The position numbers and the translations under genes were made by a program. The notes under the pieces were generated by a model, which was not told the DNA's origin, did not search any database, and saw only the letters and a list, made by a program, of their open reading frames with translations. This document shows, piece after piece, positions 1 through 64,000 of a stretch of DNA of 64,000 nt. This DNA comes from Phyllobacterium sp. YR531 (lineage in GTDB: Bacteria; Pseudomonadota; Alphaproteobacteria; Rhizobiales; Rhizobiaceae). Position 1 is the stretch's first letter; every line of letters begins with the position of its first letter. The DNA lies in contig NZ_AKIZ01000030.1 of the NCBI RefSeq assembly GCF_000282595.1, positions 1-64,000 of the forward strand, in the 5' to 3' direction.

Positions 1-46
1 GACGCAAAAGCGGGCGTGGCAACGATAAACCTCGGAGAAAATTAGC

Positions 47-499
47 ATGCGCAAACAATCATGGCCGAACGAACTCATTCCATTTTGCAAATTCATACCC
101 GACCCGCTGCCGGAATTGCCGATTAAACGTTGGCCAAGGCATCCGGTGCAGACGGATGAGCAGTACGAGGCCCAGTGGGAAATGAACAAGCGGACTCACC
201 GGCGCCATGTGGTTATGCTGGCGTTGTTTCAGGGCATGGCAACAGCGTACGGTTATCACAAGACTTGCAACAAGGCCGTATGCCGTCGCAAGCAATGCTG
301 CACGGGATGGCGCGCGCGCAACTCGGTCGACAATTATGATGTCCCGCTTTTCCCGCTATGCGGAACTATTGAAATGGCTGAGCGGGCGCGAGCAGGCGTG
401 CGTGAGATGCTGGCAATTCTGATATCCGGTCACAACCCGGTCGTTGCGCCGGACGGCACCTTACATCCCAGCGAGAAAATGGTAGTAGAGGAGACATGA
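47..499 (+). CDS. Cys-rich small protein of unknown function, coupled to an Rdx gene
   Basis: I do not recognise a named family. The 150-residue product is basic, with no signal peptide or membrane segment, and carries cysteines at residues 14, 74, 79, 84, 85 and 105. The 74-85 cluster (C-x4-C-x4-CC, rich in Arg/Lys) resembles the small Cys/Arg motifs of several short alphaproteobacterial hypothetical proteins and could bind metal; that is inference. The start is supported by a GGAG-like ribosome site at about 34-38. The stop overlaps the next start in an ATGA arrangement (496-499), so the two genes are probably translated together. Pairing with a CxxC redox protein suggests a shared thiol or metal role, not proven. 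Confidence 0.7.
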   Translation: MRKQSWPNELIPFCKFIPDPLPELPIKRWPRHPVQTDEQYEAQWEMNKRTHRRHVVMLALFQGMATAYGYHKTCNKAVCRRKQCCTGWRARNSVDNYDVPLFPLCGTIEMAERARAGVREMLAILISGHNPVVAPDGTLHPSEKMVVEET

Positions 500-924
500 C
501 AACGAAACCTCGCATTTCCATTACTTATTGCACCCAATGCAGCTGGATGCTGCGCGCCGCCTGGATGGGGCAGGAACTGCTTTCCACCTTTGGCGCTGAT
601 CTGGGTGAAGTGGCGCTTATCCCCGGCACTGGCGGCATTTTTGAAATCCATGTCAATGACGATCTCATTTGGGAGCGCAAGCGCGATGGCGGGTTTCCCG
701 AAGCCAAGGTGCTGAAACAGAGAGTGCGCGATATTGTCTGGCCGGAGCGCGATCTCGGACATTCCGACGGGCATAAGGCGAGCGGTGCGTCCTTCGACAA
801 GCTCAGGATGAGGGAGGAAGAGCCTGCCAAAGATGAGAGGGAGACTGCCATCATTCCTCATGGTGAGCTTGTCGAACCACGCATAACGGGAGTTCCAGCA
901 TCCCGAGATGAGGCAGGCAAATGA
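496..924 (+). CDS. SelT/SelW/SelH (Rdx) family thioredoxin-like protein with REP-encoded tail
   Basis: Small thioredoxin-fold redox protein of the Rdx family. The CxxC motif is Cys12-Thr-Gln-Cys15, straight after the first beta strand, and the GTGGIFEI segment matches the family's second half. It has ordinary cysteine, not selenocysteine. Family members are usually about 90-100 residues; this one has 142. Residues about 98-129 are encoded by an inverted repeat (787-882) and look like a late addition read through in frame. The start overlaps the stop of the preceding Cys-rich gene, and the stop (922-924) overlaps the next start at 921 (ATGA). The physiological substrate is unknown. Confidence 0.8.
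   Translation: MTTKPRISITYCTQCSWMLRAAWMGQELLSTFGADLGEVALIPGTGGIFEIHVNDDLIWERKRDGGFPEAKVLKQRVRDIVWPERDLGHSDGHKASGASFDKLRMREEEPAKDERETAIIPHGELVEPRITGVPASRDEAGK
787..882. repeat. REP-like palindromic element inside the Rdx gene
   Basis: Two 27-base arms, 787-813 and 856-882, are inverted copies with 23 of 27 positions matching. The core is TTCGACAAGCTC against GAGCTTGTCGAA. The four differences are coordinated: the left arm has CC before and GG after the core, the right arm GG before and CC after. Each arm can therefore still close its own small hairpin while arm-to-arm pairing is weakened. CCTTCGACAAGCTCAGG-type sequences are widely known as REP elements in proteobacteria. I saw no second copy in this window. 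Confidence 0.75.
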
Positions 925-1874
925 GTAAGCCAGAGGTTACCACAACTAAACTTGATGATGCGGCGCGCGCTGGCTGGCTCTATTATGTTGCCGGTAACAC
1001 GCAGGATGAAATTGCGGCAAAGCTTGGAGTATCACGCCAGTCGGCGCAGCGCATGGTTTCACTGGCGGTGTCGGAGGGGCTGGTAAAAGTCCGGCTGGAT
1101 CACCCAATTGCCAATTGTCTCGATCTGGCAGCGCGGTTGACCGCGCGTTTTGGCCTGAAAATGGCGGAAGTGGTGCCGACTGATCCGGGTTCCAATTCAA
1201 CCACGCTTGGCGTTGCCGATGCGGCGGCGGCGGAAATGACCCGTTGGCTCAAGACCGAAACGCCGGTTGTTGTCGGGATAGGCACCGGGCGCACGCTGAA
1301 AGCAGCAATCGAGATTCTCTCGCCCATTGATTGCCCGCAGCACAAGGTGGTGTCGCTGACGGGGAATATCGCACCGGACGGCTCGGCTGCCTTTTACAAC
1401 GTCATTTTTAATATTGCGGAAAAGATCAAGGCGCGCAGTTTCCCGATGCCGCTGCCGGTCATTGCCTCTTCGCCGGAAGAGCGCGAACTCCTGCACAGCC
1501 AGCCGATGATTCGCTCCGTGCTGGACCTTTCGGCCAAGGCTGATGTGGCCTTTATCGGCATTGGTGATCTGGAAGATGATGCGCCGCTTTATGTCGACGG
1601 TTTTATATCCAAGGCGGAGTTGCTGGCTCTGCGGCAGGCTGGCGCCGTGTGTGAAATTGTCGGCCACGCCTTTGATCGCAATGGTGTAGCCATAGAAGGT
1701 TTGACCAATGAGCGCGTCGCAAGTGCGCTTATCCCTTCGCGTGAGACTGCAATGGTCATTGCCATCGCCAAGGGTGAAAAGAAGATGCCGGGCATTGCGG
1801 CCGCGCTCAAGGGCAATCTTATCAACGGTTTGATTACCGACGAGCGCACAGCCGAAGCTCTTCTGGCGGGCTGA
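921..1874 (+). CDS. SorC/DeoR-type sugar-binding transcriptional regulator of the polyol operon
   Basis: A 317-residue SorC-family regulator. The N-terminal helix-turn-helix covers residues about 28-58 (DEIAAKLGVSRQSAQRM). The rest is the phosphosugar-binding, SIS-like domain with the VVVGIGTGRTLKAAI stretch that binds the effector in this family. It lies 111 bases upstream of a polyol ABC importer on the same strand, the usual rhizobial arrangement, so it most likely controls that operon in response to sorbitol, mannitol, arabitol or a phosphorylated derivative. Whether it activates or represses cannot be read from the sequence. Its start overlaps the Rdx stop by four bases, which may be incidental. 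Confidence 0.88.
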   Translation: MSKPEVTTTKLDDAARAGWLYYVAGNTQDEIAAKLGVSRQSAQRMVSLAVSEGLVKVRLDHPIANCLDLAARLTARFGLKMAEVVPTDPGSNSTTLGVADAAAAEMTRWLKTETPVVVGIGTGRTLKAAIEILSPIDCPQHKVVSLTGNIAPDGSAAFYNVIFNIAEKIKARSFPMPLPVIASSPEERELLHSQPMIRSVLDLSAKADVAFIGIGDLEDDAPLYVDGFISKAELLALRQAGAVCEIVGHAFDRNGVAIEGLTNERVASALIPSRETAMVIAIAKGEKKMPGIAAALKGNLINGLITDERTAEALLAG

Positions 1875-1985
1875 TTTACCTCCGATTGTGCACTGCAGCG
1901 ACGAATTGCACTTGACTCATTTCGCCCATGTGTGAGTATTTGCCCACACTACAAGCAATTGCTCATAACATTCGGGAGGAATGAA
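1875..1985 (+). promoter_or_regulatory. Intergenic control region of the polyol operon (candidate operator)
   Basis: Between the regulator and the binding-protein gene lie a perfect 10-base palindrome AGCAATTGCT (1954-1963) and an imperfect inverted pair GTGTG...CACAC around 1931-1950. A TTGACT hexamer near 1912-1917 could be a -35 element, but I see no convincing -10. A strong ribosome site GGGAGGA (1974-1980) precedes the ATG at 1986. Operator function is inferred from position and symmetry only. Confidence 0.35.
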
Positions 1986-3296
1986 ATGTTTAAGAGAACG
2001 CTTCTGCTCGGCGCGGTTTCCGTCGCGGCAATGGTCAGCTTTGCCCATGCTGAGACTTTGACCATTGCAACGGTCAACAATGGCGACATGGTTCGCATGC
2101 AGAAACTGACCGATGATTTCACCAAGAAGAATCCGGACATCAAGCTGGAATGGGTAACGCTCGAAGAAAACGTCCTGCGCCAGCGCGTCACAACCGATAT
2201 TGCCACCAAAGGCGGCCAGTATGACGTGATGACCATTGGCACCTATGAAGTGCCGATCTGGGCCAAGCAGGGCTGGCTCCTGCCGCTCGACGGTCTGGGT
2301 GCAGATTATGACAAGGCTGATCTCCTGCCTTCGATCAGCGATGCCGTTTCGGTTGATGGCAAGCTTTATGCTTCGCCATTCTACGGCGAAAGCGCAATGG
2401 TGATGTATCGCAAGGATTTGGCTGAAAAGGCTGGTGTGACCATTCCGGAAAAGCCAACCTGGGACCAGATTGCTGAAGCTGCGAAGAAGATGACGGACAA
2501 GTCCACAGAGACTTACGGCATCTGCCTGCGTGGCAAGGCCGGTTGGGGCGAAAACATGGCGCTGTTGACAGCAACAGCCAACTCTTTCGGCGCACGCTGG
2601 TTTGATGAAAAGTGGGCACCGCAGTTCGACCAGCCAGAATGGAAGAAGGCGCTGACATTTTACGTTGACCTGATGAAGGAAGCTGGTCCTGCCGGTGCTT
2701 CGTCAAACGGGTTTAACGAAAACCTCGCTCTGTTCCAGACCGGCAAGTGCGGTATCTGGATTGATGCTACGGTCGCGGCTTCCTTCGTGACCAACCCGAA
2801 AGAGTCGAAGGTTGCTGACAAGGTTGGCTATGCACTGTTCCCGACAGGCGGTGTGGAAAACCACGGCAACTGGCTATGGGCATGGAACCTCGGCATTCCT
2901 GCTGGCACACAGAAAGCAGAAGCTGCACAGAAGTTCGTTTCTTGGGCAACAGACAAAGCTTACACGGAACTCGTAGCGAGCAAGGAAGGCTGGGCGAACG
3001 TTCCTCCGGGCACACGCACTTCGCTTTACGCAAATCCGGAATATCAGAAGGCTGCGCCTTTCGCCAAGATTACGCTGGATGCGATGACTGCTGCCAATAC
3101 CAGCAAGCCGACAATCAAGCCTGTGCCTTACACGGGTGGCCAGTTCGTTGCCATTCCCGAGTTTCAGGGTCTTGGTACGGCAGTCGGTCAGCAGTTTTCT
3201 GCAGCACTGGCTGGTTCTGTAACCGTAGATCAGGCCTTGCAGAGCGCACAGGCACTGACCACCCGCGAAATGACAAAGGGCGGTTACATCAAATAG
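1986..3296 (+). CDS. smoE: Polyol (sorbitol/mannitol) ABC transporter, substrate-binding protein
   Basis: Periplasmic extracellular solute-binding protein (family 1) of 436 residues. The ATG at 1986 is chosen because GGGAGGA lies six bases upstream and the product then begins with a clean signal peptide cleaved after AHA (residue 22). The mature protein starts ETLTIATVNNGDM and contains the YDVMTIGTYEVPIWA and PVPYTGGQF stretches typical of polyol-binding proteins of the SmoE/MtlE type. It is the first gene of smoEFGK and feeds the two permeases that follow. Exact specificity among sorbitol, mannitol and arabitol is not decidable here. Confidence 0.88.
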   Translation: MFKRTLLLGAVSVAAMVSFAHAETLTIATVNNGDMVRMQKLTDDFTKKNPDIKLEWVTLEENVLRQRVTTDIATKGGQYDVMTIGTYEVPIWAKQGWLLPLDGLGADYDKADLLPSISDAVSVDGKLYASPFYGESAMVMYRKDLAEKAGVTIPEKPTWDQIAEAAKKMTDKSTETYGICLRGKAGWGENMALLTATANSFGARWFDEKWAPQFDQPEWKKALTFYVDLMKEAGPAGASSNGFNENLALFQTGKCGIWIDATVAASFVTNPKESKVADKVGYALFPTGGVENHGNWLWAWNLGIPAGTQKAEAAQKFVSWATDKAYTELVASKEGWANVPPGTRTSLYANPEYQKAAPFAKITLDAMTAANTSKPTIKPVPYTGGQFVAIPEFQGLGTAVGQQFSAALAGSVTVDQALQSAQALTTREMTKGGYIK

Positions 3297-3309
3297 AATC
3301 CTCCTGGCT

Positions 3310-3358
3310 CCGGGCGGTTTCTGGCGCGAATGCCAGAAGCCGCCCGGGCCTCCTTTTT
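3310..3358 (+). terminator. Intra-operon hairpin with T-run after the binding-protein gene
   Basis: Arms 3310-3325 and 3332-3347 form a 16-base stem (one G-U pair) with a six-base loop, followed by a T-run at 3354-3358. It lies between the binding-protein gene and the first permease. Such structures usually stop most transcripts or protect the upstream message, giving excess binding protein over permease. Confidence 0.75.
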
Positions 3359-3385
3359 CAATAATCGCTGTATTGGATCCTGACC

Positions 3386-4258
3386 ATGGCTACGCTTCAG
3401 ACACGCGCAACTGCCCGTATCATGATGTCGCCCGCCGTCATCCTCTTGTTTTTGTGGATGATCGTGCCGCTTGTCATGACGCTGTACTTCTCATTCCTGC
3501 GCTACAATCTCCTGATGCCGGGAACAGAGGAATATGTTGGATTTCTCAATTATCGGTACTTCCTGACTGATCCGGCGTTCTTCACTGCCCTTGGCAATAC
3601 GCTGCTGCTTGTTGGCGGGACGCTGTTGATCACCGTTATCGGCGGAATCCTTTTGGCGATTGTTCTCGACCAGCCATTCTGGGGGCAGGGTATTGTCCGC
3701 CTTCTGGTTATTGCGCCGTTTTTTGTCATGCCCACCGTTTCCGCACTTGTGTGGAAAAACATGCTGATGCACCCGGTCAACGGGTTATTTGCATGGATAG
3801 CGCGAACGTTTGGATTTGCACCGGTTGACTGGTTCGCCCAAGTCCCGCTGTTTTCCATTATCCTGATTGTCGCCTGGCAATGGTTGCCATTTGCCACGCT
3901 TATATTGCTCACAGCGCTGCAGTCGCTGGACGGGGAGCAGATTGAGGCGGCTGAAATGGATGGTGCCGGACCGCTATCGCGATTCATTTATCTCGTTCTG
4001 CCACATCTGTCGCGCGCGATAACGGTCGTCATTTTGATCCAGACGATCTTCCTTCTCAGTGTTTTCGCCGAAATTCTTGTGACAACAAATGGTGGTCCAG
4101 GTCTGCAGACGACCAACATTGCTTACCTGATCTATTCGCAAGCGCTTTTGCAGTTTGATGTGGGTGGAGCGTCCGCCGGCGGTATCGTTGCGGTCATCCT
4201 TGCCAACATCGTTGCCTTCTTCCTCATTCGCCTCATCGGCAAGAACCTGGAGAGGTAG
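3386..4258 (+). CDS. smoF: Polyol ABC transporter, permease 1
   Basis: Inner-membrane permease of the MalF/UgpA class, 290 residues with six predicted hydrophobic segments; the first is around residues 14-38 (SPAVILLFLWMIVPLVMTL). The EAA loop that docks on the ATPase is seen as EQIEAAEMDGAGPLSRFIYLVLP at about residues 184-206. It forms the heterodimeric channel with the next gene, which starts four bases after this stop. Naming follows the rhizobial smoEFGK operon order. Confidence 0.87.
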   Translation: MATLQTRATARIMMSPAVILLFLWMIVPLVMTLYFSFLRYNLLMPGTEEYVGFLNYRYFLTDPAFFTALGNTLLLVGGTLLITVIGGILLAIVLDQPFWGQGIVRLLVIAPFFVMPTVSALVWKNMLMHPVNGLFAWIARTFGFAPVDWFAQVPLFSIILIVAWQWLPFATLILLTALQSLDGEQIEAAEMDGAGPLSRFIYLVLPHLSRAITVVILIQTIFLLSVFAEILVTTNGGPGLQTTNIAYLIYSQALLQFDVGGASAGGIVAVILANIVAFFLIRLIGKNLER

Positions 4259-4262
4259 AAAC

Positions 4263-5093
4263 ATGGCCCGCTCAGTTACGACGCAACGCAAGCTCATTTT
4301 CACGATCATCGGCTGGAGTATCGGGTTCCTGATCTTCTTTCCGATCCTGTGGACTTTCCTGACGAGCTTCAAGACAGAAGGCACTGCGGTTGCAACGCCG
4401 CCGCAGTTCCTGTTTTTTGATTGGACTCTGGAAAACTACCACGAAGTGCAGAGCCGCTCTGATTACGGCAAGCACGTTATGAACTCCATTGTCATTTCGG
4501 TCGGTTCGACCCTGCTTGGATTGGCACTGGCCATACCGGCAGCATGGGCTATGGCATTTTCGCCGACCAAGCGCACAAAGGACATTCTGATGTGGATGCT
4601 TTCCACAAAAATGATGCCTTCGGTTGGTGTACTCGTTCCGCTCTATCTGATTTTCCGTGATTGGGGTTTGCTGGATTCTCGACTGGGTCTGGTCGCAGTT
4701 CTGACCATGATCAACCTGCCGATTATTGTCTGGATGCTCTACACTTACTTCAAGGAAATCCCGGGTGAAATCCTTGAAGCCGCGCGTATGGATGGCGCAT
4801 CATTGATGAAAGAGATCATCTATGTGCTGACACCGATGGCAGTTCCGGGCATTGCTTCGACTATGCTCCTGAACATCATTCTTGCGTGGAACGAAGCATT
4901 CTGGACGCTCAATCTGACCGCCGCAAATGCTGCACCTCTGACCGCCTTCATTGCTTCATATTCGAGTCCGGAAGGGCTGTTTTGGGCAAAGCTGTCGGCT
5001 GCATCGACTATGGCTATTGCCCCGATCCTGATCATGGGCTGGTTTAGCCAGAAGCAACTCGTTCGCGGTTTGACCTTTGGCGCCGTCAAATAA
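4263..5093 (+). CDS. smoG: Polyol ABC transporter, permease 2
   Basis: Partner permease of the MalG class, 276 residues from the ATG at 4263. The open frame runs further upstream, but that part is out-of-frame reading of smoF. GAGAGG at the end of smoF supplies the ribosome site. The EAA motif reads GEILEAARMDGASLMKEI, with the expected Gly a few residues later, and the C-terminus ends RGLTFGAVK, as in sorbitol/mannitol permeases. Six membrane segments. It works with smoF, the binding protein and the ATPase. Confidence 0.87.
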   Translation: MARSVTTQRKLIFTIIGWSIGFLIFFPILWTFLTSFKTEGTAVATPPQFLFFDWTLENYHEVQSRSDYGKHVMNSIVISVGSTLLGLALAIPAAWAMAFSPTKRTKDILMWMLSTKMMPSVGVLVPLYLIFRDWGLLDSRLGLVAVLTMINLPIIVWMLYTYFKEIPGEILEAARMDGASLMKEIIYVLTPMAVPGIASTMLLNIILAWNEAFWTLNLTAANAAPLTAFIASYSSPEGLFWAKLSAASTMAIAPILIMGWFSQKQLVRGLTFGAVK

Positions 5094-5135
5094 CTTCTGA
5101 CCTTTGGCCCGGCCAAAAGAGATGGGAATAATATT

Positions 5136-6134
5136 ATGGGAAGCATAACACTCGAAAAAGTCTCGAAGTCGTTTGGCACCACTTCGGTCATTCCTGAGAT
5201 CGATCTTGAAATCAATGACGGCGAGTTCGTTGTTTTCGTTGGGCCATCAGGCTGCGGAAAGTCGACATTGTTGCGCATGATAGCGGGTCTGGAAGACTTG
5301 TCGGGCGGGCGTATCATCATTGATGGCAAGGATATGTCGAACGAGGCACCAGCCAAACGCGGGCTATCGATGGTGTTCCAATCTTACGCGCTCTATCCGC
5401 ATATGAGCGTCTATCAGAATATAGCGTTTCCGTTGAAGATGGATGGTCAGGAAAAGTCTGCTATCGACAAAAAAGTCAAAGATGCAGCGCATACCCTTAA
5501 CCTGACCAGCTATCTGGATCGCAGGCCCGGCCAACTGTCGGGCGGCCAGCGCCAGCGCGTTGCCATCGGTCGCGCGATTGTGCGCCAGCCTAAGGCGTTT
5601 CTGTTTGATGAGCCGCTATCCAATCTTGATGCTGCTCTGCGCGGCAACATGCGTCTGGAGATCAGCGATCTTCATCATCAACTCAAGACCACAATGATCT
5701 ATGTTACGCATGATCAGGTGGAAGCCATGACCATGGCTGACAAGATCGTTGTGCTTAATGCCGGCAGAATTGAACAGGTAGGCTCACCACTCGAGCTTTA
5801 TAAAAGCCCGAGGAATGTTTTTGTGGCGGGTTTCATCGGCTCGCCGCGCATGAACCTTGTCAGTGGCGCTGCAGCTGAAAAGCACAACGCCACAACGTTG
5901 GGTGTGCGGCCGGAGCATGTGCAAATTTCCAAAACTGAAGGTGCCTGGAAAGGCACGGTCGGCGTTACCGAACATCTGGGCTCTGACACTTTCATTCATG
6001 TCGATGCAGATGGAGTTGGCAAGATAACGGTCCGCGCGGACGGTGATTTCGCGACGGAACATGGCCAGTCAATTTATCTCACTCCAGATCCAAACCGTTT
6101 GCATCGCTTTGATGCGAACGGTCAGGCCATCTAA
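5136..6134 (+). CDS. smoK: Polyol ABC transporter, MalK/UgpC-type ATPase
   Basis: Cytoplasmic ATPase of 332 residues. Walker A is GPSGCGKST (36-44), the ABC signature LSGGQRQRV (about 132-140), Walker B FLFDEP (about 156-161), and the H-loop lies in YVTHDQ. The C-terminal third is the TOBE/OB regulatory domain with VRPEHV. It energises the smoFG channel. The short C-terminal domain is normal for the rhizobial MalK subgroup. Confidence 0.9.
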
Positions 6135-6163
6135 GGCATATACGGGAAAGACAGGCATTCGAA

Positions 6164-6940
6164 ATGAGCAGGCTTGCAGGCAAGACCGCATTTATCACGG
6201 GTTCAGCACGAGGCATCGGTCGTACGTTCGCCGAGGCCTACATACGCGAAGATGTAGATCATGTGGTGATAGCTGATATCAATCTGGAACGTGCGCAGCA
6301 GACGGCAACCGAACTGGGCAGCCAAGCTTATGCTGTTCAGCTTGATGTGAGCAGCCAGAGTTCAATAGATGCCGCTGTTTCGCAGGCTGTCGAGAAGTTT
6401 GGTGGCATCGATATTCTGATAAACAATGCCGCTCTTTTTGATCTTGCTCCCATCGTCGAAATCACCCGCGAAAGCTACGACAAGCTGTTTGCCGTGAATT
6501 TTGCGGGCACTCTATTTACTTTGCAGGCCGTTGCGAAAACCATGATCGAGCGTGGCAAAGGCGGCAAAATCATCAATATGGCCAGTCAGGCAGGACGTCG
6601 CGGTGAAGCGCTTGTTGCAGTGTACTGCGCGACGAAAGCTGCCGTTATTAGCCTGACCCAATCCGCAGGTTTAAATCTCATCGAGCATGGCATCAACGTG
6701 AACGCAATAGCGCCCGGCGTGGTGGATGGCGAGCACTGGGAAGGGGTCGATGCCCTTTTTGCAAAATATGAAAACAGGCCGCGCGGTGAGAAAAAGCGCC
6801 TTGTTGGCGAAGCTGTACCTTTCGGCCGCATGGGAACTGCAGAAGACCTGGCGGGGATGGCGGTATTCCTTGCCTCCAGCGACAGTGATTACGTTGTTGC
6901 GCAGACCTACAATGTCGATGGCGGCAACTGGATGAGTTGA
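6164..6940 (+). CDS. smoS: Sorbitol (L-iditol 2-) dehydrogenase, SDR family
   Basis: Classical short-chain dehydrogenase, 258 residues. The NAD-binding motif TGSARGIG is at 12-19, NNAA at 87-90, and the catalytic Ser141, Tyr154 and Lys158 are all present. The acidic residue after strand 2 (ADIN, Asp38) favours NAD over NADP. Family knowledge and position make it the SmoS/PolS enzyme that oxidises D-sorbitol to D-fructose and, in related bacteria, galactitol or D-arabinitol. It starts 29 bases after smoK and so belongs to the operon. Confidence 0.87.
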   Translation: MSRLAGKTAFITGSARGIGRTFAEAYIREDVDHVVIADINLERAQQTATELGSQAYAVQLDVSSQSSIDAAVSQAVEKFGGIDILINNAALFDLAPIVEITRESYDKLFAVNFAGTLFTLQAVAKTMIERGKGGKIINMASQAGRRGEALVAVYCATKAAVISLTQSAGLNLIEHGINVNAIAPGVVDGEHWEGVDALFAKYENRPRGEKKRLVGEAVPFGRMGTAEDLAGMAVFLASSDSDYVVAQTYNVDGGNWMS

Positions 6941-7000
6941 GTTTGAGGCATGCAGCAATTGCTGCCCTCCTTGCATGAATGAAGAGAAGGGTTGATCCCG

Positions 7001-8479
7001 ATGACCGTTAAACTTTCGCAAAAGGCTTTGCAGGATTTGCCCGCCAATGTCGGTGTTCCGGGCTACAAGCAATCGGACCTAAAAGCTGGCATCATCCATT
7101 TCGGCATTGGAAACTTTCATCGTGCTCATCAGGCTGTTTATCTTGATGAACTCTTCAATGCCGGAACTGATCACGAATGGGGTCTGGTCGGGGCTGGTGT
7201 TTTGCCATCTGATGAAACGATGCGCCTGAAATTGAAAGATCAGGACTGGCTGACGACGGTAGTGGAACAGGATAGCGGGCATCGCGCGGCGCATGTCACA
7301 TCTGCAATGATCGATTATCTCCAGCCCGGAGATGCTGCTAACACGATCACTCGGCTTGCAGACCCGAAAATCCGCATTGTTTCAATGACTATTACTGAAG
7401 GCGGATACTTCATCGACCCCGCTTCTGGAAAGTTTAACCCTGAGCATCCGGCCATTGCTGCAGACGCAGCCAATATAGACGCACCGAAAACCGTATTTGG
7501 TTTGATCCTCGCAGGCCTTATTCGCCGGCAAAAAGAAGGCACACCTGCGTTTACAGTCATGTCATGCGACAATATTCCAGGGAATGGTCATGTCACCAGC
7601 GATGCTATCAGTGGCCTTGCTGCATTGATTGATCCTGCGCTTGCAGATTGGGTCAAACAGAATGTCGCTTTTCCAAATGGTATGGTTGATCGAATTACAC
7701 CGGCAACGACAGATCGCGAACGCAACCTTTTGGCGACAGATTTTGGCGTTGAGGATAACTGGCCGGTATTTTGCGAGCCGTTCAAACAGTGGGTGCTTGA
7801 GGATCACTTTCCGACAGGCCGCCCGGCATTGGAAAAGGTTGGTGTGACTTTCGTCCAAGACGTGGCACCTTACGAGTTGATGAAAATCCGCATACTGAAC
7901 GGTGGTCATGCGGCAATTGCCTATCCGGCATCTTTGATGGATATCCACTTCGTCCACGAAGCTATGGAAGAACCGCTGATACGTAATTTTCTGGCGAAGC
8001 TGGAACGCGAAGAAATCATTCCCGTGCTTCCACCGGTGCCGGACATGCCTTTCGATGAATATTTCGACTTGATCGTCCGGCGTTTTTCCAATCCGAAGAT
8101 TGGAGACACCATTCAGCGGCTCTGCCAGGACGGTTCCAACAGACAGCCCAAATTTATCCTTCCAACCACTGCGGACAGGTTGAAGGCCGGGGAAAGTATT
8201 ACCGGGCTCTCGCTGGTTTCGGCGCTTTGGTGCCGATTCTGCGCCGGTACAACCGATAGTGGTAAGCCGACGGACTATCTGGATGCCAGTGCTGAACGTT
8301 TGAAGATTGAGGCTCTGAAAGCCAAGGATGATCCGAAGGCATTTCTTGCCATGACCGATATTTTTGGCGATGTAGGAACAACGCCGGTTTTCGTCGAATC
8401 ATTTTCGCGTATTCTCCGGACACTCTGGGAAAAAGGCGCGCGCGAAACCTTGAAGCTCTATCTCGAAGACAGACTGTGA
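7001..8479 (+). CDS. mtlK: Mannitol 2-dehydrogenase (long-chain polyol dehydrogenase)
   Basis: Polyol-specific long-chain dehydrogenase of about 492 residues; oxidises D-mannitol to D-fructose and often D-arabinitol to D-xylulose. Visible family signatures are the N-terminal GIGNFHRAHQAVYLD and the catalytic-domain stretch YELMKIRILNGGHAAIAYPA, with the KxxxxN-H pattern of this family. ATG 7001 is preferred to the in-frame TTG at 6992 because the ribosome site AGAGAAGG ends at 6990. The stop overlaps the next start by one base (TGATG). Confidence 0.9.
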   Translation: MTVKLSQKALQDLPANVGVPGYKQSDLKAGIIHFGIGNFHRAHQAVYLDELFNAGTDHEWGLVGAGVLPSDETMRLKLKDQDWLTTVVEQDSGHRAAHVTSAMIDYLQPGDAANTITRLADPKIRIVSMTITEGGYFIDPASGKFNPEHPAIAADAANIDAPKTVFGLILAGLIRRQKEGTPAFTVMSCDNIPGNGHVTSDAISGLAALIDPALADWVKQNVAFPNGMVDRITPATTDRERNLLATDFGVEDNWPVFCEPFKQWVLEDHFPTGRPALEKVGVTFVQDVAPYELMKIRILNGGHAAIAYPASLMDIHFVHEAMEEPLIRNFLAKLEREEIIPVLPPVPDMPFDEYFDLIVRRFSNPKIGDTIQRLCQDGSNRQPKFILPTTADRLKAGESITGLSLVSALWCRFCAGTTDSGKPTDYLDASAERLKIEALKAKDDPKAFLAMTDIFGDVGTTPVFVESFSRILRTLWEKGARETLKLYLEDRL

Positions 8480-9165
8480 TGCCAGATCCCTCGCTCGTCA
8501 TATTTGATTGCGATGGAGTGCTTGTCGATAGCGAGCCGATTTCGATAGCCGTATTGCTGGAGATGATCGGCAAGAGTGGCGTTACCATGTCTGAAGACGA
8601 AGCCTATGATCGTTTTCTCGGTCGAAGCATGGCAACCATCAGCAAGGTTCTGCACGAAGAATATGGGTTTGCCGCGAGTGAGGCAGACCTGGACGAGATG
8701 CGGAACAACCTCTACAGCCGCTTTGGATCGGATCTTAAACCTATCCCCGGTATTGCCGAAACACTAAAATGTTTGCATCTTCCCCGTTGCGTGGCATCCT
8801 CAAGTCAACCTGAGCGCATCCGATTGTCGCTAGAGTTGACGGGTCTGATTGATCTGCTCGATCCCCACATTTTCAGCGCGACAATGGTTAAGAACGGTAA
8901 ACCTGCTCCGGACCTGTTTCTTTTCGCAGCCAATACCATGAATGTAGATCCGACTGACTGTGTGGTTATTGAGGATAGCCCGGCAGGTATTCAGGCCGCC
9001 AAGGCCGCAGGTATGCGTGTGTTTGCATTTACTGGTGGAACGCATTCACGTGGCGGCAGGCTTGAGTCAAAGCTTGCGTCTCTTGGCCCAACCCTTATAT
9101 TCAACGACATGTTGCAATTGCCAGGCCTACTCGCATCGCAGGAAGCCGTACTGAAAGTTCGTTGA
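8479..9165 (+). CDS. HAD-superfamily phosphatase (beta-phosphoglucomutase-like)
   Basis: A 228-residue haloacid-dehalogenase-like hydrolase. Motif I is DCDGVLVDSEP with nucleophile Asp10 and acid/base Asp12. Motif II lies in CVASSS, the motif III Lys in KNGKPAPDLF, and motif IV in VIEDSPAGIQAAKAAG. The helical cap after motif I places it with phosphosugar phosphatases and mutases. Coupling to mtlK and to the kinase (one-base TGATG overlaps at both ends) points to a sugar or polyol phosphate as substrate. It may protect against accumulation of dead-end phosphates; that is inference. Confidence 0.8.
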   Translation: MPDPSLVIFDCDGVLVDSEPISIAVLLEMIGKSGVTMSEDEAYDRFLGRSMATISKVLHEEYGFAASEADLDEMRNNLYSRFGSDLKPIPGIAETLKCLHLPRCVASSSQPERIRLSLELTGLIDLLDPHIFSATMVKNGKPAPDLFLFAANTMNVDPTDCVVIEDSPAGIQAAKAAGMRVFAFTGGTHSRGGRLESKLASLGPTLIFNDMLQLPGLLASQEAVLKVR

Positions 9166-10745
9166 TGCCACAATTTGTCTGCGCTGTAGATGTTGGCACA
9201 GGAAGCGCCCGTGCGGGCATTCTGGATGCAAAGGGCAATCTTCTTGGCCGCGTTGAACACCCGATCCTGATGAATCGTCCGATGGGCGATCACGCAGAAC
9301 ATGATTCGGAAGATATCTGGAAATCCGTTTGCATAGCCGTTCAGGGTGCCGTTGCTGCGGCTAAAGTCAGCCCCGCTGATGTTGTTGGATTGAGCTTTGA
9401 TGCTACATGTTCATTGGTCGTGCGTGATAAGCAAACGGAACAGCTTACCGTATCAACCTCCGGCGAACGGCGCTGGGATACCATCGTGTGGCTGGATCAT
9501 CGCGCGCTTGATGAGGCTGATGAATGTACGGCAACCGGCCATAAAGTTCTCGATTTCCTGGGTGGCGTTATGTCTCCGGAAATGCAAACGCCAAAATTGA
9601 TGTGGCTGAAACGCCATCTACCTGCGACATGGGAAAAGGCAGGCTACTTCTTTGACCTTGCTGATTACCTCAGTTGGAAAGCGACGGGTTCATTGGCACG
9701 GTCGCAATGCACATTGACCTGCAAATGGACTTATCTTGCCCATGAGGAGCATGGATGGCAGGCGGATTACCTGAAAACGATTGGTCTGGAGGACTTACTT
9801 GAACGTGGTCACCTGCCGGAAGTTGCAAGCCCTGTAGCAACCGATCTTGGCGCGTTGACCAGTGAAGCAGCAAAGGCATTGGGCCTCACAACCAGTTGCC
9901 AGGTAGGTGCTGGTCTGATTGATGCTTTTGCTGGTTCGCTTGGAGTCCTTGGTGGCTTTGCTGGTGATCTTTCGCAAATTGACCGCCATCTTGCATTGAT
10001 AGCTGGAACATCAAGCTGCCTGATGGCGCTGTCACAGGAGCCAATTTCTTTCCGTGGCGGTTGGGGGCCATATCATGGTGTTGCGCTTCCGGATGTCTGG
10101 CTGAGTGAGGGAGGTCAATCCGTGACCGGTGCCCTACTCGACCATATCATCCGTTGGCATGGTGCTGGTGGTGAGCCCAATGGTGATCTGCATAGAAAAA
10201 TCACAGCACGAATCATGGAGCTTCGCGCTGCAGAACCCGATCTTGCAAATCGCCTGCACGTCTTGCCAGACTTTCACGGCAATCGGTCACCGCTCGCAGA
10301 TCCCCACGCGGTGGGCGTTATCAGCGGCCTGACGCTGGATTCATCATTCGACAGCCTCTGCCGTCTGTATTGGAGGACTGCCGTGGGCATATCACTTGGC
10401 GTGCGGCACATTCTTGATGCCTTTAATGACAAGGGTTACGCCATTGATACGATGCACGTTACCGGTGGGCACATCAAAAGCCCATTGCTGATGGAACTCT
10501 ATGCTGATGCAACCGGGTGCACGGTTATCACCTCTGCAGCGGAAGACGCAGTACTTCTCGGCACAGCAATGGTCGCGGCAACTGCTGCCGGTATGTATCC
10601 CGATCTACCCTCAGCCTGCACTGCGATGAAACAAGGCGGGCGAGCCTGTCAGCCTGACCCGGCAGCACGCCAGCGGCTTGATCGCGACTATCGCATTTTT
10701 GTTGAAATGCACGCCCAGCGCAAAGCACTGGACGCGATACAATAG
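9165..10745 (+). CDS. FGGY-family pentulose kinase (ribulokinase-like)
   Basis: ATP-dependent sugar kinase of 526 residues. The N-terminal phosphate loop is VDVGTGSARAGI, the ATP-side glycine patches AGTSSC and VTGGHIKSPLLMEL, and the pattern DATCSLV near residue 83 is typical of the ribulokinase-like FGGY subgroup rather than xylulokinase. It fits phosphorylation of D-ribulose or D-xylulose made from pentitols by the two dehydrogenases. The start at 9165 overlaps the HAD stop. The stop lies one base from the convergent polA stop, with no terminator between them. Confidence 0.82.
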   Translation: MPQFVCAVDVGTGSARAGILDAKGNLLGRVEHPILMNRPMGDHAEHDSEDIWKSVCIAVQGAVAAAKVSPADVVGLSFDATCSLVVRDKQTEQLTVSTSGERRWDTIVWLDHRALDEADECTATGHKVLDFLGGVMSPEMQTPKLMWLKRHLPATWEKAGYFFDLADYLSWKATGSLARSQCTLTCKWTYLAHEEHGWQADYLKTIGLEDLLERGHLPEVASPVATDLGALTSEAAKALGLTTSCQVGAGLIDAFAGSLGVLGGFAGDLSQIDRHLALIAGTSSCLMALSQEPISFRGGWGPYHGVALPDVWLSEGGQSVTGALLDHIIRWHGAGGEPNGDLHRKITARIMELRAAEPDLANRLHVLPDFHGNRSPLADPHAVGVISGLTLDSSFDSLCRLYWRTAVGISLGVRHILDAFNDKGYAIDTMHVTGGHIKSPLLMELYADATGCTVITSAAEDAVLLGTAMVAATAAGMYPDLPSACTAMKQGGRACQPDPAARQRLDRDYRIFVEMHAQRKALDAIQ

Positions 10746-10746
10746 A

Positions 10747-13698
10747 TTAGTGCGCAGCTTCCCAGTTTGAAGCTGCGCGTGCATCAACCTGTAGGGGAAC
10801 AGAGAGGGAAATTGCGGGCATAGCTGCATTTTCCATTACTTCACGGATGACTGGTAGCGTTGCATCTACCTCCTCGTCACTTGTTTCGAAAACGAGTTCG
10901 TCATGTACCTGAAGCAGCATACGTGCTGAGAGCTTGGCTTCAACAAGTGCAGCGTCCATGCGCACCATGGCACGACGGATAATGTCGGCAGCAGAGCCTT
11001 GGATAGGTGCATTGATTGCTGCACGCTCATTGAACGCCCGCAGTTGCGGATTGGATGAGCGAATTTCGGGATAGTGCGCACGGCGACCGAAAATGGTTTC
11101 GACATAGCCGTGCTGGCGGGCAAAGGCTTTGGTTGCTTCCATATAGTCCTTGATGCCGGGAAAACGATCAAAATAGGTACGGATATACTGGCTGGCCTCT
11201 TCGCGGGGGATTGATAACTGGTTCGCAAGACCAAAAGCGGAAATGCCGTAGATAATGCCGAAATTGATAGCCTTTGCACGGCGTCGCACCTCAGAAGGCA
11301 TGCCTTCGACGGGGACGCCAAACATCTCTGAGGCGGTCATGGCGTGAATGTCGATGCTGTCAGCAAAGGCTTGAGTGAGCTGCGGAATTTCAGCCACATG
11401 CGCCAGCACGCGCAGTTCGATCTGGCTATAGTCGGCAGATATCAGTTTGTTGCCCGGTGCTGCAATAAAGGCGGTACGAATCTTGCGGCCTTCGCTGGTA
11501 CGTACGGGAATGTTTTGGAGATTTGGTTCTGACGAAGACAGGCGCCCCGTCGATGTCGCAGCCATCGCATAAGAAGTATGCACGCGCTTTGTTTGCGGGT
11601 GAATATAGCCAGGCAAAGCATCGGTATATGTTGATTTCAGCTTGGTAAGTTGCCGCCAGTCTACAATCTTGCGCGGTAGTTCATGGCCCTCAGCTGCAAG
11701 ATCTTCAAGGAGTTGTGCCGATGTTGACCATTGTCCCGTCTTGGTCTTCGAACCACCGGGCAGGCCCATTTTCCCGAACAATATATCGCCCATCTGCTTG
11801 GGGGAACCAATGTTGATTTTCTCACCGGCAAGTTTGTAGATTTCTTCCTCGATCGCGGCCGCTGATTGTGCGAGGTCCCCTGATAGCCTCGACAATATCT
11901 GCCGATCAACACTTATGCCTCGTTCCTCCATCCGGGCAAGGACAGGAATAAGAGGGCGCTCCAGGCGCTCATAAACCGAAGCGAGACCATCGGCAACAAG
12001 GCGTGGCTTCAGCAATCGCCACAGACGCAAAGTGACGTCGGCGTCTTCGGCTGCATATTCAGTAGCACGTTCAATCTCAACCTTGTCAAATGTAAGCGAA
12101 GACTTACCAGATCCAATCAAATCCTTGTAGGCCAGCGGTTTATGGCCCAGCCAGCGGTCACAAAGACTATCCATGCTATGATGACCTTCACCAGCATCAA
12201 GCACATAAGAGATAAGCATGGTGTCATCGACGGGACGTAGATCGATGCCATGACGGTGCATCACCAGCCATTCATACTTCATGGAGTGAGCAATTTTCAG
12301 AACCGATGCATCTTCCAACATTGGTTTTAACAGGCGGAAAACTGCAGCTTCAGGGATCTGGTGCTCAAGAAGACCACCACCGAGCAAATCGCCATCACGT
12401 GACTTGTGGTTTATCGGGATATAGGCGGCACGCCCAGGCCGAGTGGCCAAAGACAAGCCAACGATTTCGGTCTGCATCGGGTCAGCAGATGTTGTTTCCG
12501 TATCGAAGGCCACAATACCTGACGCCATCGCCTCGTCGATCCAGATTTGCAGTGAAGCAGTATCGCGAATGGTTACATACGCGCTGCGATCAATCTTGCC
12601 CGAGAGTGCCTCGTCGGTGCGTGCTTTGACCAGATCAGCTGGAGTCGCGGCAATATTGGATGAACTGGGCTTGTTTGAAACGACTGTTTGGTCCGACGGT
12701 GTAGAAGCTGGACGGTTTGCGCTAGCTTCGCTTTTATCAAGATCGGGGCCATGTGCCTCTGCAACGGCTTCAATCTTCAGATTGGTTGCCTCAATCGCGC
12801 TGGCATCAACGCCAGTTGCTTCTGCGGCCCTGCGTGTCAGGGAGTTAAATTCCATGGATTTCAGGAAAGCCACAAGCTTGGGACCGTCCTGTGGTTCAAG
12901 TACGAAATCTTCCAGACCTATATCAATCGGGGTATCAGTTTTCAAAGTAACAAGCTGGCGTGAGATCAGCGCCTGCTCGGTATATTGAATGATGTTTTCG
13001 CGTCTTTTCTGCTGCTTGATCTCGCCGGCACGCGAAAGCAATGTATCCAGATCACCAAACTCCTCCAGCAACTGTGCTGCAGTTTTTGGTCCAATGCCGG
13101 GGATGCCAGGGACATTGTCGGTAGAATCGCCCGTCATTGCCTGCAGATCGATCATTTTTCCCGGCGGTACGCCCCATTTCTCGACCACCTCGGGGATACC
13201 GATCTGTTTATCCTTCATACTGTCGTACATGGAGACAAGTGGTGTCACCAATTGCATCAGATCCTTGTCGGAAGAGATGATTGTCACCTCTGCACCTGCA
13301 GCCTCCGCCATGCGGGCATAGGTGGCAATCAGGTCATCGGCCTCATATCCCTCTTTCTCGATACAAGGCAGGTTGAATGCTTTCGTCGCTTGCCGGATCA
13401 AGCCAAATTGCGGGATAAGGTCTTCCGGCGGAGCAGAACGGTTTGCTTTGTATTCCGGATAAATTTCCTTCCGGAAGGTTGTCGAAGAATAATCAAAAAT
13501 GACCGCAAAATGTGTTGGCGTATCGCGCACCGAGGTATCACGCGCCTCGCGCAAAAGCTTCCACAGCATGTTGCAAAAGCCTGAAACTGCACCGACGGGC
13601 AAGCCATCCGATTTCCGCGTCAGCGGAGGAAGGGCATGGTATGCACGGAAAATATAGCCGGAACCGTCGACGAGGAAGAGATGATCACCTTTTTTCAT
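10747..13698 (-). CDS. polA: DNA polymerase I
   Basis: A 983-residue three-domain polymerase for Okazaki fragment processing and excision repair. The N-terminal 5' nuclease domain spans about 1-300, with the helix-hairpin-helix DNVPGIPGIGPKTAAQLL. The 3'-5' exonuclease domain follows and keeps its catalytic pair (FDTETTSADP), so proofreading is probably active. The polymerase domain has motif A DYSQIELRVLAHVA, the O-helix RRRAKAINFGIIYG and motif C QVHDELVFE. The start is set at 13698 (MKKGDHLFLVDGSGYIFRAYHA). The open frame extends 47 codons upstream, but that part has no family similarity. Confidence 0.96.
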   Translation of the reverse strand: MKKGDHLFLVDGSGYIFRAYHALPPLTRKSDGLPVGAVSGFCNMLWKLLREARDTSVRDTPTHFAVIFDYSSTTFRKEIYPEYKANRSAPPEDLIPQFGLIRQATKAFNLPCIEKEGYEADDLIATYARMAEAAGAEVTIISSDKDLMQLVTPLVSMYDSMKDKQIGIPEVVEKWGVPPGKMIDLQAMTGDSTDNVPGIPGIGPKTAAQLLEEFGDLDTLLSRAGEIKQQKRRENIIQYTEQALISRQLVTLKTDTPIDIGLEDFVLEPQDGPKLVAFLKSMEFNSLTRRAAEATGVDASAIEATNLKIEAVAEAHGPDLDKSEASANRPASTPSDQTVVSNKPSSSNIAATPADLVKARTDEALSGKIDRSAYVTIRDTASLQIWIDEAMASGIVAFDTETTSADPMQTEIVGLSLATRPGRAAYIPINHKSRDGDLLGGGLLEHQIPEAAVFRLLKPMLEDASVLKIAHSMKYEWLVMHRHGIDLRPVDDTMLISYVLDAGEGHHSMDSLCDRWLGHKPLAYKDLIGSGKSSLTFDKVEIERATEYAAEDADVTLRLWRLLKPRLVADGLASVYERLERPLIPVLARMEERGISVDRQILSRLSGDLAQSAAAIEEEIYKLAGEKINIGSPKQMGDILFGKMGLPGGSKTKTGQWSTSAQLLEDLAAEGHELPRKIVDWRQLTKLKSTYTDALPGYIHPQTKRVHTSYAMAATSTGRLSSSEPNLQNIPVRTSEGRKIRTAFIAAPGNKLISADYSQIELRVLAHVAEIPQLTQAFADSIDIHAMTASEMFGVPVEGMPSEVRRRAKAINFGIIYGISAFGLANQLSIPREEASQYIRTYFDRFPGIKDYMEATKAFARQHGYVETIFGRRAHYPEIRSSNPQLRAFNERAAINAPIQGSAADIIRRAMVRMDAALVEAKLSARMLLQVHDELVFETSDEEVDATLPVIREVMENAAMPAISLSVPLQVDARAASNWEAAH

Positions 13699-14113
13699 GC
13701 AAACAGAAATAAATGAACATCCGCGAAAAGGGAATGATGAGTTGTGTTGTTTCACGCAACTCCTGTGGGCATCTTGACAGTCGGTATAGTTCACGCGTTT
13801 GTTACAAAGATGTAATCTTCTGTGCCCTTGAATTGCCACGGTTTGCCCCCCAAATCCAGTTCATCGACATTAGATCGATCTCTGGTTTTTAAGGCTCGTC
13901 CCCCGCCTGATACCAGTGTCGCAGTCACCCCATCCCCCTCTCCAGGGTTGACTGCAAATGAGTGTAGTAGTGATCTGGTCGCCTCTGGTCCCCCCGCCAA
14001 GGCGGCCATTTCTTTTGTGGCTACCTGCATGGCACTTTTTTGTGCTCCTTTTGCCAAAATGCGATAAGAAGAACTCCCTTCACGAATCCGGTCCACCAAA
14101 TTCAGGAAATGCT
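13699..14113. other. 415-base gap between polA and the dipeptidase, holding a doubtful minus-strand ORF
   Basis: The gap separates divergent genes. It contains a 102-codon minus-strand frame (13791-14099; a possible ATG inside it at about 14027, preceded by AAAGGAG). I recognise no family. Its codon use is unlike the neighbours, with repeated CTA, AGA, GGG, TCA and TTA codons, so it is either foreign or non-coding. On the plus strand TTGACA lies near 13774, with no clear -10. No T-run terminator was seen. Confidence 0.4.
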
Positions 14114-15502
14114 ATGTCCGCTTTAGAACCCGTGTTGAACGTGCTTGATAACAATCTCGACGAAAGCCTGAAGCGCCTCTTCGATCTGTTGCGAATCAAA
14201 TCCATCTCAACCGATCCGGCATTCAAGGCAGAATGCCGCAAAGCTGCCGAATGGCTGGTTGCCGATCTCCAATCAATTGGTTTTGAAGCAAGCGTACGGG
14301 ACACGCCTGGGCATCCGATGGTTGTGGGACACCATGCCGGGCCAAGCGAAGATGCACCACATGTGCTTTTCTACGGACACTACGATGTCCAACCGGTTGA
14401 TCCACTCGAATTATGGGAAAACGACCCATTTGACCCAGCAATCAAAGATGCCGGTAATGGGCGCAAAATTCTCACAGGGCGAGGAACGTCAGACGACAAA
14501 GGACAATTGATGACTTTTGTCGAAGCCTGTCGTGCTTACAAGGAAGTACACGGCAAACTGCCGATAAAGGTTTCCATTCTATTTGAGGGCGAAGAAGAAT
14601 CGGGCTCGCCGTCGCTGAAGCCATTCCTTGAAGCGCATAAGAACGAGTTGAAGGCTGATTTTGCACTCGTATGCGATACAGGTATGTGGGATCCTGAAAC
14701 CCCTGCCATTTCAGTTGGATTACGAGGGCTTGTCGGCGAAGAAATTATTATCAAAGCGGCGGATCGCGATCTTCATTCGGGTATGTTCGGTGGTGCAGCA
14801 GCAAATCCGATCCGTATACTGACGAAGGTTCTTGCCGATATTCACGATGAAAACGGAGCTGTGACTATCCCCGGTTTTTATGATGGGGTGGAGGAAACAC
14901 CGACCCAAATATTGCAGATGTGGGAGGGGCTGGGGGCTACGCCTGAAAACTTCCTTGGACCCGTAGGACTTTCTGTGCCATCCGGCGAAAAAGGACGTTC
15001 GGTGCTGGAGCTGATCTGGGCACGGCCCACGGCCGAGTTTAATGGTATAACCGGCGGCTATACCGGGCAAGGTTTCAAAACCGTCATTGCAGCGCAGGCT
15101 TCGGCAAAGGTTTCGTTCCGTCTGGTCCACAAGCAGAATCCGGTAAAAATCCGTGAAGCATTCAGGGCCTTCGTTCAGGCACGTATTCCAGCCGATTGCA
15201 CGGTGGAGTTTCATGAACATGGCGGCTCGCCTGCCATCCAGCTTTCCTATGAATCACCGCTGCTATCCAAGGCAAAAAATGCCTTGAGTGATGAATGGCC
15301 AAATCCGGCCGTGCTGATTGCCATGGGTGGCTCTATTCCAATTGTAGGCGATTTCCAGCACATGCTCGGAATGGAATCGCTGCTTGTGGGCTATGGCTTG
15401 GAAGACGACCGTATTCATTCACCCAACGAGAAGTACGAGCTGAACTCTTTCCATAAGGGTCAGCGGTCCTGGGCACGCATTCTCGACGCTTTGGCCAAAT
15501 AA
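14114..15502 (+). CDS. M20-family metallopeptidase (dipeptidase)
   Basis: A 462-residue zinc aminopeptidase/dipeptidase of the M20 ArgE/DapE/CNDP clan, cytoplasmic. Metal ligands are visible as YGHYDVQP (His89; Asp91 is the supporting acid), TSDDKGQ (bridging Asp near 127) and the general-base pair in FEGEEESGS (Glu160-161). The later HSGMFGG belongs to the lid domain. The ATG at 14114 is chosen over upstream codons because the upstream extension is hydrophobic noise. The substrate is probably a small peptide. RNase D-like follows after 12 bases, so the two may share a transcript. Confidence 0.87.
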   Translation: MSALEPVLNVLDNNLDESLKRLFDLLRIKSISTDPAFKAECRKAAEWLVADLQSIGFEASVRDTPGHPMVVGHHAGPSEDAPHVLFYGHYDVQPVDPLELWENDPFDPAIKDAGNGRKILTGRGTSDDKGQLMTFVEACRAYKEVHGKLPIKVSILFEGEEESGSPSLKPFLEAHKNELKADFALVCDTGMWDPETPAISVGLRGLVGEEIIIKAADRDLHSGMFGGAAANPIRILTKVLADIHDENGAVTIPGFYDGVEETPTQILQMWEGLGATPENFLGPVGLSVPSGEKGRSVLELIWARPTAEFNGITGGYTGQGFKTVIAAQASAKVSFRLVHKQNPVKIREAFRAFVQARIPADCTVEFHEHGGSPAIQLSYESPLLSKAKNALSDEWPNPAVLIAMGGSIPIVGDFQHMLGMESLLVGYGLEDDRIHSPNEKYELNSFHKGQRSWARILDALAK

Positions 15503-15514
15503 TAGGAAATTGAT

Positions 15515-16132
15515 ATGACGATCCGTTTTCATCGGAATGATTTGCCGGACTTGAGTAATTATCAGGTTGATGCCGTTGCAATCGATACAGAAACACTCGG
15601 TCTTAATCCGCATCGCGACCGGCTCTGTGTTGTCCAGATTTCACCCGGCGATGGTACCGCGGATGTTATTCAGATCGACAAGGGACAGATTGCAGCCCCT
15701 AACCTGGTGAAGCTTCTCGGAGATGATGCCATCACCAAGATTTTTCACTTCGGAAGGTTTGATCTTGCCGTATTGTTCCACACCTTCAAGGTTATGCCGA
15801 AGCCGGTATTCTGTACGAAAATCGCCTCGCGTCTGGTTCGTACTTATACGGATCGCCATGGTTTGAAGGAGATTTGCAGCGAACTGCTTGAAGTCAATCT
15901 TTCCAAACAGCAGCAATCGTCCGATTGGGCAGCGCCCCAGTTGAGCCAAGCCCAATTGGAATACGCTGCGTCTGATGTTCTCTATTTACATCGGCTGCGA
16001 GCCATTCTTCAGCAGCGTCTGGAGCGTGACAGCAGGGCTGAAGAAGCTGCTGCTTGCTTTGAATTTCTTCCTACGCGTTCCAAACTGGATCTGATGGGCT
16101 GGGACGAGCAAGATATCTTTGCTCACAGTTAG
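15515..16132 (+). CDS. RNase D-like 3'-5' exonuclease (single domain)
   Basis: A 205-residue DEDD exonuclease. Motif I is AIDTETLG (Asp24, Glu26), motif II lies in HFGRFDLAVL and motif III (DEDDy) in QLEYAASDVLYLH. It lacks the C-terminal HRDC domains of full RNase D, as is common for the second, short Rnd-like protein of Hyphomicrobiales. It likely trims structured RNA 3' ends. The stop lies three bases from the convergent acyltransferase stop. Confidence 0.85.
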   Translation: MTIRFHRNDLPDLSNYQVDAVAIDTETLGLNPHRDRLCVVQISPGDGTADVIQIDKGQIAAPNLVKLLGDDAITKIFHFGRFDLAVLFHTFKVMPKPVFCTKIASRLVRTYTDRHGLKEICSELLEVNLSKQQQSSDWAAPQLSQAQLEYAASDVLYLHRLRAILQQRLERDSRAEEAAACFEFLPTRSKLDLMGWDEQDIFAHS

Positions 16133-16135
16133 TCG

Positions 16136-17248
16136 TCACCGCGCAGCAGTTGCCACAACCGCCTCATTGCGTGGAGCGCGATCTATGTGCGCCCACGCTG
16201 GCCGTTTGAACAAAAACTGGCCATACCCGGTCAATTGGATGAGGCCATATAGAATTACCGGACCAATGACGCCGGATATCAGTGTCAGGAAAGATATTGT
16301 GCCGATATCCGAAATGATGCCACTTTTGAGCAAGACAGTGCGGGCTATCGCCATGGGTAGGAAGAACGCCAGATAAACGACGATAGAATGTGCCCCAAGC
16401 CAGCGAAGAGGCGAGGTAATCTGCTTCCAGGGTAAAGCTGCCATAAGGGAAGAGATTGAGACTATGGCTAATGCCCCGGCAAAACCGGCGATGAGTGAAA
16501 TGACTGGAACAGTCGCCCACCCCCCGAGACCGCCGGAAGTATAGCTTTCCAGCGGTATCCAAGCGTTGAATGGTGTAGATGCGGGGTGGAAGACCAGCCA
16601 ACCATTCAATACTGCCCATATGCATAAAATGATCGCCGCGACTGCTGGCCTTGCACGCAAAGTCTCTGCAAGTTTGAAAATAGCAGGCGCGAAAGCATAT
16701 CCTGCATAGAAATAGACATAACGGCTGCAAAACTCGTCAATGACGAGCCAGCCCGTATGGATAGGTAATGTTTCCAGGAACGCAGCTGCTGCAAGGATCA
16801 GCCAGATGTTGGCTGCCTTCAACAGCCGGGTAACAATGAAGAAAATTGGCAGGAGATATATGAACCACAAAGTGCCGAACGGCTGCACGAAGGCCACTGC
16901 ATAGGCCGTTGCAGCACCCGAGACGCCCGTTTCGCCGACAATGCCCGGGGCTTTGAACAGAAATTGAATGGTCAACCAAAGCACGTAAAAATAAGCGAAG
17001 TGCACGACCTTTCGGTCAACGTAGCGCAACCATGAGCGGTTGATGACAATGCTGAGAAAAAGACCGGAAATGAGGAAAAAGTCCGGCATGCGGAACGGTT
17101 GTGCAAAAGCAACAACGGGGTGCATCCATCCTGAAGCCCCAGCTTCGTTCTCGACACCCAGCACCGAATGCATCATTACGACAAAAATAATGCAGATGCC
17201 CTTGGCAATATCGACCCAGTCGACGCGTATCCTCTCCGCGGCATTCAT
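16136..17248 (-). CDS. Acyltransferase 3 family membrane protein
   Basis: A 370-residue integral membrane O-acyltransferase-like protein with about ten hydrophobic segments. The family N-terminal motif is RVDWVDIAKGICIIFVVMMHS, with the catalytic-site His in MMHS. The start at 17248 follows a GGGAG ribosome site; the open frame runs on, but without family similarity. Relatives acetylate or succinylate surface polysaccharides and periplasmic glucans. It lies after two glycosyltransferase genes but is separated from them by a terminator, so it probably has its own promoter in 17249-17344. Confidence 0.82.
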   Translation of the reverse strand: MNAAERIRVDWVDIAKGICIIFVVMMHSVLGVENEAGASGWMHPVVAFAQPFRMPDFFLISGLFLSIVINRSWLRYVDRKVVHFAYFYVLWLTIQFLFKAPGIVGETGVSGAATAYAVAFVQPFGTLWFIYLLPIFFIVTRLLKAANIWLILAAAAFLETLPIHTGWLVIDEFCSRYVYFYAGYAFAPAIFKLAETLRARPAVAAIILCIWAVLNGWLVFHPASTPFNAWIPLESYTSGGLGGWATVPVISLIAGFAGALAIVSISSLMAALPWKQITSPLRWLGAHSIVVYLAFFLPMAIARTVLLKSGIISDIGTISFLTLISGVIGPVILYGLIQLTGYGQFLFKRPAWAHIDRAPRNEAVVATAAR

Positions 17249-17344
17249 TGATGTGCTCCCTGACCCCAGTTCGATCTTTGATACACGAAGAGTGAAAATA
17301 GGAAGTAAAATTCGGGTGATGCATATGGGGCGATGGGAAATAGT

Positions 17345-17376
17345 ACAAAAACAAAAAAGCCGGGCAAGAGCCCGGC
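17345..17376 (-). terminator. Rho-independent terminator on the minus strand
   Basis: Perfect seven-base stem GCCGGGC/GCCCGGC (17359-17376) with a four-base loop. On the minus strand it is followed by a T-rich tract (17345-17358). It ends the lipoprotein/glycosyltransferase transcript upstream of the acyltransferase. Confidence 0.85.
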
Positions 17377-17511
17377 GAATTGTGAACGCTAATGCGTCCA
17401 GAGGGGAACACATAACGAGCGAAAAAATGGGAGGAGAACCGCTCGTTACGCAAGGAATAAAGTATAGCCGATAAAAGGAATTTTCAAGAGGCTGCAGATA
17501 ATAATCTTTTG

Positions 17512-17697
17512 CTATTGAGCGGGTGCATCCTGCGTCTCTAATTGCCGCATATCTTTGCACACCCCATGCCCGCGCAGCTGACATCCGCCAAGACGGTACT
17601 GAGCTTCTGAATCGGGGGAGGGGCTAAGCCGCTTGATGGCGCCGCCGCCACAGCCGCTAATAGCAAGAGTAAGACCTGCAAGAATGAGATAGCGCAT
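17512..17697 (-). CDS. Small lipoprotein
   Basis: A 61-residue predicted lipoprotein. The start at 17697 gives MRYLILAGLTLAISGC, a classic signal with lipobox (ISGC, lipidated Cys16), followed by a glycine run and a Cys-containing tail (GGCQLRGHGVCKDM). The two tail cysteines, eight residues apart, could form a disulfide. The function is unknown. The gene lies 70 bases downstream of the GT4 glycosyltransferase and just before a terminator, so it is probably the last gene of that transcript. Confidence 0.72.
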   Translation of the reverse strand: MRYLILAGLTLAISGCGGGAIKRLSPSPDSEAQYRLGGCQLRGHGVCKDMRQLETQDAPAQ

Positions 17698-17767
17698 GAA
17701 CGATTTCCTGATTGGTGGACCAAGACTAATGCCTTCGCGCTTGTTTCTCAATCGGCGCGGGGTCAAA

Positions 17768-18880
17768 TCAAAGCAGCGCGCAGAACTTTCCCAAAGAAGG
17801 CTTTTCCGGAAGACGCGCGAGTTCTTCAAGTTGATCCATTGATCCGGCGAGGGTGAAGCGCTGATAGAGCCAAGGTTCAATCTCATATGGCGAGGATTCA
17901 AACGCCCGGATTCTTTCTGATAAAGCGTCAGGGTTTCCTGTCGGAACCAGCCACTCTGCGTAAGGGCCTGTTAAAATCTCGGACGGACCATAAGGGCAAT
18001 CAGTGGATATGACCGGAGTTCCCGAAATGAAACTCTCGACCAGAACGTTGGGAAAGCCTTCAAGGTCGGATGAGAGTAACAAAGCTTCCGCACCAGCCAT
18101 ATACGCAAAAGGATTGTCGCGAAAATCAAGTGCCAATACACGGCCATCCAGTGCATGTTGCCGCGCCAGATCAATTGCTTCATCAGGCTTGTCCGTCAGG
18201 AGCAGGAGTTTGCGTGTCGACCCGCTGCGCCTCAAGCCCTCAAACAGCACGTCATGTCGTTTGGCTGCAGCAAAGCGACCAACGTGGATGTAATATGGCT
18301 CAGCAGGTAAATCGGCAGGCTTTTGCGCTGCCAACGCCTTTATATGTTCTACATCATAGCCATTGTGTACGAGGGTTGCTCGGGAAGGAGTGGCATTCAG
18401 TTTTGCGAGATCGTCAATGACGCCCCGAGACACGCCTATAACAGGTTTTCCGTGATAGATGGCGCGTAACAGCTGTCTGCGGCGTTGCCTTTTTTTCGGA
18501 TTTGCAACACTGGCGATAAGCTCGGACGTAGCAATGTGAATCCAATGATGCACATTTATAAGTCCTGCTCTGGCGACGACACGGTCCGCTGGTGTCAACG
18601 AGGAAGAAACAAAATCAAAAGGCTGGATGCGGGTGGCCCGTTTGAACCATTGTCGCAGCCGCAGGGCAGATTTGATTTGCTGGATGATCCCGCTTAGTCG
18701 GTTCGTCGATCGGTCCAGAATTTCGAACTCAACACCATCGGGAATGGGCCTTGTTTCGCCATTGACCAGGGCAAGAATGGTCACGGAATGGCCACGCCTC
18801 GCGAGTTCACCAGCATAGCGCAGCCTTGAATAGGTTACTCCGTTCGGCCCCAGATCAGCTATGATAAAGAGAAAGCGCAT
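17768..18880 (-). CDS. Glycosyltransferase family 4
   Basis: A 370-residue GT-B glycosyltransferase. The C-terminal donor-binding domain shows HVGRFAAAKRHDVLFEGL and the EGFPNVLVE motif with the two conserved glutamates, then GTPVISTDCPYGPSEIL. The N-terminal acceptor domain starts MRFLFIIADLGPNGV after a good AGGGG ribosome site. It probably adds a sugar to a surface glycan or glycolipid at the inner face of the membrane. It starts 24 bases after the preceding glycosyltransferase stop. Donor and acceptor are unknown. Confidence 0.85.
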   Translation of the reverse strand: MRFLFIIADLGPNGVTYSRLRYAGELARRGHSVTILALVNGETRPIPDGVEFEILDRSTNRLSGIIQQIKSALRLRQWFKRATRIQPFDFVSSSLTPADRVVARAGLINVHHWIHIATSELIASVANPKKRQRRRQLLRAIYHGKPVIGVSRGVIDDLAKLNATPSRATLVHNGYDVEHIKALAAQKPADLPAEPYYIHVGRFAAAKRHDVLFEGLRRSGSTRKLLLLTDKPDEAIDLARQHALDGRVLALDFRDNPFAYMAGAEALLLSSDLEGFPNVLVESFISGTPVISTDCPYGPSEILTGPYAEWLVPTGNPDALSERIRAFESSPYEIEPWLYQRFTLAGSMDQLEELARLPEKPSLGKFCALL

Positions 18881-18904
18881 CTAGTTTTGTCCCCTGTCGG
18901 AGCA

Positions 18905-19939
18905 TTACGGGCGTCTAAAGAATCCCAACTCGGCGAACTGACGGGAGCTTTGGAAAACCAATGAGTCCGGCCCAGTCAGACTGGCGTTCTCGTTTGAACC
19001 AAGCACATCAACTACATTCTTGTAGATATGTGCGCCACCATAATATTGCCCGTCAGCTACAGCTGCTTGCGCAAAAATCAGGGCATCGCTGAAAAACTTG
19101 AAATGAAGCAATGCCCCGCAAATGGGCGAAAAGTTTCTGTAAAATGGAAGCGGCTTATGGATGCTGGACGCAAATGCCATCGGCGTTTCCACATACAGAA
19201 GGGGATATTTCATCAACTCGACATGCTCGTCGAGGATACGTCCGCGAGGTCCACCAGTTAGCGACATGAAACGGTTGCTTACACTGATATGATAGCCGGC
19301 AGCATCAAACATATCCGCAATTGTCCAAGGCATGATATCGCTGGAACCATCAAATATTGCTGATGAAAGCGGACCTGATGGATAAAAGTCGATCATCGGC
19401 GCAGGGCAGTGCCGGATACCTTTTACTTCGAGTTCCGCAATCAACTCGGGTAAGTTTTTGTCTTCATACCCTTCATAGATGAAGTACTCGTCGCAATCGA
19501 CATTCAGGTACCATCGGTCGATACCGTAAAGTTTCAACAGTTCGTGGCGCCAAAACTTTCCACGATCAGCTTCTCCATAGCGCGCGGGAGACTCAAACAA
19601 ATCCACGTCGGGCTGTTCCAGCAGAATATCGCGGGTTGCATCAGAAGAGCGATCATCAATGCACAAAAAGCGGGTCACACCGATCTTGCGGTAGTGTGCC
19701 AGAAACGAAGGTAAAAAACTCACGCTGTTTCGGGTCAGGAAAATAAGAGGGATATCGTTTTTGTGCAGAGGACGTATGCCTGAACCGAGCGGCTTAATGA
19801 CCGCTGTCTGATTTTTACGGCGTTTGAGCCGAGCCTCTATTCGGAAAGAATCGATGCGGCTTACCAGTCTCTGCAAAAGACTGCGTTTGATTTCCGGTGA
19901 ACCCTTTGTATCGGGAAATGCCCAAATCGTTTCTGACAA
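18905..19939 (-). CDS. Glycosyltransferase, family 2/92-like
   Basis: A 344-residue GT-A type enzyme. FLTRNSVSFLPSFLAHYRKIGV and the acidic loop CIDDRSSDATRDIL are followed by the metal-binding motif WYLNVDCDEYF, as in the Glyco_tranf_2_4 group. A basic N-terminal stretch (RLKRRKN) may contact membrane lipid. The start is uncertain: TTG at 19939 is the only early start-like codon in frame and has no clear ribosome site. It follows the membrane-protein gene by 33 bases and precedes the GT4 gene by 24, a likely operon. Confidence 0.78.
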   Translation of the reverse strand: MSETIWAFPDTKGSPEIKRSLLQRLVSRIDSFRIEARLKRRKNQTAVIKPLGSGIRPLHKNDIPLIFLTRNSVSFLPSFLAHYRKIGVTRFLCIDDRSSDATRDILLEQPDVDLFESPARYGEADRGKFWRHELLKLYGIDRWYLNVDCDEYFIYEGYEDKNLPELIAELEVKGIRHCPAPMIDFYPSGPLSSAIFDGSSDIMPWTIADMFDAAGYHISVSNRFMSLTGGPRGRILDEHVELMKYPLLYVETPMAFASSIHKPLPFYRNFSPICGALLHFKFFSDALIFAQAAVADGQYYGGAHIYKNVVDVLGSNENASLTGPDSLVFQSSRQFAELGFFRRP

Positions 19940-19972
19940 TGTGAAAAACGTATCCGATTGCGATAATGGAAT

Positions 19973-20674
19973 TTATGCCAGTACGTAAAGACCATGCACA
20001 TAGGCGCCAGCAAACACCAAGACAAAAACGCTGATGATAAGGGCGTTGATGCCGTTTTTATGTTCGCTAGCGCGGGAGTACTGGTAGCACACACCAGCAG
20101 CCGTAACCATCAACGCCAGATAACTTGCGCTCTCGGCAATCTCTTCCTTGATCTGCATGGCTACTGTTCCGTGCTGTGAATCGCAGTAAGCTCCAATCAG
20201 CAGGAAGATCGCTGCAACGTAGAACGGCCACGCATTCGGGCTGAACACGAAACGTGCGATTTCACCGACCATACGCCAGCGAAAAGCCAGATAAGCACAT
20301 GCCACGCCGATAACGACGATTGCTTCGTGAATACGGAATACCTTGCTGTTCATATAGGTTGTGATCGGTCCCACACGGTCTACCTCAAGTTCGCGCAAGA
20401 AAAAGACAATGCAAAGCACGGCCATACCAATGCAGAACATTCTGCCAGCTTTATGCTGCAACAATCCGGCAATGAGGAACAGCGCAGTCGCCCCGGCGAT
20501 ATAGGCCAATTGAAAGGTTTCGATAGCGCCCGATTCATCCAGCGAAACGGACACGTCACGCGGGTCAATCGTAAAAGCAAAGTAACCGATGTTGAGGACG
20601 AGTGCAGCGAGCAAAAGCAGTGCGAAACCCGTTGTGAACTTTGCCTTTTCCATATCGCGGACCCTGTAAGACAA
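19973..20674 (-). CDS. Polytopic membrane protein of unknown function
   Basis: About 226-233 residues with roughly seven hydrophobic segments. The start could be 20674 or the second ATG at 20653 (MEKAKFTTGFALLLLAA). I do not recognise the family. Charged groups sit between or inside the membrane spans: FLRELEVDR, RIHEAIVV, CDSQHGT and KEEIAES. The spacing of Glu, Asp and His is suggestive of an intramembrane enzyme, but there is no motif I can name. It heads the minus-strand glycosyltransferase operon, so a role in lipid-linked or surface glycan metabolism is possible. Confidence 0.6.
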   Translation of the reverse strand: MSYRVRDMEKAKFTTGFALLLLAALVLNIGYFAFTIDPRDVSVSLDESGAIETFQLAYIAGATALFLIAGLLQHKAGRMFCIGMAVLCIVFFLRELEVDRVGPITTYMNSKVFRIHEAIVVIGVACAYLAFRWRMVGEIARFVFSPNAWPFYVAAIFLLIGAYCDSQHGTVAMQIKEEIAESASYLALMVTAAGVCYQYSRASEHKNGINALIISVFVLVFAGAYVHGLYVLA

Positions 20675-20756
20675 CCAAGCGCCGAGACCTAAAGGAAGCT
20701 GCTCATTATCGCAACCCTTTAGTGTAGCTGATTACAAAAAGCTCCGAGAACCTTGT

Positions 20757-21605
20757 CTATGCAGATTGACGAATATTACGAGCAGGTACGTGCCGCAAAT
20801 CGGTCTCTGTTCCAGAGATCACCGATTTTGTTTGTCGGGGCGCGGTTGGACGAATGGTGAGTCGAACTCCTTTGATCCACAGTCGTAAAGCTTCCCAGTG
20901 AATGCCGAAAATTACCTTCAATGTCAAAAGCGGATAGGCAAAAATCAACCTCGATAAAGCTCGATCGCCGAATGCAAGACGCTTGCCGGTGAACGCTGTT
21001 GCGATGATCAAGCCTTCATCGTCACGGGCATTTATTACGATGGACGCATCACTACCCGGCTGGGTAATAGTGAAGTCATACCCAAGTTCCATTTCAAGAA
21101 ATGGCGAGACGTAAAACTCCTTATTACATTGCTGATGCAACGGACCAGCCACATCCACGCCATGCCCAAGAGGAAAAATATAGCTATGACGCTGCCCGAA
21201 AGTGTTGTTCACCTCGTAGATCAGCACTCGTAGCCTTTGGCTAAGGTCGTAGCAGTAATAGACGCTAAGAGGATTAAACACGTAACCAAGTATGCGAGGC
21301 ATTGTCATGAGCTGAATTTTGCCACCATCGGGCGTGATTCCCGCTTCACTCATGCGATTTTCAGCATAGATTCTCAAATGCTTATCCGCAGCATCAGTGC
21401 TCGATTTATAACCATGATCCTTGTTGAAAAAGCTGAAGAAATTGAAACGGTTATAAGAGAACAGCCGGCTTTTCTCCGACAATGCGCCAAGCTCATCAAT
21501 ATCGAAAAACATGTAAAACATACGATAGCGCAAGAAATGCGCCTTTGGTCTCAGCCGCTTATGGGTAACCTTTCCAGCGTAAATCGCTGAGTTCCATGAG
21601 TTCAT
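20757..21605 (-). CDS. DUF1365 family protein
   Basis: A 282-residue DUF1365 protein. SAIYAGKVTHKRLRPKAHFLRYRMFYMFFDIDEL near the N-terminus and YVFNPLSVYYCYD are the family hallmarks. The start at 21605 overlaps the stop of the FAD oxidoreductase (ATGA), so they are translationally coupled. In many proteobacteria this pair stands next to cyclopropane fatty-acid synthase-like genes and an ECF sigma/ChrR pair, implying a role in modifying membrane fatty acids under photo-oxidative or oxidative stress. The biochemical activity is not known to me. Confidence 0.88.
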   Translation of the reverse strand: MNSWNSAIYAGKVTHKRLRPKAHFLRYRMFYMFFDIDELGALSEKSRLFSYNRFNFFSFFNKDHGYKSSTDAADKHLRIYAENRMSEAGITPDGGKIQLMTMPRILGYVFNPLSVYYCYDLSQRLRVLIYEVNNTFGQRHSYIFPLGHGVDVAGPLHQQCNKEFYVSPFLEMELGYDFTITQPGSDASIVINARDDEGLIIATAFTGKRLAFGDRALSRLIFAYPLLTLKVIFGIHWEALRLWIKGVRLTIRPTAPRQTKSVISGTETDLRHVPARNIRQSA

Positions 21606-22930
21606 GCTGCGATCTCCAAACCATAGTTCCGTGGCACGCGGACAATACGGGATGATTCGTTCTCTACCATCCACGGTCGCCGCAATCCTCCAAGATCTTC
21701 AGCGACAGCAAGCCCAGCCTGCAAACCATCTTCATGAAAGCCGGATCCGAAATATGCACCACAATACCAGGTGTTGCGCTCACCCTGCATTTGCCAAAGC
21801 TGCTTCTGCGCCTGCATCGCCTGACTATCAAACACCGGATGCGTGTAGGTCTGTGTATGCAATACCTTTTGCGGGTCAGGTTGGTGACGTGGATTGAGCG
21901 TCACGAAGTACTGCCGATCCGTTTCCAAGGTTTGTAGCCGATTCATCCAATATGTCACACACAACTGGCTGCCAGCATTGGCCTCTTGCCGGTGACCAAG
22001 ATAATTCCAGCTTGACCATACAGAGCGCCGTGTGGGCATCAGGGACTCATCTTCGTGCAAGACGGCATGGTTTATCGAATAGCGAAATGCCGAAAGCAGG
22101 TGCTGTTCCATGGGTGAAGGATCAGTCAGCAAGCCAAGCGTCTCATCAGCATGGCTGGCCATGACAACATGATCAAAGATTTCAGTTTCGCCATTAACAT
22201 CCTTTATCTCGACATGATTGAAGCCCCGCTGCACAGACAGGGCAGCGCACCCGACCTTGACGCGATCCTTATAGCTGGCTGTCAGGCGCTCAACATAAGA
22301 ACGACTTCCGCCTTTAACCGTGCGCCACAACGGCCGGTTGGATAATTTCAGCAAACCGTGATTGTCGCAAAATCGGATGAATGCCTCGGCGGGATATTCA
22401 AGCAAGGTGGATGCAGGTGCGGACCATATGGCGGCAGCCATGGGAAGAAGATGGTCATCGCGGAACGCTGCACCATAACCCTCGCGTTCAAGAAACTCAC
22501 CAAGTCCAATCAGGCCGAGTTTACCCGCATGAGATGGCGTATCGCGGTAAAAGCGGAGCAGGTCCCGCAGCATCATCCAGAAACGCGGATTGAATAAATT
22601 ACGCTGCTGGGCAAATAGCCCACTGAAGCCTGTGCCGGAATATTCGAGCTTTCCGCTATCGAGCGAAACTGCGAATGACATTTCGGAGGCGGCGGTTTCG
22701 ACATCAAGATGGGCGAAAAGTGCTGTAAGGTTTGGGTATGTGTGCTCGTTGAAAACTATGAAGCCAGTATCAACTGGTAAAGGGCGTTCATTGTCTCTTT
22801 CGATCAGGAAAGTATTGCTGTGACCGCCAATACGGTGTTCCCGCTCATACACGGTGACATCATTATTCTGCGACAACAGCCACGCGGCTGACATTCCAGA
22901 AATACCGGTCCCTACAACAGCAATTTTCAA
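21602..22930 (-). CDS. FAD-dependent amine-oxidase-like oxidoreductase (COG2907 type)
   Basis: A 442-residue flavoprotein. The Rossmann motif VVGTGISGMSAAWLL is followed by the dinucleotide-fold acid (VYEREHRIGGHSN). The C-terminal FAD contact resembles NTWYCGAYFGSGFHEDGLQAGLAVAE. The start is a TTG at 22930: the ribosome site GGGAGAG lies seven bases upstream and the product begins at the canonical KIAVVGTG. The open frame continues to 23512, but that part crosses the promoter region. Transcription is likely from the ECF promoter at 23010-23036. Coupled to DUF1365; predicted to act on membrane lipid. Confidence 0.87.
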   Translation of the reverse strand: MKIAVVGTGISGMSAAWLLSQNNDVTVYEREHRIGGHSNTFLIERDNERPLPVDTGFIVFNEHTYPNLTALFAHLDVETAASEMSFAVSLDSGKLEYSGTGFSGLFAQQRNLFNPRFWMMLRDLLRFYRDTPSHAGKLGLIGLGEFLEREGYGAAFRDDHLLPMAAAIWSAPASTLLEYPAEAFIRFCDNHGLLKLSNRPLWRTVKGGSRSYVERLTASYKDRVKVGCAALSVQRGFNHVEIKDVNGETEIFDHVVMASHADETLGLLTDPSPMEQHLLSAFRYSINHAVLHEDESLMPTRRSVWSSWNYLGHRQEANAGSQLCVTYWMNRLQTLETDRQYFVTLNPRHQPDPQKVLHTQTYTHPVFDSQAMQAQKQLWQMQGERNTWYCGAYFGSGFHEDGLQAGLAVAEDLGGLRRPWMVENESSRIVRVPRNYGLEIAA

Positions 22931-23009
22931 CGAACACTCTCCCGCGCATTTGTCCAAAGAAACAAACGCTTTATGTTCGTTCAGGCGTTGTCTCTTGTGG
23001 TTGCAATCA

Positions 23010-23036
23010 ATACGTTGGAGATACGAAAATGGATCA
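23010..23036 (-). promoter_or_regulatory. ECF (RpoE/ChrR-type) promoter for the FAD-DUF1365 operon
   Basis: Read on the minus strand: -35 TGATCC (23031-23036), a 16-base spacer (23015-23030) and -10 CGTAT (23010-23014). TGATCC and CGTA-type elements are known for the RpoE/ChrR group of ECF sigma factors. Transcription would begin near 23003, about 73 bases before the TTG start. Confidence 0.75.
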
Positions 23037-23052
23037 GGATAAGTTTCGGCGC

Positions 23053-23079
23053 TGATCCATTTTCGTGATCTCCCCGTAT
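23053..23079 (+). promoter_or_regulatory. ECF (RpoE/ChrR-type) promoter for the sigma-factor operon
   Basis: -35 TGATCC (23053-23058), 16-base spacer (23059-23074) and -10 CGTAT (23075-23079), the same layout as the divergent promoter. It implies autoregulation of the sigma gene. Transcription would begin near 23086, leaving a leader of roughly 118 bases before the ATG at 23204. Confidence 0.75.
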
Positions 23080-23203
23080 GAGCGGTATGCATGACGTCAG
23101 CACATTTGGTTTTATCGACATACACAGCACAGAGCGCATCTTGCTTCGCAGCAAGTTCAATGGTTGCGAACAAAAGGCTGGTGCTGGGCGTTATGTACGC
23201 AGA

Positions 23204-23749
23204 ATGAAGAAGATCGACGAAAATTCGGCACGGATCGTACGCATTGCCCAGCATGCAGATAAGGCGGCATTTGCCGAACTGTTCAGTTTTTATGCTCCGC
23301 GTATAAAAGGTTTTTTCATGCGCGGGGGTATGGCGGCAGGGCAGGCAGAAGAGCTGGCGCAGGAGACGATGCTGACGGTCTGGCGAAAAGCGGCGCTGTT
23401 CGATCCCGCCAAAGCCGCCGCCTCCACATGGATATTTACCGTAGCCCGCAATCTGCGCATCGATCTTATTCGGCGGGAACGCTATCCCGCTCAACATTTG
23501 CTGGAAGAGCATGATCCGGAATATGAACCGACGCCTTCCGAAGGATTATTGAAAGCGGAAAGTGAAGAGCGCATTCGTACAGCAATAAAAGCGCTTTCGC
23601 CCGAGCAGATACGCGTAATCCATCTGCATTACTTTGACGATAAACCCCACAGTGAAATAGCCGAAACGCTGGATTTGCCGCTTGGAACGGTGAAATCCCG
23701 CCTGCGTCTGGCGGTGCAGCGTTTGCGCAGCTTGATCGGGGAGGATTAG
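23204..23749 (+). CDS. rpoE: ECF sigma factor, RpoE/ChrR (ECF11-like) group
   Basis: A 181-residue sigma factor. Region 2 contains AEELAQETMLTVWRKA and TWIFTVARNLRIDLIRR (core and -10 recognition). Region 4 contains LSPEQIRVIHLHYFDDKPHSEIAETLDLPLGTVKSRL, the -35-binding helix-turn-helix. The ATG at 23204 gives the usual family start, although no strong ribosome site precedes it. The anti-sigma gene follows after four bases. In Rhodobacter the homologous pair answers singlet oxygen. The three promoters found here fit its known recognition pattern. Confidence 0.92.
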   Translation: MKKIDENSARIVRIAQHADKAAFAELFSFYAPRIKGFFMRGGMAAGQAEELAQETMLTVWRKAALFDPAKAAASTWIFTVARNLRIDLIRRERYPAQHLLEEHDPEYEPTPSEGLLKAESEERIRTAIKALSPEQIRVIHLHYFDDKPHSEIAETLDLPLGTVKSRLRLAVQRLRSLIGED

Positions 23750-23753
23750 AATA

Positions 23754-24401
23754 ATGAATAATCGTCCATCTGATGAAATTTTGATGGCCTTCGCATCGGG
23801 TACTTTATCGCAAGGCCCGGCGGTTGTTGTAGCTGCTCATTTAGCTCTCTGTTCCGAGAGCCGCGCGCGAGTTCGCCAGTACGAGGCTGTTGGTGGCTTT
23901 ATGCTTGATGATTCTCCGACCGTAACCATGTCAGCAGATTCTCTGGAAAAAGTGCTGGGTCGGTTGGATATTTCATCCGCTGCACCAGTGCGCGACAAGG
24001 GAAAATGGCTTGCTGAAATGCCGGACGGTCTGACGTTACCCGATCCGCTTCAGCATTATGATATCGGCAAGTGGAAGTTTCTTGCTCCAGGTGTTCAGTG
24101 GAGTTCCGTTGGCAAGGGAGGACCGTCCCGGTCCCGTCCCATGCTGCTGCGCTCCAAGCCGGGAATGGTTCTCCCCGAGCATACGCATGCCGGGACAGAG
24201 TATACACTGGTGCTGAAAGGTTCGCTGCACGATGAACTGGGCGACTATGGGGTTGGAGACCTTATTATTGCCGACGCCAGTCTCGAACATGAGCCACGGG
24301 CAGGGCCCGACGAAGAATGTATATGTCTGGCCGTGGTTGACGGGCGATTGCGCATGAAAAGCCTCATCGGCCGCATTGTCCAACCACTGATGGGATTTTG
24401 A
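23754..24401 (+). CDS. chrR: ChrR-like anti-sigma factor with incomplete zinc site
   Basis: 215 residues in two domains: an N-terminal anti-sigma (ZAS) domain and a C-terminal cupin domain. In the family the ZAS zinc is held by an N-terminal His plus HxxxCxxC. Here the motif reads HLALCSES, so His29 and Cys33 remain but the last Cys is Ser36, and the N-terminal His position is Arg4. The cupin ligands appear intact (His143, His145, Glu149, His179). It should hold the sigma factor inactive in the cytoplasm; how well it does so without full zinc ligation is an open question. It starts four bases after rpoE. Confidence 0.85.
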   Translation: MNNRPSDEILMAFASGTLSQGPAVVVAAHLALCSESRARVRQYEAVGGFMLDDSPTVTMSADSLEKVLGRLDISSAAPVRDKGKWLAEMPDGLTLPDPLQHYDIGKWKFLAPGVQWSSVGKGGPSRSRPMLLRSKPGMVLPEHTHAGTEYTLVLKGSLHDELGDYGVGDLIIADASLEHEPRAGPDEECICLAVVDGRLRMKSLIGRIVQPLMGF

Positions 24402-24403
24402 CA

Positions 24404-25264
24404 GTGCGCAGCATCGTGACGGTTTCGGTTGTTATTGCGGCGGCGCTGGCATTTGCGGCCTGTTCTCCGGCGCGTATCCTCAACATGGCAACATCGGCCA
24501 ATGGTGCGGATGTTCAGAAGAACATTGCTTATGGAGAAGGTCCACGCCGTACGCTCGATGTGTATGCGCCCAGCGGTGCCAGAAATGCACCGGTCGCTGT
24601 GTTCTTCTATGGCGGTAGCTGGCAAAGCGGGGAAAAGCAGACTTACCAGTTTGTTGCATCTGCATTTGCCGCGAAAGGTATTGTCACGATCGTTCCTGAC
24701 TACAGGCTTTCTCCGGAAGTACACTATCAGGGCTTCCTGCGCGATGGCGCGATGGCGGTCAAATGGGCCAGAAACCATGCGAAACAATATGGTGGTGACC
24801 CTTCCAAGCTCTTTCTCGTCGGGCACTCTGCAGGCGCTTACATCGCTGCGATGTTGGCACTTGATGACGAGTGGTTAGATAGAGAGGGACTAAGTCCTGC
24901 TCGCGACCTCAAAGGTTTCGTGGGTATCTCGGGACCTTACAATTTTCTGCCATCGGATGACAAAAAGATTGCAGATATCTTCGCTACCGAGAAGTCGTCC
25001 GGTGCATCGCAACCCATCAATTATGCAGGCGGCAGAAACCCTCCTGTTTTGCTTCTGCACGGTACGGGCGATAATACAGTCTATCCGCGCAATAGCACTG
25101 GTCTTGGGGATGAGTTGCGCGCAGCAGGCAGTTCTGTTGAAGTGAAATTATATCCCGGTGTAGGCCATCTCGGAATAATTGGTGCCATGGGCTCACCCGC
25201 GAGATTCATTGCACCGACATTGAAGGACACCACGGATTTCATATTGGGCCAACCCAATGGGTGA
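24404..25264 (+). CDS. Lipoprotein-like alpha/beta-hydrolase (esterase)
   Basis: About 286 residues. A hydrophobic signal ends in FAAC, a weak lipobox, so the protein is probably exported and possibly membrane-anchored. The esterase/lipase fold shows FFYGGSW (oxyanion region, Tyr instead of the usual His), the nucleophile elbow GHSAGAY, and the distal Asp and His in GTGDNTVYP and GVGHLG. GTG 24404 is preferred because GGGA lies about nine bases upstream; TTG 24398 overlapping the chrR stop is the alternative. It sits inside the sigma operon, so it is likely stress-induced and acts on lipid or an envelope ester. Confidence 0.78.
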   Translation: MRSIVTVSVVIAAALAFAACSPARILNMATSANGADVQKNIAYGEGPRRTLDVYAPSGARNAPVAVFFYGGSWQSGEKQTYQFVASAFAAKGIVTIVPDYRLSPEVHYQGFLRDGAMAVKWARNHAKQYGGDPSKLFLVGHSAGAYIAAMLALDDEWLDREGLSPARDLKGFVGISGPYNFLPSDDKKIADIFATEKSSGASQPINYAGGRNPPVLLLHGTGDNTVYPRNSTGLGDELRAAGSSVEVKLYPGVGHLGIIGAMGSPARFIAPTLKDTTDFILGQPNG

Positions 25265-26048
25265 GGCAGGGCTTCTGCTATTTTCTGCAGTAGCTTTCTG
25301 TCTGATCATGGCGGTTGCCTGGCAAATGCAACGAATAACCGGGAATGATGGTTGGGCGGACGTATTCTGGTCTTATGGCGTCGGGGTGACAGGGATCGGC
25401 GTTGTATTGATGTCGCCTGGCGCATCGCCTAGTCGTCGCTGGTTGATTGCCACTATGTTGGCTGCTTGGTCCCTACGCCTTGGTACCCACATTTTGCTGA
25501 GAACCTTGAAGAGCCATGATGATCCCCGCTATGCGGACTTACGCAAGGAGTGGGGAGATCATGCACCATGGCGCATGTTCCTGTTTTTGCAAAGTCAAGC
25601 GGTTGCCGGATGGGTACTTGTCTCTTGCATCTACATTGCCGTGAGCAGGCAGGGTGAAGAACTCGACATTTTCGACCATGCGGGTGCGTTTATCATGGTT
25701 ATCGCAATTGCGGGTGAAGCCATTGCAGACCGGCAATTGAGAGATTTTGCGCGTAACAATGCGAATCGAGGCAAAGTTTGTGATGTCGGCCTATGGCGAT
25801 GGTCTCGCCATCCGAATTACTTCTTCGAATGGCTGGGCTGGGTATCATATGCCGTCGTCGCAGTCGGAAGCTTGCTGCCATATGGCTGGCTTGCGCTTGC
25901 TGCACCCACCATCATGTATATTTTATTGCGGCACGTGTCGGGCGTGCCACCTTTGGAAAAGCATATGCTGCGATCGCGCGGTGAGGCTTTCCGTGAATAT
26001 CAACGGCGCACCAGTATTTTCTTCCCTGTTCCGCCATCCGCTTATTGA
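25257..26048 (+). CDS. DUF1295 membrane protein (steroid 5-alpha-reductase-like)
   Basis: A 263-residue multi-span protein. DVFWSYGVGVTG near the N-terminus and the C-terminal CDVGLWRWSRHPNYFFEWLGW, then EKHMLRSRGEAFREYQRRTSIFFP, match the DUF1295/3-oxo-5-alpha-steroid 4-dehydrogenase family, whose C-terminal motif binds NADPH. It is likely a lipid-modifying reductase or methyltransferase-like enzyme of the stress regulon. The start overlaps the esterase stop by eight bases. The 3' end overlaps the convergent DUF2177 gene by seven bases. Confidence 0.87.
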   Translation: MGEAGLLLFSAVAFCLIMAVAWQMQRITGNDGWADVFWSYGVGVTGIGVVLMSPGASPSRRWLIATMLAAWSLRLGTHILLRTLKSHDDPRYADLRKEWGDHAPWRMFLFLQSQAVAGWVLVSCIYIAVSRQGEELDIFDHAGAFIMVIAIAGEAIADRQLRDFARNNANRGKVCDVGLWRWSRHPNYFFEWLGWVSYAVVAVGSLLPYGWLALAAPTIMYILLRHVSGVPPLEKHMLRSRGEAFREYQRRTSIFFPVPPSAY

Positions 26049-26455
26049 AGCTTTGCCAGTATCCATCCTGTCAGGACAAAGCTGAGACTAGCCGATACAG
26101 CGGAAGCAAGAGTCCCCCAAGCCATATCAACAACCGTAACAGCCGTTGACCACTGTTTTAATGTTGCCTGATTTGTAAGATCGTAGGTCGCATAGGCCAT
26201 GAAACCGAATAAAGCGCCATAAACGAGTGCAGTCGTCCAACGGCCAGTTTGCAGTGCAGGACTGACGGCGAAGATGACAATACCTGCCACAAAGATCAGG
26301 TAAAACAGAACCGCCGCCGTATAATTTACGTCTGTACTTATAACGTCCGGGAGACGGTTGCGATAAAAACTTGTCGCAACGGTGCTTAGCCAGGCAAAGT
26401 CCAGAATGAAGAAGACAACCGCAGTAGAGAGATAGGCAACCGCATATTTGAGCAT
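26042..26455 (-). CDS. DUF2177 family membrane protein
   Basis: A 137-residue protein with four hydrophobic segments. YLSTAVVFFILDFAWLSTVATSFYR at the N-terminus and GALFGFMAYATYDLTNQATLKQW in the middle are the DUF2177 signature. The family is commonly found near ECF sigma/ChrR, COG2907, DUF1365 and DUF1295 genes. The function is unknown. It has its own ECF promoter just upstream, leaving a leader of about 14 bases that includes GGAA before the ATG. Confidence 0.88.
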   Translation of the reverse strand: MLKYAVAYLSTAVVFFILDFAWLSTVATSFYRNRLPDVISTDVNYTAAVLFYLIFVAGIVIFAVSPALQTGRWTTALVYGALFGFMAYATYDLTNQATLKQWSTAVTVVDMAWGTLASAVSASLSFVLTGWILAKLQ

Positions 26456-26475
26456 TGGCGTTCCTTTTCCTGTCT

Positions 26476-26502
26476 ATACGCAAAGAGACGTTGCCCGGAT
26501 CA
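26476..26502 (-). promoter_or_regulatory. Third ECF (RpoE/ChrR-type) promoter, for DUF2177
   Basis: Read on the minus strand: -35 TGATCC (26497-26502), 16-base spacer (26481-26496), -10 CGTAT (26476-26480). The elements and spacing equal those at the other two sites, while the spacer sequence is unrelated, which argues for function rather than copying. Confidence 0.75.
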
Positions 26503-26624
26503 GCCTCGCCAGCATTAAGAGGAATTAACCTTCCCGCTCTTTAACCGCACCTTAAATCGCCGCATTTACTCTGCAACGCGTGTCTCTCATTACTGGCGGC
26601 ACATCGGGGCGGAATTTGTAATCA

Positions 26625-28799
26625 ATGGCACCACGCGACAAAGGCAGGCAGCGTATCGAACCCGGCTTCGGCTCTGATCGGAGTTCCGGCAATGATATGC
26701 GCGCAGATCCAGAGGATAGGCCCGTGGCGAAACGCAAGGCAACATCGCGCAAATCCCAAAAATCAAAGCGTGGGAGTTCGCGGCGCAGTAGAAGCAGCGG
26801 CGGTTTTGTCGGGTTGGTGCGCCGCGCTTTATATTGGTCTTTCGTTCTGTGCATTTGGGGTGGCATCGCACTGGCAGGTACGGTCCTCTATTTCGCAGCC
26901 AAAATGCCTCAGACAACCACATGGGCTATCCCAGATCGCGCACCCAACGTCAAAATCGTTTCGGTTGAAGGTGAACTGATTGCAAATAGGGGAGCATCCG
27001 GTGGCGAGGCCATCGGCCTGCATGATATGTCGCCCTATATACCTGAGGCCGTGATCGCCATTGAGGACCGTCGGTTCTATTCGCATTTTGGTGTTGACCC
27101 TATCGGCTTCGCCCGCGCCATGGCCACAAATATTATTTCTGGCCGTCTGGTACAGGGTGGCTCAACCATTACACAACAGCTTGCAAAGAATCTTTTTCTG
27201 ACGCCTGATCGAACAATCGAACGCAAGGTGCAGGAAGTGCTGTTGGCGTTGTGGCTTGAACAGAAATACACAAAAACGCAAATTTTGGAGATGTATCTCA
27301 ACCGCGTTTATCTGGGTTCGGGCTCCTATGGTGTGGCTGCAGCGTCGCACCGATACTTTAACAAATCGGCCAAGGAAGTGACATTGCCGGAGGCTGCTCT
27401 TCTTGCTGGTCTTCTCAAGGCACCGTCCCGCCTGTCTCCCGCCCGAGATCCGAAAGCTGCCCGCGAACGGTCGCAACTGGTACTGGCGGCGATGCGCGAG
27501 CAGGGGATGATCGGTTCTGACGAATTAAGCGTTGCGATGAAGCAACCGACAACCCGTGCCGCTTCCTATTGGTCAGGATCAGAACAATATGTTGCCGACC
27601 GCGTCATGGAAGAATTGCCCGAGCTTATTGGTGAAATACCGAATGATATCGTGGTCGATACCACAGTCGATCTTGGCCTGCAGAAGCTGGGAGAAGCTTC
27701 GATCCGCGATCTTATCAGCACCAATGGCGAAAAGCTCAACGTGTCGCAAGGCGCGCTGGTCTCGGTCGATGGAACAGGTGCCGTACGGGCTCTTGTCGGT
27801 GGTTATGATTATGCCAACAGCCAGTTTGACCGGGCCAGCGAGGCAAAGCGTCAGCCGGGTTCAGCTTTCAAGCCTTTCGTTTATCTTTCTGCGTTGGAAA
27901 AGGGACTTACGCCTGAATCCATTCGCAATGATGCGCCAATTCGTATCGGCAAATGGACACCCGGAAACTACAATGGCAAATATTTCGGCCAAGTGACCCT
28001 CGCTGAAGCACTTGCCCGATCGCTCAATTCCGTCTCGGCGCAATTGGTCATGGAAGTTGGGCCAGCGACGGTCGTCTCCACGGCACACCGGTTGGGTATC
28101 GATTCCAGCCTGACCTCAAATGCTTCTTTGGCACTCGGTACATCGGAAGTAACGCTACTCGAATTGACGGATTCCTTCGTTCCGTTTGCCAATGGTGGAT
28201 ATAAGGCGCCGGTCCACATCATAAGCCGCGTCACCACAAATAGCGGCAAGTTGCTTTATGAGTATAAGGGACCGGCACCGAACCGTGTTGTCAGCCCGCG
28301 CAATCTCAGCATGATGAATGCGATGCTTAGCCAGACCATCGAAACCGGCACCGCGACGAAAGCCAGATTTGGCTGGCCAGCGGCAGGCAAGACCGGAACC
28401 AGCCAGAATTTTCGTGACGCCTGGTTTATCGGGTATACGTCCAATCTGACAACAGGCGTCTGGTTCGGCAATGATAATGGCAAACCCACCAAAAAGATCA
28501 CGGGTGGTTCGCTACCGGCCATTGCCTGGAAAGACTTCATGATAGCGGCCCATAAGGGGGTTCCTGTTGCACCGCTTCCTGGAGATTATCGTCTCGATAA
28601 GCTTATTGAGGAAGGTAATGACATTCTGCCGGAATCAGGCGTCGACCCATCGGCACCATCAGCCCAACTTGATCCGGGCGCGCAGGTTGGCCTTGGCGAC
28701 CAGACTGGCTCTACGCGACCTGTTCCACCCGGAGACGTCGGTCAAAATGGCCAGACAGGCCGCAAGACAACGCTTTTTGATTTGATTATGGGCAATTGA
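26625..28799 (+). CDS. Class A penicillin-binding protein (PBP1 type)
   Basis: A 724-residue bifunctional peptidoglycan synthase. A basic cytoplasmic tail (about 1-65, rich in Lys, Arg and Ser) precedes one membrane anchor (66-92). The GT51 glycosyltransferase domain has the catalytic Glu147 in AIEDRRFYSHFG and then GGSTITQQLAKN. The transpeptidase domain has Ser413 in SAFK, SLN (466-468) and KTGTS starting at Lys589. A Gly/Pro-rich tail follows. It polymerises and cross-links glycan strands in the periplasm. An in-frame ATG lies at 26697, so the first 24 residues are uncertain. Confidence 0.92.
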   Translation: MAPRDKGRQRIEPGFGSDRSSGNDMRADPEDRPVAKRKATSRKSQKSKRGSSRRSRSSGGFVGLVRRALYWSFVLCIWGGIALAGTVLYFAAKMPQTTTWAIPDRAPNVKIVSVEGELIANRGASGGEAIGLHDMSPYIPEAVIAIEDRRFYSHFGVDPIGFARAMATNIISGRLVQGGSTITQQLAKNLFLTPDRTIERKVQEVLLALWLEQKYTKTQILEMYLNRVYLGSGSYGVAAASHRYFNKSAKEVTLPEAALLAGLLKAPSRLSPARDPKAARERSQLVLAAMREQGMIGSDELSVAMKQPTTRAASYWSGSEQYVADRVMEELPELIGEIPNDIVVDTTVDLGLQKLGEASIRDLISTNGEKLNVSQGALVSVDGTGAVRALVGGYDYANSQFDRASEAKRQPGSAFKPFVYLSALEKGLTPESIRNDAPIRIGKWTPGNYNGKYFGQVTLAEALARSLNSVSAQLVMEVGPATVVSTAHRLGIDSSLTSNASLALGTSEVTLLELTDSFVPFANGGYKAPVHIISRVTTNSGKLLYEYKGPAPNRVVSPRNLSMMNAMLSQTIETGTATKARFGWPAAGKTGTSQNFRDAWFIGYTSNLTTGVWFGNDNGKPTKKITGGSLPAIAWKDFMIAAHKGVPVAPLPGDYRLDKLIEEGNDILPESGVDPSAPSAQLDPGAQVGLGDQTGSTRPVPPGDVGQNGQTGRKTTLFDLIMGN

Positions 28800-28857
28800 G
28801 ATTGCCGTGGGGCGACAACGCACAGCGTAGACGCTGACCTCGAAACGCCTCGGAAGC

Positions 28858-30348
28858 TCAGCTTGTCAGCGTTCGTTTTACTGCAGTTTTCCATCCGGCG
28901 ATTTTTGCCTTGCGGGTTTTCTCGTCCATTTTCGGCGTAAAACGCGTATCCCTCTCCCATGTCTTGGAAAACTCACGGCGGTTAGGCCAGAGGCCCGCCT
29001 TGGAACCGGCAAGCCAGGCAGCGCCTAATGCGGTTGTTTCAAGGATGGTAGGCCGATCCACGGGCGCGTCGAGAATGTCGGCGAGACGTTGCATTGTCCA
29101 GTCAGATGCAACCATTCCGCCATCGACGCGCAGAACTGTTTTTGTATCGGAAGTTTTCCAGTCCTTGCGCATGGCGTCGAGCAAATCGCGGGTTTGATAG
29201 GCTACTGATTCGAGCGCTGCCCTTGCAAATTCTGCCGGACCTGAATTGCGTGTCAGTCCATATATGGCCCCACGTGCCTCAGCATCCCAATGGGGTGCAC
29301 CCAGGCCAACAAAGGCAGGAACAAGATAAACATTCTGGCTGGGATCAGCTTGATCGGCCAATTTTCCGGTTTCCGGTGCAGACCCGATAATTTTCAAACC
29401 ATCCCGCAGCCATTGAACCGCTGCTCCGGCAATAAAGATGGACCCCTCCAGTGCATAGGTGGTCTTTCCATTAAGGCGGTAGGCGATGGTTGTCAGAAGC
29501 CGGTTCTTCGACAAAACCATGTCGCTCCCCGTGTTGAGCAGCGCGAAGCAACCTGTGCCATAGGTTGACTTGAACATGCCTGGTTCAAAACAGGCCTGCC
29601 CGATGGTTGCCGCGTGCTGATCTCCTGCAACACCCAGAATTGGAATTGTTGCGCCAAACAAAGAGGCTTCGGCAGAACCAAAATTTGCCGCACAATCCTT
29701 TACCTCTGGCAGCATGGCGCGTGGGATGCGAAGAATTTCGAGGAGTTCGTCATCCCACTCATTCGTTGCAATGTTGAAAAGCAATGTGCGCGAAGCGTTC
29801 GTAGCATCGGTTGCATGAATTCTGCCGCCGGTAAGGCGCCATATCAAAAAGCTATCGATGGTTCCAAAAAGCAGCTCCCCATTGGCAGCACGTTTGCGTG
29901 CGCCGGGAACTTTATCCAATATCCATGAAAGCTTGGTACCGGAGAAGTAAGGGTCCAAGAGCAAACCTGTCTTGCGCGTGAACTTCTTTTCCAGTCCCTG
30001 CTTTTTCAGTTTCTGGCAAAGTGAGGCCGTTCGCCGGTCCTGCCAGACAATGGCGTTGTGTATGGGTTTGCCTGTTGTCTTCTCCCAGACAATCACTGTT
30101 TCACGCTGGTTTGTTATGCCGATAGCAGCAACATCACCTGCCTGTATTTTGGCGTTTTCAATTGCCACTTCACATGTAGCCAGAACGGACTGCCATATTT
30201 CATCAGGATCATGCTCTACCCAGCCCGATTGCGGGTAGATCTGCGTGAATTCTTGTTGGCTCTTGCCGACAACCTTGCGGTTCTTATCGAAAATGATGGC
30301 GCGGCTTGATGTAGTGCCCTGATCAATCGCCAATATATATCCGCTCAT
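28858..30348 (-). CDS. glpK: Glycerol kinase
   Basis: A 496-residue FGGY kinase converting glycerol to glycerol 3-phosphate with ATP. The N-terminus ([18 protein letters not shown]) is diagnostic, as are [35 protein letters not shown] and the C-terminal [19 protein letters not shown]. The gene stands alone: no glpF, glpD or glpR is in the window, and the divergent neighbour is an SDR. It is convergent with the penicillin-binding protein gene across 58 bases. Confidence 0.96.
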
Positions 30349-30472
30349 GCTTCCTCCCGCAGTTTTGTTTGACGTTATTGGTTTCGATAGACGGGATCAA
30401 TCACGGAGCGAATGTTATGCCTCGATATTCAACTCCTGATCGGCTAAGGCTTGTGATAACGGAGTAATTTTC

Positions 30473-31222
30473 ATGAGTGACAAAGAGCCTCGCAAGGTCC
30501 TCGTACTAACCGGTGCAAGCCGCGGTATTGGCCATGCCACTGTTAAGCGTTTTTCTAGGGCGGGTTGGCGTGTAATCACGTGCTCGCGCCAAAGCTTTGA
30601 CGACAATTGTCCTTGGCCGGCGGGCGCAGATGATCATATCAAGGTTGATCTGGCCGATCCTGCCGATGTCGACCATGCAGTATCGGAAATCAGGCAGAGG
30701 CTAAAAGTCGAAGGCGGCATGCTGAATGCCTTGGTCAATAATGCGGGTATTTCACCGAAAAACGGATCAGGCAATCGACTGGATTCCATTGAGACGCCAA
30801 TGCAGACGTGGATGAGCGTATTTCAAGTGAATTTCTTCGCGCCCATCATGCTTGCACGTGGATTGTTCAACGAGCTTGAAGCGGCGAAAGGGTCTGTGGT
30901 CAATGTGACTTCCATTGCCGGCAGCCGTGTGCATCCTTTTGCTGGTACAGCTTACGCCACGTCCAAGGCTGCGCTGGCTTCTTTGACCCGTGAGATGGCA
31001 TCGGATTTTGGTCCGCACGGCATTCGTGTTAATGCCATTGCCCCCGGCGAGATCGACACGGCGATCCTTTCGCCGGGCACTGACAAATTGGTCGAACAAT
31101 TGCCACTGCGCAGGCTAGGCAAAACTGCCGAAGTTGCTGAGACCATCTTCTTTCTATGTTCCGAAGCCTCGTCCTACGTGACGGGTTCGGAAATCCATAT
31201 CAATGGTGGTCAGCACGTTTGA
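30473..31222 (+). CDS. SDR-family oxidoreductase of unknown substrate
   Basis: A 249-residue classical short-chain dehydrogenase. TGASRGIG is at 13-20 and NNAG at 89-92, with catalytic Ser147, Tyr161 and Lys165. Arg38 and the adjacent Ser after strand 2 (CSRQS) favour NADP(H). It ends in the usual INGGQHV. It lies alone between glpK (divergent) and xylA (convergent). The substrate cannot be told from context; a sugar or polyol carbonyl is possible. Confidence 0.82.
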   Translation: MSDKEPRKVLVLTGASRGIGHATVKRFSRAGWRVITCSRQSFDDNCPWPAGADDHIKVDLADPADVDHAVSEIRQRLKVEGGMLNALVNNAGISPKNGSGNRLDSIETPMQTWMSVFQVNFFAPIMLARGLFNELEAAKGSVVNVTSIAGSRVHPFAGTAYATSKAALASLTREMASDFGPHGIRVNAIAPGEIDTAILSPGTDKLVEQLPLRRLGKTAEVAETIFFLCSEASSYVTGSEIHINGGQHV

Positions 31223-31233
31223 CAATGGTGAGT

Positions 31234-31263
31234 GGAATAAGTTCTCAGCTGAGAACTTATTCC
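31234..31263. terminator. 30-base perfect palindrome between convergent SDR and xylA genes
   Basis: The left arm GGAATAAGTTCTCAG (31234-31248) is followed directly by its exact reverse complement (31249-31263), with no spacer. It lies in the 55-base gap between two convergent stop codons, so a two-way transcription stop is the simplest reading, although no T-run follows on either strand. Confidence 0.55.
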
Positions 31264-31277
31264 TATAGATAGGCTGT

Positions 31278-32588
31278 TTAAACGTAACGGTTCACCACAT
31301 TCTCCAGATATTCCTGACGGCCAGAAATTGGCTGCGGTTGCAATGCGGCGCTCTCAACTTTCTTAGCAATTTCTTCAAGGGAAAGTTTACCTGAGAGCAT
31401 TTGCTGTGCTTCAGGCTTCGACCAACCAGCATAACGATCTTCGACGAATCCACTCAGAACCTTGTCTTCGATCATCTTCGCCGCAGCCTTGAGACCCCGG
31501 GCACAAGTATCCATCCCACCAATATGAGCAATCAGGAGGTCTTGCGGATCGAGTGACTGGCGGCGCAGCTTGGAGTCGAAATTTGTGCCGCCGGAGGTAA
31601 ATCCGCCAGCTTTGAGAATTTCGTAGTAAGCGAGCGCGACTTCCGGAACGTTGTTCGGAAACTGGTCGGTATCCCAGCCGGACTGATAATCGTTGCGGTT
31701 CATATCAATCGAACCGAAGATGCCCAAAGCAGCAGCGGTGGCAAGTTCGTGCTCAAACGAGTGACCAGCAAGAATTGCATGGCCCTGTTCAAGATTGACC
31801 TTGACTTCATTCTCAAGACCAAACCGCTTGAGGAAGCCATAAACCGTTGCCGCGTCATAATCATACTGATGCTTAGTCGGCTCTTGCGGCTTCGGTTCAA
31901 TGAGAATCGCGCCCTTGAAACCGATCTTGTGCTTGTAGTCGACCACAAGGCTCAAGAAGCGGCCCATCTGATCAAGCTCACGCTTCATGTCGGTATTCAG
32001 CAGCGTTTCGTAGCCTTCGCGGCCACCCCAAAGAACGTAGTTTTCGCCCTTTAGCTTCTGGGTGACATCAATGCAGGTTTTTACTGTTGCCGCTGCATAT
32101 GCAAAGACATCCGGATCGGGATTGGTTGCTGCGCCCGACATGTAGCGGCGATTGGAGAAGAGATTGGCAGTACCCCAAAGCAGCTTGGTTCCGGTTGTTT
32201 CCATCTTTCCGGCAAAATAGTCGGCAATTTCGTGCAGACGCTTATTGCTTTCCGCGAGCGTATCACCTTCGGGACGGACATCTGCGTCGTGGAAACAGAA
32301 GTAGGGCGCGCCAAGTATTGAAAACATTTCGAAGGCGACATCGGCCTTTAACTTTGCACCATCCATGGTTTCATTGAACCATGGACGCTCGAATGTTTGA
32401 CCGCCAAAGGGATCGCCACCCGGCCAGACAAATGAATGCCAATAGGCGACAGCGAAGCGCAGATGATCTTCCAGACGCTTGCCAAGAACGACTTCATCCG
32501 GATTGTAAAAACGATAGGCTAGCGGATTGGTGCTGTCCGGCCCCTCATATTTGACTGGTTTAGCATCGCCGAAAAATCCGCTGCTCAT
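31278..32588 (-). CDS. xylA: Xylose isomerase
   Basis: A 436-residue TIM-barrel isomerase converting D-xylose to D-xylulose. The catalytic base region is [13 protein letters not shown]; metal ligands are in [18 protein letters not shown] and the C-terminal [10 protein letters not shown] and [11 protein letters not shown]. The start overlaps the xylB stop (ATGA, 32585-32588), so it is the last gene of the ROK-xylB-xylA transcript. Confidence 0.97.
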
Positions 32589-34039
32589 GATTGAACTCCT
32601 TTTAGTGCTGGATAGAGATTGTGATATCGCTGGTAAGCCGCATCAAATTGCGCGGTCAGGTTGGTTTCTGGTTCGACCGTTGAATCAGTAGAAGGCGCAA
32701 CACAGATTTCGCGCGGACTGGCTTTCTCAGCGGCAATGAGACCGAGCCGAGCCGCGCCAAAAGCCGCACCAAAATCCCCATCGGCGGGGACATCGACTGG
32801 AATGTTCAATGCTGTCGCAATTGTTTTCAACCAATAATTCGAACGTGAGCCACCGCCAACAGCCGTTACTCGCTCAAGTTTGGTACCTGCAGCAGCTAAT
32901 GCATGCAGACAATCGCGAAATGCGAAAGCAACGCCTTCCAGAACGGCCTGCGTCAAGGCTGCCCGGTTGCTTGCATGCTCCAGCCCATAGAATGATCCGC
33001 GAATGGCCGAATCATTCAGTGGCGTGCGTTCGCCCGATAGATAGGGCAGGAATGTCACGCCGGATGGCTCGCGCAAATCCTGTCCCAGTTCTGTGGTGAG
33101 TTCGGCTGGTTTACGCGAGGTGATACCCGCATACCAGTTCAATGCATCGGTTGCAGAGAGGATAACGCCCATCTGGTGCCAAGTATCCGGTAGAGCGTGG
33201 CAAAACGTATGAACTGCACTTTCCGGATTGGGCAAGTATGAATTGTTTGCCGCAAAAAGTACGCCGGACGTGCCTAATGAAATGAATGCGTGACCTTCGC
33301 CGACAGTACCCATTCCGCATGCGGATGCAGCATTGTCTCCTGCTCCACCGGCTACGACAACATTGCTACCTATGCCCCAGCGTGAGGCAATATCGGATTT
33401 CACCACGCCGGACACATCAGTGCCTTCGACAAGCGAGGGCATGTGATCAAGACTTAGACCTGTTGCTGCCAGTAACTCGGAAGACCATTCACGCTTGCCG
33501 ACATCGAGCCATGAAGTGCCCGCTGCATCTGACATTTCGGAAACATGTTCGCCCGTCAGCCAAAGACGCAGATAGTCTTTGGGCAATAAAATGCGCCGGG
33601 TCCTGTTAAAGATGTCTGCCTCATTGTTCTTTACCCACAGGACCTTTGGCGCTGTGAAGCCCGGGAAAACAATATTGCCTGTCAACGACCGGAACCGCGG
33701 ATCGGCGTCCAACTCGCTTGCCTCTTGATGGCTTCGCGTATCATTCCAGAGCATGCATGGACGCAGAACCTGATCGTTCGCATCGAGCAATGTTGCACCA
33801 TGCATCTGACCGGAAAGCCCAATGCCTTTGACCGCGGCAAGTTCCTTGCCATGCTTTGCCTGCAGCTCCATGACGGCATCTTCGGTTGCTCGTATCCAAT
33901 GCGCGGGGTCTTGCTCCGACCAGCCGGAATGAGGACGCGAGACCTCCAGCGTTCCGTTGCCAGAACCAATGATCCGCTGGTTTTCGTCTATCAATAATGC
34001 CTTGACACCTGATGTGCCGAGATCAAGACCGAGATACAT
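32585..34039 (-). CDS. xylB: Xylulokinase
   Basis: A 484-residue FGGY kinase phosphorylating D-xylulose. The N-terminus reads [18 protein letters not shown], with [11 protein letters not shown] and the C-terminal [18 protein letters not shown]. The start at 34039 follows AGGAG with good spacing; the open frame continues upstream into the ROK gene. Coupled to xylA by a four-base overlap. Distinct from the ribulokinase-like kinase at 9165. Confidence 0.95.
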
Positions 34040-34053
34040 AAAATTCTCCTGAA

Positions 34054-35298
34054 TTATGCCGGGATTGCCCTTTTGACCGGTGCGTCGCCGGGAGCAAAAA
34101 TTTGTGTGTCGAGATGGAGCAGAGATGTCATCATGCACCCTTGCAGAATGAGCGGATGCTCATCGGGATAGCAGCGAATATTGAGGTCTTGTGTAGCGCC
34201 CCAGCCGGATGTGCCGGAAACAATTGCACGAAGATCCTTTTCCAGAAGATCAAACACACCGGCTCCCGGACCAACAAGTGCAACAGGAACAGGATCAATC
34301 AGCGAGAAAAGACTGCGCAGCCCGGACCCAATCGCTTGGCCGGCCTTGCGAAAAGCGTTTCGCTCCTTGCCGTCTTTTGCGCGTGCAATGTCAGCAACCT
34401 TGTTGAACTCTACAGTGTTGACATCCTGCGTTGGTTGCGCGTTTTCATCTTCGCCCGCGATATCACGCAATATTGCGTAATCACTGGCATAAGCTTCAAT
34501 GCATCCATGCCGTCCGCAACGGCACAGAGCACCGTTTGGGACGTGCAGCATATGGCCGAATTCAGATGCGGAAGAATAAGCACCCAGAAAAGGTTTGCCC
34601 TTCAGATAGAGGCCCATGCCAATACCGTGGGAAAGAAGAATTGCAGCAAAGTCCTCCGCGTAATTCTCGGGGTCAGTCCAGCGGAGGGCTTCTGCTATCA
34701 TATTGCAATCATTGGCTACTGCTACTTTGACGCCGTAGCGTTCCGATAGCGCTTGGCCAAAAGCAATATTGCTGTCCGGCGTGATTGGGGACCAGAGCAT
34801 TGTTGAGCTTGCCGCATCCGTCACGCCTTGCACGCCCATGGAAATGTGGAGCAGGGGACCAGCACGGGTTGGGCTGTTTTCGATGAGTTCGTCAAGCATT
34901 GAAGAAACAGATTTGATCAGATCATCCGTGCTTGCTTCAAGGGTGGGTATACGCTGAAACTGTTCAGCTATAACCTGCCCGGTGTAGTCAAACAGCACGG
35001 CGTGAACGAGATTGAGGGCAAGCTCGACCGTTGCCACAGTGGCAACCTCGGGCGATAATGCGAGCGCGATCTGGGGCCTTCCGCGTCTGTTGGACCCGGC
35101 TTCGGTGTCACGGCTCTCGCCAATTATCCCCTCGGCAATCAACGCGGTTGTGATCGCCGAAACGGTCGAAGGGCTCAGGCCGGTATGGGCAACGATATCT
35201 GTTCGCGACAGCAATCCGTACTGCCGCATGGCCCCCAATATAAGCCGCCGATTCTGGCGGCGGACATCGTCCGGTCGCGCAATTTCATCCAGCAACAA
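34054..35298 (-). CDS. xylR: ROK-family transcriptional repressor of xylose genes
   Basis: A 414-residue ROK repressor. The winged helix-turn-helix is near residues 20-60 (SRTDIVAHTGLSPSTVSAITTAL). The sugar-binding domain carries the zinc/ROK motif CRCGRHGCIEAYAS. The start is the first TTG of a TTG-TTG pair at 35298, with GGGAGGA six bases upstream. It precedes xylB by 14 bases and is divergent from xylF, so it most likely represses both directions until xylose binds. The symbol is assigned by context. Confidence 0.85.
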   Translation of the reverse strand: MLLDEIARPDDVRRQNRRLILGAMRQYGLLSRTDIVAHTGLSPSTVSAITTALIAEGIIGESRDTEAGSNRRGRPQIALALSPEVATVATVELALNLVHAVLFDYTGQVIAEQFQRIPTLEASTDDLIKSVSSMLDELIENSPTRAGPLLHISMGVQGVTDAASSTMLWSPITPDSNIAFGQALSERYGVKVAVANDCNMIAEALRWTDPENYAEDFAAILLSHGIGMGLYLKGKPFLGAYSSASEFGHMLHVPNGALCRCGRHGCIEAYASDYAILRDIAGEDENAQPTQDVNTVEFNKVADIARAKDGKERNAFRKAGQAIGSGLRSLFSLIDPVPVALVGPGAGVFDLLEKDLRAIVSGTSGWGATQDLNIRCYPDEHPLILQGCMMTSLLHLDTQIFAPGDAPVKRAIPA

Positions 35299-35377
35299 AT
35301 GACTTCCTCCCGAAATCTTTTTTGTGCGGCGCAAGAAAACTGTTGCGGTGCAATAACTTACGTCGCCAAGAACCAAG

Positions 35378-35424
35378 TTGACACGGAAATGATTTTAAGT
35401 CACTATTTTTTTCGAGCCTCGAAA
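35378..35424 (+). promoter_or_regulatory. xylF promoter with candidate XylR operator
   Basis: A perfect TTGACA (35378-35383) is followed after 17 bases by CACTAT (35401-35406), a weak -10. Directly downstream, near the expected start site, lies an inverted repeat TTTCGAG-C-CTCGAAA (35410-35424) with perfect seven-base arms. That position suits a repressor site. Assignment to the adjacent ROK protein is inference. Confidence 0.6.
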
Positions 35425-35501
35425 TAAAGAGGTTTTATTGCTGACTGGAGGTGAAAGTCAGCATTGGGCAGTCAATGTGCCAAGCGCACTGGGAGGATAT
35501 C

Positions 35502-36545
35502 ATGAAAAAATATGCGGCCGCATTAGCGGGGGCAGCAGTTCTGGCTATCTCGTATGCAGGACCTGTTTTGGCAAAAGACAAAATTATCGGCGTGTCGTGG
35601 TCCAACTTCCAGGAAGAGCGTTGGAAGACCGACGAAGCTGCGATCAAGAAGGCTTTGGAGGCAAATGGCGACAAGTACATTTCCGCCGATGCGCAATCTT
35701 CCGCATCCAAGCAGCTGACCGACGTTGAAAGCCTCATTTCGCAGGGCGCAAATGCTTTGATCATTCTGGCGCAGGACTCCAGTGCAATTGGGCCAGCTGT
35801 CGAAAAGGCAGTGGCCGAAGGCATCCCGGTTGTGGGCTACGACCGTCTGATCGAAAACAAGGACGCGTTTTATATTACGTTCGACAACAAGGAAGTCGGG
35901 CGCATGCAGGCCCGCGGTGTTCTTGCTGTAAAGCCGGAAGGCAATTATGCCTTTATCAAGGGTAGTTCTGCTGATCCAAATGCGGATTTCCTTTTTGCAG
36001 GTGCTCAGGAAGTGCTGAAAGATGCCATCGACTCCGGCAAGATCAAGAATGTCGGTGAGGCCTACACCGATGGCTGGCTGCCAGCCAACGCGCAGAAGAA
36101 CATGGAACAGTTCCTGACTGCCAATGACAACAAGATTGATGCTGTCGTTGCCGCCAATGACGGAACGGCCGGAGGTGCTATTGCAGCGCTGCAGGCACAG
36201 GGTCTCGCTGGCACCGTTCCGGTTTCTGGTCAGGATGCTGATTTTGCTGCGCTTAACCGCGTTGCTCTTGGCACACAGACTGTAACGATCTGGAAGGACT
36301 CCCGTGAACTTGGCAAGGAAGCCGCCGGCATTGCTGCTGCGCTGGCCGATGGCAAGAAGATGGAAGAAATTCCAAACGTCCAGAAGTTTGCTGGCGGTGC
36401 CAACAAGGTCGAAGTCAATGCAGTATTCCTGACGCCAGTTCCGGTTACCAAAGACAATCTCGGCGTTGTCATTGATGCTGGTTGGGTCAAGAAGGAAGTT
36501 GTCTGTCAGGGCGTCAAAGCCGACGCAGTCGCAGCCTGCAAATAA
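35502..36545 (+). CDS. xylF: D-xylose ABC transporter, substrate-binding protein
   Basis: A 347-residue periplasmic sugar-binding protein (type 1). GGGAGGA (35491-35497) precedes the ATG. The signal peptide ends near VLA (residue 24). The mature part begins [17 protein letters not shown] and has [19 protein letters not shown] and [25 protein letters not shown], matching XylF. Family members capture D-xylose for XylGH. A hairpin follows the stop codon. Confidence 0.94.
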
Positions 36546-36570
36546 TCTGACCGCAACATAGCAATATTTG

Positions 36571-36599
36571 ACGCCGCTGGTCCTTTGGGTCAGCGGCGT
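36571..36599 (+). terminator. Hairpin between xylF and xylH
   Basis: Nine-base perfect stem ACGCCGCTG/CAGCGGCGT with an 11-base loop, without a clear T-run. Its place after a binding-protein gene parallels the hairpin at 3310. It probably protects the xylF message or reduces read-through. Confidence 0.6.
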
Positions 36600-36626
36600 T
36601 CAAACAAGTAAACTGGGAGAAAACTC

Positions 36627-37934
36627 ATGAGTGATCCGGCTGTTAGCCTCGACCGCGCTCGCGCTTCCGAACTGGGCGTCGTTGCCCGCTTCTTCAAGGC
36701 GACAGAACTCGACACACGCCTGCTTGGTATGATCGGAGCACTTGTGGTTATCTGGTTGGCTTTCCAGTTTTTGTCAGGCGGTCAATTCCTGACTCCTCGA
36801 AATCTCTGGAACCTGTCTGTGCAAACCTCTTCGGTAGCGGTCATGGCAACAGGGATGGTTCTGATCATCGTCACGCGGAATATCGATCTTTCGGTCGGTT
36901 CCGTGCTGGGCTTCGTCGGTATGATCATGGGTGTTACTCAGGCCGAATTTCTGCCGAAATTGATCGGATTCGAGCATTCAGCAACCTGGCTGATCGCGCT
37001 CGCCATTGGTGTCGTCACCGGTGCAGTAATAGGTGGTTTTCAGGGCTTCGTTATCGCATTTCTTGGAGTGCCTGCATTTATCGTTACGCTAGGCGGGCTT
37101 CTCGTTTGGCGCGGAGCTGCATGGTGGGTTACTTCAGGCAGGACAGTGGCACCAATGGACTCCACATTCCGTTTGATGGGTGGCGGTCCGGATGGCTCGA
37201 TAGGCGCTATGTGGAGCTGGATCGTCGGGCTTGTTGCCTGCGTCGCTCTCGTGGTCATGATCATTAATAGCCGTCGCCAGCGCAAAAGGTTCAATTTTCC
37301 GCGCCGCCCGGTTTGGGCCGAAGTGTTTATGGGTACGGTTGCCTGTGTTTTGGTTCTCGGTGCCGTTGCGGTTGCAAACGCCTATTACTGGCCTATCGGC
37401 ATCGTGCGCAAATATGCAGAGGCAAACAGCATCACCATTCCCGAAGGCGGGTTGTTCATATCGCATGGTATTGCCGTACCGGTTCTTATCGCAGTTGCGA
37501 CGGGCATCATCATGACTTTCGTCACAACGCGCACGCGCTTCGGCCGCTATGTATTTGCCATGGGCGGTAATCCGGAAGCGGCTGATCTTGCTGGTATCAA
37601 TACCCGTTGGGTGACAATGAAAATCTTTATCATCATGGGTATTTTGTGCGCGATAGCGGGTGCTATTTCAACAGCGCGTCTGAATGCTGCGACCAACGCG
37701 CAGGGCACGCTGGATGAGCTTTTGACAATTGCTGCGGCCGTTATTGGCGGCACATCACTGGCTGGCGGTGTAGGAACGATTGCGGGAGCAATGATTGGTG
37801 CGCTGCTGATGCAGTCATTGAGCTCCGGAATGGTGCTGCTGGGCCTGGATACTCCATTGCAAAATATTGTTGTCGGTGTGGTTCTCGTCATAGCAGTTTG
37901 GCTGGACACGATTTATCGCCGCCGTACGGCTTGA
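36627..37934 (+). CDS. xylH: D-xylose ABC transporter, permease
   Basis: A 435-residue inner-membrane permease of the BPD_transp_2 family, longer than ribose-type permeases as expected for XylH. About ten hydrophobic segments are seen, with [36 protein letters not shown] and the C-terminal [20 protein letters not shown], all family landmarks. It pairs with the XylG ATPase, whose start lies 14 bases downstream of this stop. Confidence 0.93.
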
Positions 37935-37948
37935 GAGAGGAGAAAATC

Positions 37949-38728
37949 ATGACAAATAGGCAAACCGCTCTCATCGATATGGAAAATATCTCGATCGCAT
38001 TCGGCGGTATCCGTGCGGTTGATGGTGCATCAATTGATCTTTTCCCGGGTGAGGTTGTTGCCTTGCTCGGGCACAATGGCGCTGGAAAATCCACATTGAT
38101 CAAAATTCTGTCGGGCGCTTACAAGCGCGACAGCGGTACGATCAAGGTCAATGGCGAAGAAGCTTTAATCAGCAATCCGCGAGACGCAAAAGCTTACGGT
38201 ATCGAGACGATCTATCAAACTCTCGCTTTGGCGGATAATGTAGACACGGCAGCTAATCTCTATCTGGGCCGTGAATTGATGACACCGTGGGGCACACTCG
38301 ACGATGTGGCCATGGAACACAGCGCGCGTGAAGTTATGGGCCGCCTTAACCCACGCTTTCAACGTTTCAAGGATCCGGTCAAGGCCTTGTCGGGTGGTCA
38401 GCGGCAATCCGTTGCTATCGCCAGAGCAATTCTCTTCAATGCCCGTATTCTGATCATGGATGAGCCTACAGCTGCCCTTGGTCCTCAGGAGACTGCGCAG
38501 GTCGGAGAATTGATCAAGCAACTCAAGAACGAAGGAATTGGTATCTTCCTCATCAGCCACGATATCCATGATGTCTTTCATCTGGCAGATCGTGTTGCCG
38601 TGATGAAGAACGGTCAGGTTGTGGGAACTGCAAAGGTTGGCGATGTGAACGAGGACGAGGTGCTTGGCATGATCATCCTTGGAAAATGCCCGCCCGGAGC
38701 AATCCCCGGGCCTGGAGCCGTAAACTGA
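37949..38728 (+). CDS. xylG: D-xylose ABC transporter, single-domain ATPase
   Basis: A 259-residue ATPase with one ABC domain. Walker A is GHNGAGKST, the signature [15 protein letters not shown] and Walker [13 protein letters not shown]. The start at 37949 follows GAGAGGAGA. Enteric XylG has two fused ABC domains of about 510 residues; the one-domain form is usual in Hyphomicrobiales, so this is not a truncation, and a homodimer is expected. It ends the operon before a strong terminator. Confidence 0.92.
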
Positions 38729-38731
38729 AAC

Positions 38732-38760
38732 AAAAAAGCCCGCTTAAAGCGGGCTTTTTT
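38732..38760. terminator. Bidirectional terminator between xylG and nfuA
   Basis: Seven-base GC-rich stem (38738-38744 with 38748-38754) and three-base loop, flanked by an A-run on the left and a T-run on the right that extend the stem. It works for the plus-strand xyl transcript and the converging minus-strand transcript. Confidence 0.92.
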
Positions 38761-38779
38761 GTTTCACTGACGATGAAAA

Positions 38780-39358
38780 TCAGATGGCTTCGACCTGCTG
38801 CACCTCTGGAACAAAATGCTTCAGGAGGTTCTGAATGCCATGCTTCAATGTTGCCGTAGACGAAGGACAACCTGAACAAGCACCTTTCATGTGAAGGAAC
38901 ACCGTGCCGTTTTCAAACCCGCGGAATGTGATGTCACCGCCATCTTGAGCAACGGCGGGGCGGACGCGTGTCTCAAGCAACTCCTTGATCGTATCGACGA
39001 TCTCGGTGTCCGCACTGTCGAAGAATTCGCCTTCGGTTTCACGTTGTGCACTATCAGCAATATCCGTTGCGTTTGCCATGACTGGAGCGCCGGACATGAA
39101 ATGTTCCATAATGGCGCCGAGAATGGCGGGCTTCAAATGCTGCCATTCAGGAGCGTCTGTTTTGGTGACAGTTACAAAATCATATCCAAAGAAGACTCCT
39201 GAAACGCCGGGAACCGCGAAAATTTTTGCGGCGAGAGGCGACGCTTCACCTGCAGCAGCCGCATCACGAAAATCGGCTGTGCCTTCCTCAAGCACTACCT
39301 TTCCAGGCAGGAATTTCAATGTTGCCGGATTAGGCGTAGCTTCGGTCTGGATGAACAT
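38780..39358 (-). CDS. NfuA-type iron-sulfur cluster carrier
   Basis: A 192-residue protein with an Nfu_N domain (MFIQTEATPNPATLKFLPG) and a C-terminal NifU-like domain. The cluster-binding CxxC is Cys161-Ser-Gly-Cys164, within GACSGCPSS. It carries Fe-S clusters to apoproteins. It ends a minus-strand run of housekeeping genes. The full start motif and length match the alphaproteobacterial form. Confidence 0.93.
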   Translation of the reverse strand: MFIQTEATPNPATLKFLPGKVVLEEGTADFRDAAAAGEASPLAAKIFAVPGVSGVFFGYDFVTVTKTDAPEWQHLKPAILGAIMEHFMSGAPVMANATDIADSAQRETEGEFFDSADTEIVDTIKELLETRVRPAVAQDGGDITFRGFENGTVFLHMKGACSGCPSSTATLKHGIQNLLKHFVPEVQQVEAI

Positions 39359-39458
39359 GGCAGATATCGCGTCCCTAGTTTAGAACTATTCAAAGAGGCA
39401 TATAGGCCTTAAAACCATTCTCTTCAAGTCAAGATTATATCACATTTTGGGGACGCGA

Positions 39459-39947
39459 TCATGTTATGGCGTCGAGGTCCTCGTCGGAAAGATTATAAGG
39501 GACTACCGTAACGGGTATGGAGAAGGTTTCGCGGCCTGCCAGAGATTGAACGAGAGGGCCAGGACCATCCTTGCCCGAGCCTGCCGCCAAAACCAGAATG
39601 GCGATATCCTGATCTTCTTCGATAAGTTTCTGAATTTCCTCCGAGGTTATACCCTCACGCACGGCGAGTTCGGATTCGATACCTATGCTCTCACGGACAC
39701 TTGCGGCAAACTTGCTGAGCGTGGAATTGGCAGTCTCTTCAGCTTCGGCCCGCATGATTTGTTCAACACCGAGAAACGCCTGAAAGTCAGCGGAATCAAT
39801 GACGAATAGCAGTAACAACACGCCGCCGGTGGTTTTTGCACGGCGTGCAGCGTAAGCTACTGCCCGCTCACATTCTGGCGTTTCATCGATAATGGCCAGG
39901 AATTTACGGCGATGGCCAGCTTCGCGACTGAGACGTTTTGATACCAT
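39459..39947 (-). CDS. Universal stress protein (UspA family)
   Basis: A 162-residue cytoplasmic Usp domain. RKFLAIIDETPECERAVAYAARRA begins the fold, and the C-terminal part VLAAGSGKDGPGPLVQ...IPVTVVP resembles the ATP-binding loop, although the classic GxxGxxxxxxxxxGS spacing is not exact. A stress or nucleotide-sensing role is inferred from family. It lies 42 bases downstream of trpS, probably co-transcribed. Confidence 0.85.
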   Translation of the reverse strand: MVSKRLSREAGHRRKFLAIIDETPECERAVAYAARRAKTTGGVLLLLFVIDSADFQAFLGVEQIMRAEAEETANSTLSKFAASVRESIGIESELAVREGITSEEIQKLIEEDQDIAILVLAAGSGKDGPGPLVQSLAGRETFSIPVTVVPYNLSDEDLDAIT

Positions 39948-39989
39948 TTGTGCAACCTGCCTTAAGCGTTGATTGTCTGCAAGTCCTGT

Positions 39990-41069
39990 CTAGTCTTGAA
40001 GGAAGCCAACAATATCGCGAACATTTCGCATGGTCTTTTCCGCAAGAATGCTCGCACGCTCGCCACCATCCTTCAGCACCGCATCGACAAAGCCCGGATC
40101 GGCAGAAATGCGGCGCATCTCAGCGGCGATTGGTGAAAGCTTTTCAACAGCAAGCTCAGCAAGCGCAGGTTTGAAAACAGAAAATTGCTGCCCGCCAAAG
40201 TTGTGAAGAACGGTTTCCTTGTCGCTGTCAGTCAAGGCCGCATAAATACCAACCAGATTGTCGGCTTCCGGGCGGTCTTTCAGACCGTCGACTTCTGATG
40301 GCAAAGGATCAGAGTCCGTCTTTGCCTTCCGGATTTTCTTCGAGATAGTGTCGGCATCGTCAATAAGATTAATCCGCGACAGATCAGACGGGTCGGATTT
40401 CGACATTTTCTTGGTGCCGTCGCGCAAGCTCATAAGTCGGGCAGCGGGACCGCCAATGACAGGTTCTGTCAGAGGGAAAAAGCTTGAGATCGTTTCATGG
40501 CCCGACTGCGTTTCAACACCAAGCCCAAGTTCCGAAATCCGGTCTGAAAAGTCAGTATTGAACTTTTGTGCGATGTCGCGCGTCAGTTCGAGATGCTGCT
40601 TTTGATCTTCTCCAACGGGCACATGCGTGGCGCGATAAACGAGAATGTCAGCAGCCATCAGGTTAGGATAAACATATAGGCCCACCGACGCATTTTCGCG
40701 ATCCTTGCCGGCTTTATCCTTGAACTGGGTCATGCGGTTCAGCCAGCCCATGCGGGCGATGCAGTTGAACACCCATGCGAGTTCAGAATGCTGACGCACG
40801 CGGCTCTGATTGAAAACAATGTGCTTTTTTGGGTCCACGCCAGCGGCAAGAAACGCAGCAGTTACTTCACGCGTGTTGCGCAAAAGCTCCGAAGGGCCGC
40901 CCCAGACCGAAACCGCTTGCGTTATTGCATGCTGATCGACCACGCAATAGATGCAATTGTTGTTTTCCTGCAAGGCTACCCATCGGCGAATAGCGCCAAG
41001 ATAATTGCCAAGATGCAGATTGCCGGTGGGTTGAACACCGGAAAAAACGAGCGGTTCAAACGTGCTCAT
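39990..41069 (-). CDS. trpS: Tryptophanyl-tRNA synthetase
   Basis: A 359-residue class I synthetase. The HIGH-like motif is HLGNYLG (residues 19-25), preceded by SGVQPTGN. The KMSKS motif is KKMSKSD near residue 218. Tryptophan-pocket residues lie in CVVDQHAIT. It charges tRNA(Trp). The length is normal for the bacterial enzyme. Confidence 0.97.
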
Positions 41070-41156
41070 AAGTCGTCCTTAATTCTTCTTGGGCCAAGCA
41101 TTATAGCCATGACGTGCGGTTCTGGCAGAGCGAAGCGTGGGATTCAAGCCCTACCT

Positions 41157-41543
41157 TCATTTGAGCTGCAGCAGGTCCCATTTATTGCCGTACAGGTCCT
41201 CGAAAACAGCAACACTTCCATAGGCCTCATGTCTTGGGTCTTCGAGAAACCGTACACCCGCCTTCAGCATTTTCGCGTGATCGGCAGAGAAATCGTCCGT
41301 GTACAGGAAGAGTGCGACTCGGCCCCCGGTCTGGTCGCCGACGGCTTTCATTTGCTGTGGACCGTCGGCTTTCGCCAGAAGGAGCTTCGCGCCATCGCGC
41401 TCCGGCGAAACGACAACCCAACGCTTTATTTCCGAGAGCTTCGTATCGGTTACAAGAGTAAAGCCGAGCTTGTTTGTATACCAAGCTATTGCCTCATCGT
41501 AATCATTCACAATGAGTGTGATCAGGCCAATGCTGCGGCTCAT
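41157..41543 (-). CDS. VOC-family (glyoxalase-like) protein
   Basis: A 128-residue single vicinal-oxygen-chelate fold. The paired beta-alpha-beta-beta-beta modules are seen at SIGLITLIVNDYDEAIAWYTNKLGF and GGRVALFLYTDDFSADHAKMLKAGV. The usual metal ligands (His/Glu) are only partly recognisable, so enzymatic activity is uncertain. The start overlaps the murJ stop (ATGA), making it part of the glnD-murJ transcript. Confidence 0.85.
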   Translation of the reverse strand: MSRSIGLITLIVNDYDEAIAWYTNKLGFTLVTDTKLSEIKRWVVVSPERDGAKLLLAKADGPQQMKAVGDQTGGRVALFLYTDDFSADHAKMLKAGVRFLEDPRHEAYGSVAVFEDLYGNKWDLLQLK

Positions 41544-43138
41544 GGCGATGGATTCTCAGTTGGAGGTTCCGGATTTTTTGCGCGGCGTTTCACATTTCGG
41601 CGGATCATGCCAAGGCTCGCACCACCAGTGCCAAAGGCAAGCGCAAAATACACAATCATGGACATCAAAATCAGCCCGAACACACCGGCCGCCTGAACAT
41701 GTACAGGAGCCTGTGCGGCAAGATATGGAGCAGCCCATTCGATAGCATAGGACAGGGCAATGGCCATGATCGCCGCAGCAATCATCAATCTTGGGATGCG
41801 GGTCAAAAGCGGGATGTCGCGTCCCCAATGGCCTCGCCAGATCAGGGTAACAAATAACAGGATTGCGTTGACCCAGCCCGCTGTTACCTCAGCAGTGGCG
41901 ATGCCAGTTTCTGCCAGAATGGGGAACAGCGTGAGAGCCATGGCAATATTGATCACCACCGAAACAGCAGCGAAAATCATTGGTGTTTTTGTATCCTCGC
42001 GGGCGAAAAAGCCCGGGATGAAAGCTTTGATCAGAACGAATGCGGGCAGGCCCAAGCCATATATCGCCAGAATGCTCGCCACGCGGCTGGTAGACTCAGC
42101 TGTGAACTCGCCACGTTCCAGCAACAGCCGAATAATTGGTTCGGACATGACCAAAAGAGCGGCGGCGGCGGGCAGAGTAAGGAACAATATGAACTCAACC
42201 GAGCGGTTCTGCAGATTGCCAGCTTCCTTCAGATTGCCGGAGCGCAAGGCGCGGGCAAGTTCCGGCAAAAGCACTGTTGCGACCGCAATACCCACCACGC
42301 CAAGAGGCAGCTGATACACGCGATCAGCGTTCGCCAGTGAGGTAATCGCACCTTCTTTTCCCGAAGCGATATTGGTATTTATCAGAAGGTTGATTTGCGT
42401 AATGCCGCCTGTAATAGCTGCGGGAAGAGCCAGCACCAGCAAGCGTTTTACATTCGGAGTCATGCGGGGGCGGCGAAAACCAATTGTAATGCCGGCATTA
42501 CGAACCGCAAACCAGACAATTGCCAGTTGTACTAACCCGGCGGCCATGACACCCCAGGAGAGACCATAGCCAATGGCGATACCGTCGTGCCCTGCATACC
42601 AGGCATAGGCAAGCACTCCGATCAGAATGATGTTCAGGAAGACAGGCGCAACGGCGGCAGCGAAGTAACGATGCAGCGAGTTCAGCATTCCACCCATCAT
42701 GGCTGCAAGCGACATGCAGGCCAGATAGGGAAACATGATAATCGCCATCGAAACAGTGTTGCTGAATTTTTGCGGGTCATCGACAAAACCGGGAGCGATT
42801 ACTGTTCGCACGATGAGCGGCATGGAAAGTTCCATGATGATGGTCAGTGCCATCAAAACGCTGAAGAGAACACCGAAAACTTCCTCTGAAAATCGTTTTG
42901 CGCCATCCATGCCATTCGCTTCGATCTCTTTGGCAAAAAGCGGAACAAAGGCTGCATTGAATGCACCCTCCGCAAATAGCCGACGGAAGGTATTGGGAAA
43001 CCGGAAAGCTGCATTGAACGCATCGGCAACCGGACCAGTTCCGAGCGCCGCAGCCATGAGCATTTCGCGGGTCAAACCGAAAACACGGCTCATCAATGTG
43101 CCCGATGCAACAGTGGCGAATTTCTTGACGAGGCTCAT
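41540..43138 (-). CDS. murJ: Lipid II flippase MurJ
   Basis: A 532-residue MOP-superfamily membrane protein with about 14 spans. The N-terminal MSLVKKFATVASGTLMSRVFGLTREMLMA with the conserved Arg and GTGPVADAFNAAFRFPNTFRRLFAEGAFNAAFVPLF is typical of MurJ. It flips lipid-linked peptidoglycan precursors across the inner membrane. It starts one base after the glnD stop and overlaps the VOC gene. Confidence 0.95.
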   Translation of the reverse strand: MSLVKKFATVASGTLMSRVFGLTREMLMAAALGTGPVADAFNAAFRFPNTFRRLFAEGAFNAAFVPLFAKEIEANGMDGAKRFSEEVFGVLFSVLMALTIIMELSMPLIVRTVIAPGFVDDPQKFSNTVSMAIIMFPYLACMSLAAMMGGMLNSLHRYFAAAVAPVFLNIILIGVLAYAWYAGHDGIAIGYGLSWGVMAAGLVQLAIVWFAVRNAGITIGFRRPRMTPNVKRLLVLALPAAITGGITQINLLINTNIASGKEGAITSLANADRVYQLPLGVVGIAVATVLLPELARALRSGNLKEAGNLQNRSVEFILFLTLPAAAALLVMSEPIIRLLLERGEFTAESTSRVASILAIYGLGLPAFVLIKAFIPGFFAREDTKTPMIFAAVSVVINIAMALTLFPILAETGIATAEVTAGWVNAILLFVTLIWRGHWGRDIPLLTRIPRLMIAAAIMAIALSYAIEWAAPYLAAQAPVHVQAAGVFGLILMSMIVYFALAFGTGGASLGMIRRNVKRRAKNPEPPTENPSP

Positions 43139-43139
43139 A

Positions 43140-45953
43140 TCATTCTGCCGTCATGAGAACGTTTTGCCGCTGAGGCTGGGCGGTGATGATGTCACCCTCA
43201 CCAAAAAGCGCGAGAAGCTTTTTGCGGATGCGGCTTTGGCGGGTGGTATTGGTAATCTGATGGCCAACAAGATCGGTCACATAGAAAACGTCAATCACTT
43301 TTTCACCGAATGTGGTCACGTGTGCCGAGGCAATATCCAGTGAAAGGTCTGAAATAACCCCGGTTATCTCAGAAAGGACGCCCGGCCGGTCCAGACCTTC
43401 GACCTCGATAACCGTAAACTTGTTCGACAGCGTGTTATTGATTTCTACGCGTGGTGTGATCTTGAATGCTTTTGCCGCGCGCTTGGGCTTCGTTCTTGCG
43501 GCAAGCATTTCGGGCAGATAGGTTTTGCCAGACAGCACGTCTTCAATCAAACGGCCAACCCGGGTGGCGCGGCGGCGTTCATCATCATCAGTCGAAAACT
43601 CGCGACTGATCAGGATTGTATCAAGCGCGCGCCCATCGCTCGTTGTAAAAATCTGCGCGTCAACGATGTTGGCACCAGCCGCAGCGCAAGCTCCTGCAAT
43701 GACGGAAAGGAGGCGCGGATGATCCGGGGACAGAACGGTAATTTCGGTAACGCCCTCAAAATCATGGGTTTTGACCATGGTCGCAAGGGTTTTTCCGCTC
43801 GCATCGGATTCCCGAATGAAGCTGGCGTGGCGTAACTGATCAGCGATGCTGACAGTCAAAAGATAGTTCTGATAGTGCAGTGCGAGATAGGATTGGCGTT
43901 CAATCTGCGGCCAGGACGATAGCGCGTGCTCAAGCTGTGCGCGGGCATGATCCGTGCGTTCCTTGCGCGATACTTCCGAGAAGCCGCCCGTGAGCATCAA
44001 TTCTGTTTCATAGAAGAGGTTCCGCAATAATTGCCCCTTCCAGCCATTCCAGACACCGGGCCCAACGGCCTTGATATCGCATATGGTAAGGATCAGCAGC
44101 AGTTTCATGCGATCGAGTGTCTGTACGATCTCAGCAAAGTCCTCAATTGTCTTGCGATCATTCAGATCACGCGATTGCGCCACCATACTCATGGTAAGGT
44201 GCTGTTCCACCAGCCAGGAAACGGTTTGAGTATCGGCTTTGGAAAGTCCAAGGCGCGGACATATTCGTTTTGCTATGCGTGCACCTGCAATGGAATGATC
44301 TTCAGGCCGGCCTTTGGCTATATCATGCAGCAGAAGCGCTACGTAAATGAGATTGCGATCTTTTTTGAGCCCCGGCATGATCTGATTGGCCAGCGGATGC
44401 TCCTGCTCAAGATCGCCACGCTCGATCTCGGACATAACTGCAATACACCGCAGCAGGTGCTCATCGACAGTGTAATGATGATACATGTTGAATTGCATCA
44501 TCGCGACGACTTTGCCGAAGTCCGGAATGAATTTGCCCAACACGCCGGATTCATTCATGCGACGCAGGATAAGTTCCGGATTGCGCTCCGAAGTCAGAAT
44601 TTCCAGAAAGAGTTTGTTTGCTTCCGGGTTTTCCCGCAAATCGGCCTTGATGAGAGATAGTGAGCGTGTAACCAACTGCATCGCATCCGGGTGGAATTCC
44701 AGCCCATGCTTGTCGGCAAGATGGAAAAGACGGATCAAATTGACTGGGTCCTTATGGAAGACTCCATCATTGGCGATTGTAATACGGTGATTGTCGACTA
44801 CAAAATCGGTTGTGCCAGCGAGTTTGCGCTTGCGCCGGGAAAAAGTGAGGAAAATCCGGTTGAAGCCGGGAACATGCTTTGCCTGCTCTTCTTCCAGTGC
44901 AGCACAGATAATGCGTGTCAGGTCGCCGACTTCCTTTGCTACCAGGAAGTAGTGCTTCATGAAGCGTTCGACATCCCGCTGTCCGGGATGTGCTGTATAG
45001 CCAAGACGTCGCGCAATCTCGCTTTGAATATCGAACGATAGCCGCTCTTCCGCTTTGCCCATAAGAAAGTGCATGTGGCAGCGAACTGCCCATAACAAAT
45101 CTTCTGCTTTACGGAATATATTATGTTCAGCGCGTGACAGAACACCCAGCTTGACCAGTTCGTCGCTCGTTTTGACGCGATAATAATATTTCGCGATCCA
45201 GAACAGCGTATGCAGATCGCGCTGTCCGCCTTTGCCTTCCTTGACATTGGGTTCGACAAGATAGCGGGTTGCGCCGGATTTCTTGTGTCGGGCATCTCTT
45301 TCAGCGAGTTTGGCTTCAATGAACGCCGGGCCGGTGCCTTCGACAACTTCCTTGTCAAAGCGCTCGACCAGCTTGTCAAACAATTCCTGATTTCCGCAGA
45401 TATATCGCGCTTCAAGAATGCTTGTGCGTATGGTCATGTCCGATAGTGACAGGCGGACTGATTCATCGAGATTGCGGGTGGCATGACCGATCTTCAGTCC
45501 GATATCCCACAGCATGTAAAGAATATATTCGACGACCTGTTCGCCCCAAGGTGTTTGCTTATATGGCAGGAGAAACAGGAGATCGATATCGGAACCGGGC
45601 GCGAGGCCGCCACGGCCATATCCTCCGACCGCTATGATGGTCATCCGTTCCGAGGTGGAAGGATTGATCGCCGGGTAAACGTGCCGGGTTGCAAAATCGT
45701 AGAGCGCAGTGATGATTTGGTCCATCAACCATGAGAGCCGCACGGAGCACCGTGTTCCGCGCGCATCTTGCATCAGCATGGTTTCGGCGCTCTTGCGGCC
45801 AAGTTCCAGCGTCTGCTTGATGAGGTTCAGAACGTCTGCGCGTTCGACAGAGGGCTTGCCCTGTTTGTTGGCTGCCTGGACAAGATCTTCAAATTGCTGA
45901 TGCAGCCTTTCCGGGCTGACAATCTGTTCCAGTTTCAGGTCTGTGGCGCTCAT
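43140..45953 (-). CDS. glnD: PII uridylyltransferase / uridylyl-removing enzyme
   Basis: A 937-residue bifunctional nitrogen sensor that adds and removes UMP on PII proteins. The nucleotidyltransferase domain has [18 protein letters not shown] (near residue 121), the HD domain [14 protein letters not shown] (near 541), and two C-terminal ACT domains ([18 protein letters not shown] and [15 protein letters not shown]) sense glutamine. ATG 45953 is preferred to GTG 45959; neither has a strong ribosome site. It functionally matches the rpoN and ptsN genes further along. Confidence 0.95.
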
Positions 45954-46043
45954 GAACACGACTTTACAAATGATGGCCGCACGCTATAGCGCGAATTTGC
46001 GTTAAACAAAATGATTACATTTTGAGGTGGTACGCAATCTACC

Positions 46044-48767
46044 CTAATTGGCGGTCAGCCCTTTTAAACGATAAAGAACTTCCAGCGCATCCCGCGGTGT
46101 CAGCTCATCAGGGTTGATCGCCGAAAGTGCCGTAAGCAGGGCACTGTCTTTTCCCTGAACAGGTTTGGGAGCTTGACGCTTAACCTCCACTGAGAAGAGT
46201 GGCAAATCATCAATCAGCTTGTCGGCTTTTCCGGATGTTTCACCAGCTTCCAATTGATGAAGAACATCCCGCGCCCGATTGACAACGGCCTCTGGTAAAC
46301 CTGCCAGACGCGCTACCTGCACGCCATAGGAACGATCAGCAGCACCCTTTGCAACTTCATGCAAAAACACAACTTCGCCATCCCACTCCTTTACCCGCAT
46401 TGTTACATTGCTCAGGCGCGTTAGTTTTTCCGAGAGCGAGGTCATCTCATGGAAATGCGTCGCAAAGATCGCGCGGCATTGGTTTTTCTCATGCAGATAT
46501 TCCACTGCCGCCCAAGCGATGGAAAGACCGTCAAATGTTGCAGTGCCACGGCCGATCTCATCCAGAATAACGAGTGAATGATCGGTTGCCTGGTTCAAAA
46601 TCGCGGCAGTTTCCACCATTTCGACCATGAAGGTAGAACGTCCGCGTGCCAGATCATCGGATGCGCCGACACGGGAAAACAGGCGATCCACAATTCCTAT
46701 ATGGGCCGAGCCAGCGGGCACAAATGAGCCCATTTGAGCGAGAATGGCGATCAGTGCATTTTGCCGCAAGAAGGTAGATTTACCACCCATATTGGGCCCT
46801 GTAAGCAACCAGATCGCTCCCTTACCGCTTGTAAGCGGTGAGAGATTGCAATCATTGGCAACAAAGGGGTTTGCCGCCTTTCGTCTTAGTGACTGCTCAA
46901 CGACCGGGTGACGACCAGCAACAATCTCGAAAGCCACGCTGTCATCGACAACTGGCCGGCAATATCCCTGCTCGTCGGCCAAAGCGGCCAGAGCAACCGA
47001 AACATCGAGCGTTGACAAAGCCAGAGCGCCAGCACGTATGAAATCGGCATTGAGAATTGTCTCATTCGTCAAGGCATCGAATATGCCAAGCTCGATCGAT
47101 AGAGCGCGTTCTGCTGCATTTGCTATTTTTGTTTCGAGTTCCGCGAGTTCAGTGGTGGTAAATCGCATCGCATTGGCGATTGTTTGGCGATGGATGAACT
47201 TGCCTTTTGCCTCATCGCTGTCAGTCATGACCGAGGAGTTGTTGGCAGTAACCTCGATGAAGTAACCAAGCACATTATTATGTTTGATTTTCAGGGACCG
47301 GATGCCCGTTATTTCCATATAGTCAGCTTGCAGACCAGCTATAATCCGGCGTGAGTGGTCGCGCAGCGCCCGCATCTCGTCCAGCTCGGGATTATACTCT
47401 GCTCGAACAAAGCCTCCGTCACGTTTTAGCAAGGGCAGTTCGTCGGCGAGAGACCGATCAAGATGAGCGGCAAACTCGACCGGCAAGCTGGCAAGACATT
47501 CGCGGACACGCGCCAGTTCCGGAGGCAGTGCTTCACTTAGAAAGAGCTGGGAAATCTCGGATGCCGCTTCCAGACCTCGCGCCAGCGCCCCAAGATCACG
47601 GGGCCCGCCGCGCCCTACTGCCAACCGCGACAATGCCCGAGGCATGTCGGGGACACCTTTCAGCGCACTCTGCATCAGATCCGCGAGAGACTGCCGGGCA
47701 AGGAAGAAAGAAATAGAATCAAGCCGTTCCGCAATAGCGGATGGGTCGGTTAGTGGCGACGTCAGCCGTTCGGCCAAAAGCCGGGCACCGCCGCCCGTTG
47801 TCGTCCTGTCAATTGCCCGGAGCAAACTGCCTTCCCGTTTACCGGAAAGGGTACGTAGAAGTTCCAGATTGCCACGCGTTGCCGGATCGATGAAGAGCGA
47901 GGAACCTTCGGACTCGCGCTCGGGGCGCATCAAAGGCGGGCGTTCGGCGAGCTGTGTTTTTTCAACATAGGCTATTGCGCCGGAAATGGCGGCCAGTTCT
48001 GCGCGCGAGAACTGGCCGAAGCCATCCAATGTACCGACTTCAAAATAGCGCTGTATGCGGTTCTCAGCTGTAGCGCTGTCGAAGAGGCTAGGCGGTTGCG
48101 GGCTGACAGCTCGACCGATGACATCGAACACACCACGCAGTTCCGGATCGTGAAAAACCGTATCGGCGACGATCAGCTCACGAGGGTCGACACGTAGGAT
48201 ATCAGCAAGCAATCGAGAGGCATCCGATTCACCAACACGGAAGGTTCCAGTCGAGATATCGATCCATGCAAGAGCATACTGGGATTTGTCAGCTCCTTTG
48301 ACCCGTCCCAAGGTCATCAGATAATTTGCTTCGGATGGATCGAGCAGCTTTTCTTCGGTGATGGTGCCCGGTGTGACCAAGCGGACGACGTCACGTTTTA
48401 CGACGGATTTCGAACCGCGTTTCCGTGCCTCGGCAGGGTCTTCAACCTGTTCGCAAACAGCAACGCGAAATCCTCGCGCTATCAATTTCTGCAAATAGTC
48501 ATCGGCGGCATGGACTGGTACACCGCACATGGGAATATCTTCACCAAGGTGTTTTCCACGCTTCGTAAGGGTAATTCCAAGAGCGCGGGACGCCTCCACG
48601 GCGTCATTAAAAAACAGCTCGTAGAAATCGCCCATTCGATAAAAAAGCAGGCTGTCAGGATTGGTCGCCTTGATCTCGATATACTGCTCCATCATCGGCG
48701 TGGGACGCACCGATTGGTCAGCCTCATAGGGGGATTGTTCCATTACGGACGGTGCCAGTTCGGCCAA
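46044..48767 (-). CDS. mutS: DNA mismatch repair protein MutS
   Basis: A 907-residue mismatch-recognition ATPase. The mismatch-binding motif lies in [17 protein letters not shown]. The ATPase domain has Walker [15 protein letters not shown] (about residue 655), [14 protein letters not shown] and Walker [17 protein letters not shown], and the C-terminal dimerisation region [14 protein letters not shown]. The next in-frame ATGs (MEQ, MMEQ) are alternative starts. It lies 90 bases upstream of glnD. Confidence 0.96.
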
Positions 48768-48872
48768 AACTTGTCTCCTGAGCTATAGCAGGAGCAATCT
48801 ATGCGTTCTCGGCAGATTTACACACCTCTGCAGTGCCGAACTGTGGTTTTCTCCACAGATGATCAAACGCTT

Positions 48873-49763
48873 TTATACGAAGCGTTTCGCTTCGGCTGCG
48901 TAATGACTGACGTAGCGCTCGGAGATGCGGCTGACCGGTAAAATGATGCACACGTCCGTGGTGCCAAAATCATGATCGATAACAGCGCCATCACCGATCA
49001 TCGCGCCAAGGCGTAGATAGCCTTTGATCAATGGCGGCATGGCAAAGAGCGCTACACGGGCGTTGATCGCTTCGCTCGGCACCAAGTCCATAGCCTGATA
49101 GAGGGAAGGCAGAGCCCTGACATCCCAATCGGCTGTTGCCCGGCAATTATGGTGCAGGAAAGACAGCGGCAAAGCGTGGGCGGCTGGAACAGTGCCCTGA
49201 AATGAGGCGCATCCGAACATCACGCCAATCGAATGAAACCGGCAATAGGTCCAGATACCCTGCCACAACAATTCAACAGTGCGTTTGGAGCGATATTCGG
49301 GGAGGACGCAGGATCGACCTAGCTCAAGGAATCGCAATTCAGGCTTGGCTGCAACAAGACGTTCAATCGAAAACTCGCTAGCCGTATAAAATCCGCCAGT
49401 CTCGAAAGCTTTTTCCGAGCGCAGAAGCCGGTATGTCCCTACAATCTGTTTGTGCTTGGGGCCTGGAATTGCAGTGTCATAAACGAGCAAGTGGTCACAG
49501 AAGGGATCAAACCGGTCAGCATCACGCTGCTCCAATGTTGCAGAGCCCTTGGCGCCAAGTTCATCAAAAAATACTTTGAAGCGGAGTTGTTGGGATGAGG
49601 CAATTTCATCTTCGGTTTGAGCAAGGCAAACCTCCATTGTTCCAATGCGACCAAGCACTGAAACGATTTGAGGCGCCGTAAACGGCAAGGACGTTGAATC
49701 AACCTGCGACATAATGCTTTGATCTTTAGTGATTGAAGCGGATTCAAGCAAGGAGATGTCCAT
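48873..49763 (-). CDS. olsB: Ornithine-lipid acyltransferase OlsB-like (GNAT fold)
   Basis: 296 residues; hemolysin-like/OlsB family. The acyl-ACP N-acyltransferase core includes SQQLRFKVFFDELGA, CDHLLVYD, VGTYRLLR, FLELGRSCVLPEYRSKRTVELLW and the C-terminal KGYLRLGAMIGDGAVIDHDFGTTDVCIILP. It makes lyso-ornithine lipid from ornithine and a 3-hydroxyacyl-ACP at the inner membrane. An internal ATG (MSQVDS) at residue 18 is an alternative start. No olsA was seen in the window. Confidence 0.85.
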   Translation of the reverse strand: MDISLLESASITKDQSIMSQVDSTSLPFTAPQIVSVLGRIGTMEVCLAQTEDEIASSQQLRFKVFFDELGAKGSATLEQRDADRFDPFCDHLLVYDTAIPGPKHKQIVGTYRLLRSEKAFETGGFYTASEFSIERLVAAKPELRFLELGRSCVLPEYRSKRTVELLWQGIWTYCRFHSIGVMFGCASFQGTVPAAHALPLSFLHHNCRATADWDVRALPSLYQAMDLVPSEAINARVALFAMPPLIKGYLRLGAMIGDGAVIDHDFGTTDVCIILPVSRISERYVSHYAAEAKRFV

Positions 49764-49840
49764 ATCGATTTAACCCTCGTCGGAGGTTGACCGGTAATCG
49801 TTCCAGCTCTCATTACTACGATTGGATGACGGCAACATGA

Positions 49841-49874
49841 CGTAAAATACCGGCTAAGAATATGGTATTTTACG
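49841..49874 (-). terminator. Hairpin after lspA
   Basis: Perfect 11-base stem CGTAAAATACC/GGTATTTTACG with a 12-base loop, three bases beyond the lspA stop on the minus strand. The A/T-rich stem and missing T-run make it a weak terminator at best; it separates lspA from olsB. Confidence 0.5.
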
Positions 49875-49876
49875 AG

Positions 49877-50374
49877 CTATTCTGCTTGATCAGGCTGCTT
49901 TTTTCGCTCTTTGATCCAAGCAAAAAGTTCTTCGATCACGACCAGTGCTGCGCCAACTGAAATATAAGCATCGGCTAGATTGAAGACGGCAAAGGACCAA
50001 GACGGCAGGTGGAAAAGAATATAGTCAATCACATAGCCATGGACACTGCGATCAATGAGATTGCCTATTGCGCCGCCAATGATCAGGGCAAAACCGGCTC
50101 GGGAAACCCAGCGATCCGGGCTAGTGCTCCACCAAAGATAACTCACGAAGCCTATGACGACGACTGTCAACGCAATCAGCGCGATGTCATGCATTCCGCT
50201 TAACATCGAGAAAGCGATACCTTCATTGTGAACGCGGAATAAAGCCAGAAAAGGTAGGATATCGATCTGCTGCTGATAATTCATACCTGTTTCGACAAGA
50301 TACTTGATGATCTGGTCGGTCAGAACCGAAACAAGAATGATTGTAGTAAGGCCGAAAAAACGTTTGCTGCTCAT
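49877..50374 (-). CDS. lspA: Lipoprotein signal peptidase
   Basis: A 165-residue type II signal peptidase with four membrane spans. The active-site aspartates are Asp117 in [15 protein letters not shown] and Asp135 in FNLADAYI, both in conserved context. The start at 50374 gives the normal family N-terminus. It releases signal peptides of prolipoproteins such as those at 17512 and 24404. It follows the SpoU methyltransferase by 13 bases. Confidence 0.95.
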
Positions 50375-50387
50375 AAACGAATATTTC

Positions 50388-51257
50388 TCAATTAATTGTG
50401 TCAAGTTTCAGCGCATCACGCCGGATTTCAAACAGCATTACACCGGTAGCGATAGCGAGATTAAGAGAGTCGGCGCGCCCCTGTTGAGGAATTCTTGCAA
50501 GCCGATCACAAGTGGCTGCCAACTGGTCGGGTAGGCCTTGCTGTTCATTGCCCATCAGCAAGACAACCGGCTTATTGGCGTAGGGAATGGTTCTATAGTC
50601 GACAGCACCTTTGAGGTGCGTTCCGATGATCAAACCCTGAAAGCCTTCCCTCCATGCGAGAAATTCGGATTCCGTAGCCCGGATAAGAGGAACCGCAAAC
50701 ACCGATCCCATTGTTGCCCGAACTGTCTCAAGCGAGAAGGGATCTGTGGTATCCCCAATCAGGATGATGCCTTTTGCCCCTGCAGCATCAGCCGTACGAA
50801 TAATCGTACCGAGGTTGCCAGGATCGCGAACCCGGTCCAGCGCGACGAAAACATCATTGCCTTCCGGGCGGACAGCTGACAACGCGTGCAGGTTTTGCTG
50901 GAAAACGCCAACGACCATTTGCGGATTATCACGCCTAGTTATCGCCGAGATGATCTTTTCGTTGACCTCAAGCACATCGCCGCCTTTGGCGACGGTTCGG
51001 GCAGCAACTTGTTCGACAAGCGAGTTTCCCTTGCCGGCTTTTGAGTAGACCAAGGTTTTAATGGTCCAGCCAAGGTCCAGCGCATCAATAACAAGCTTCA
51101 GGCCTTCTGCGAGAAAGACACCTTGTTGATCGCGAAACTTCTTCAATGCAAGTGAACGCAAATCCTTGACGATAGGATTTGTAAGGCTGGTTACTTCCTT
51201 GACTTTACCCGGCTTGGCAATGCCGGTGCCACGATGGTGGTCGTCCTGTTTGGTCAT
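50388..51257 (-). CDS. SpoU (TrmH/RlmB)-family RNA 2'-O-methyltransferase
   Basis: 289 residues: a substrate-binding N-terminal domain followed by a SPOUT knot. The SAM-binding motifs are [39 protein letters not shown] and [16 protein letters not shown]. The target (tRNA or 23S rRNA) is not decidable. The start overlaps the stop of the preceding methyltransferase gene (ATGA), so two RNA-modifying genes are coupled. Confidence 0.88.
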
Positions 51258-52375
51258 GATGCGCCCCAGCGGCTGAAAAGAGATGTGGAGAGGGCGCGGT
51301 TTGAGGAGCGCTCTCGAAGAATGAGCTCGCCGGACTGCACTTCGCCGCCAAGTCCCGTAAATGTATCCCGCATCAATTCGTGAATGGCGAAGAATGATGC
51401 GCGGATGGAATAGGCAGTCAGAACAACGCCCAAAGGATTTGGAGTGAGGATCGAACGGCACAAATCAATCATTTCCGGCAGATTGTCGAAAAGCTGCCAT
51501 ACTTCACCATTGGGGCCACGCCCATAGGCCGGCGGGTCAAGCAGGATGATGTCGTAACCATTGCCCCGCCGCTCTTCCCGCGCAACAAACTTCATTGCAT
51601 CTTCACATATCCAGCGAATGGGTTTACCAGACAGGCCTGCCATTTCCTGATTTTCCCGTGCCCAAAGAATGGCCTTCTTCGAGGCATCGACATGCGTGAC
51701 CTCAGCACCTGCGCGCGCAGCTACAAGAGAAGCAACGCCCGTATAACCAAACAGATTGAGCACTTTCACGGGGCGTTTTGCATTGCGGATCAAACTGTCC
51801 ATATGAGACCAGTGTGTACCTTGCTCTGGAAATACGCCCACATGCCGAAAGGAAGTGAATCGTCCGAAAAAGGGTATGCCTTCATATGCTAGAGGCCAGG
51901 TTTCACCGAGTGGTACTTTGGGAAAATGCCAACGGCCAACGCCTTCTTCATCGGTATTTCCGGTAAAAATTGCATCGGCCTTGTCCCATTCAGCCTTGCT
52001 CCATGCGGGAAGCCAGATTGCCTGGCCTTCGGGCCGCACGATCCGATAGGGACCATATTGCTCCAGTTTCAAACCATTGCCGCTATCGAGAAGCGCATAA
52101 TCATCAGATGGAAGTGTTTCGAGAATAAGTCCCGTTTTTTCCTGCGGACGTGCGCCAGTACGACGCGTGAGGATACGTTTGGGCGTTTGTTCCTGACGCA
52201 GGGCAACACGCTCGGAATCAACTTCCGTTGACCGCTGTGTTTTTGCAAACTGCGGGCGTGGCTTCGTTACACTTTGCCGCTGCACGGCATTCTTTGAAAC
52301 GTCGCCTTGGCGGCCACCGCTTTTTGTTTTTCTGATTTTACCGCCAGACGATTTCAAACCGTATTTTCCTTGCAA
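51254..52375 (-). CDS. Class I SAM-dependent methyltransferase (RlmI/rRNA type)
   Basis: Up to 373 residues. The methyltransferase core has VLNLFGYTGVASLVAARAGAEVTHVDAS (SAM site) and ILLDPPAYGRGPNGEVW (catalytic DPPAY), as in RlmI-like 23S rRNA m5C methyltransferases. The first 80-90 residues are basic and low-complexity and may aid RNA binding. The start is uncertain: TTG 52375 is assigned with a poor ribosome site, and a later start is possible. Confidence 0.83.
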   Translation of the reverse strand: MQGKYGLKSSGGKIRKTKSGGRQGDVSKNAVQRQSVTKPRPQFAKTQRSTEVDSERVALRQEQTPKRILTRRTGARPQEKTGLILETLPSDDYALLDSGNGLKLEQYGPYRIVRPEGQAIWLPAWSKAEWDKADAIFTGNTDEEGVGRWHFPKVPLGETWPLAYEGIPFFGRFTSFRHVGVFPEQGTHWSHMDSLIRNAKRPVKVLNLFGYTGVASLVAARAGAEVTHVDASKKAILWARENQEMAGLSGKPIRWICEDAMKFVAREERRGNGYDIILLDPPAYGRGPNGEVWQLFDNLPEMIDLCRSILTPNPLGVVLTAYSIRASFFAIHELMRDTFTGLGGEVQSGELILRERSSNRALSTSLFSRWGAS

Positions 52376-52390
52376 CCTTTTTCAAGGTTA

Positions 52391-53356
52391 CTACGCCATT
52401 GCCTTTTCATAGACAAGGATACCAGCCGCAAGGTCTTCGAGCGCCGCGCCGACAGATTTGAACAATGTGATCTCATCGGCAGACTGACGGCCCTTAATCG
52501 TTCCTCGTGTGAGGTCAAACAAATCACCAATAACGTGGCTGGAATCGACCACCCCTGCTTTTATGGGCTGGACGATATCGCCGCCTTCCTTCAATGCCCC
52601 GTCCTTTGTATCGACGAAAACACGTGCACGCTGGATGCACTCATCATCACTTTCGCGCATTGTTGGAGTGAATGCTCCGATCAGGTCCACGTGAGCACCC
52701 GGTTTCAGGTGCTTTCCAAGTATGAGTGGTTCCGTAGATAATGTCCCGGCGGTTATAATGTCGGCCTCAGCTATAGCCGCATCCTTGTCTTTGATGGCTT
52801 TGGCATTGAAACCTTCAGCCACAAGCTCGGCTGCCACTTTTTCAGCCCCGGCAAAAGTTCTGTTCCAGATCGAGATTTCCTCAATTGGACGTATGGCACT
52901 GTGAGCGCGGGCCAAAAAGCCTGAAAGCGCTCCTGCGCCCAAAACAACCAGCCGTGATGCATCTTTCCGAGCGAGATACCGTGCAGCAAGTGCCGAAGCA
53001 CCAGCTGTCCTCCATAATGTGAGGCGCTGGCCATCTATCAACGCCCTTGGTTCACCGGTCTTGCCATCAAGCAACAAATAAACACCCATCACAGCAGGTT
53101 TCGAGACAGCTCCATTGTCCGGTGAAACAGTGACAATCTTTACACCCATATAGCCCTTGGAAGAGTCGCCCAACGCATCAAAATCCGACCATGCGGGCAT
53201 GAGCAGCAATGTCGAGGCGGCCCCGTCCGGTCGATCAACAGTGTGATGGTGCCGTACCGGTTGGATCATGCCTTGGCGAAAAGCCAATTCGATTGCACTG
53301 ATCATGTCAGGCCAATTCAATAAGGAATCGACCTCAGCAGGGGAGACGAGTTTCAT
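52391..53356 (-). CDS. Ornithine cyclodeaminase / mu-crystallin family enzyme
   Basis: A 321-residue NAD(P)-dependent enzyme. The Rossmann glycine motif LVVLGAGALSGFLARAH, the substrate region LTLWRTAGASALAA and HVDLIGAFTPTMRESDDE fit the family. Candidates are ornithine cyclodeaminase and delta-1-pyrroline-2-carboxylate reductase. ALIDGQRLTLWRTAGAS with Lys-x-Gly nearby does not discriminate. It is minus-strand, between lapA-like and RNA methyltransferase genes, with no pathway partners beside it. Confidence 0.82.
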   Translation of the reverse strand: MKLVSPAEVDSLLNWPDMISAIELAFRQGMIQPVRHHHTVDRPDGAASTLLLMPAWSDFDALGDSSKGYMGVKIVTVSPDNGAVSKPAVMGVYLLLDGKTGEPRALIDGQRLTLWRTAGASALAARYLARKDASRLVVLGAGALSGFLARAHSAIRPIEEISIWNRTFAGAEKVAAELVAEGFNAKAIKDKDAAIAEADIITAGTLSTEPLILGKHLKPGAHVDLIGAFTPTMRESDDECIQRARVFVDTKDGALKEGGDIVQPIKAGVVDSSHVIGDLFDLTRGTIKGRQSADEITLFKSVGAALEDLAAGILVYEKAMA

Positions 53357-53382
53357 TACGAGTCCTTGGTAGAAGGTAGAAT

Positions 53383-53715
53383 TTAATGCAGTGAGGGCAG
53401 GTTTGGCGTCGAGGCGGTTTCAGTTGTTGCCTTGCGCGCTTCCTTACGCAACATTTCCGCCTCAAGCTTGCGCTGCCGGGCCAGCTTGCGGTGTTTGCCC
53501 TGATTGGACCAGGTAACGAGACTGCCAATGATGAGCCCGATGATCAAAGCGGCGAATAACCAGACAAACAGCGGTGCCGAATAAGACAGTGCCGGATTAC
53601 CTGGATTAAATGGGTCAATCGTGAACAGGGCATGGCCACGATTGGCAACCGACAGGGCGATCAGAACTATCGCGATCGGTACGAGAACAAGTACGGCGAC
53701 CACGCGATTAATCAT
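53383..53715 (-). CDS. LapA-domain membrane protein
   Basis: A 110-residue protein with two hydrophobic segments (about 5-25 and 48-70) and a charged, coiled C-terminal tail (KHRKLARQRKLEAEMLRKEARKA). It fits the LapA (DUF1049) family, which in enterics helps regulate LPS synthesis through FtsH/LpxC. It lies just downstream of ihfB, an association common in proteobacteria. Confidence 0.83.
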   Translation of the reverse strand: MINRVVAVLVLVPIAIVLIALSVANRGHALFTIDPFNPGNPALSYSAPLFVWLFAALIIGLIIGSLVTWSNQGKHRKLARQRKLEAEMLRKEARKATTETASTPNLPSLH

Positions 53716-53752
53716 GTCAGAGCCTCATTTGCTTGCTTGCTAAATTGCGCGT

Positions 53753-54037
53753 TCAGCCGTTTGCATTCAACCTGTCGCGTAGTTCTTTGCCGGTTTTGAA
53801 AAACGGTACCCATTTTTCTTCGACATCAACGCTTTCACCCGTCCGCGGGTTGCGTCCGCTGCGGGCAGGTCGGTTTTTCACGGAAAATGCGCCAAAGCCG
53901 CGCAATTCGACACGATTACCTTCGGCAAGGGCATCGGTGATTTCATCGAAGATTGCGCCGACAATATTCTCCACATCGCGCTGGAATAAGTGCGGATTGC
54001 GGTTGGCAATTATTTGCACGAGCTCTGATTTGATCAC
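53753..54037 (-). CDS. ihfB: Integration host factor, beta subunit
   Basis: A 94-residue HU/IHF-fold protein. The DNA-intercalating arm is [31 protein letters not shown], with the conserved Pro in RNPRTG. The N-terminus [23 protein letters not shown] distinguishes IHF-beta from HU. It bends DNA at specific sites, including sigma-54 promoters. The alpha subunit is not in the window. Confidence 0.95.
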
Positions 54038-54115
54038 AGCAAAATTCCCTTCTGGTTTTGAGACCAGGATACACAGTCAATGTGGACTATGCTACTGATC
54101 TTATATGCGAATAGC

Positions 54116-55105
54116 TTATTGCGCCCCTGAGGGCTTGCCGTCAACGTGCCAAACCGAAACGAGTCCGTCAAGAAACATCCTGTCTCCTGTTATTTCGTCA
54201 AGAATTCCGGTGCTGGACTCGGGCAAACCAAGAAGTTTGGCGACCATCTTCATTGCGGATTGTGAGAAAAGCGAACCGAAAGTCGACTTCTGGACCGGCT
54301 TCCATTCCACTACTTTAAGTTGCGCATCCACTCCTTTTCCGGCAAGCCAGTCAAGAGCCTTCTCTTCACCGCCGAGCGCATCGATGAGTTTGTTCTCCAC
54401 CGCTTGGCGCCCCGTAAAGACGGAGCCGTCGGCGAGCGCCAAAGCCTGCTCGTGGCTGAACTTACGACGGTTTTCGACAAGTCCGACAAACCAGTTGTAG
54501 GAATCGATGATCATGCGATGGATCATCGCCTTGGCATCGTCGCTGGCAGGATTAAAGAAGTTGGGTTCGGCCTTTAACGGGCTGGATTTGATGGTTTCGA
54601 CTTTGACACCGACCTTTGTCAGAAGTTCGGATATGTCCGGGTACTGAAACAATACACCGATCGAACCGACGATGGAGGATTGCCTCGCAACAATGTGATC
54701 TGTTGCAATGGCAATCATGTATCCGGCTGAAGCGGCCAGGGTGCCGACCTGTGCCACCACAGGCTTCTTTTCAGCAATTTTGCGAACAGCCTCATAGATT
54801 GCTTCGCCGCCGGCGGTGGTGCCGCCAGGTGAATCGATGGAGACGATCACACCTTTTACAGCGTCGGACTCGCCGATATCTTTCAAACGCTTGAGCAGTT
54901 CTTCATCTTCGAGGATCGTTCCCTCAACGCGTATTTTCGCAATATGTGGAACGGACTTGCTCGTATAGGCTTCCGGGCCGGTAGTAACGAGGTAGAGTGC
55001 TATCACAGCAAGCACTGCCAGCAGCAGAGCAGCAACACGCCAGAATGTCACTTTCCGCCGTAGTTTGCGTCGGTCAATAATTGCGTCTGCTGTGTTGGCC
55101 ATCAT
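54116..55105 (-). CDS. sppA: Signal peptide peptidase SppA
   Basis: A 329-residue membrane-anchored S49 serine protease. An N-terminal anchor (about 22-42) follows basic residues. The catalytic Ser126 is in GTLAASAGYM and the probable general-base Lys178 in IKSSPLKAEPN; IDSPGG near residue 90 forms the oxyanion region. It degrades cleaved signal peptides. The second ATG (55102) is an equally good start. It is divergent from lptC. Confidence 0.92.
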   Translation of the reverse strand: MMANTADAIIDRRKLRRKVTFWRVAALLLAVLAVIALYLVTTGPEAYTSKSVPHIAKIRVEGTILEDEELLKRLKDIGESDAVKGVIVSIDSPGGTTAGGEAIYEAVRKIAEKKPVVAQVGTLAASAGYMIAIATDHIVARQSSIVGSIGVLFQYPDISELLTKVGVKVETIKSSPLKAEPNFFNPASDDAKAMIHRMIIDSYNWFVGLVENRRKFSHEQALALADGSVFTGRQAVENKLIDALGGEEKALDWLAGKGVDAQLKVVEWKPVQKSTFGSLFSQSAMKMVAKLLGLPESSTGILDEITGDRMFLDGLVSVWHVDGKPSGAQ

Positions 55106-55353
55106 TTTCGTCCATTTCGCCGATGTATGTGATACTCTTCTGCGATATCATCCGGTGGAAGTCCAGACATGCCGTCTCAATCGACTAGTGAGGATAAGTG
55201 TATTGGTAAATTGACCTTGTAACTGGCCACCTGACCGCATACTTGTCCTTGCACGCACCGCGTGTGCTCTAAAACGCGTCTATTTCATCGAAAAATAACC
55301 ATATTGGCGTTGAACTAGCTAGAAATATTATAAACGGTAACAGCAACCAACCT

Positions 55354-56091
55354 ATGTCTATTGAAAAAACCGATATCAATGGTGCGCGCAATGCCGCCGC
55401 GGACGCCGAGCATCATGCTACGGTTGCACGGCAGTTTGCTGCATCCGACAAGGATTCGACTGTCTTCAAGGCTGCTGAACGTCATTCGCGCCGTGTGCGG
55501 CTACTGAAGTTCTCGTTGCCGGCAATTGCACTTGTTGGCGCGGCGGTATTCTCGTGGTTTACGTTCTTTTCGGCTTCCGGCGTCCCAAACAATATTGCAC
55601 TGGACGGCGCCGGGATAGAGGATGGCAAGCTTGTGATGACCAATCCCAAGCTTGACGGCTTCACCAAAGACAAACTTCCCTACAAAATGAGCGCTGTGAG
55701 GGCTTTGCAGCAGGTTGGAAACAGTTCGGTCATATCGCTGGAAGGTATTGACGCAGAAATCCCGATCGGCAAAGAGATGCGCGCCGAAGTGAAAGCAAAG
55801 TCAGGTGTATTCGACAATGCCAACAGGCAACTGAAACTCGACAGTGAAATATCGCTGGTCACTTCAGACGGTATTACGGCTCAGTTGCAATCTGCTGATA
55901 TTGATATTGCCGGGAATACAATGTCTACCAATGACCCGGTCAGCGTTAAAAATCGTAACGGCAGCATTGTCGCCGATAGTATGCAGATCACTGATGGTGG
56001 TAAAGTAGTGACGTTTGAAAAGCGTGTAAGGCTTGTCATTCAACCGACAAAGCTGCAAGAAGGTGGCAATGAGGTAAAATCGTCAAACTGA
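55354..56091 (+). CDS. lptC: LPS export protein LptC
   Basis: A 245-residue bitopic protein. A cytoplasmic N-terminus (about 1-50) and one membrane anchor (LLKFSLPAIALVGAAVFSWFTFFS, about 50-72) precede a periplasmic beta-jellyroll (LVMTNPKLDGFTKDKLPYKMSAVRALQ), the DUF1239/LptC pattern. It links the LptB2FG motor to the LptA bridge. No good ribosome site precedes 55354, so the start may be later. lptA follows after 55 bases. Confidence 0.88.
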   Translation: MSIEKTDINGARNAAADAEHHATVARQFAASDKDSTVFKAAERHSRRVRLLKFSLPAIALVGAAVFSWFTFFSASGVPNNIALDGAGIEDGKLVMTNPKLDGFTKDKLPYKMSAVRALQQVGNSSVISLEGIDAEIPIGKEMRAEVKAKSGVFDNANRQLKLDSEISLVTSDGITAQLQSADIDIAGNTMSTNDPVSVKNRNGSIVADSMQITDGGKVVTFEKRVRLVIQPTKLQEGGNEVKSSN

Positions 56092-56146
56092 TTTACGGTT
56101 GGCGATTGTTATTTTGAAGAAATTTCTCGGATTAGGAGAGAAAACG

Positions 56147-56755
56147 ATGTCTTTCGGGGCGAAACTGATCAGGATCTCATCTGTTTCAATGAGTTTATTG
56201 GCGTCCTCATTGGTTGTCCCTGCCATGGCGCAGCAGACTCCAGATGCAGCGCCCGGTGGCATAAAGCTATCCGGCGACCAACCAATTCAAATCGATTCCG
56301 ACAAGGTTGTGCTGCATAATGATGCAGGCACTGCGACATTCACAGGGAATGTGACTGTCGTTCAGGGCGCAACGCTCTTAAAAGCGGGCTCAATGGTCGT
56401 CTATTACGTCAAGGGCGGCAATAAAGATGCCGCAAATGCAGAGCCCTCCAAAGTATCGGCAGGCGTGGCTGGCGCAGGTGCGCAGGATATTGATCATCTT
56501 GAAGTTAGCGACAAGGTTTACGTCAAATCCGAAGATCAGGTTGCGACAGGCGATCGCGGTACGTTCGATATGAAAACCGAGGTATTGGTACTGACCGGCA
56601 GTAAGGTTGTACTCTCTCAAGGCGACAACGTAGCCGTCGGGTGCAAGCTCACTGCCCAGTTGAAGACTGGTGAAGCTCAGTTGGAAAGTTGCAAGAGCGG
56701 TCAGACCGGACGCGTTTCAATTGTCGTAGCGCCTAAAAACGCGCAAAAGAATTAA
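56147..56755 (+). CDS. lptA: LPS periplasmic bridge protein LptA
   Basis: A 202-residue OstA-like protein. The start at 56147 follows AGGAGAG. The signal peptide ends at PAMA (residue 28). The mature fold contains QIDSDKVVLHNDAGTATFTGNVTVVQGATLLKAG and DRGTFDMKTEVLVLTGSKVVLSQGDN, typical of the slide-like beta structure carrying LPS across the periplasm. It lies 20 bases upstream of lptB. Confidence 0.93.
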   Translation: MSFGAKLIRISSVSMSLLASSLVVPAMAQQTPDAAPGGIKLSGDQPIQIDSDKVVLHNDAGTATFTGNVTVVQGATLLKAGSMVVYYVKGGNKDAANAEPSKVSAGVAGAGAQDIDHLEVSDKVYVKSEDQVATGDRGTFDMKTEVLVLTGSKVVLSQGDNVAVGCKLTAQLKTGEAQLESCKSGQTGRVSIVVAPKNAQKN

Positions 56756-56775
56756 AACTGCCGGAAGAATCGTAA

Positions 56776-57603
56776 GTGTCCCTATTTTCACGCCGCTCAC
56801 CCAGCAAGAATGCCGCGCGACCAAACTCCAGTGTTTCACAGGAGAAGCGTCCGGCTGATCCTTCTGCGGTAGATCGCATGAAAGGCACTCTGGTAGCTCG
56901 CGGTATTACGAAGAGCTACAATGGCCGTCAGGTTGTCAATGGTGTTTCCTTCGGGGTTCGCTCTGGCGAGGCAGTTGGTATTCTTGGTCCTAACGGCGCT
57001 GGCAAGACCACCTGTTTTTATATGGTGACCGGACTCGTACCCGTCGACAAGGGCACAATCGAAATCGACGGCTTCGACGTTACCACGATGCCAATGTACC
57101 GGCGGTCACGACTCGGTATCGGCTATCTTCCGCAAGAAGCCTCGATTTTTCGTGGATTGTCTGTGGAAAACAATATCAAGGCTGTGCTTGAGGTCGTCGA
57201 AAAAGACCGGCATGCACGAGCGCAGGAACTGGACTCCCTTTTGGAAGAGTTTCACATTGCTCATTTGCGCAAAGCTCCCGCGATTTCCCTTTCAGGTGGC
57301 GAACGCAGGCGTCTTGAAATTGCCCGCGCATTGGCATCACGGCCAAACTTCATGTTGCTCGACGAACCGTTTGCAGGTGTCGATCCAATTGCCGTCGCAG
57401 ATATCCAGCAATTGGTTCGGCACCTGACCGGTCGTGGCATTGGTGTTTTGATCACAGACCATAATGTCCGTGAGACTCTTAAGCTCATTGATCGGGCTTA
57501 TATCATTCATGCGGGCCAGGTTTTGACCCATGGCCGTCCGGACGAAATAATTGCCAACCCTGACGTGCGCCGACTTTATCTCGGTGACGAATTTAAGCTC
57601 TGA
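56776..57603 (+). CDS. lptB: LPS export ATPase LptB
   Basis: A 275-residue ABC ATPase. Walker A is GPNGAGKTT (71-79), the signature LSGGERRRLEIARAL and Walker B MLLDEPFAGVDP. The GTG start at 56776 gives a 35-residue extension before the ABC domain, longer than enteric LptB and common in Hyphomicrobiales. An internal ATG (MKGTLVARG) at residue 35 is an alternative. It powers LPS extraction with LptF/G, which are not in the window. Confidence 0.94.
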   Translation: MSLFSRRSPSKNAARPNSSVSQEKRPADPSAVDRMKGTLVARGITKSYNGRQVVNGVSFGVRSGEAVGILGPNGAGKTTCFYMVTGLVPVDKGTIEIDGFDVTTMPMYRRSRLGIGYLPQEASIFRGLSVENNIKAVLEVVEKDRHARAQELDSLLEEFHIAHLRKAPAISLSGGERRRLEIARALASRPNFMLLDEPFAGVDPIAVADIQQLVRHLTGRGIGVLITDHNVRETLKLIDRAYIIHAGQVLTHGRPDEIIANPDVRRLYLGDEFKL

Positions 57604-57769
57604 TTGAGCCAATTACTCACTTGGTGAGAAGAAAATCTCAATTTACGCACGCGTCTCGGTTGAAAATAGCGTGATTATACGAGCTTTTGAAGCTTTTCAA
57701 TTGACAAGCAAGGATTGGGCCACTTCTGTATGATGGTATTAAATTCCGTCAGGAGTAGCTGCGTATATT

Positions 57770-59419
57770 ATGGCACTGTCGCCGAAACTCGATTTGAGGC
57801 AAACCCAATCGCTGGTGATGACGCCATTGCTGATGCAGTCGATAAAGCTGCTGCAATTGACGCATATCGAGCTCGAACAGTTCATTGAGCAGGAAATCCA
57901 AAAAAACCCGTTACTAGAACAACTGGATAAATCAGACGACGCCATCTCATTTGGCGGGGGTGATACCAATGCGGGTTATGCGTCGGACGGCGGTCACCAG
58001 GAATATGTCGAAAACGAAAGACATACCGACGATTTCTCCTCTGATGAGACCGATAGTTCCTGGCTAAAGAGCGGCGAAGGAACCAGCTCAAGCTCAATGT
58101 CCGATACGTTTGACAGTTCGCTCGAGAACATTTTCCCCGATGATCCCGGTAGTCATGATTTCATTGGAGGCGATCTTGCTTCCCAATGGAAGTCTTCTGC
58201 TGGCGATGGCTACATATCATCCGGTGGAGAAAATTATAACCTTGAGCAGGTAACGGCAGCGCAGCCAAATATGCAGGACCATATTCGGGAGCAGATCATT
58301 TTCGCTTTCGATAAAACTGCAGATCGGTTGATTGCTGCTGAACTTGCTGATCAGGTTGATGAAATCGGATATTTTCGCGGCGATATTACCGAACTTGCCG
58401 CGCGACTTGGCTCGACTGTTGAGCATATAGAAAAGTTGCTTTGCGTCCTGCAGGGTTTCGAACCTGCAGGATTGTTTGCACGCGATCTTGCAGAATGCTT
58501 GCGGCTACAGCTGCGTGCCAGAAACCGTCTCTCGCCTGCGATGGAGATACTGATCAGAAATCTCGAGCTGCTTGCCAAGCGGGATTTTCACAGTTTGAAA
58601 AAACTCTGCCGCGTTGGTGATGCGGAAATTATTGATATGCTCAGAGAAATTCAACTGCTCGACCCCAAGCCTGGAACTGCATTCTCCTCCGGCACCGCGG
58701 ACAGCATTATTCCCGATGTTCAGGTTGACCAGAATCCCGATGGTAGCTGGCGGATAGAGCTTAACGCTGAGACCTTGCCGCGAGTACTGGTCAATAACAG
58801 CTATTACGCAACGATAATGAAGGCAAAAACATCTCCTGATGAGAAGACGTTCCTCGGAGAGTGTATGCAGAATGCCAACTGGCTTGTTCGCAGTCTTGAT
58901 CAACGCGCACAAACCATTCTCAAAGTTGCAGGTGAGATAGTTCGCCAGCAGGAGCAGTTTCTTTTGCACGGCGTTGCGCACTTGAAACCCCTCAATCTTC
59001 GTAATGTTGCAGACGCTATCGGTATGCATGAGTCTACCGTCAGCCGCGTGACCACCAATAAATACATGCTCACAAAGCGCGGAGTTTTCGAACTGCGCTA
59101 CTTTTTCAACGCCGCTATTGCTGCCAATGAGGGCGCTGACCAGCATTCCTCGCAATCTGTAAGGCATCAGATCAAGCTGCTTATTGATGCTGAATCGGTG
59201 GATTCGATCCTTTCGGACGATACAATTGTCGACATGTTGAAGGAAAAGAATATCGATATTGCACGCCGCACCGTTGCCAAATATCGCGAAGCCATGAACA
59301 TCTCTTCCTCGGTTCAACGGCGCCGTGAGAAAAAAGCTGAGGCTTCCGCCGCCAAGAGCAATGTAAGGTCTGGATTCATTGCGTCACCACGTGTAGGATT
59401 GCTCGCAGTGGGCAAATGA
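57770..59419 (+). CDS. rpoN: RNA polymerase sigma-54 factor
   Basis: 549 residues. Region I (MALSPKLDLRQTQSLVMTPLLMQSIKLLQL) is the activator-responsive Gln/Leu-rich segment. An acidic Ser/Asp-rich region II follows (about 60-135), then core binding and the helix-turn-helix HESTVSRVTTNKYM. The RpoN box ARRTVAKYRE (498-507), which contacts the -24 element, is intact. An extra tail of about 40 residues follows. It directs transcription of nitrogen and other genes with enhancer-binding proteins. GTCAGGAG lies upstream. Confidence 0.97.
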   Translation: MALSPKLDLRQTQSLVMTPLLMQSIKLLQLTHIELEQFIEQEIQKNPLLEQLDKSDDAISFGGGDTNAGYASDGGHQEYVENERHTDDFSSDETDSSWLKSGEGTSSSSMSDTFDSSLENIFPDDPGSHDFIGGDLASQWKSSAGDGYISSGGENYNLEQVTAAQPNMQDHIREQIIFAFDKTADRLIAAELADQVDEIGYFRGDITELAARLGSTVEHIEKLLCVLQGFEPAGLFARDLAECLRLQLRARNRLSPAMEILIRNLELLAKRDFHSLKKLCRVGDAEIIDMLREIQLLDPKPGTAFSSGTADSIIPDVQVDQNPDGSWRIELNAETLPRVLVNNSYYATIMKAKTSPDEKTFLGECMQNANWLVRSLDQRAQTILKVAGEIVRQQEQFLLHGVAHLKPLNLRNVADAIGMHESTVSRVTTNKYMLTKRGVFELRYFFNAAIAANEGADQHSSQSVRHQIKLLIDAESVDSILSDDTIVDMLKEKNIDIARRTVAKYREAMNISSSVQRRREKKAEASAAKSNVRSGFIASPRVGLLAVGK

Positions 59420-59620
59420 ACTGGACCAAAAGAAGTCCGGTCAGGGAGAGCGAAGCGCTGATAATTGCGACGATGGAGCTTAAGCGCGCCTTTGAATGGA
59501 ACATCAGGAAAGTGAAATGTGATTGATCGCCCGCATGATTTTGCGGGATGTCTTTGCTCGATTCGAAACAACAGTGTAGATTGAATCGGGCAATGAAAAT
59601 CACAATGAAGGTGAGGTATC

Positions 59621-60211
59621 ATGAGTCTGCGTGTATCTGGAAAACATATGGATATCGGCGACGCTTTCCGCGTTAAAATTGAAGAGCGGATGGCAGAAAT
59701 GGTCACCAAATATTTTGGTGGCGGGTATTCTGGCCATGTCACAGTGGAAAAACAGGGCTCCCGATTTATTGCAGATTGTCTTGTGCGCCTCGATACCGGA
59801 ACAGTGTTGCAGGCTGCTGGCGAAGCGCAGGATCCTCAATTGGCTTTCGATACTGCCGGCGAGCGTGTGGACAAGCGGTTGCGTCGCTATAAGCGCCGCC
59901 TGAAATCTCATCAAGCGCCCGGATCGAATGGCGTTTTCGACGATGTTTCTTATCGCGTAATGGCCCCAGTGCCTGATGAAGATGAGGATATTCCAGAAGA
60001 TTATGCTCCCACTATTGTCGCAGAAACGTCGATGGCATTGAGAAGCATGAGCGTTGCATCTGCCGTCGTGGAACTGGATTTGAAAGATAGTCCGGTTGTT
60101 GTGTTCCGCAATGCTGGTAGTACACAGGTTAATATCGTATATCGCCGCGCAGACGGGAATATTGGCTGGATCGACCCATCAACTGTGGGTGATCAAGCCG
60201 TATCCCGATAA
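59621..60211 (+). CDS. hpf: Long-form ribosome hibernation promoting factor
   Basis: 196 residues in two domains. The N-terminal S30AE fold starts MSLRVSGKHMDIGDAFRVKIEERM and binds the 30S decoding centre. The C-terminal dimerisation domain contains SPVVFRNAGSTQVNIVYRRADGNIGWIDP and joins two ribosomes into 100S particles. The linker (about 108-140) is acidic. It sits between rpoN and ptsN, as in most proteobacteria. Confidence 0.95.
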   Translation: MSLRVSGKHMDIGDAFRVKIEERMAEMVTKYFGGGYSGHVTVEKQGSRFIADCLVRLDTGTVLQAAGEAQDPQLAFDTAGERVDKRLRRYKRRLKSHQAPGSNGVFDDVSYRVMAPVPDEDEDIPEDYAPTIVAETSMALRSMSVASAVVELDLKDSPVVVFRNAGSTQVNIVYRRADGNIGWIDPSTVGDQAVSR

Positions 60212-60239
60212 ACAAAAACAAGTTCATGGCGAAATGAAC

Positions 60240-60271
60240 TACCGTCCGCACGCCAAACGGTGCGGACGGTA
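60240..60271 (+). repeat. Strong hairpin between hpf and ptsN
   Basis: A 12-base perfect stem (60240-60251 with 60260-60271, arm ACCGTCCGCAC/GTGCGGACGGT plus one T-A pair) with an eight-base loop. No T-run follows, so it is not a simple terminator. It ends 20 bases before the ptsN start, just ahead of the ribosome site GGAAGGAAGAGAG. It may protect the hpf message or slow read-through. Confidence 0.7.
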
Positions 60272-60290
60272 ACTGGAAGGAAGAGAGATA

Positions 60291-60755
60291 ATGGATCTGG
60301 GTGATCTCATTCAGCCCGACGCTGTCCTGCCCGCATTGAAAGTCAATTCCAAGAAGCAACTCTTGCAGATCATGTCGGAAAAGGCAGCTGCCCTGACCGG
60401 ATTGAGCGAGCGCGAGGTTTTCGACACGGTTTTGCAACGCGAGCGTCTTGGATCGACAGGTGTCGGCAATGGCATTGCCATTCCACACGGCAAGATCAAC
60501 AGTGTAAAGCGTATTGCCGGGGTTTTTGCCCAGTTGGATACGCCTGTCGATTTTGAAGCGTTGGACGACCAACCCGTGGATATAGTGTTTCTCTTGCTTG
60601 CTCCGGAAAATGCCGGGGCCGATCATTTGAAGGCTCTGTCGCGCATTGCCAGAATGTTGCGCGATCCCGAGCGGATTGCCAAATTGCGCACTGCGCACGA
60701 CGCCAGCCTGCTTTACGAATTGCTGACTTCGCAACCCGCGTCAAACGCCGCCTGA
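60291..60755 (+). CDS. ptsN: Nitrogen PTS enzyme IIA
   Basis: A 154-residue EIIA(Ntr). The phosphorylated His66 is in GIAIPHGK. The N-terminus MDLGDLIQPDAVLPAL and the FAQLDTPVDFEALDDQPVDIVFLLLAPE stretch are family typical. It receives phosphate from NPr and regulates potassium, nitrogen and stress processes rather than sugar transport. It ends at a terminator at 60782. Confidence 0.95.
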   Translation: MDLGDLIQPDAVLPALKVNSKKQLLQIMSEKAAALTGLSEREVFDTVLQRERLGSTGVGNGIAIPHGKINSVKRIAGVFAQLDTPVDFEALDDQPVDIVFLLLAPENAGADHLKALSRIARMLRDPERIAKLRTAHDASLLYELLTSQPASNAA

Positions 60756-60781
60756 TCGTTTATAGCACATACTTTGAAAAG

Positions 60782-60803
60782 GCCGCCTTCGAGGCGGCTT
60801 TTT
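60782..60803 (+). terminator. Terminator after ptsN
   Basis: Seven-base stem GCCGCCT/AGGCGGC (60782-60798) with three-base loop TCG, followed by a T-run from 60799. An A-run on its left may let it also serve the convergent Fur-family gene. Confidence 0.9.
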
Positions 60804-60804
60804 A

Positions 60805-61236
60805 TTATTTTTGTTCAGTCTTCCGCGCATAAAGCTCAAGTCGGTGATGCACGATGTCATAACCGAGTGATTTGGCGATTTCTTCCTGAAGTTTCTCGAT
60901 CTTATCCGATTTGAATTCTATCACGGCACCGGTATCGATATCGATCAGGTGGTCGTGATGGTCACCGTGGGCCTGTTCAAAGCGTGACGGGCCGCCGTTG
61001 AAAGCATGGCGGTGTATCGCGCCCAAATCCTCCAGCAAATTCATGGTTCGATAGACAGTCGATAGCGAGATACTGTTATCGATCTCGATGGCGCGATGAA
61101 AAATCTTCATTGCATCCGGGTGATCTTCCGTTGAGCTCAATATATCCAGAATGATGCGCCGTGGCCGTGTGATACGCACACCAGCTTTACGCAATTCTTT
61201 CTCATATTCCGGTTTCTGGTTCGAAGCATGTTTCAT
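60805..61236 (-). CDS. Fur-family metal-responsive regulator
   Basis: 143 residues from the ATG at 61236. The longer frame to 61341 would start inside a terminator hairpin, so it is rejected. The winged helix has [13 protein letters not shown] and [21 protein letters not shown]. The metal-site region is [19 protein letters not shown]. There are no cysteines at all, so the structural CxxC zinc site of many Fur proteins is absent. This fits alphaproteobacterial Fur/Mur (manganese- or iron-responsive) or Irr-like proteins; the class cannot be settled here. Confidence 0.85.
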
Positions 61237-61301
61237 GACTGGAATATGCGTCAGATCGCTTCCAGTTGCAAATTTTCTCAACTGAGAAGAGTGCTCATAA
61301 A

Positions 61302-61338
61302 CAAAAAATCGCCGCCAGTGAATCTCACTGGCGGCGAT
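61302..61338 (-). terminator. Terminator of the cyclic glucan synthase gene
   Basis: A 14-base perfect stem (61308-61321 with 61325-61338) and three-base loop. Read on the minus strand it is followed by a T-run (61302-61307). It lies just past the glucan synthase stop and upstream of the Fur-family gene. Confidence 0.93.
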
Positions 61339-61364
61339 CAAGATGAATTAATATCGAGAGAGGA

Positions 61365-64000
61365 TCAGCTCGCTGAGGGCACCTCTACGATTACCTTATG
61401 CTCACCGGATTTTTCCATCGGGATACCATCGTCGATTTTTGTCAGCTTCTTGCCATTGACTGTAACTTTTTTGGTTCCGCTGGAAAGTGGCTTGACCTCA
61501 ACCGTGTAGCGGGCGTCGCCATTGCGCAGCACGAAGCTGAAACTCTTCCATTTCGACGGTAGCGCGGGATCTACGAACAAGTGGTCGGCTTTCCGGGTAA
61601 TGCCGAGAATGCCTTCCGTTGCGACGCGGTATAGCCAGCCGGCAGAACCGGTATACCAAGTCCATCCGCCGCGACCGCGCATGGGATCAACCGAGTAAAC
61701 ATCTGCAGCAACGACATAAGGTTCGACGCGATATGATTCAGCCTTGTCTGGATCAAGCGAGTGATTGACAGGATTGAGCATGCTGAACCAACGATAGGCT
61801 TCATCAGCATTGCCGAGTTTTGCCATGGCAAGAACCGCCCACGTTGCTGCGTGCGTGTATTGACCGCCATTCTCGCGAACACCAACTGGATAGCTTTTGA
61901 TGTAACCCGGATCATGGCGCGACTTGTTGAACGGTGGAGTGAACAGCTTGATAACCTGTGCTTCCTCGTCAATCAGATGGGTAGCAACAGAGTTCATTGC
62001 CTGCTTGGCCCGATCAGGATCACCGTAACCGGAAAGCACACTCCAGGACTGTGCAATCGAGTCGATCTTACACTCTTCGCTAGTCTTGGAACCCAGCGGT
62101 GAACCATCATCGAAATAGCCACGGCGATACCATTCGCCATCCCAGCCATTCTTTTCCAACGAAGCCTTGAGGCTTTCAATATGCGCCTGCCAGCGCTTTA
62201 CACGCTCCGCATCCTTGTATCGCTCAGCGATAGGTAAAACATCCCGCAATGTGCTGATAAGGAACCAGCCAAGCCAGATGCTTTCACCTTTTCCATCTTC
62301 GCCAACGCGGTTCATGCCGTCATTCCAATCGCCCGTCAGCATCAACGGCAAGCCGTTGGTACCAGTTCGTGCAACTGCAAGGTCCAGCGCTCTGGCGGCG
62401 TGCTCATAAACGCTGACGATCTCGCTGGAAATTGTAGGTTGGTAGAAGGCATCGTGCTCAGCTTCTTCCAGAGCGCGTCCTTCGATAAAGGCGATCTGCT
62501 CATCAAGAATGCTCATGTCGCCCGTTACGGAGGTGTAATGGGCAATTGCATAGCCAAGCCAGACCACATCGTCGGAAATTTTCGTCCGCACGCCGGCGCC
62601 GGTGGTTGGAAGCCACCAATGCTGGACATCGCCTTCCTTGAACTGCCGCGCCGAGACATTCAATATCTGCTTGCGGGCGAGTTCAGGATTGAGGATCAGC
62701 ATGGACAGTGTGTCTTGCAGCTGGTCGCGGAAGCCAAATGCACCACTGGCTTGATAGAAGGCCGAGCGTGCCCAGATACGGCAAGCCAGGCTCTGATAGG
62801 GCAGCCAGCGATTGACCATGACATTGAATGCATCATCCGGCGTGTCGACTTGGAGACCGTCAAGGAAGTCGGCCCAGATAGCTTTGGAGGCCGATAATGT
62901 ATCTTCGAATGACCGGGTGCTGTGCTCGGCAAGTATTTTGCCTGCATCTTCAGCATTTCCCGTATCACCCATATAGAAGAGCACTTCTTTGGTCTCGCCG
63001 GGAGCAAGCTCGATATCCACCGCCAGTGCAGCGCAAGGGTCGCCACCAGCCTCGACGAGGTTGGATAATGACTTCGCTTGAAGAACTGCGGCAGGGCGCT
63101 CCACAGAACCGAGATTGCCGAAAAATTCGGTTCGATCAGCAGTGACGGACTGTGGCTTTACGCTGCTTGCGTAGAAAGCCATCTGGTTGCGCCGCTCGAC
63201 ACCATAAGGATTCCGGGCAAACAGAACGCCCTTCTCCGCATCATATGATGGCACGATAAAGGGAGCCGTCTTCGCACGGACATTGCCAAGCATCCACTCG
63301 ACAAAACCGTAAACGCGTAGCTGCTTAGGCGATCCGCCGTGGTTGGTTATTTTAAGACTGGATACCCTTACTGGCAGTACCGGATCGACCGTATGGGTCA
63401 ATTCAAGTCCGACATTACCGTGCTTGGAAAGGAACGTTGAATAGCCCTGTCCGTGGCGGGTCTCATATTGAACTGAAGGGTCCCGCAGAACCGACGCGGT
63501 AGGTGCGAATGCTGTGTTCTTATCAAGGTCTACAACATAAATAGCTTCGCCCGAGCGGTTGATGACAGGATCATTCGACCACTGGGTCAATTGATAGTCG
63601 CGGCTGTTGCCCGACCATGTGAAGCCTGCTCCCTCCGCTGACACGTGAAAGCCGAAACCTGAATTGGAGATCACATTGATCCACGGCTGAGGCGTGCAGG
63701 TGAGCCCACCCAGACGCACGACATATTCGCCGCTCGCCATATCAAATCCGCCAAAACCATTCCAGAATTGCAGATCATCTCCTGAAATCTTGGGGCGAGC
63801 CTTGCTCAAAAGCTGGCTCGGGGCCGGAGCAATTCCTCGCAGATCGTCTGCCTCAGCCTCAATCAGAGCTTTCCCTTTGGCATCAGGCACGGGAAGCGCT
63901 TCGGCAGCCAACTCCGTGACGCGGTTCAACTGCTCGGACAGAGAGCCATTCTGCGCGTGCAGAACGATGCGAGCTGAAGCCAGCAATGTGTTGTAGCTGG
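61365..64000 (-). CDS. cgs: Cyclic beta-1,2-glucan synthase, C-terminal part (partial)
   Basis: About 878 codons are visible; the gene continues beyond the window end on its 5' side. The part seen is the glycoside phosphorylase-like (GH94) module: a beta-sandwich (FHVSAEGAGFTWSGNSRDYQLTQWSND) and an alpha-barrel with FRDQLQDTLSML, WWLPTTGAGVRTKISDDVVWLGYA and the catalytic-acid region GDWNDGMNRVG. In Cgs/NdvB this module controls chain length of the periplasmic cyclic glucans important for osmoadaptation and host interaction. The N-terminal glucosyltransferase and membrane segments lie outside. Confidence 0.93.
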   Translation of the reverse strand, partial: SYNTLLASARIVLHAQNGSLSEQLNRVTELAAEALPVPDAKGKALIEAEADDLRGIAPAPSQLLSKARPKISGDDLQFWNGFGGFDMASGEYVVRLGGLTCTPQPWINVISNSGFGFHVSAEGAGFTWSGNSRDYQLTQWSNDPVINRSGEAIYVVDLDKNTAFAPTASVLRDPSVQYETRHGQGYSTFLSKHGNVGLELTHTVDPVLPVRVSSLKITNHGGSPKQLRVYGFVEWMLGNVRAKTAPFIVPSYDAEKGVLFARNPYGVERRNQMAFYASSVKPQSVTADRTEFFGNLGSVERPAAVLQAKSLSNLVEAGGDPCAALAVDIELAPGETKEVLFYMGDTGNAEDAGKILAEHSTRSFEDTLSASKAIWADFLDGLQVDTPDDAFNVMVNRWLPYQSLACRIWARSAFYQASGAFGFRDQLQDTLSMLILNPELARKQILNVSARQFKEGDVQHWWLPTTGAGVRTKISDDVVWLGYAIAHYTSVTGDMSILDEQIAFIEGRALEEAEHDAFYQPTISSEIVSVYEHAARALDLAVARTGTNGLPLMLTGDWNDGMNRVGEDGKGESIWLGWFLISTLRDVLPIAERYKDAERVKRWQAHIESLKASLEKNGWDGEWYRRGYFDDGSPLGSKTSEECKIDSIAQSWSVLSGYGDPDRAKQAMNSVATHLIDEEAQVIKLFTPPFNKSRHDPGYIKSYPVGVRENGGQYTHAATWAVLAMAKLGNADEAYRWFSMLNPVNHSLDPDKAESYRVEPYVVAADVYSVDPMRGRGGWTWYTGSAGWLYRVATEGILGITRKADHLFVDPALPSKWKSFSFVLRNGDARYTVEVKPLSSGTKKVTVNGKKLTKIDDGIPMEKSGEHKVIVEVPSAS

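Follow-up and report, generated by a model that had tools for sequence, protein, structure and literature searches.

The RpoE-ChrR system and its targets encoding an FAD-dependent protein and a DUF1365 protein have already been described in other bacteria (PMC6852236, PMC5507510, PMC4336711, PMC7380195). The published core regulon comprises ufaD, ufaO, a photolyase gene, a CFA-type methylase gene and others, and UfaM, UfaD and UfaO are reported to suffice for furan fatty acid formation (PMC7380195). A TGATCC-N16-CGTA consensus has been obtained by ChIP-seq (PMC5507510), and mapped starts support the RpoE2-ChrR consensus in Shewanella (PMC4336711). In Rhodobacter sphaeroides RpoE-ChrR (ECF11), the sigma gene adjoins chrR, ChrR carries cupin ligands, promoters follow the TGATCC/CGTA pattern, and the targets ufaD and ufaO (RSP1091 and RSP1090) lie, by locus tag, beside rpoE (RSP1092). 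In Pseudomonas syringae PSPTO_1043/1042 and Shewanella oneidensis RpoE2-ChrR, the N16 consensus and autoregulation recur, although their hosts are gammaproteobacteria and the targets, in the portions of those reports available to us, are largely other genes (PMC5507510, PMC4336711).

Here we analyze a window of 64,000 nucleotides (64 kb) from the plant-associated bacterium Phyllobacterium sp. YR531, in which an initial annotation, made from the letters alone, had joined seven genes into one predicted stress regulon. The count of seven genes is correct (sigma factor, chrR, alpha/beta hydrolase, DUF1295, DUF2177, FAD protein and DUF1365), and the attribution of their promoter pattern to the RpoE/ChrR group agrees with the published consensus and with a sigma/ChrR pair of ECF11 type. 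The locus has a sigma factor whose nearest solved structure is R. sphaeroides RpoE, an adjacent cupin ChrR with its cupin ligands, and a predicted autoregulatory promoter. In contrast to R. sphaeroides, its ChrR is without the anti-sigma-domain zinc ligands H6 and C38, the window holds no photolyase gene, and the local set includes DUF2177, DUF1295 and an esterase. We consider it very probable that the three promoter sites are real and serve the RpoE-type sigma factor encoded between them, in a ChrR-controlled lipid-defence regulon. The interpretation as a local sigma regulon is thus supported and remains a prediction.

Promoter sites and their conservation

The string TGATCC-N16-CGTAT lies at 23,053–23,079 (plus strand) before the sigma-chrR-hydrolase-DUF1295 operon, at 23,010–23,036 (minus strand) before ufaD-ufaO, and at 26,476–26,502 (minus strand) before the DUF2177 gene, for which the predicted leader is about 15 nt, with GGAAAAGGA. 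Coordinates and strands are exactly those annotated initially, and the string occurs at only these three places in the window. Dinucleotide shuffles of the window (n = 100) gave a mean of 0.03 sites, and none reached three. Across the whole genome (4,997,302 bases, 41 contigs) there are seven sites; 20 other spacings (6 to 26) in the same genome gave 81 sites, or 4.05 per spacing, and against this background a total of seven is unremarkable (P 0.12). The excess is local, with three sites in 64 kb against 0.052 expected (P 2.2e-5). The other spacings took the place of a reversed-string control, which was set aside because the reversed string contains CTAG, a sequence that is rare in bacteria.

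A genome-wide scan, as proposed in the initial annotation, therefore recovers three of seven sites as a local excess while the other four occur at the background rate, so that a scan on the string alone would mislead. These four were read by eye: two (L001 and L002) fall within or across coding sequence and not at a promoter position, one (L003) has no convincing gene around it, and one (L004) forms the end of a lysR gene, with a MAPEG gene starting 22 bp further on. We rejected the MAPEG gene as a fourth target: its candidate site (G000:C19:84877-84903, 22 bp upstream) overlaps the lysR coding sequence and is perfect in two of six genus genomes with ChrR versus one of 14 without (20 genomes, Fisher P 0.20), with one-mismatch versions in four more of the 14.

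The two divergent sites have their first 14 bases in common (TGATCCATTTTCGT) in inverted orientation and are for this reason not fully independent within their own genome. Such sharing would fit a repeat that arose by chance, or an inverted repeat to which a repressor binds, yet we regard both as very improbable. The third site bears no resemblance to the others beyond the two elements; in five other Phyllobacterium loci both divergent sites retain the elements at N16, with differing spacers and without the repeat; and N16 is clearly favoured when compared with other spacings.

Among relatives, 59 of 72 chrR loci have a perfect N16 site before the sigma gene, compared with three for 18 other spacings together. 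Of 63 related ufaD loci, 28 have a perfect N16 site (none at the 18 other spacings), and 42 have one when one mismatch is allowed, versus 11 over the other spacings. For DUF2177, 10 of 18 related loci have a perfect N16 site and the other 18 spacings give none; class-wide, with at most one mismatch, the counts are 9 of 30 loci (own locus included) versus 2 over 18 other spacings. The remaining 8 of the 18 DUF2177 genes near chrR are without a perfect site of their own, and several of them directly follow chrR. Spacing-controlled conservation accordingly supports all three sites as promoters, each before a transcription unit as first proposed, and it points to DUF2177 as a recurrent predicted target in Alphaproteobacteria, which is new here.

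Genomes of this kind usually hold several ECF sigma factors, and the sites could be read by a different one of these, or by several; some relatives do keep UfaD and DUF2177 without ChrR (G021, G026 and G029). We nevertheless regard this as improbable, since the motif is the published RpoE-ChrR consensus and stands in perfect form before the sigma gene itself in most relatives, and since ChrR goes together with the target genes in the genus: six of 20 genomes carry ChrR, and the same six carry UfaD and DUF2177 (setting aside a very weak UfaD match in G006). Control by the local RpoE-type sigma factor remains our preferred reading. Separately, a quick tree with long branches gave six changes by parsimony, at least three of which are forced by starred branches.

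The sigma factor and its putative N-terminal extension

The sigma factor has regions 2 and 4 only, and its best solved relative is R. sphaeroides RpoE (2q1z_A, E 1.3e-43). It spans 220 aa when read from an ATG at the predicted +1 (23,087–23,749, plus strand) and 181 aa from an inner ATG at 23,204. The start predicted initially, 23,086, is the base directly before the in-frame ATG at 23,087; this start codon and the altered zinc site of ChrR, described below, go beyond the initial annotation.

In 58 of 67 loci the 39-codon extension (23,087–23,203, plus strand) is uninterrupted by stops in the sigma frame, versus 0 and 12 for the other two frames. When the 25 codons nearest the core, which partly belong to the short protein, are left out, the counts become 59 of 67 versus 13 and 22. 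Of 60 loci with a perfect promoter, 46 have an in-frame ATG or GTG whose distance downstream from the C of CGTA is 12 or 13 nt, compared with one for the other two frames together, and there is no comparable start-codon peak at +1 for ufaD (1 of 29) or DUF2177 (0 of 11). The extension is in frame in all six Phyllobacterium loci, although its lengths differ by one codon. Of 54 plasmid records found, four were examined; all four have the in-frame ATG, at which the RefSeq start is placed in two and downstream of which it is placed in the other two.

A start codon at the predicted +1 implies a leaderless message and an N-terminally extended sigma factor. We give an even chance to the reading that the sigma message begins with its own ATG and that stress induces a sigma factor longer by about 40 residues, which could be short-lived and give a feedback burst by analogy with SigR' of Streptomyces; the shorter form would come from an inner ATG or GTG, and this reading adds to the main explanation without replacing it. 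SigR' offers a precedent, having 55 more residues, a half-life of about 10 min and an autoregulated promoter as its origin (PMC4921905). SigR/SigR'-RsrA resembles the present locus in its autoregulated ECF promoter, an in-frame N-terminal extension of about 40–55 residues and a soluble anti-sigma factor, but here the start codon is at the predicted +1 and the long form is a predicted one.

Against the extended form, the +1 position is itself inferred from promoter geometry, and 11 of 60 loci have no in-frame ATG, GTG or TTG 10–15 nt from the C of CGTA. In Phyllobacterium, to which the substitution figures apply, changes counted on a DNA alignment are spread almost evenly over the codon positions of the extension (236, 195 and 228), as opposed to 329, 251 and 1004 in the core; core counts were left out for Shinella, Salibaculum and the Boseongicola group, which were compared without alignment and look misaligned. 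GC content by position over 53 loci is likewise less coding-like in the extension (0.617, 0.547, 0.617) than in the core (0.671, 0.443, 0.716). Taken together, the near-even substitutions and GC profile suggest that the protein sequence of the extension is weakly constrained. No description of a second sigma form for the RpoE-ChrR system was found among the literature matches listed.

ChrR and its altered zinc site

The ChrR-type anti-sigma factor with a cupin domain (23,754–24,401, plus strand; TIGR02451, PF12973) adjoins the sigma gene. It scores 192.2 bits with TIGR02451 (cut-off 124.5) but only 189.4 bits with the stricter equivalog model NF051881, whose cut-off is 300. Two of the four zinc ligands of the anti-sigma domain are missing in the alignment to 2z2s_B and in a 73-row alignment: R4 and S36 occupy the positions of R. 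sphaeroides H6 and C38, leaving R4, H29, C33 and S36 in place of H, H, C and C. The cupin ligands H143, H145, E149 and H179 are kept. At least one anti-sigma-domain ligand is missing in 17 of the 73 ChrRs. The motif of zinc-binding anti-sigma factors (ZAS), H/C-X24/25-H-X3-C-X2-C (PMC6432622), is absent, and we therefore did not file this ChrR as a ZAS. Given the missing ligands and the score below the NF051881 cut-off, inhibition of the sigma factor may work differently here.

How ChrR senses singlet oxygen, and what part the anti-sigma-domain zinc site plays, is debated in the literature: a model peptide of the site reacts rapidly with singlet oxygen, yet the response requires the cupin domain (PMC6432622, PMC6852236). 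With an anti-sigma domain unable to form the usual four-ligand site, the cupin would have to do most of the sensing. Natural ChrRs that are without the first zinc site and keep both the cupin ligands and the promoter network offer a direct test of sensing. A tentative generalization, to which we give somewhat worse than even prospects, is that alphaproteobacterial RpoE-ChrR loci produce an extended sigma isoform from a leaderless message and that, in Phyllobacterium and several other lineages, ChrR senses through the cupin alone.

Target genes and the proposed lipid defence

The FAD-dependent oxidoreductase gene (21,602–22,930, minus strand, TTG start; PF01593, E 2.2e-18) and the DUF1365 gene (20,757–21,605, minus strand; PF07103, E 2.6e-76) match the furan fatty acid enzymes UfaD and UfaO both by family and by conserved neighbourhood. 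The ufaO start was chosen by eye; an ATG at 21,605 would overlap the ufaD stop, and the listed open reading frame runs from 21,674. A ufaD relative is present in 63 of 72 chrR loci, and directly divergent from sigma in 59 of the 72. As UfaD and UfaO are already known RpoE-ChrR targets, the core of the regulon is known biology. Behind ufaO lies a 233-aa protein with no Pfam or NCBIfam match; a photolyase occupies this place in four of the five related Phyllobacterium loci (L008, L010, L011, L057) and was not found in the fifth (L009).

The adjacent genes for UfaD and UfaO homologues behind one sigma promoter recall the UfaM-UfaD-UfaO pathway, except that the UfaM-type methylase gene is unlinked here (G000:C23:51309-52568) and its promoter in this genome is imperfect, with one mismatch. 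All 20 genus genomes carry the gene. In three of six ChrR genomes versus none of 14 others, it is preceded by a site with an intact CGTA and no more than one mismatch in the -35 element (P 0.018; methylase loci L090 and L237), by a criterion chosen after the data were seen; including G008, which has a mismatch in CGTA, gives 3 of 6 versus 1 of 14 (P 0.061). These counts are only suggestive of the methylase as a regulon target.

From gene overlaps or a 4-bp gap, we infer one transcript for the four plus-strand genes. The alpha/beta hydrolase (24,398–25,264, plus strand; BD-FAE type esterase/lipase, PF20434, E 2.9e-29) overlaps chrR and has, by eye, a lipoprotein-like N terminus. The DUF1295 membrane protein (25,257–26,048, plus strand; PF06966, E 2.7e-67) overlaps the hydrolase gene, and its structure model (pLDDT 90.6) has a steroid 5-alpha-reductase-like fold: steroid or sterol reductases or ICMT take ranks 1, 2 and 4 to 6 of the fold search, with ranks 1, 2 and 4 being 7bw1, 4quv_B and 7c83 (E 0.0075 to 0.03), and rank 3 is 8xku_G, a chain of a chloroplast motor complex. 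All of these matches are weak, with none at E 0.001 or below. The four-helix membrane protein DUF2177 (26,042–26,455, minus strand; PF09945, E 6.8e-46) gave a confident model (pLDDT 92.8), and the fold search with it returned no confident match.

By analogy with studied relatives, from which we take both the sigma-ChrR control and the role of furan fatty acids, the gene cluster probably induces membrane-lipid defences against singlet oxygen produced by light. In the unstressed cell, the sigma factor would be bound by the ChrR-type protein; singlet oxygen (or organic hydroperoxide) would set the sigma factor free to transcribe its own operon (sigma, chrR, esterase and DUF1295), ufaD-ufaO and DUF2177. 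UfaD and UfaO would start from a methylated acyl chain, provided by the UfaM-type methylase encoded outside this locus, and convert it to furan fatty acids that scavenge singlet oxygen in the membrane. As a proposal only, the steroid-reductase-like DUF1295 and the esterase would act on oxidised acyl products by reduction and cleavage, and DUF2177 would be their membrane partner. A comparable set appears among the SAK1-dependent, singlet-oxygen-induced genes of Chlamydomonas, where Table 5 of the source includes the CFA synthase genes CFA1 and CFA2 together with DUF1365, DUF2177 and DUF1295 (PMC4067076), although there the regulator is eukaryotic and only the family names connect these genes with the bacterial ones. 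If the leaderless isoform is real, the singlet-oxygen response would have a built-in, SigR'-like feedback form, and the extended sigma factor would have escaped studies of the short protein. For DUF2177 and DUF1295, a role in lipid defence against singlet oxygen can now be tested, one possibly held in common with a green alga.

The predicted sigma regulon and its promoter string

The initial annotation placed TGATCC-N16-CGTAT (N16 being a 16-base spacer) at three sites, and all three lie at the positions and on the strands it gave: 23053-23079 (plus strand) before the sigma gene, 23010-23036 (minus strand) before ufaD-ufaO, and 26476-26502 (minus strand) before the DUF2177 gene. In 100 shuffles of the window the mean was 0.03 sites, and no shuffle had three. 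Scanning the whole genome upheld the annotation locally, with three sites in the window against 0.052 expected (P 2.2e-5), though not genome-wide: the total of seven is close to background (P 0.12), since spacings 6-26 pooled give 88 sites, or 81 over 20 spacings (4.05 per spacing) once N16 is excluded. If both elements must be perfect and TGATCC followed by a purine, the window yields three sites at N16 and none at the 18 other spacings tried; with one mismatch allowed, the figures are five at N16 and 24 summed across those 18. The base 3′ of TGATCC was G in 74, A in 45 and C or T in none of 119 promoter sites, and the consensus can therefore be sharpened to TGATCCR-N15-CGTA. The divergent promoters at 23010-23079 have TGATCCATTTTCGT in common, inverted, perhaps through a recent copying event; in five other Phyllobacterium loci the two differ.

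The sigma factor comprises regions 2 and 4 and no others; among proteins of known structure it comes closest to R. sphaeroides RpoE (2q1z_A, E 1.3e-43). ChrR scores 192.2 bits against TIGR02451, above the cut-off of 124.5, and 189.4 bits against the stricter NF051881, below its cut-off of 300. The chrR gene is followed by those for an alpha/beta hydrolase and DUF1295, both overlapping the preceding gene. Divergent from sigma are the genes for an FAD oxidoreductase (ufaD) and a DUF1365 protein; on gene order, DUF1365 is presumably the family of UfaO. At the other end of the operon, and pointing towards it, is the DUF2177 gene, which has a separate predicted promoter. Behind ufaO on the same strand, a gene at 19973-20674 encodes a 233-aa membrane protein and may be co-transcribed with ufaO; the protein has no Pfam or NCBIfam match and no relative in 79 related loci.

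The annotation's reading of an RpoE/ChrR regulon is correct and ordinary in kind, because the TGATCC-N16-CGTA consensus has been derived by ChIP-seq in P. syringae (PMC5507510) and furan fatty acid genes are described as part of the RpoE-ChrR core regulon (PMC6852236). Starts have also been mapped in Shewanella (PMC4336711), and the methylated furan fatty acid is reported to be made by UfaD (RSP1091) and UfaO (RSP1090) together with UfaM (PMC7380195).

Conservation of the promoters and the DUF2177 gene

Among 161 sigma relatives we kept 79 loci, 72 of which also have chrR; the five same-genus genomes with ChrR besides the window's have promoter sequences identical to five named Phyllobacterium loci and were therefore counted once. 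From this identity the window's genome is taken to be a Phyllobacterium. The sigma promoter is perfect at N16 in 59 of 72 loci (three for 18 other spacings together). The immediate divergent neighbour of the sigma gene is ufaD in 59 of the 72. The ufaD promoter is perfect at N16 in 28 of 63 loci and, with one mismatch, found there in 42 of 63 versus 11 summed over other spacings. For DUF2177 the promoter is perfect at N16 in 10 of 18 loci and at other spacings in none; within 400 bp and with at most one mismatch, nine of the best 30 DUF2177 loci (the window's included) have an N16 site, versus two over 18 other spacings.

Overlaps of DUF2177 with UfaD, ChrR and DUF1365 were counted from genome lists. 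DUF2177 is present in 47 of 385 class genomes, 44 of which have DUF1365 (185/385 overall). Within the genus, ChrR, DUF2177 and UfaD occur in the same six of 20 genomes, one very weak extra UfaD match (G006) being set aside. Among 59 relatives, DUF2177 is found in 21 and UfaD in 28, including all 21 with DUF2177, and ChrR is above cut-off in 18 of those 21. The co-occurrence P values (2e-10, 2e-12) overstate independence because the genomes are related. Two named Phyllobacterium strains (L297, L300) carry the cluster on a large plasmid, which agrees with its being found in no more than six of 20 genus genomes.

As further targets, a MAPEG gene was rejected and a UfaM-type gene is suggestive only. 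A photolyase gene stands directly behind ufaO in loci L008, L010, L011, L057 and L300 (plasmid pPT1018); none was found in the window. Seven Shinella loci (L020, L024, L028, L030, L032, L039, L041) have a DUF1365-like gene beyond DUF2177 (about 9,580-11,300 in most) with a divergent TGAACC-N16-CGTA between the two, as though ufaO had relocated while retaining an ECF promoter.

In the literature searched, three papers mention DUF2177. Table 5 of PMC4067076, on singlet-oxygen induction needing SAK1 in Chlamydomonas, lists DUF2177, CFA1, CFA2, DUF1365 and DUF1295, each DUF name occurring once in that passage; within heliorhodopsin operons, DUF2177 is grouped with an alpha/beta hydrolase (PMC11109279), and the third paper, on viral transport genes, mentions it too. 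The structure model of DUF1295 is confident (pLDDT 90.6), and its best folds, with weak E-values, are in order a steroid 5-alpha-reductase, a sterol reductase, a chloroplast-complex chain and another steroid reductase; we propose that DUF1295 may reduce oxidised, conjugated acyl products.

The zinc site of the ChrR anti-sigma domain

The ligands of R. sphaeroides ChrR include H6, H31, C35, C38, H141 and H143. Two further cupin ligands of that protein, E147 and H177, are numbered in PMC6852236. In an alignment to the same protein, whose structure is solved, the window's ChrR has R4 in place of H6 and S36 in place of C38, and keeps the four cupin ligands. In an alignment of 73 rows (72 loci and the window), the full set of four anti-sigma-domain ligands is found in 56 ChrRs and is incomplete in 17, while cupin H, H and E are kept in every one of the 72 rows that are not gapped at these columns; for the last H the count is 70 of 71. 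A quick ChrR tree requires six changes in ligand state, of which starred branches force at least three; on it the six Phyllobacterium rows fall into a single starred group. Losses of different kinds are seen in other ChrRs (L026, L027, L037, L064, L069, L070, L072, L073, L075, L076, L078). The sensing role of this site is described as under debate (PMC6432622). According to a review, its zinc is required for inhibition (PMC6852236), yet two of the four ligands are missing here; such ChrRs would therefore have to inhibit by another route, and presumably sense differently too, the cupin domain being the simplest candidate.

A start codon at the predicted +1 of sigma

With +1 set 12 nt downstream of the C of CGTA, the sigma frame stays open across the stretch from +1 as far as the conserved core in 58 of 67 loci, and the other two frames do so in 0 and 12. 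As the short sigma protein includes part of this stretch, a recount left out the 25 codons nearest the core, giving 59 of 67 versus 13 and 22. Of 60 loci with a perfect promoter, 20 carry an in-frame ATG or GTG at 12 nt and 26 carry one at 13 nt, against a single case at 12-13 nt for the remaining two frames together. In the window this is the ATG at 23087-23089, 39 codons 5′ of the inner ATG at 23204. All four annotated plasmid records examined, of 54 found, have the ATG in frame; RefSeq places the start at this codon in two of them and further downstream in the other two.

In the Phyllobacterium extension, the three codon positions have taken up substitutions evenly (236, 195, 228; core 329, 251, 1004), which speaks against a strongly selected peptide; the pattern fits an extension that has to be translated while its residues carry little weight, such as a destabilising tail. 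SigR′ of Streptomyces is such an extended isoform from an autoregulated promoter, with 55 additional residues and a half-life of about 10 min (PMC4921905). Among the literature matches listed, none described a leaderless or extended RpoE of the ChrR-linked kind. The regulon is of a known kind; what is new, as read from sequence, is DUF2177 as a recurrent target of predicted promoters, a ChrR without the first zinc site and, probably, a leaderless, extended sigma.
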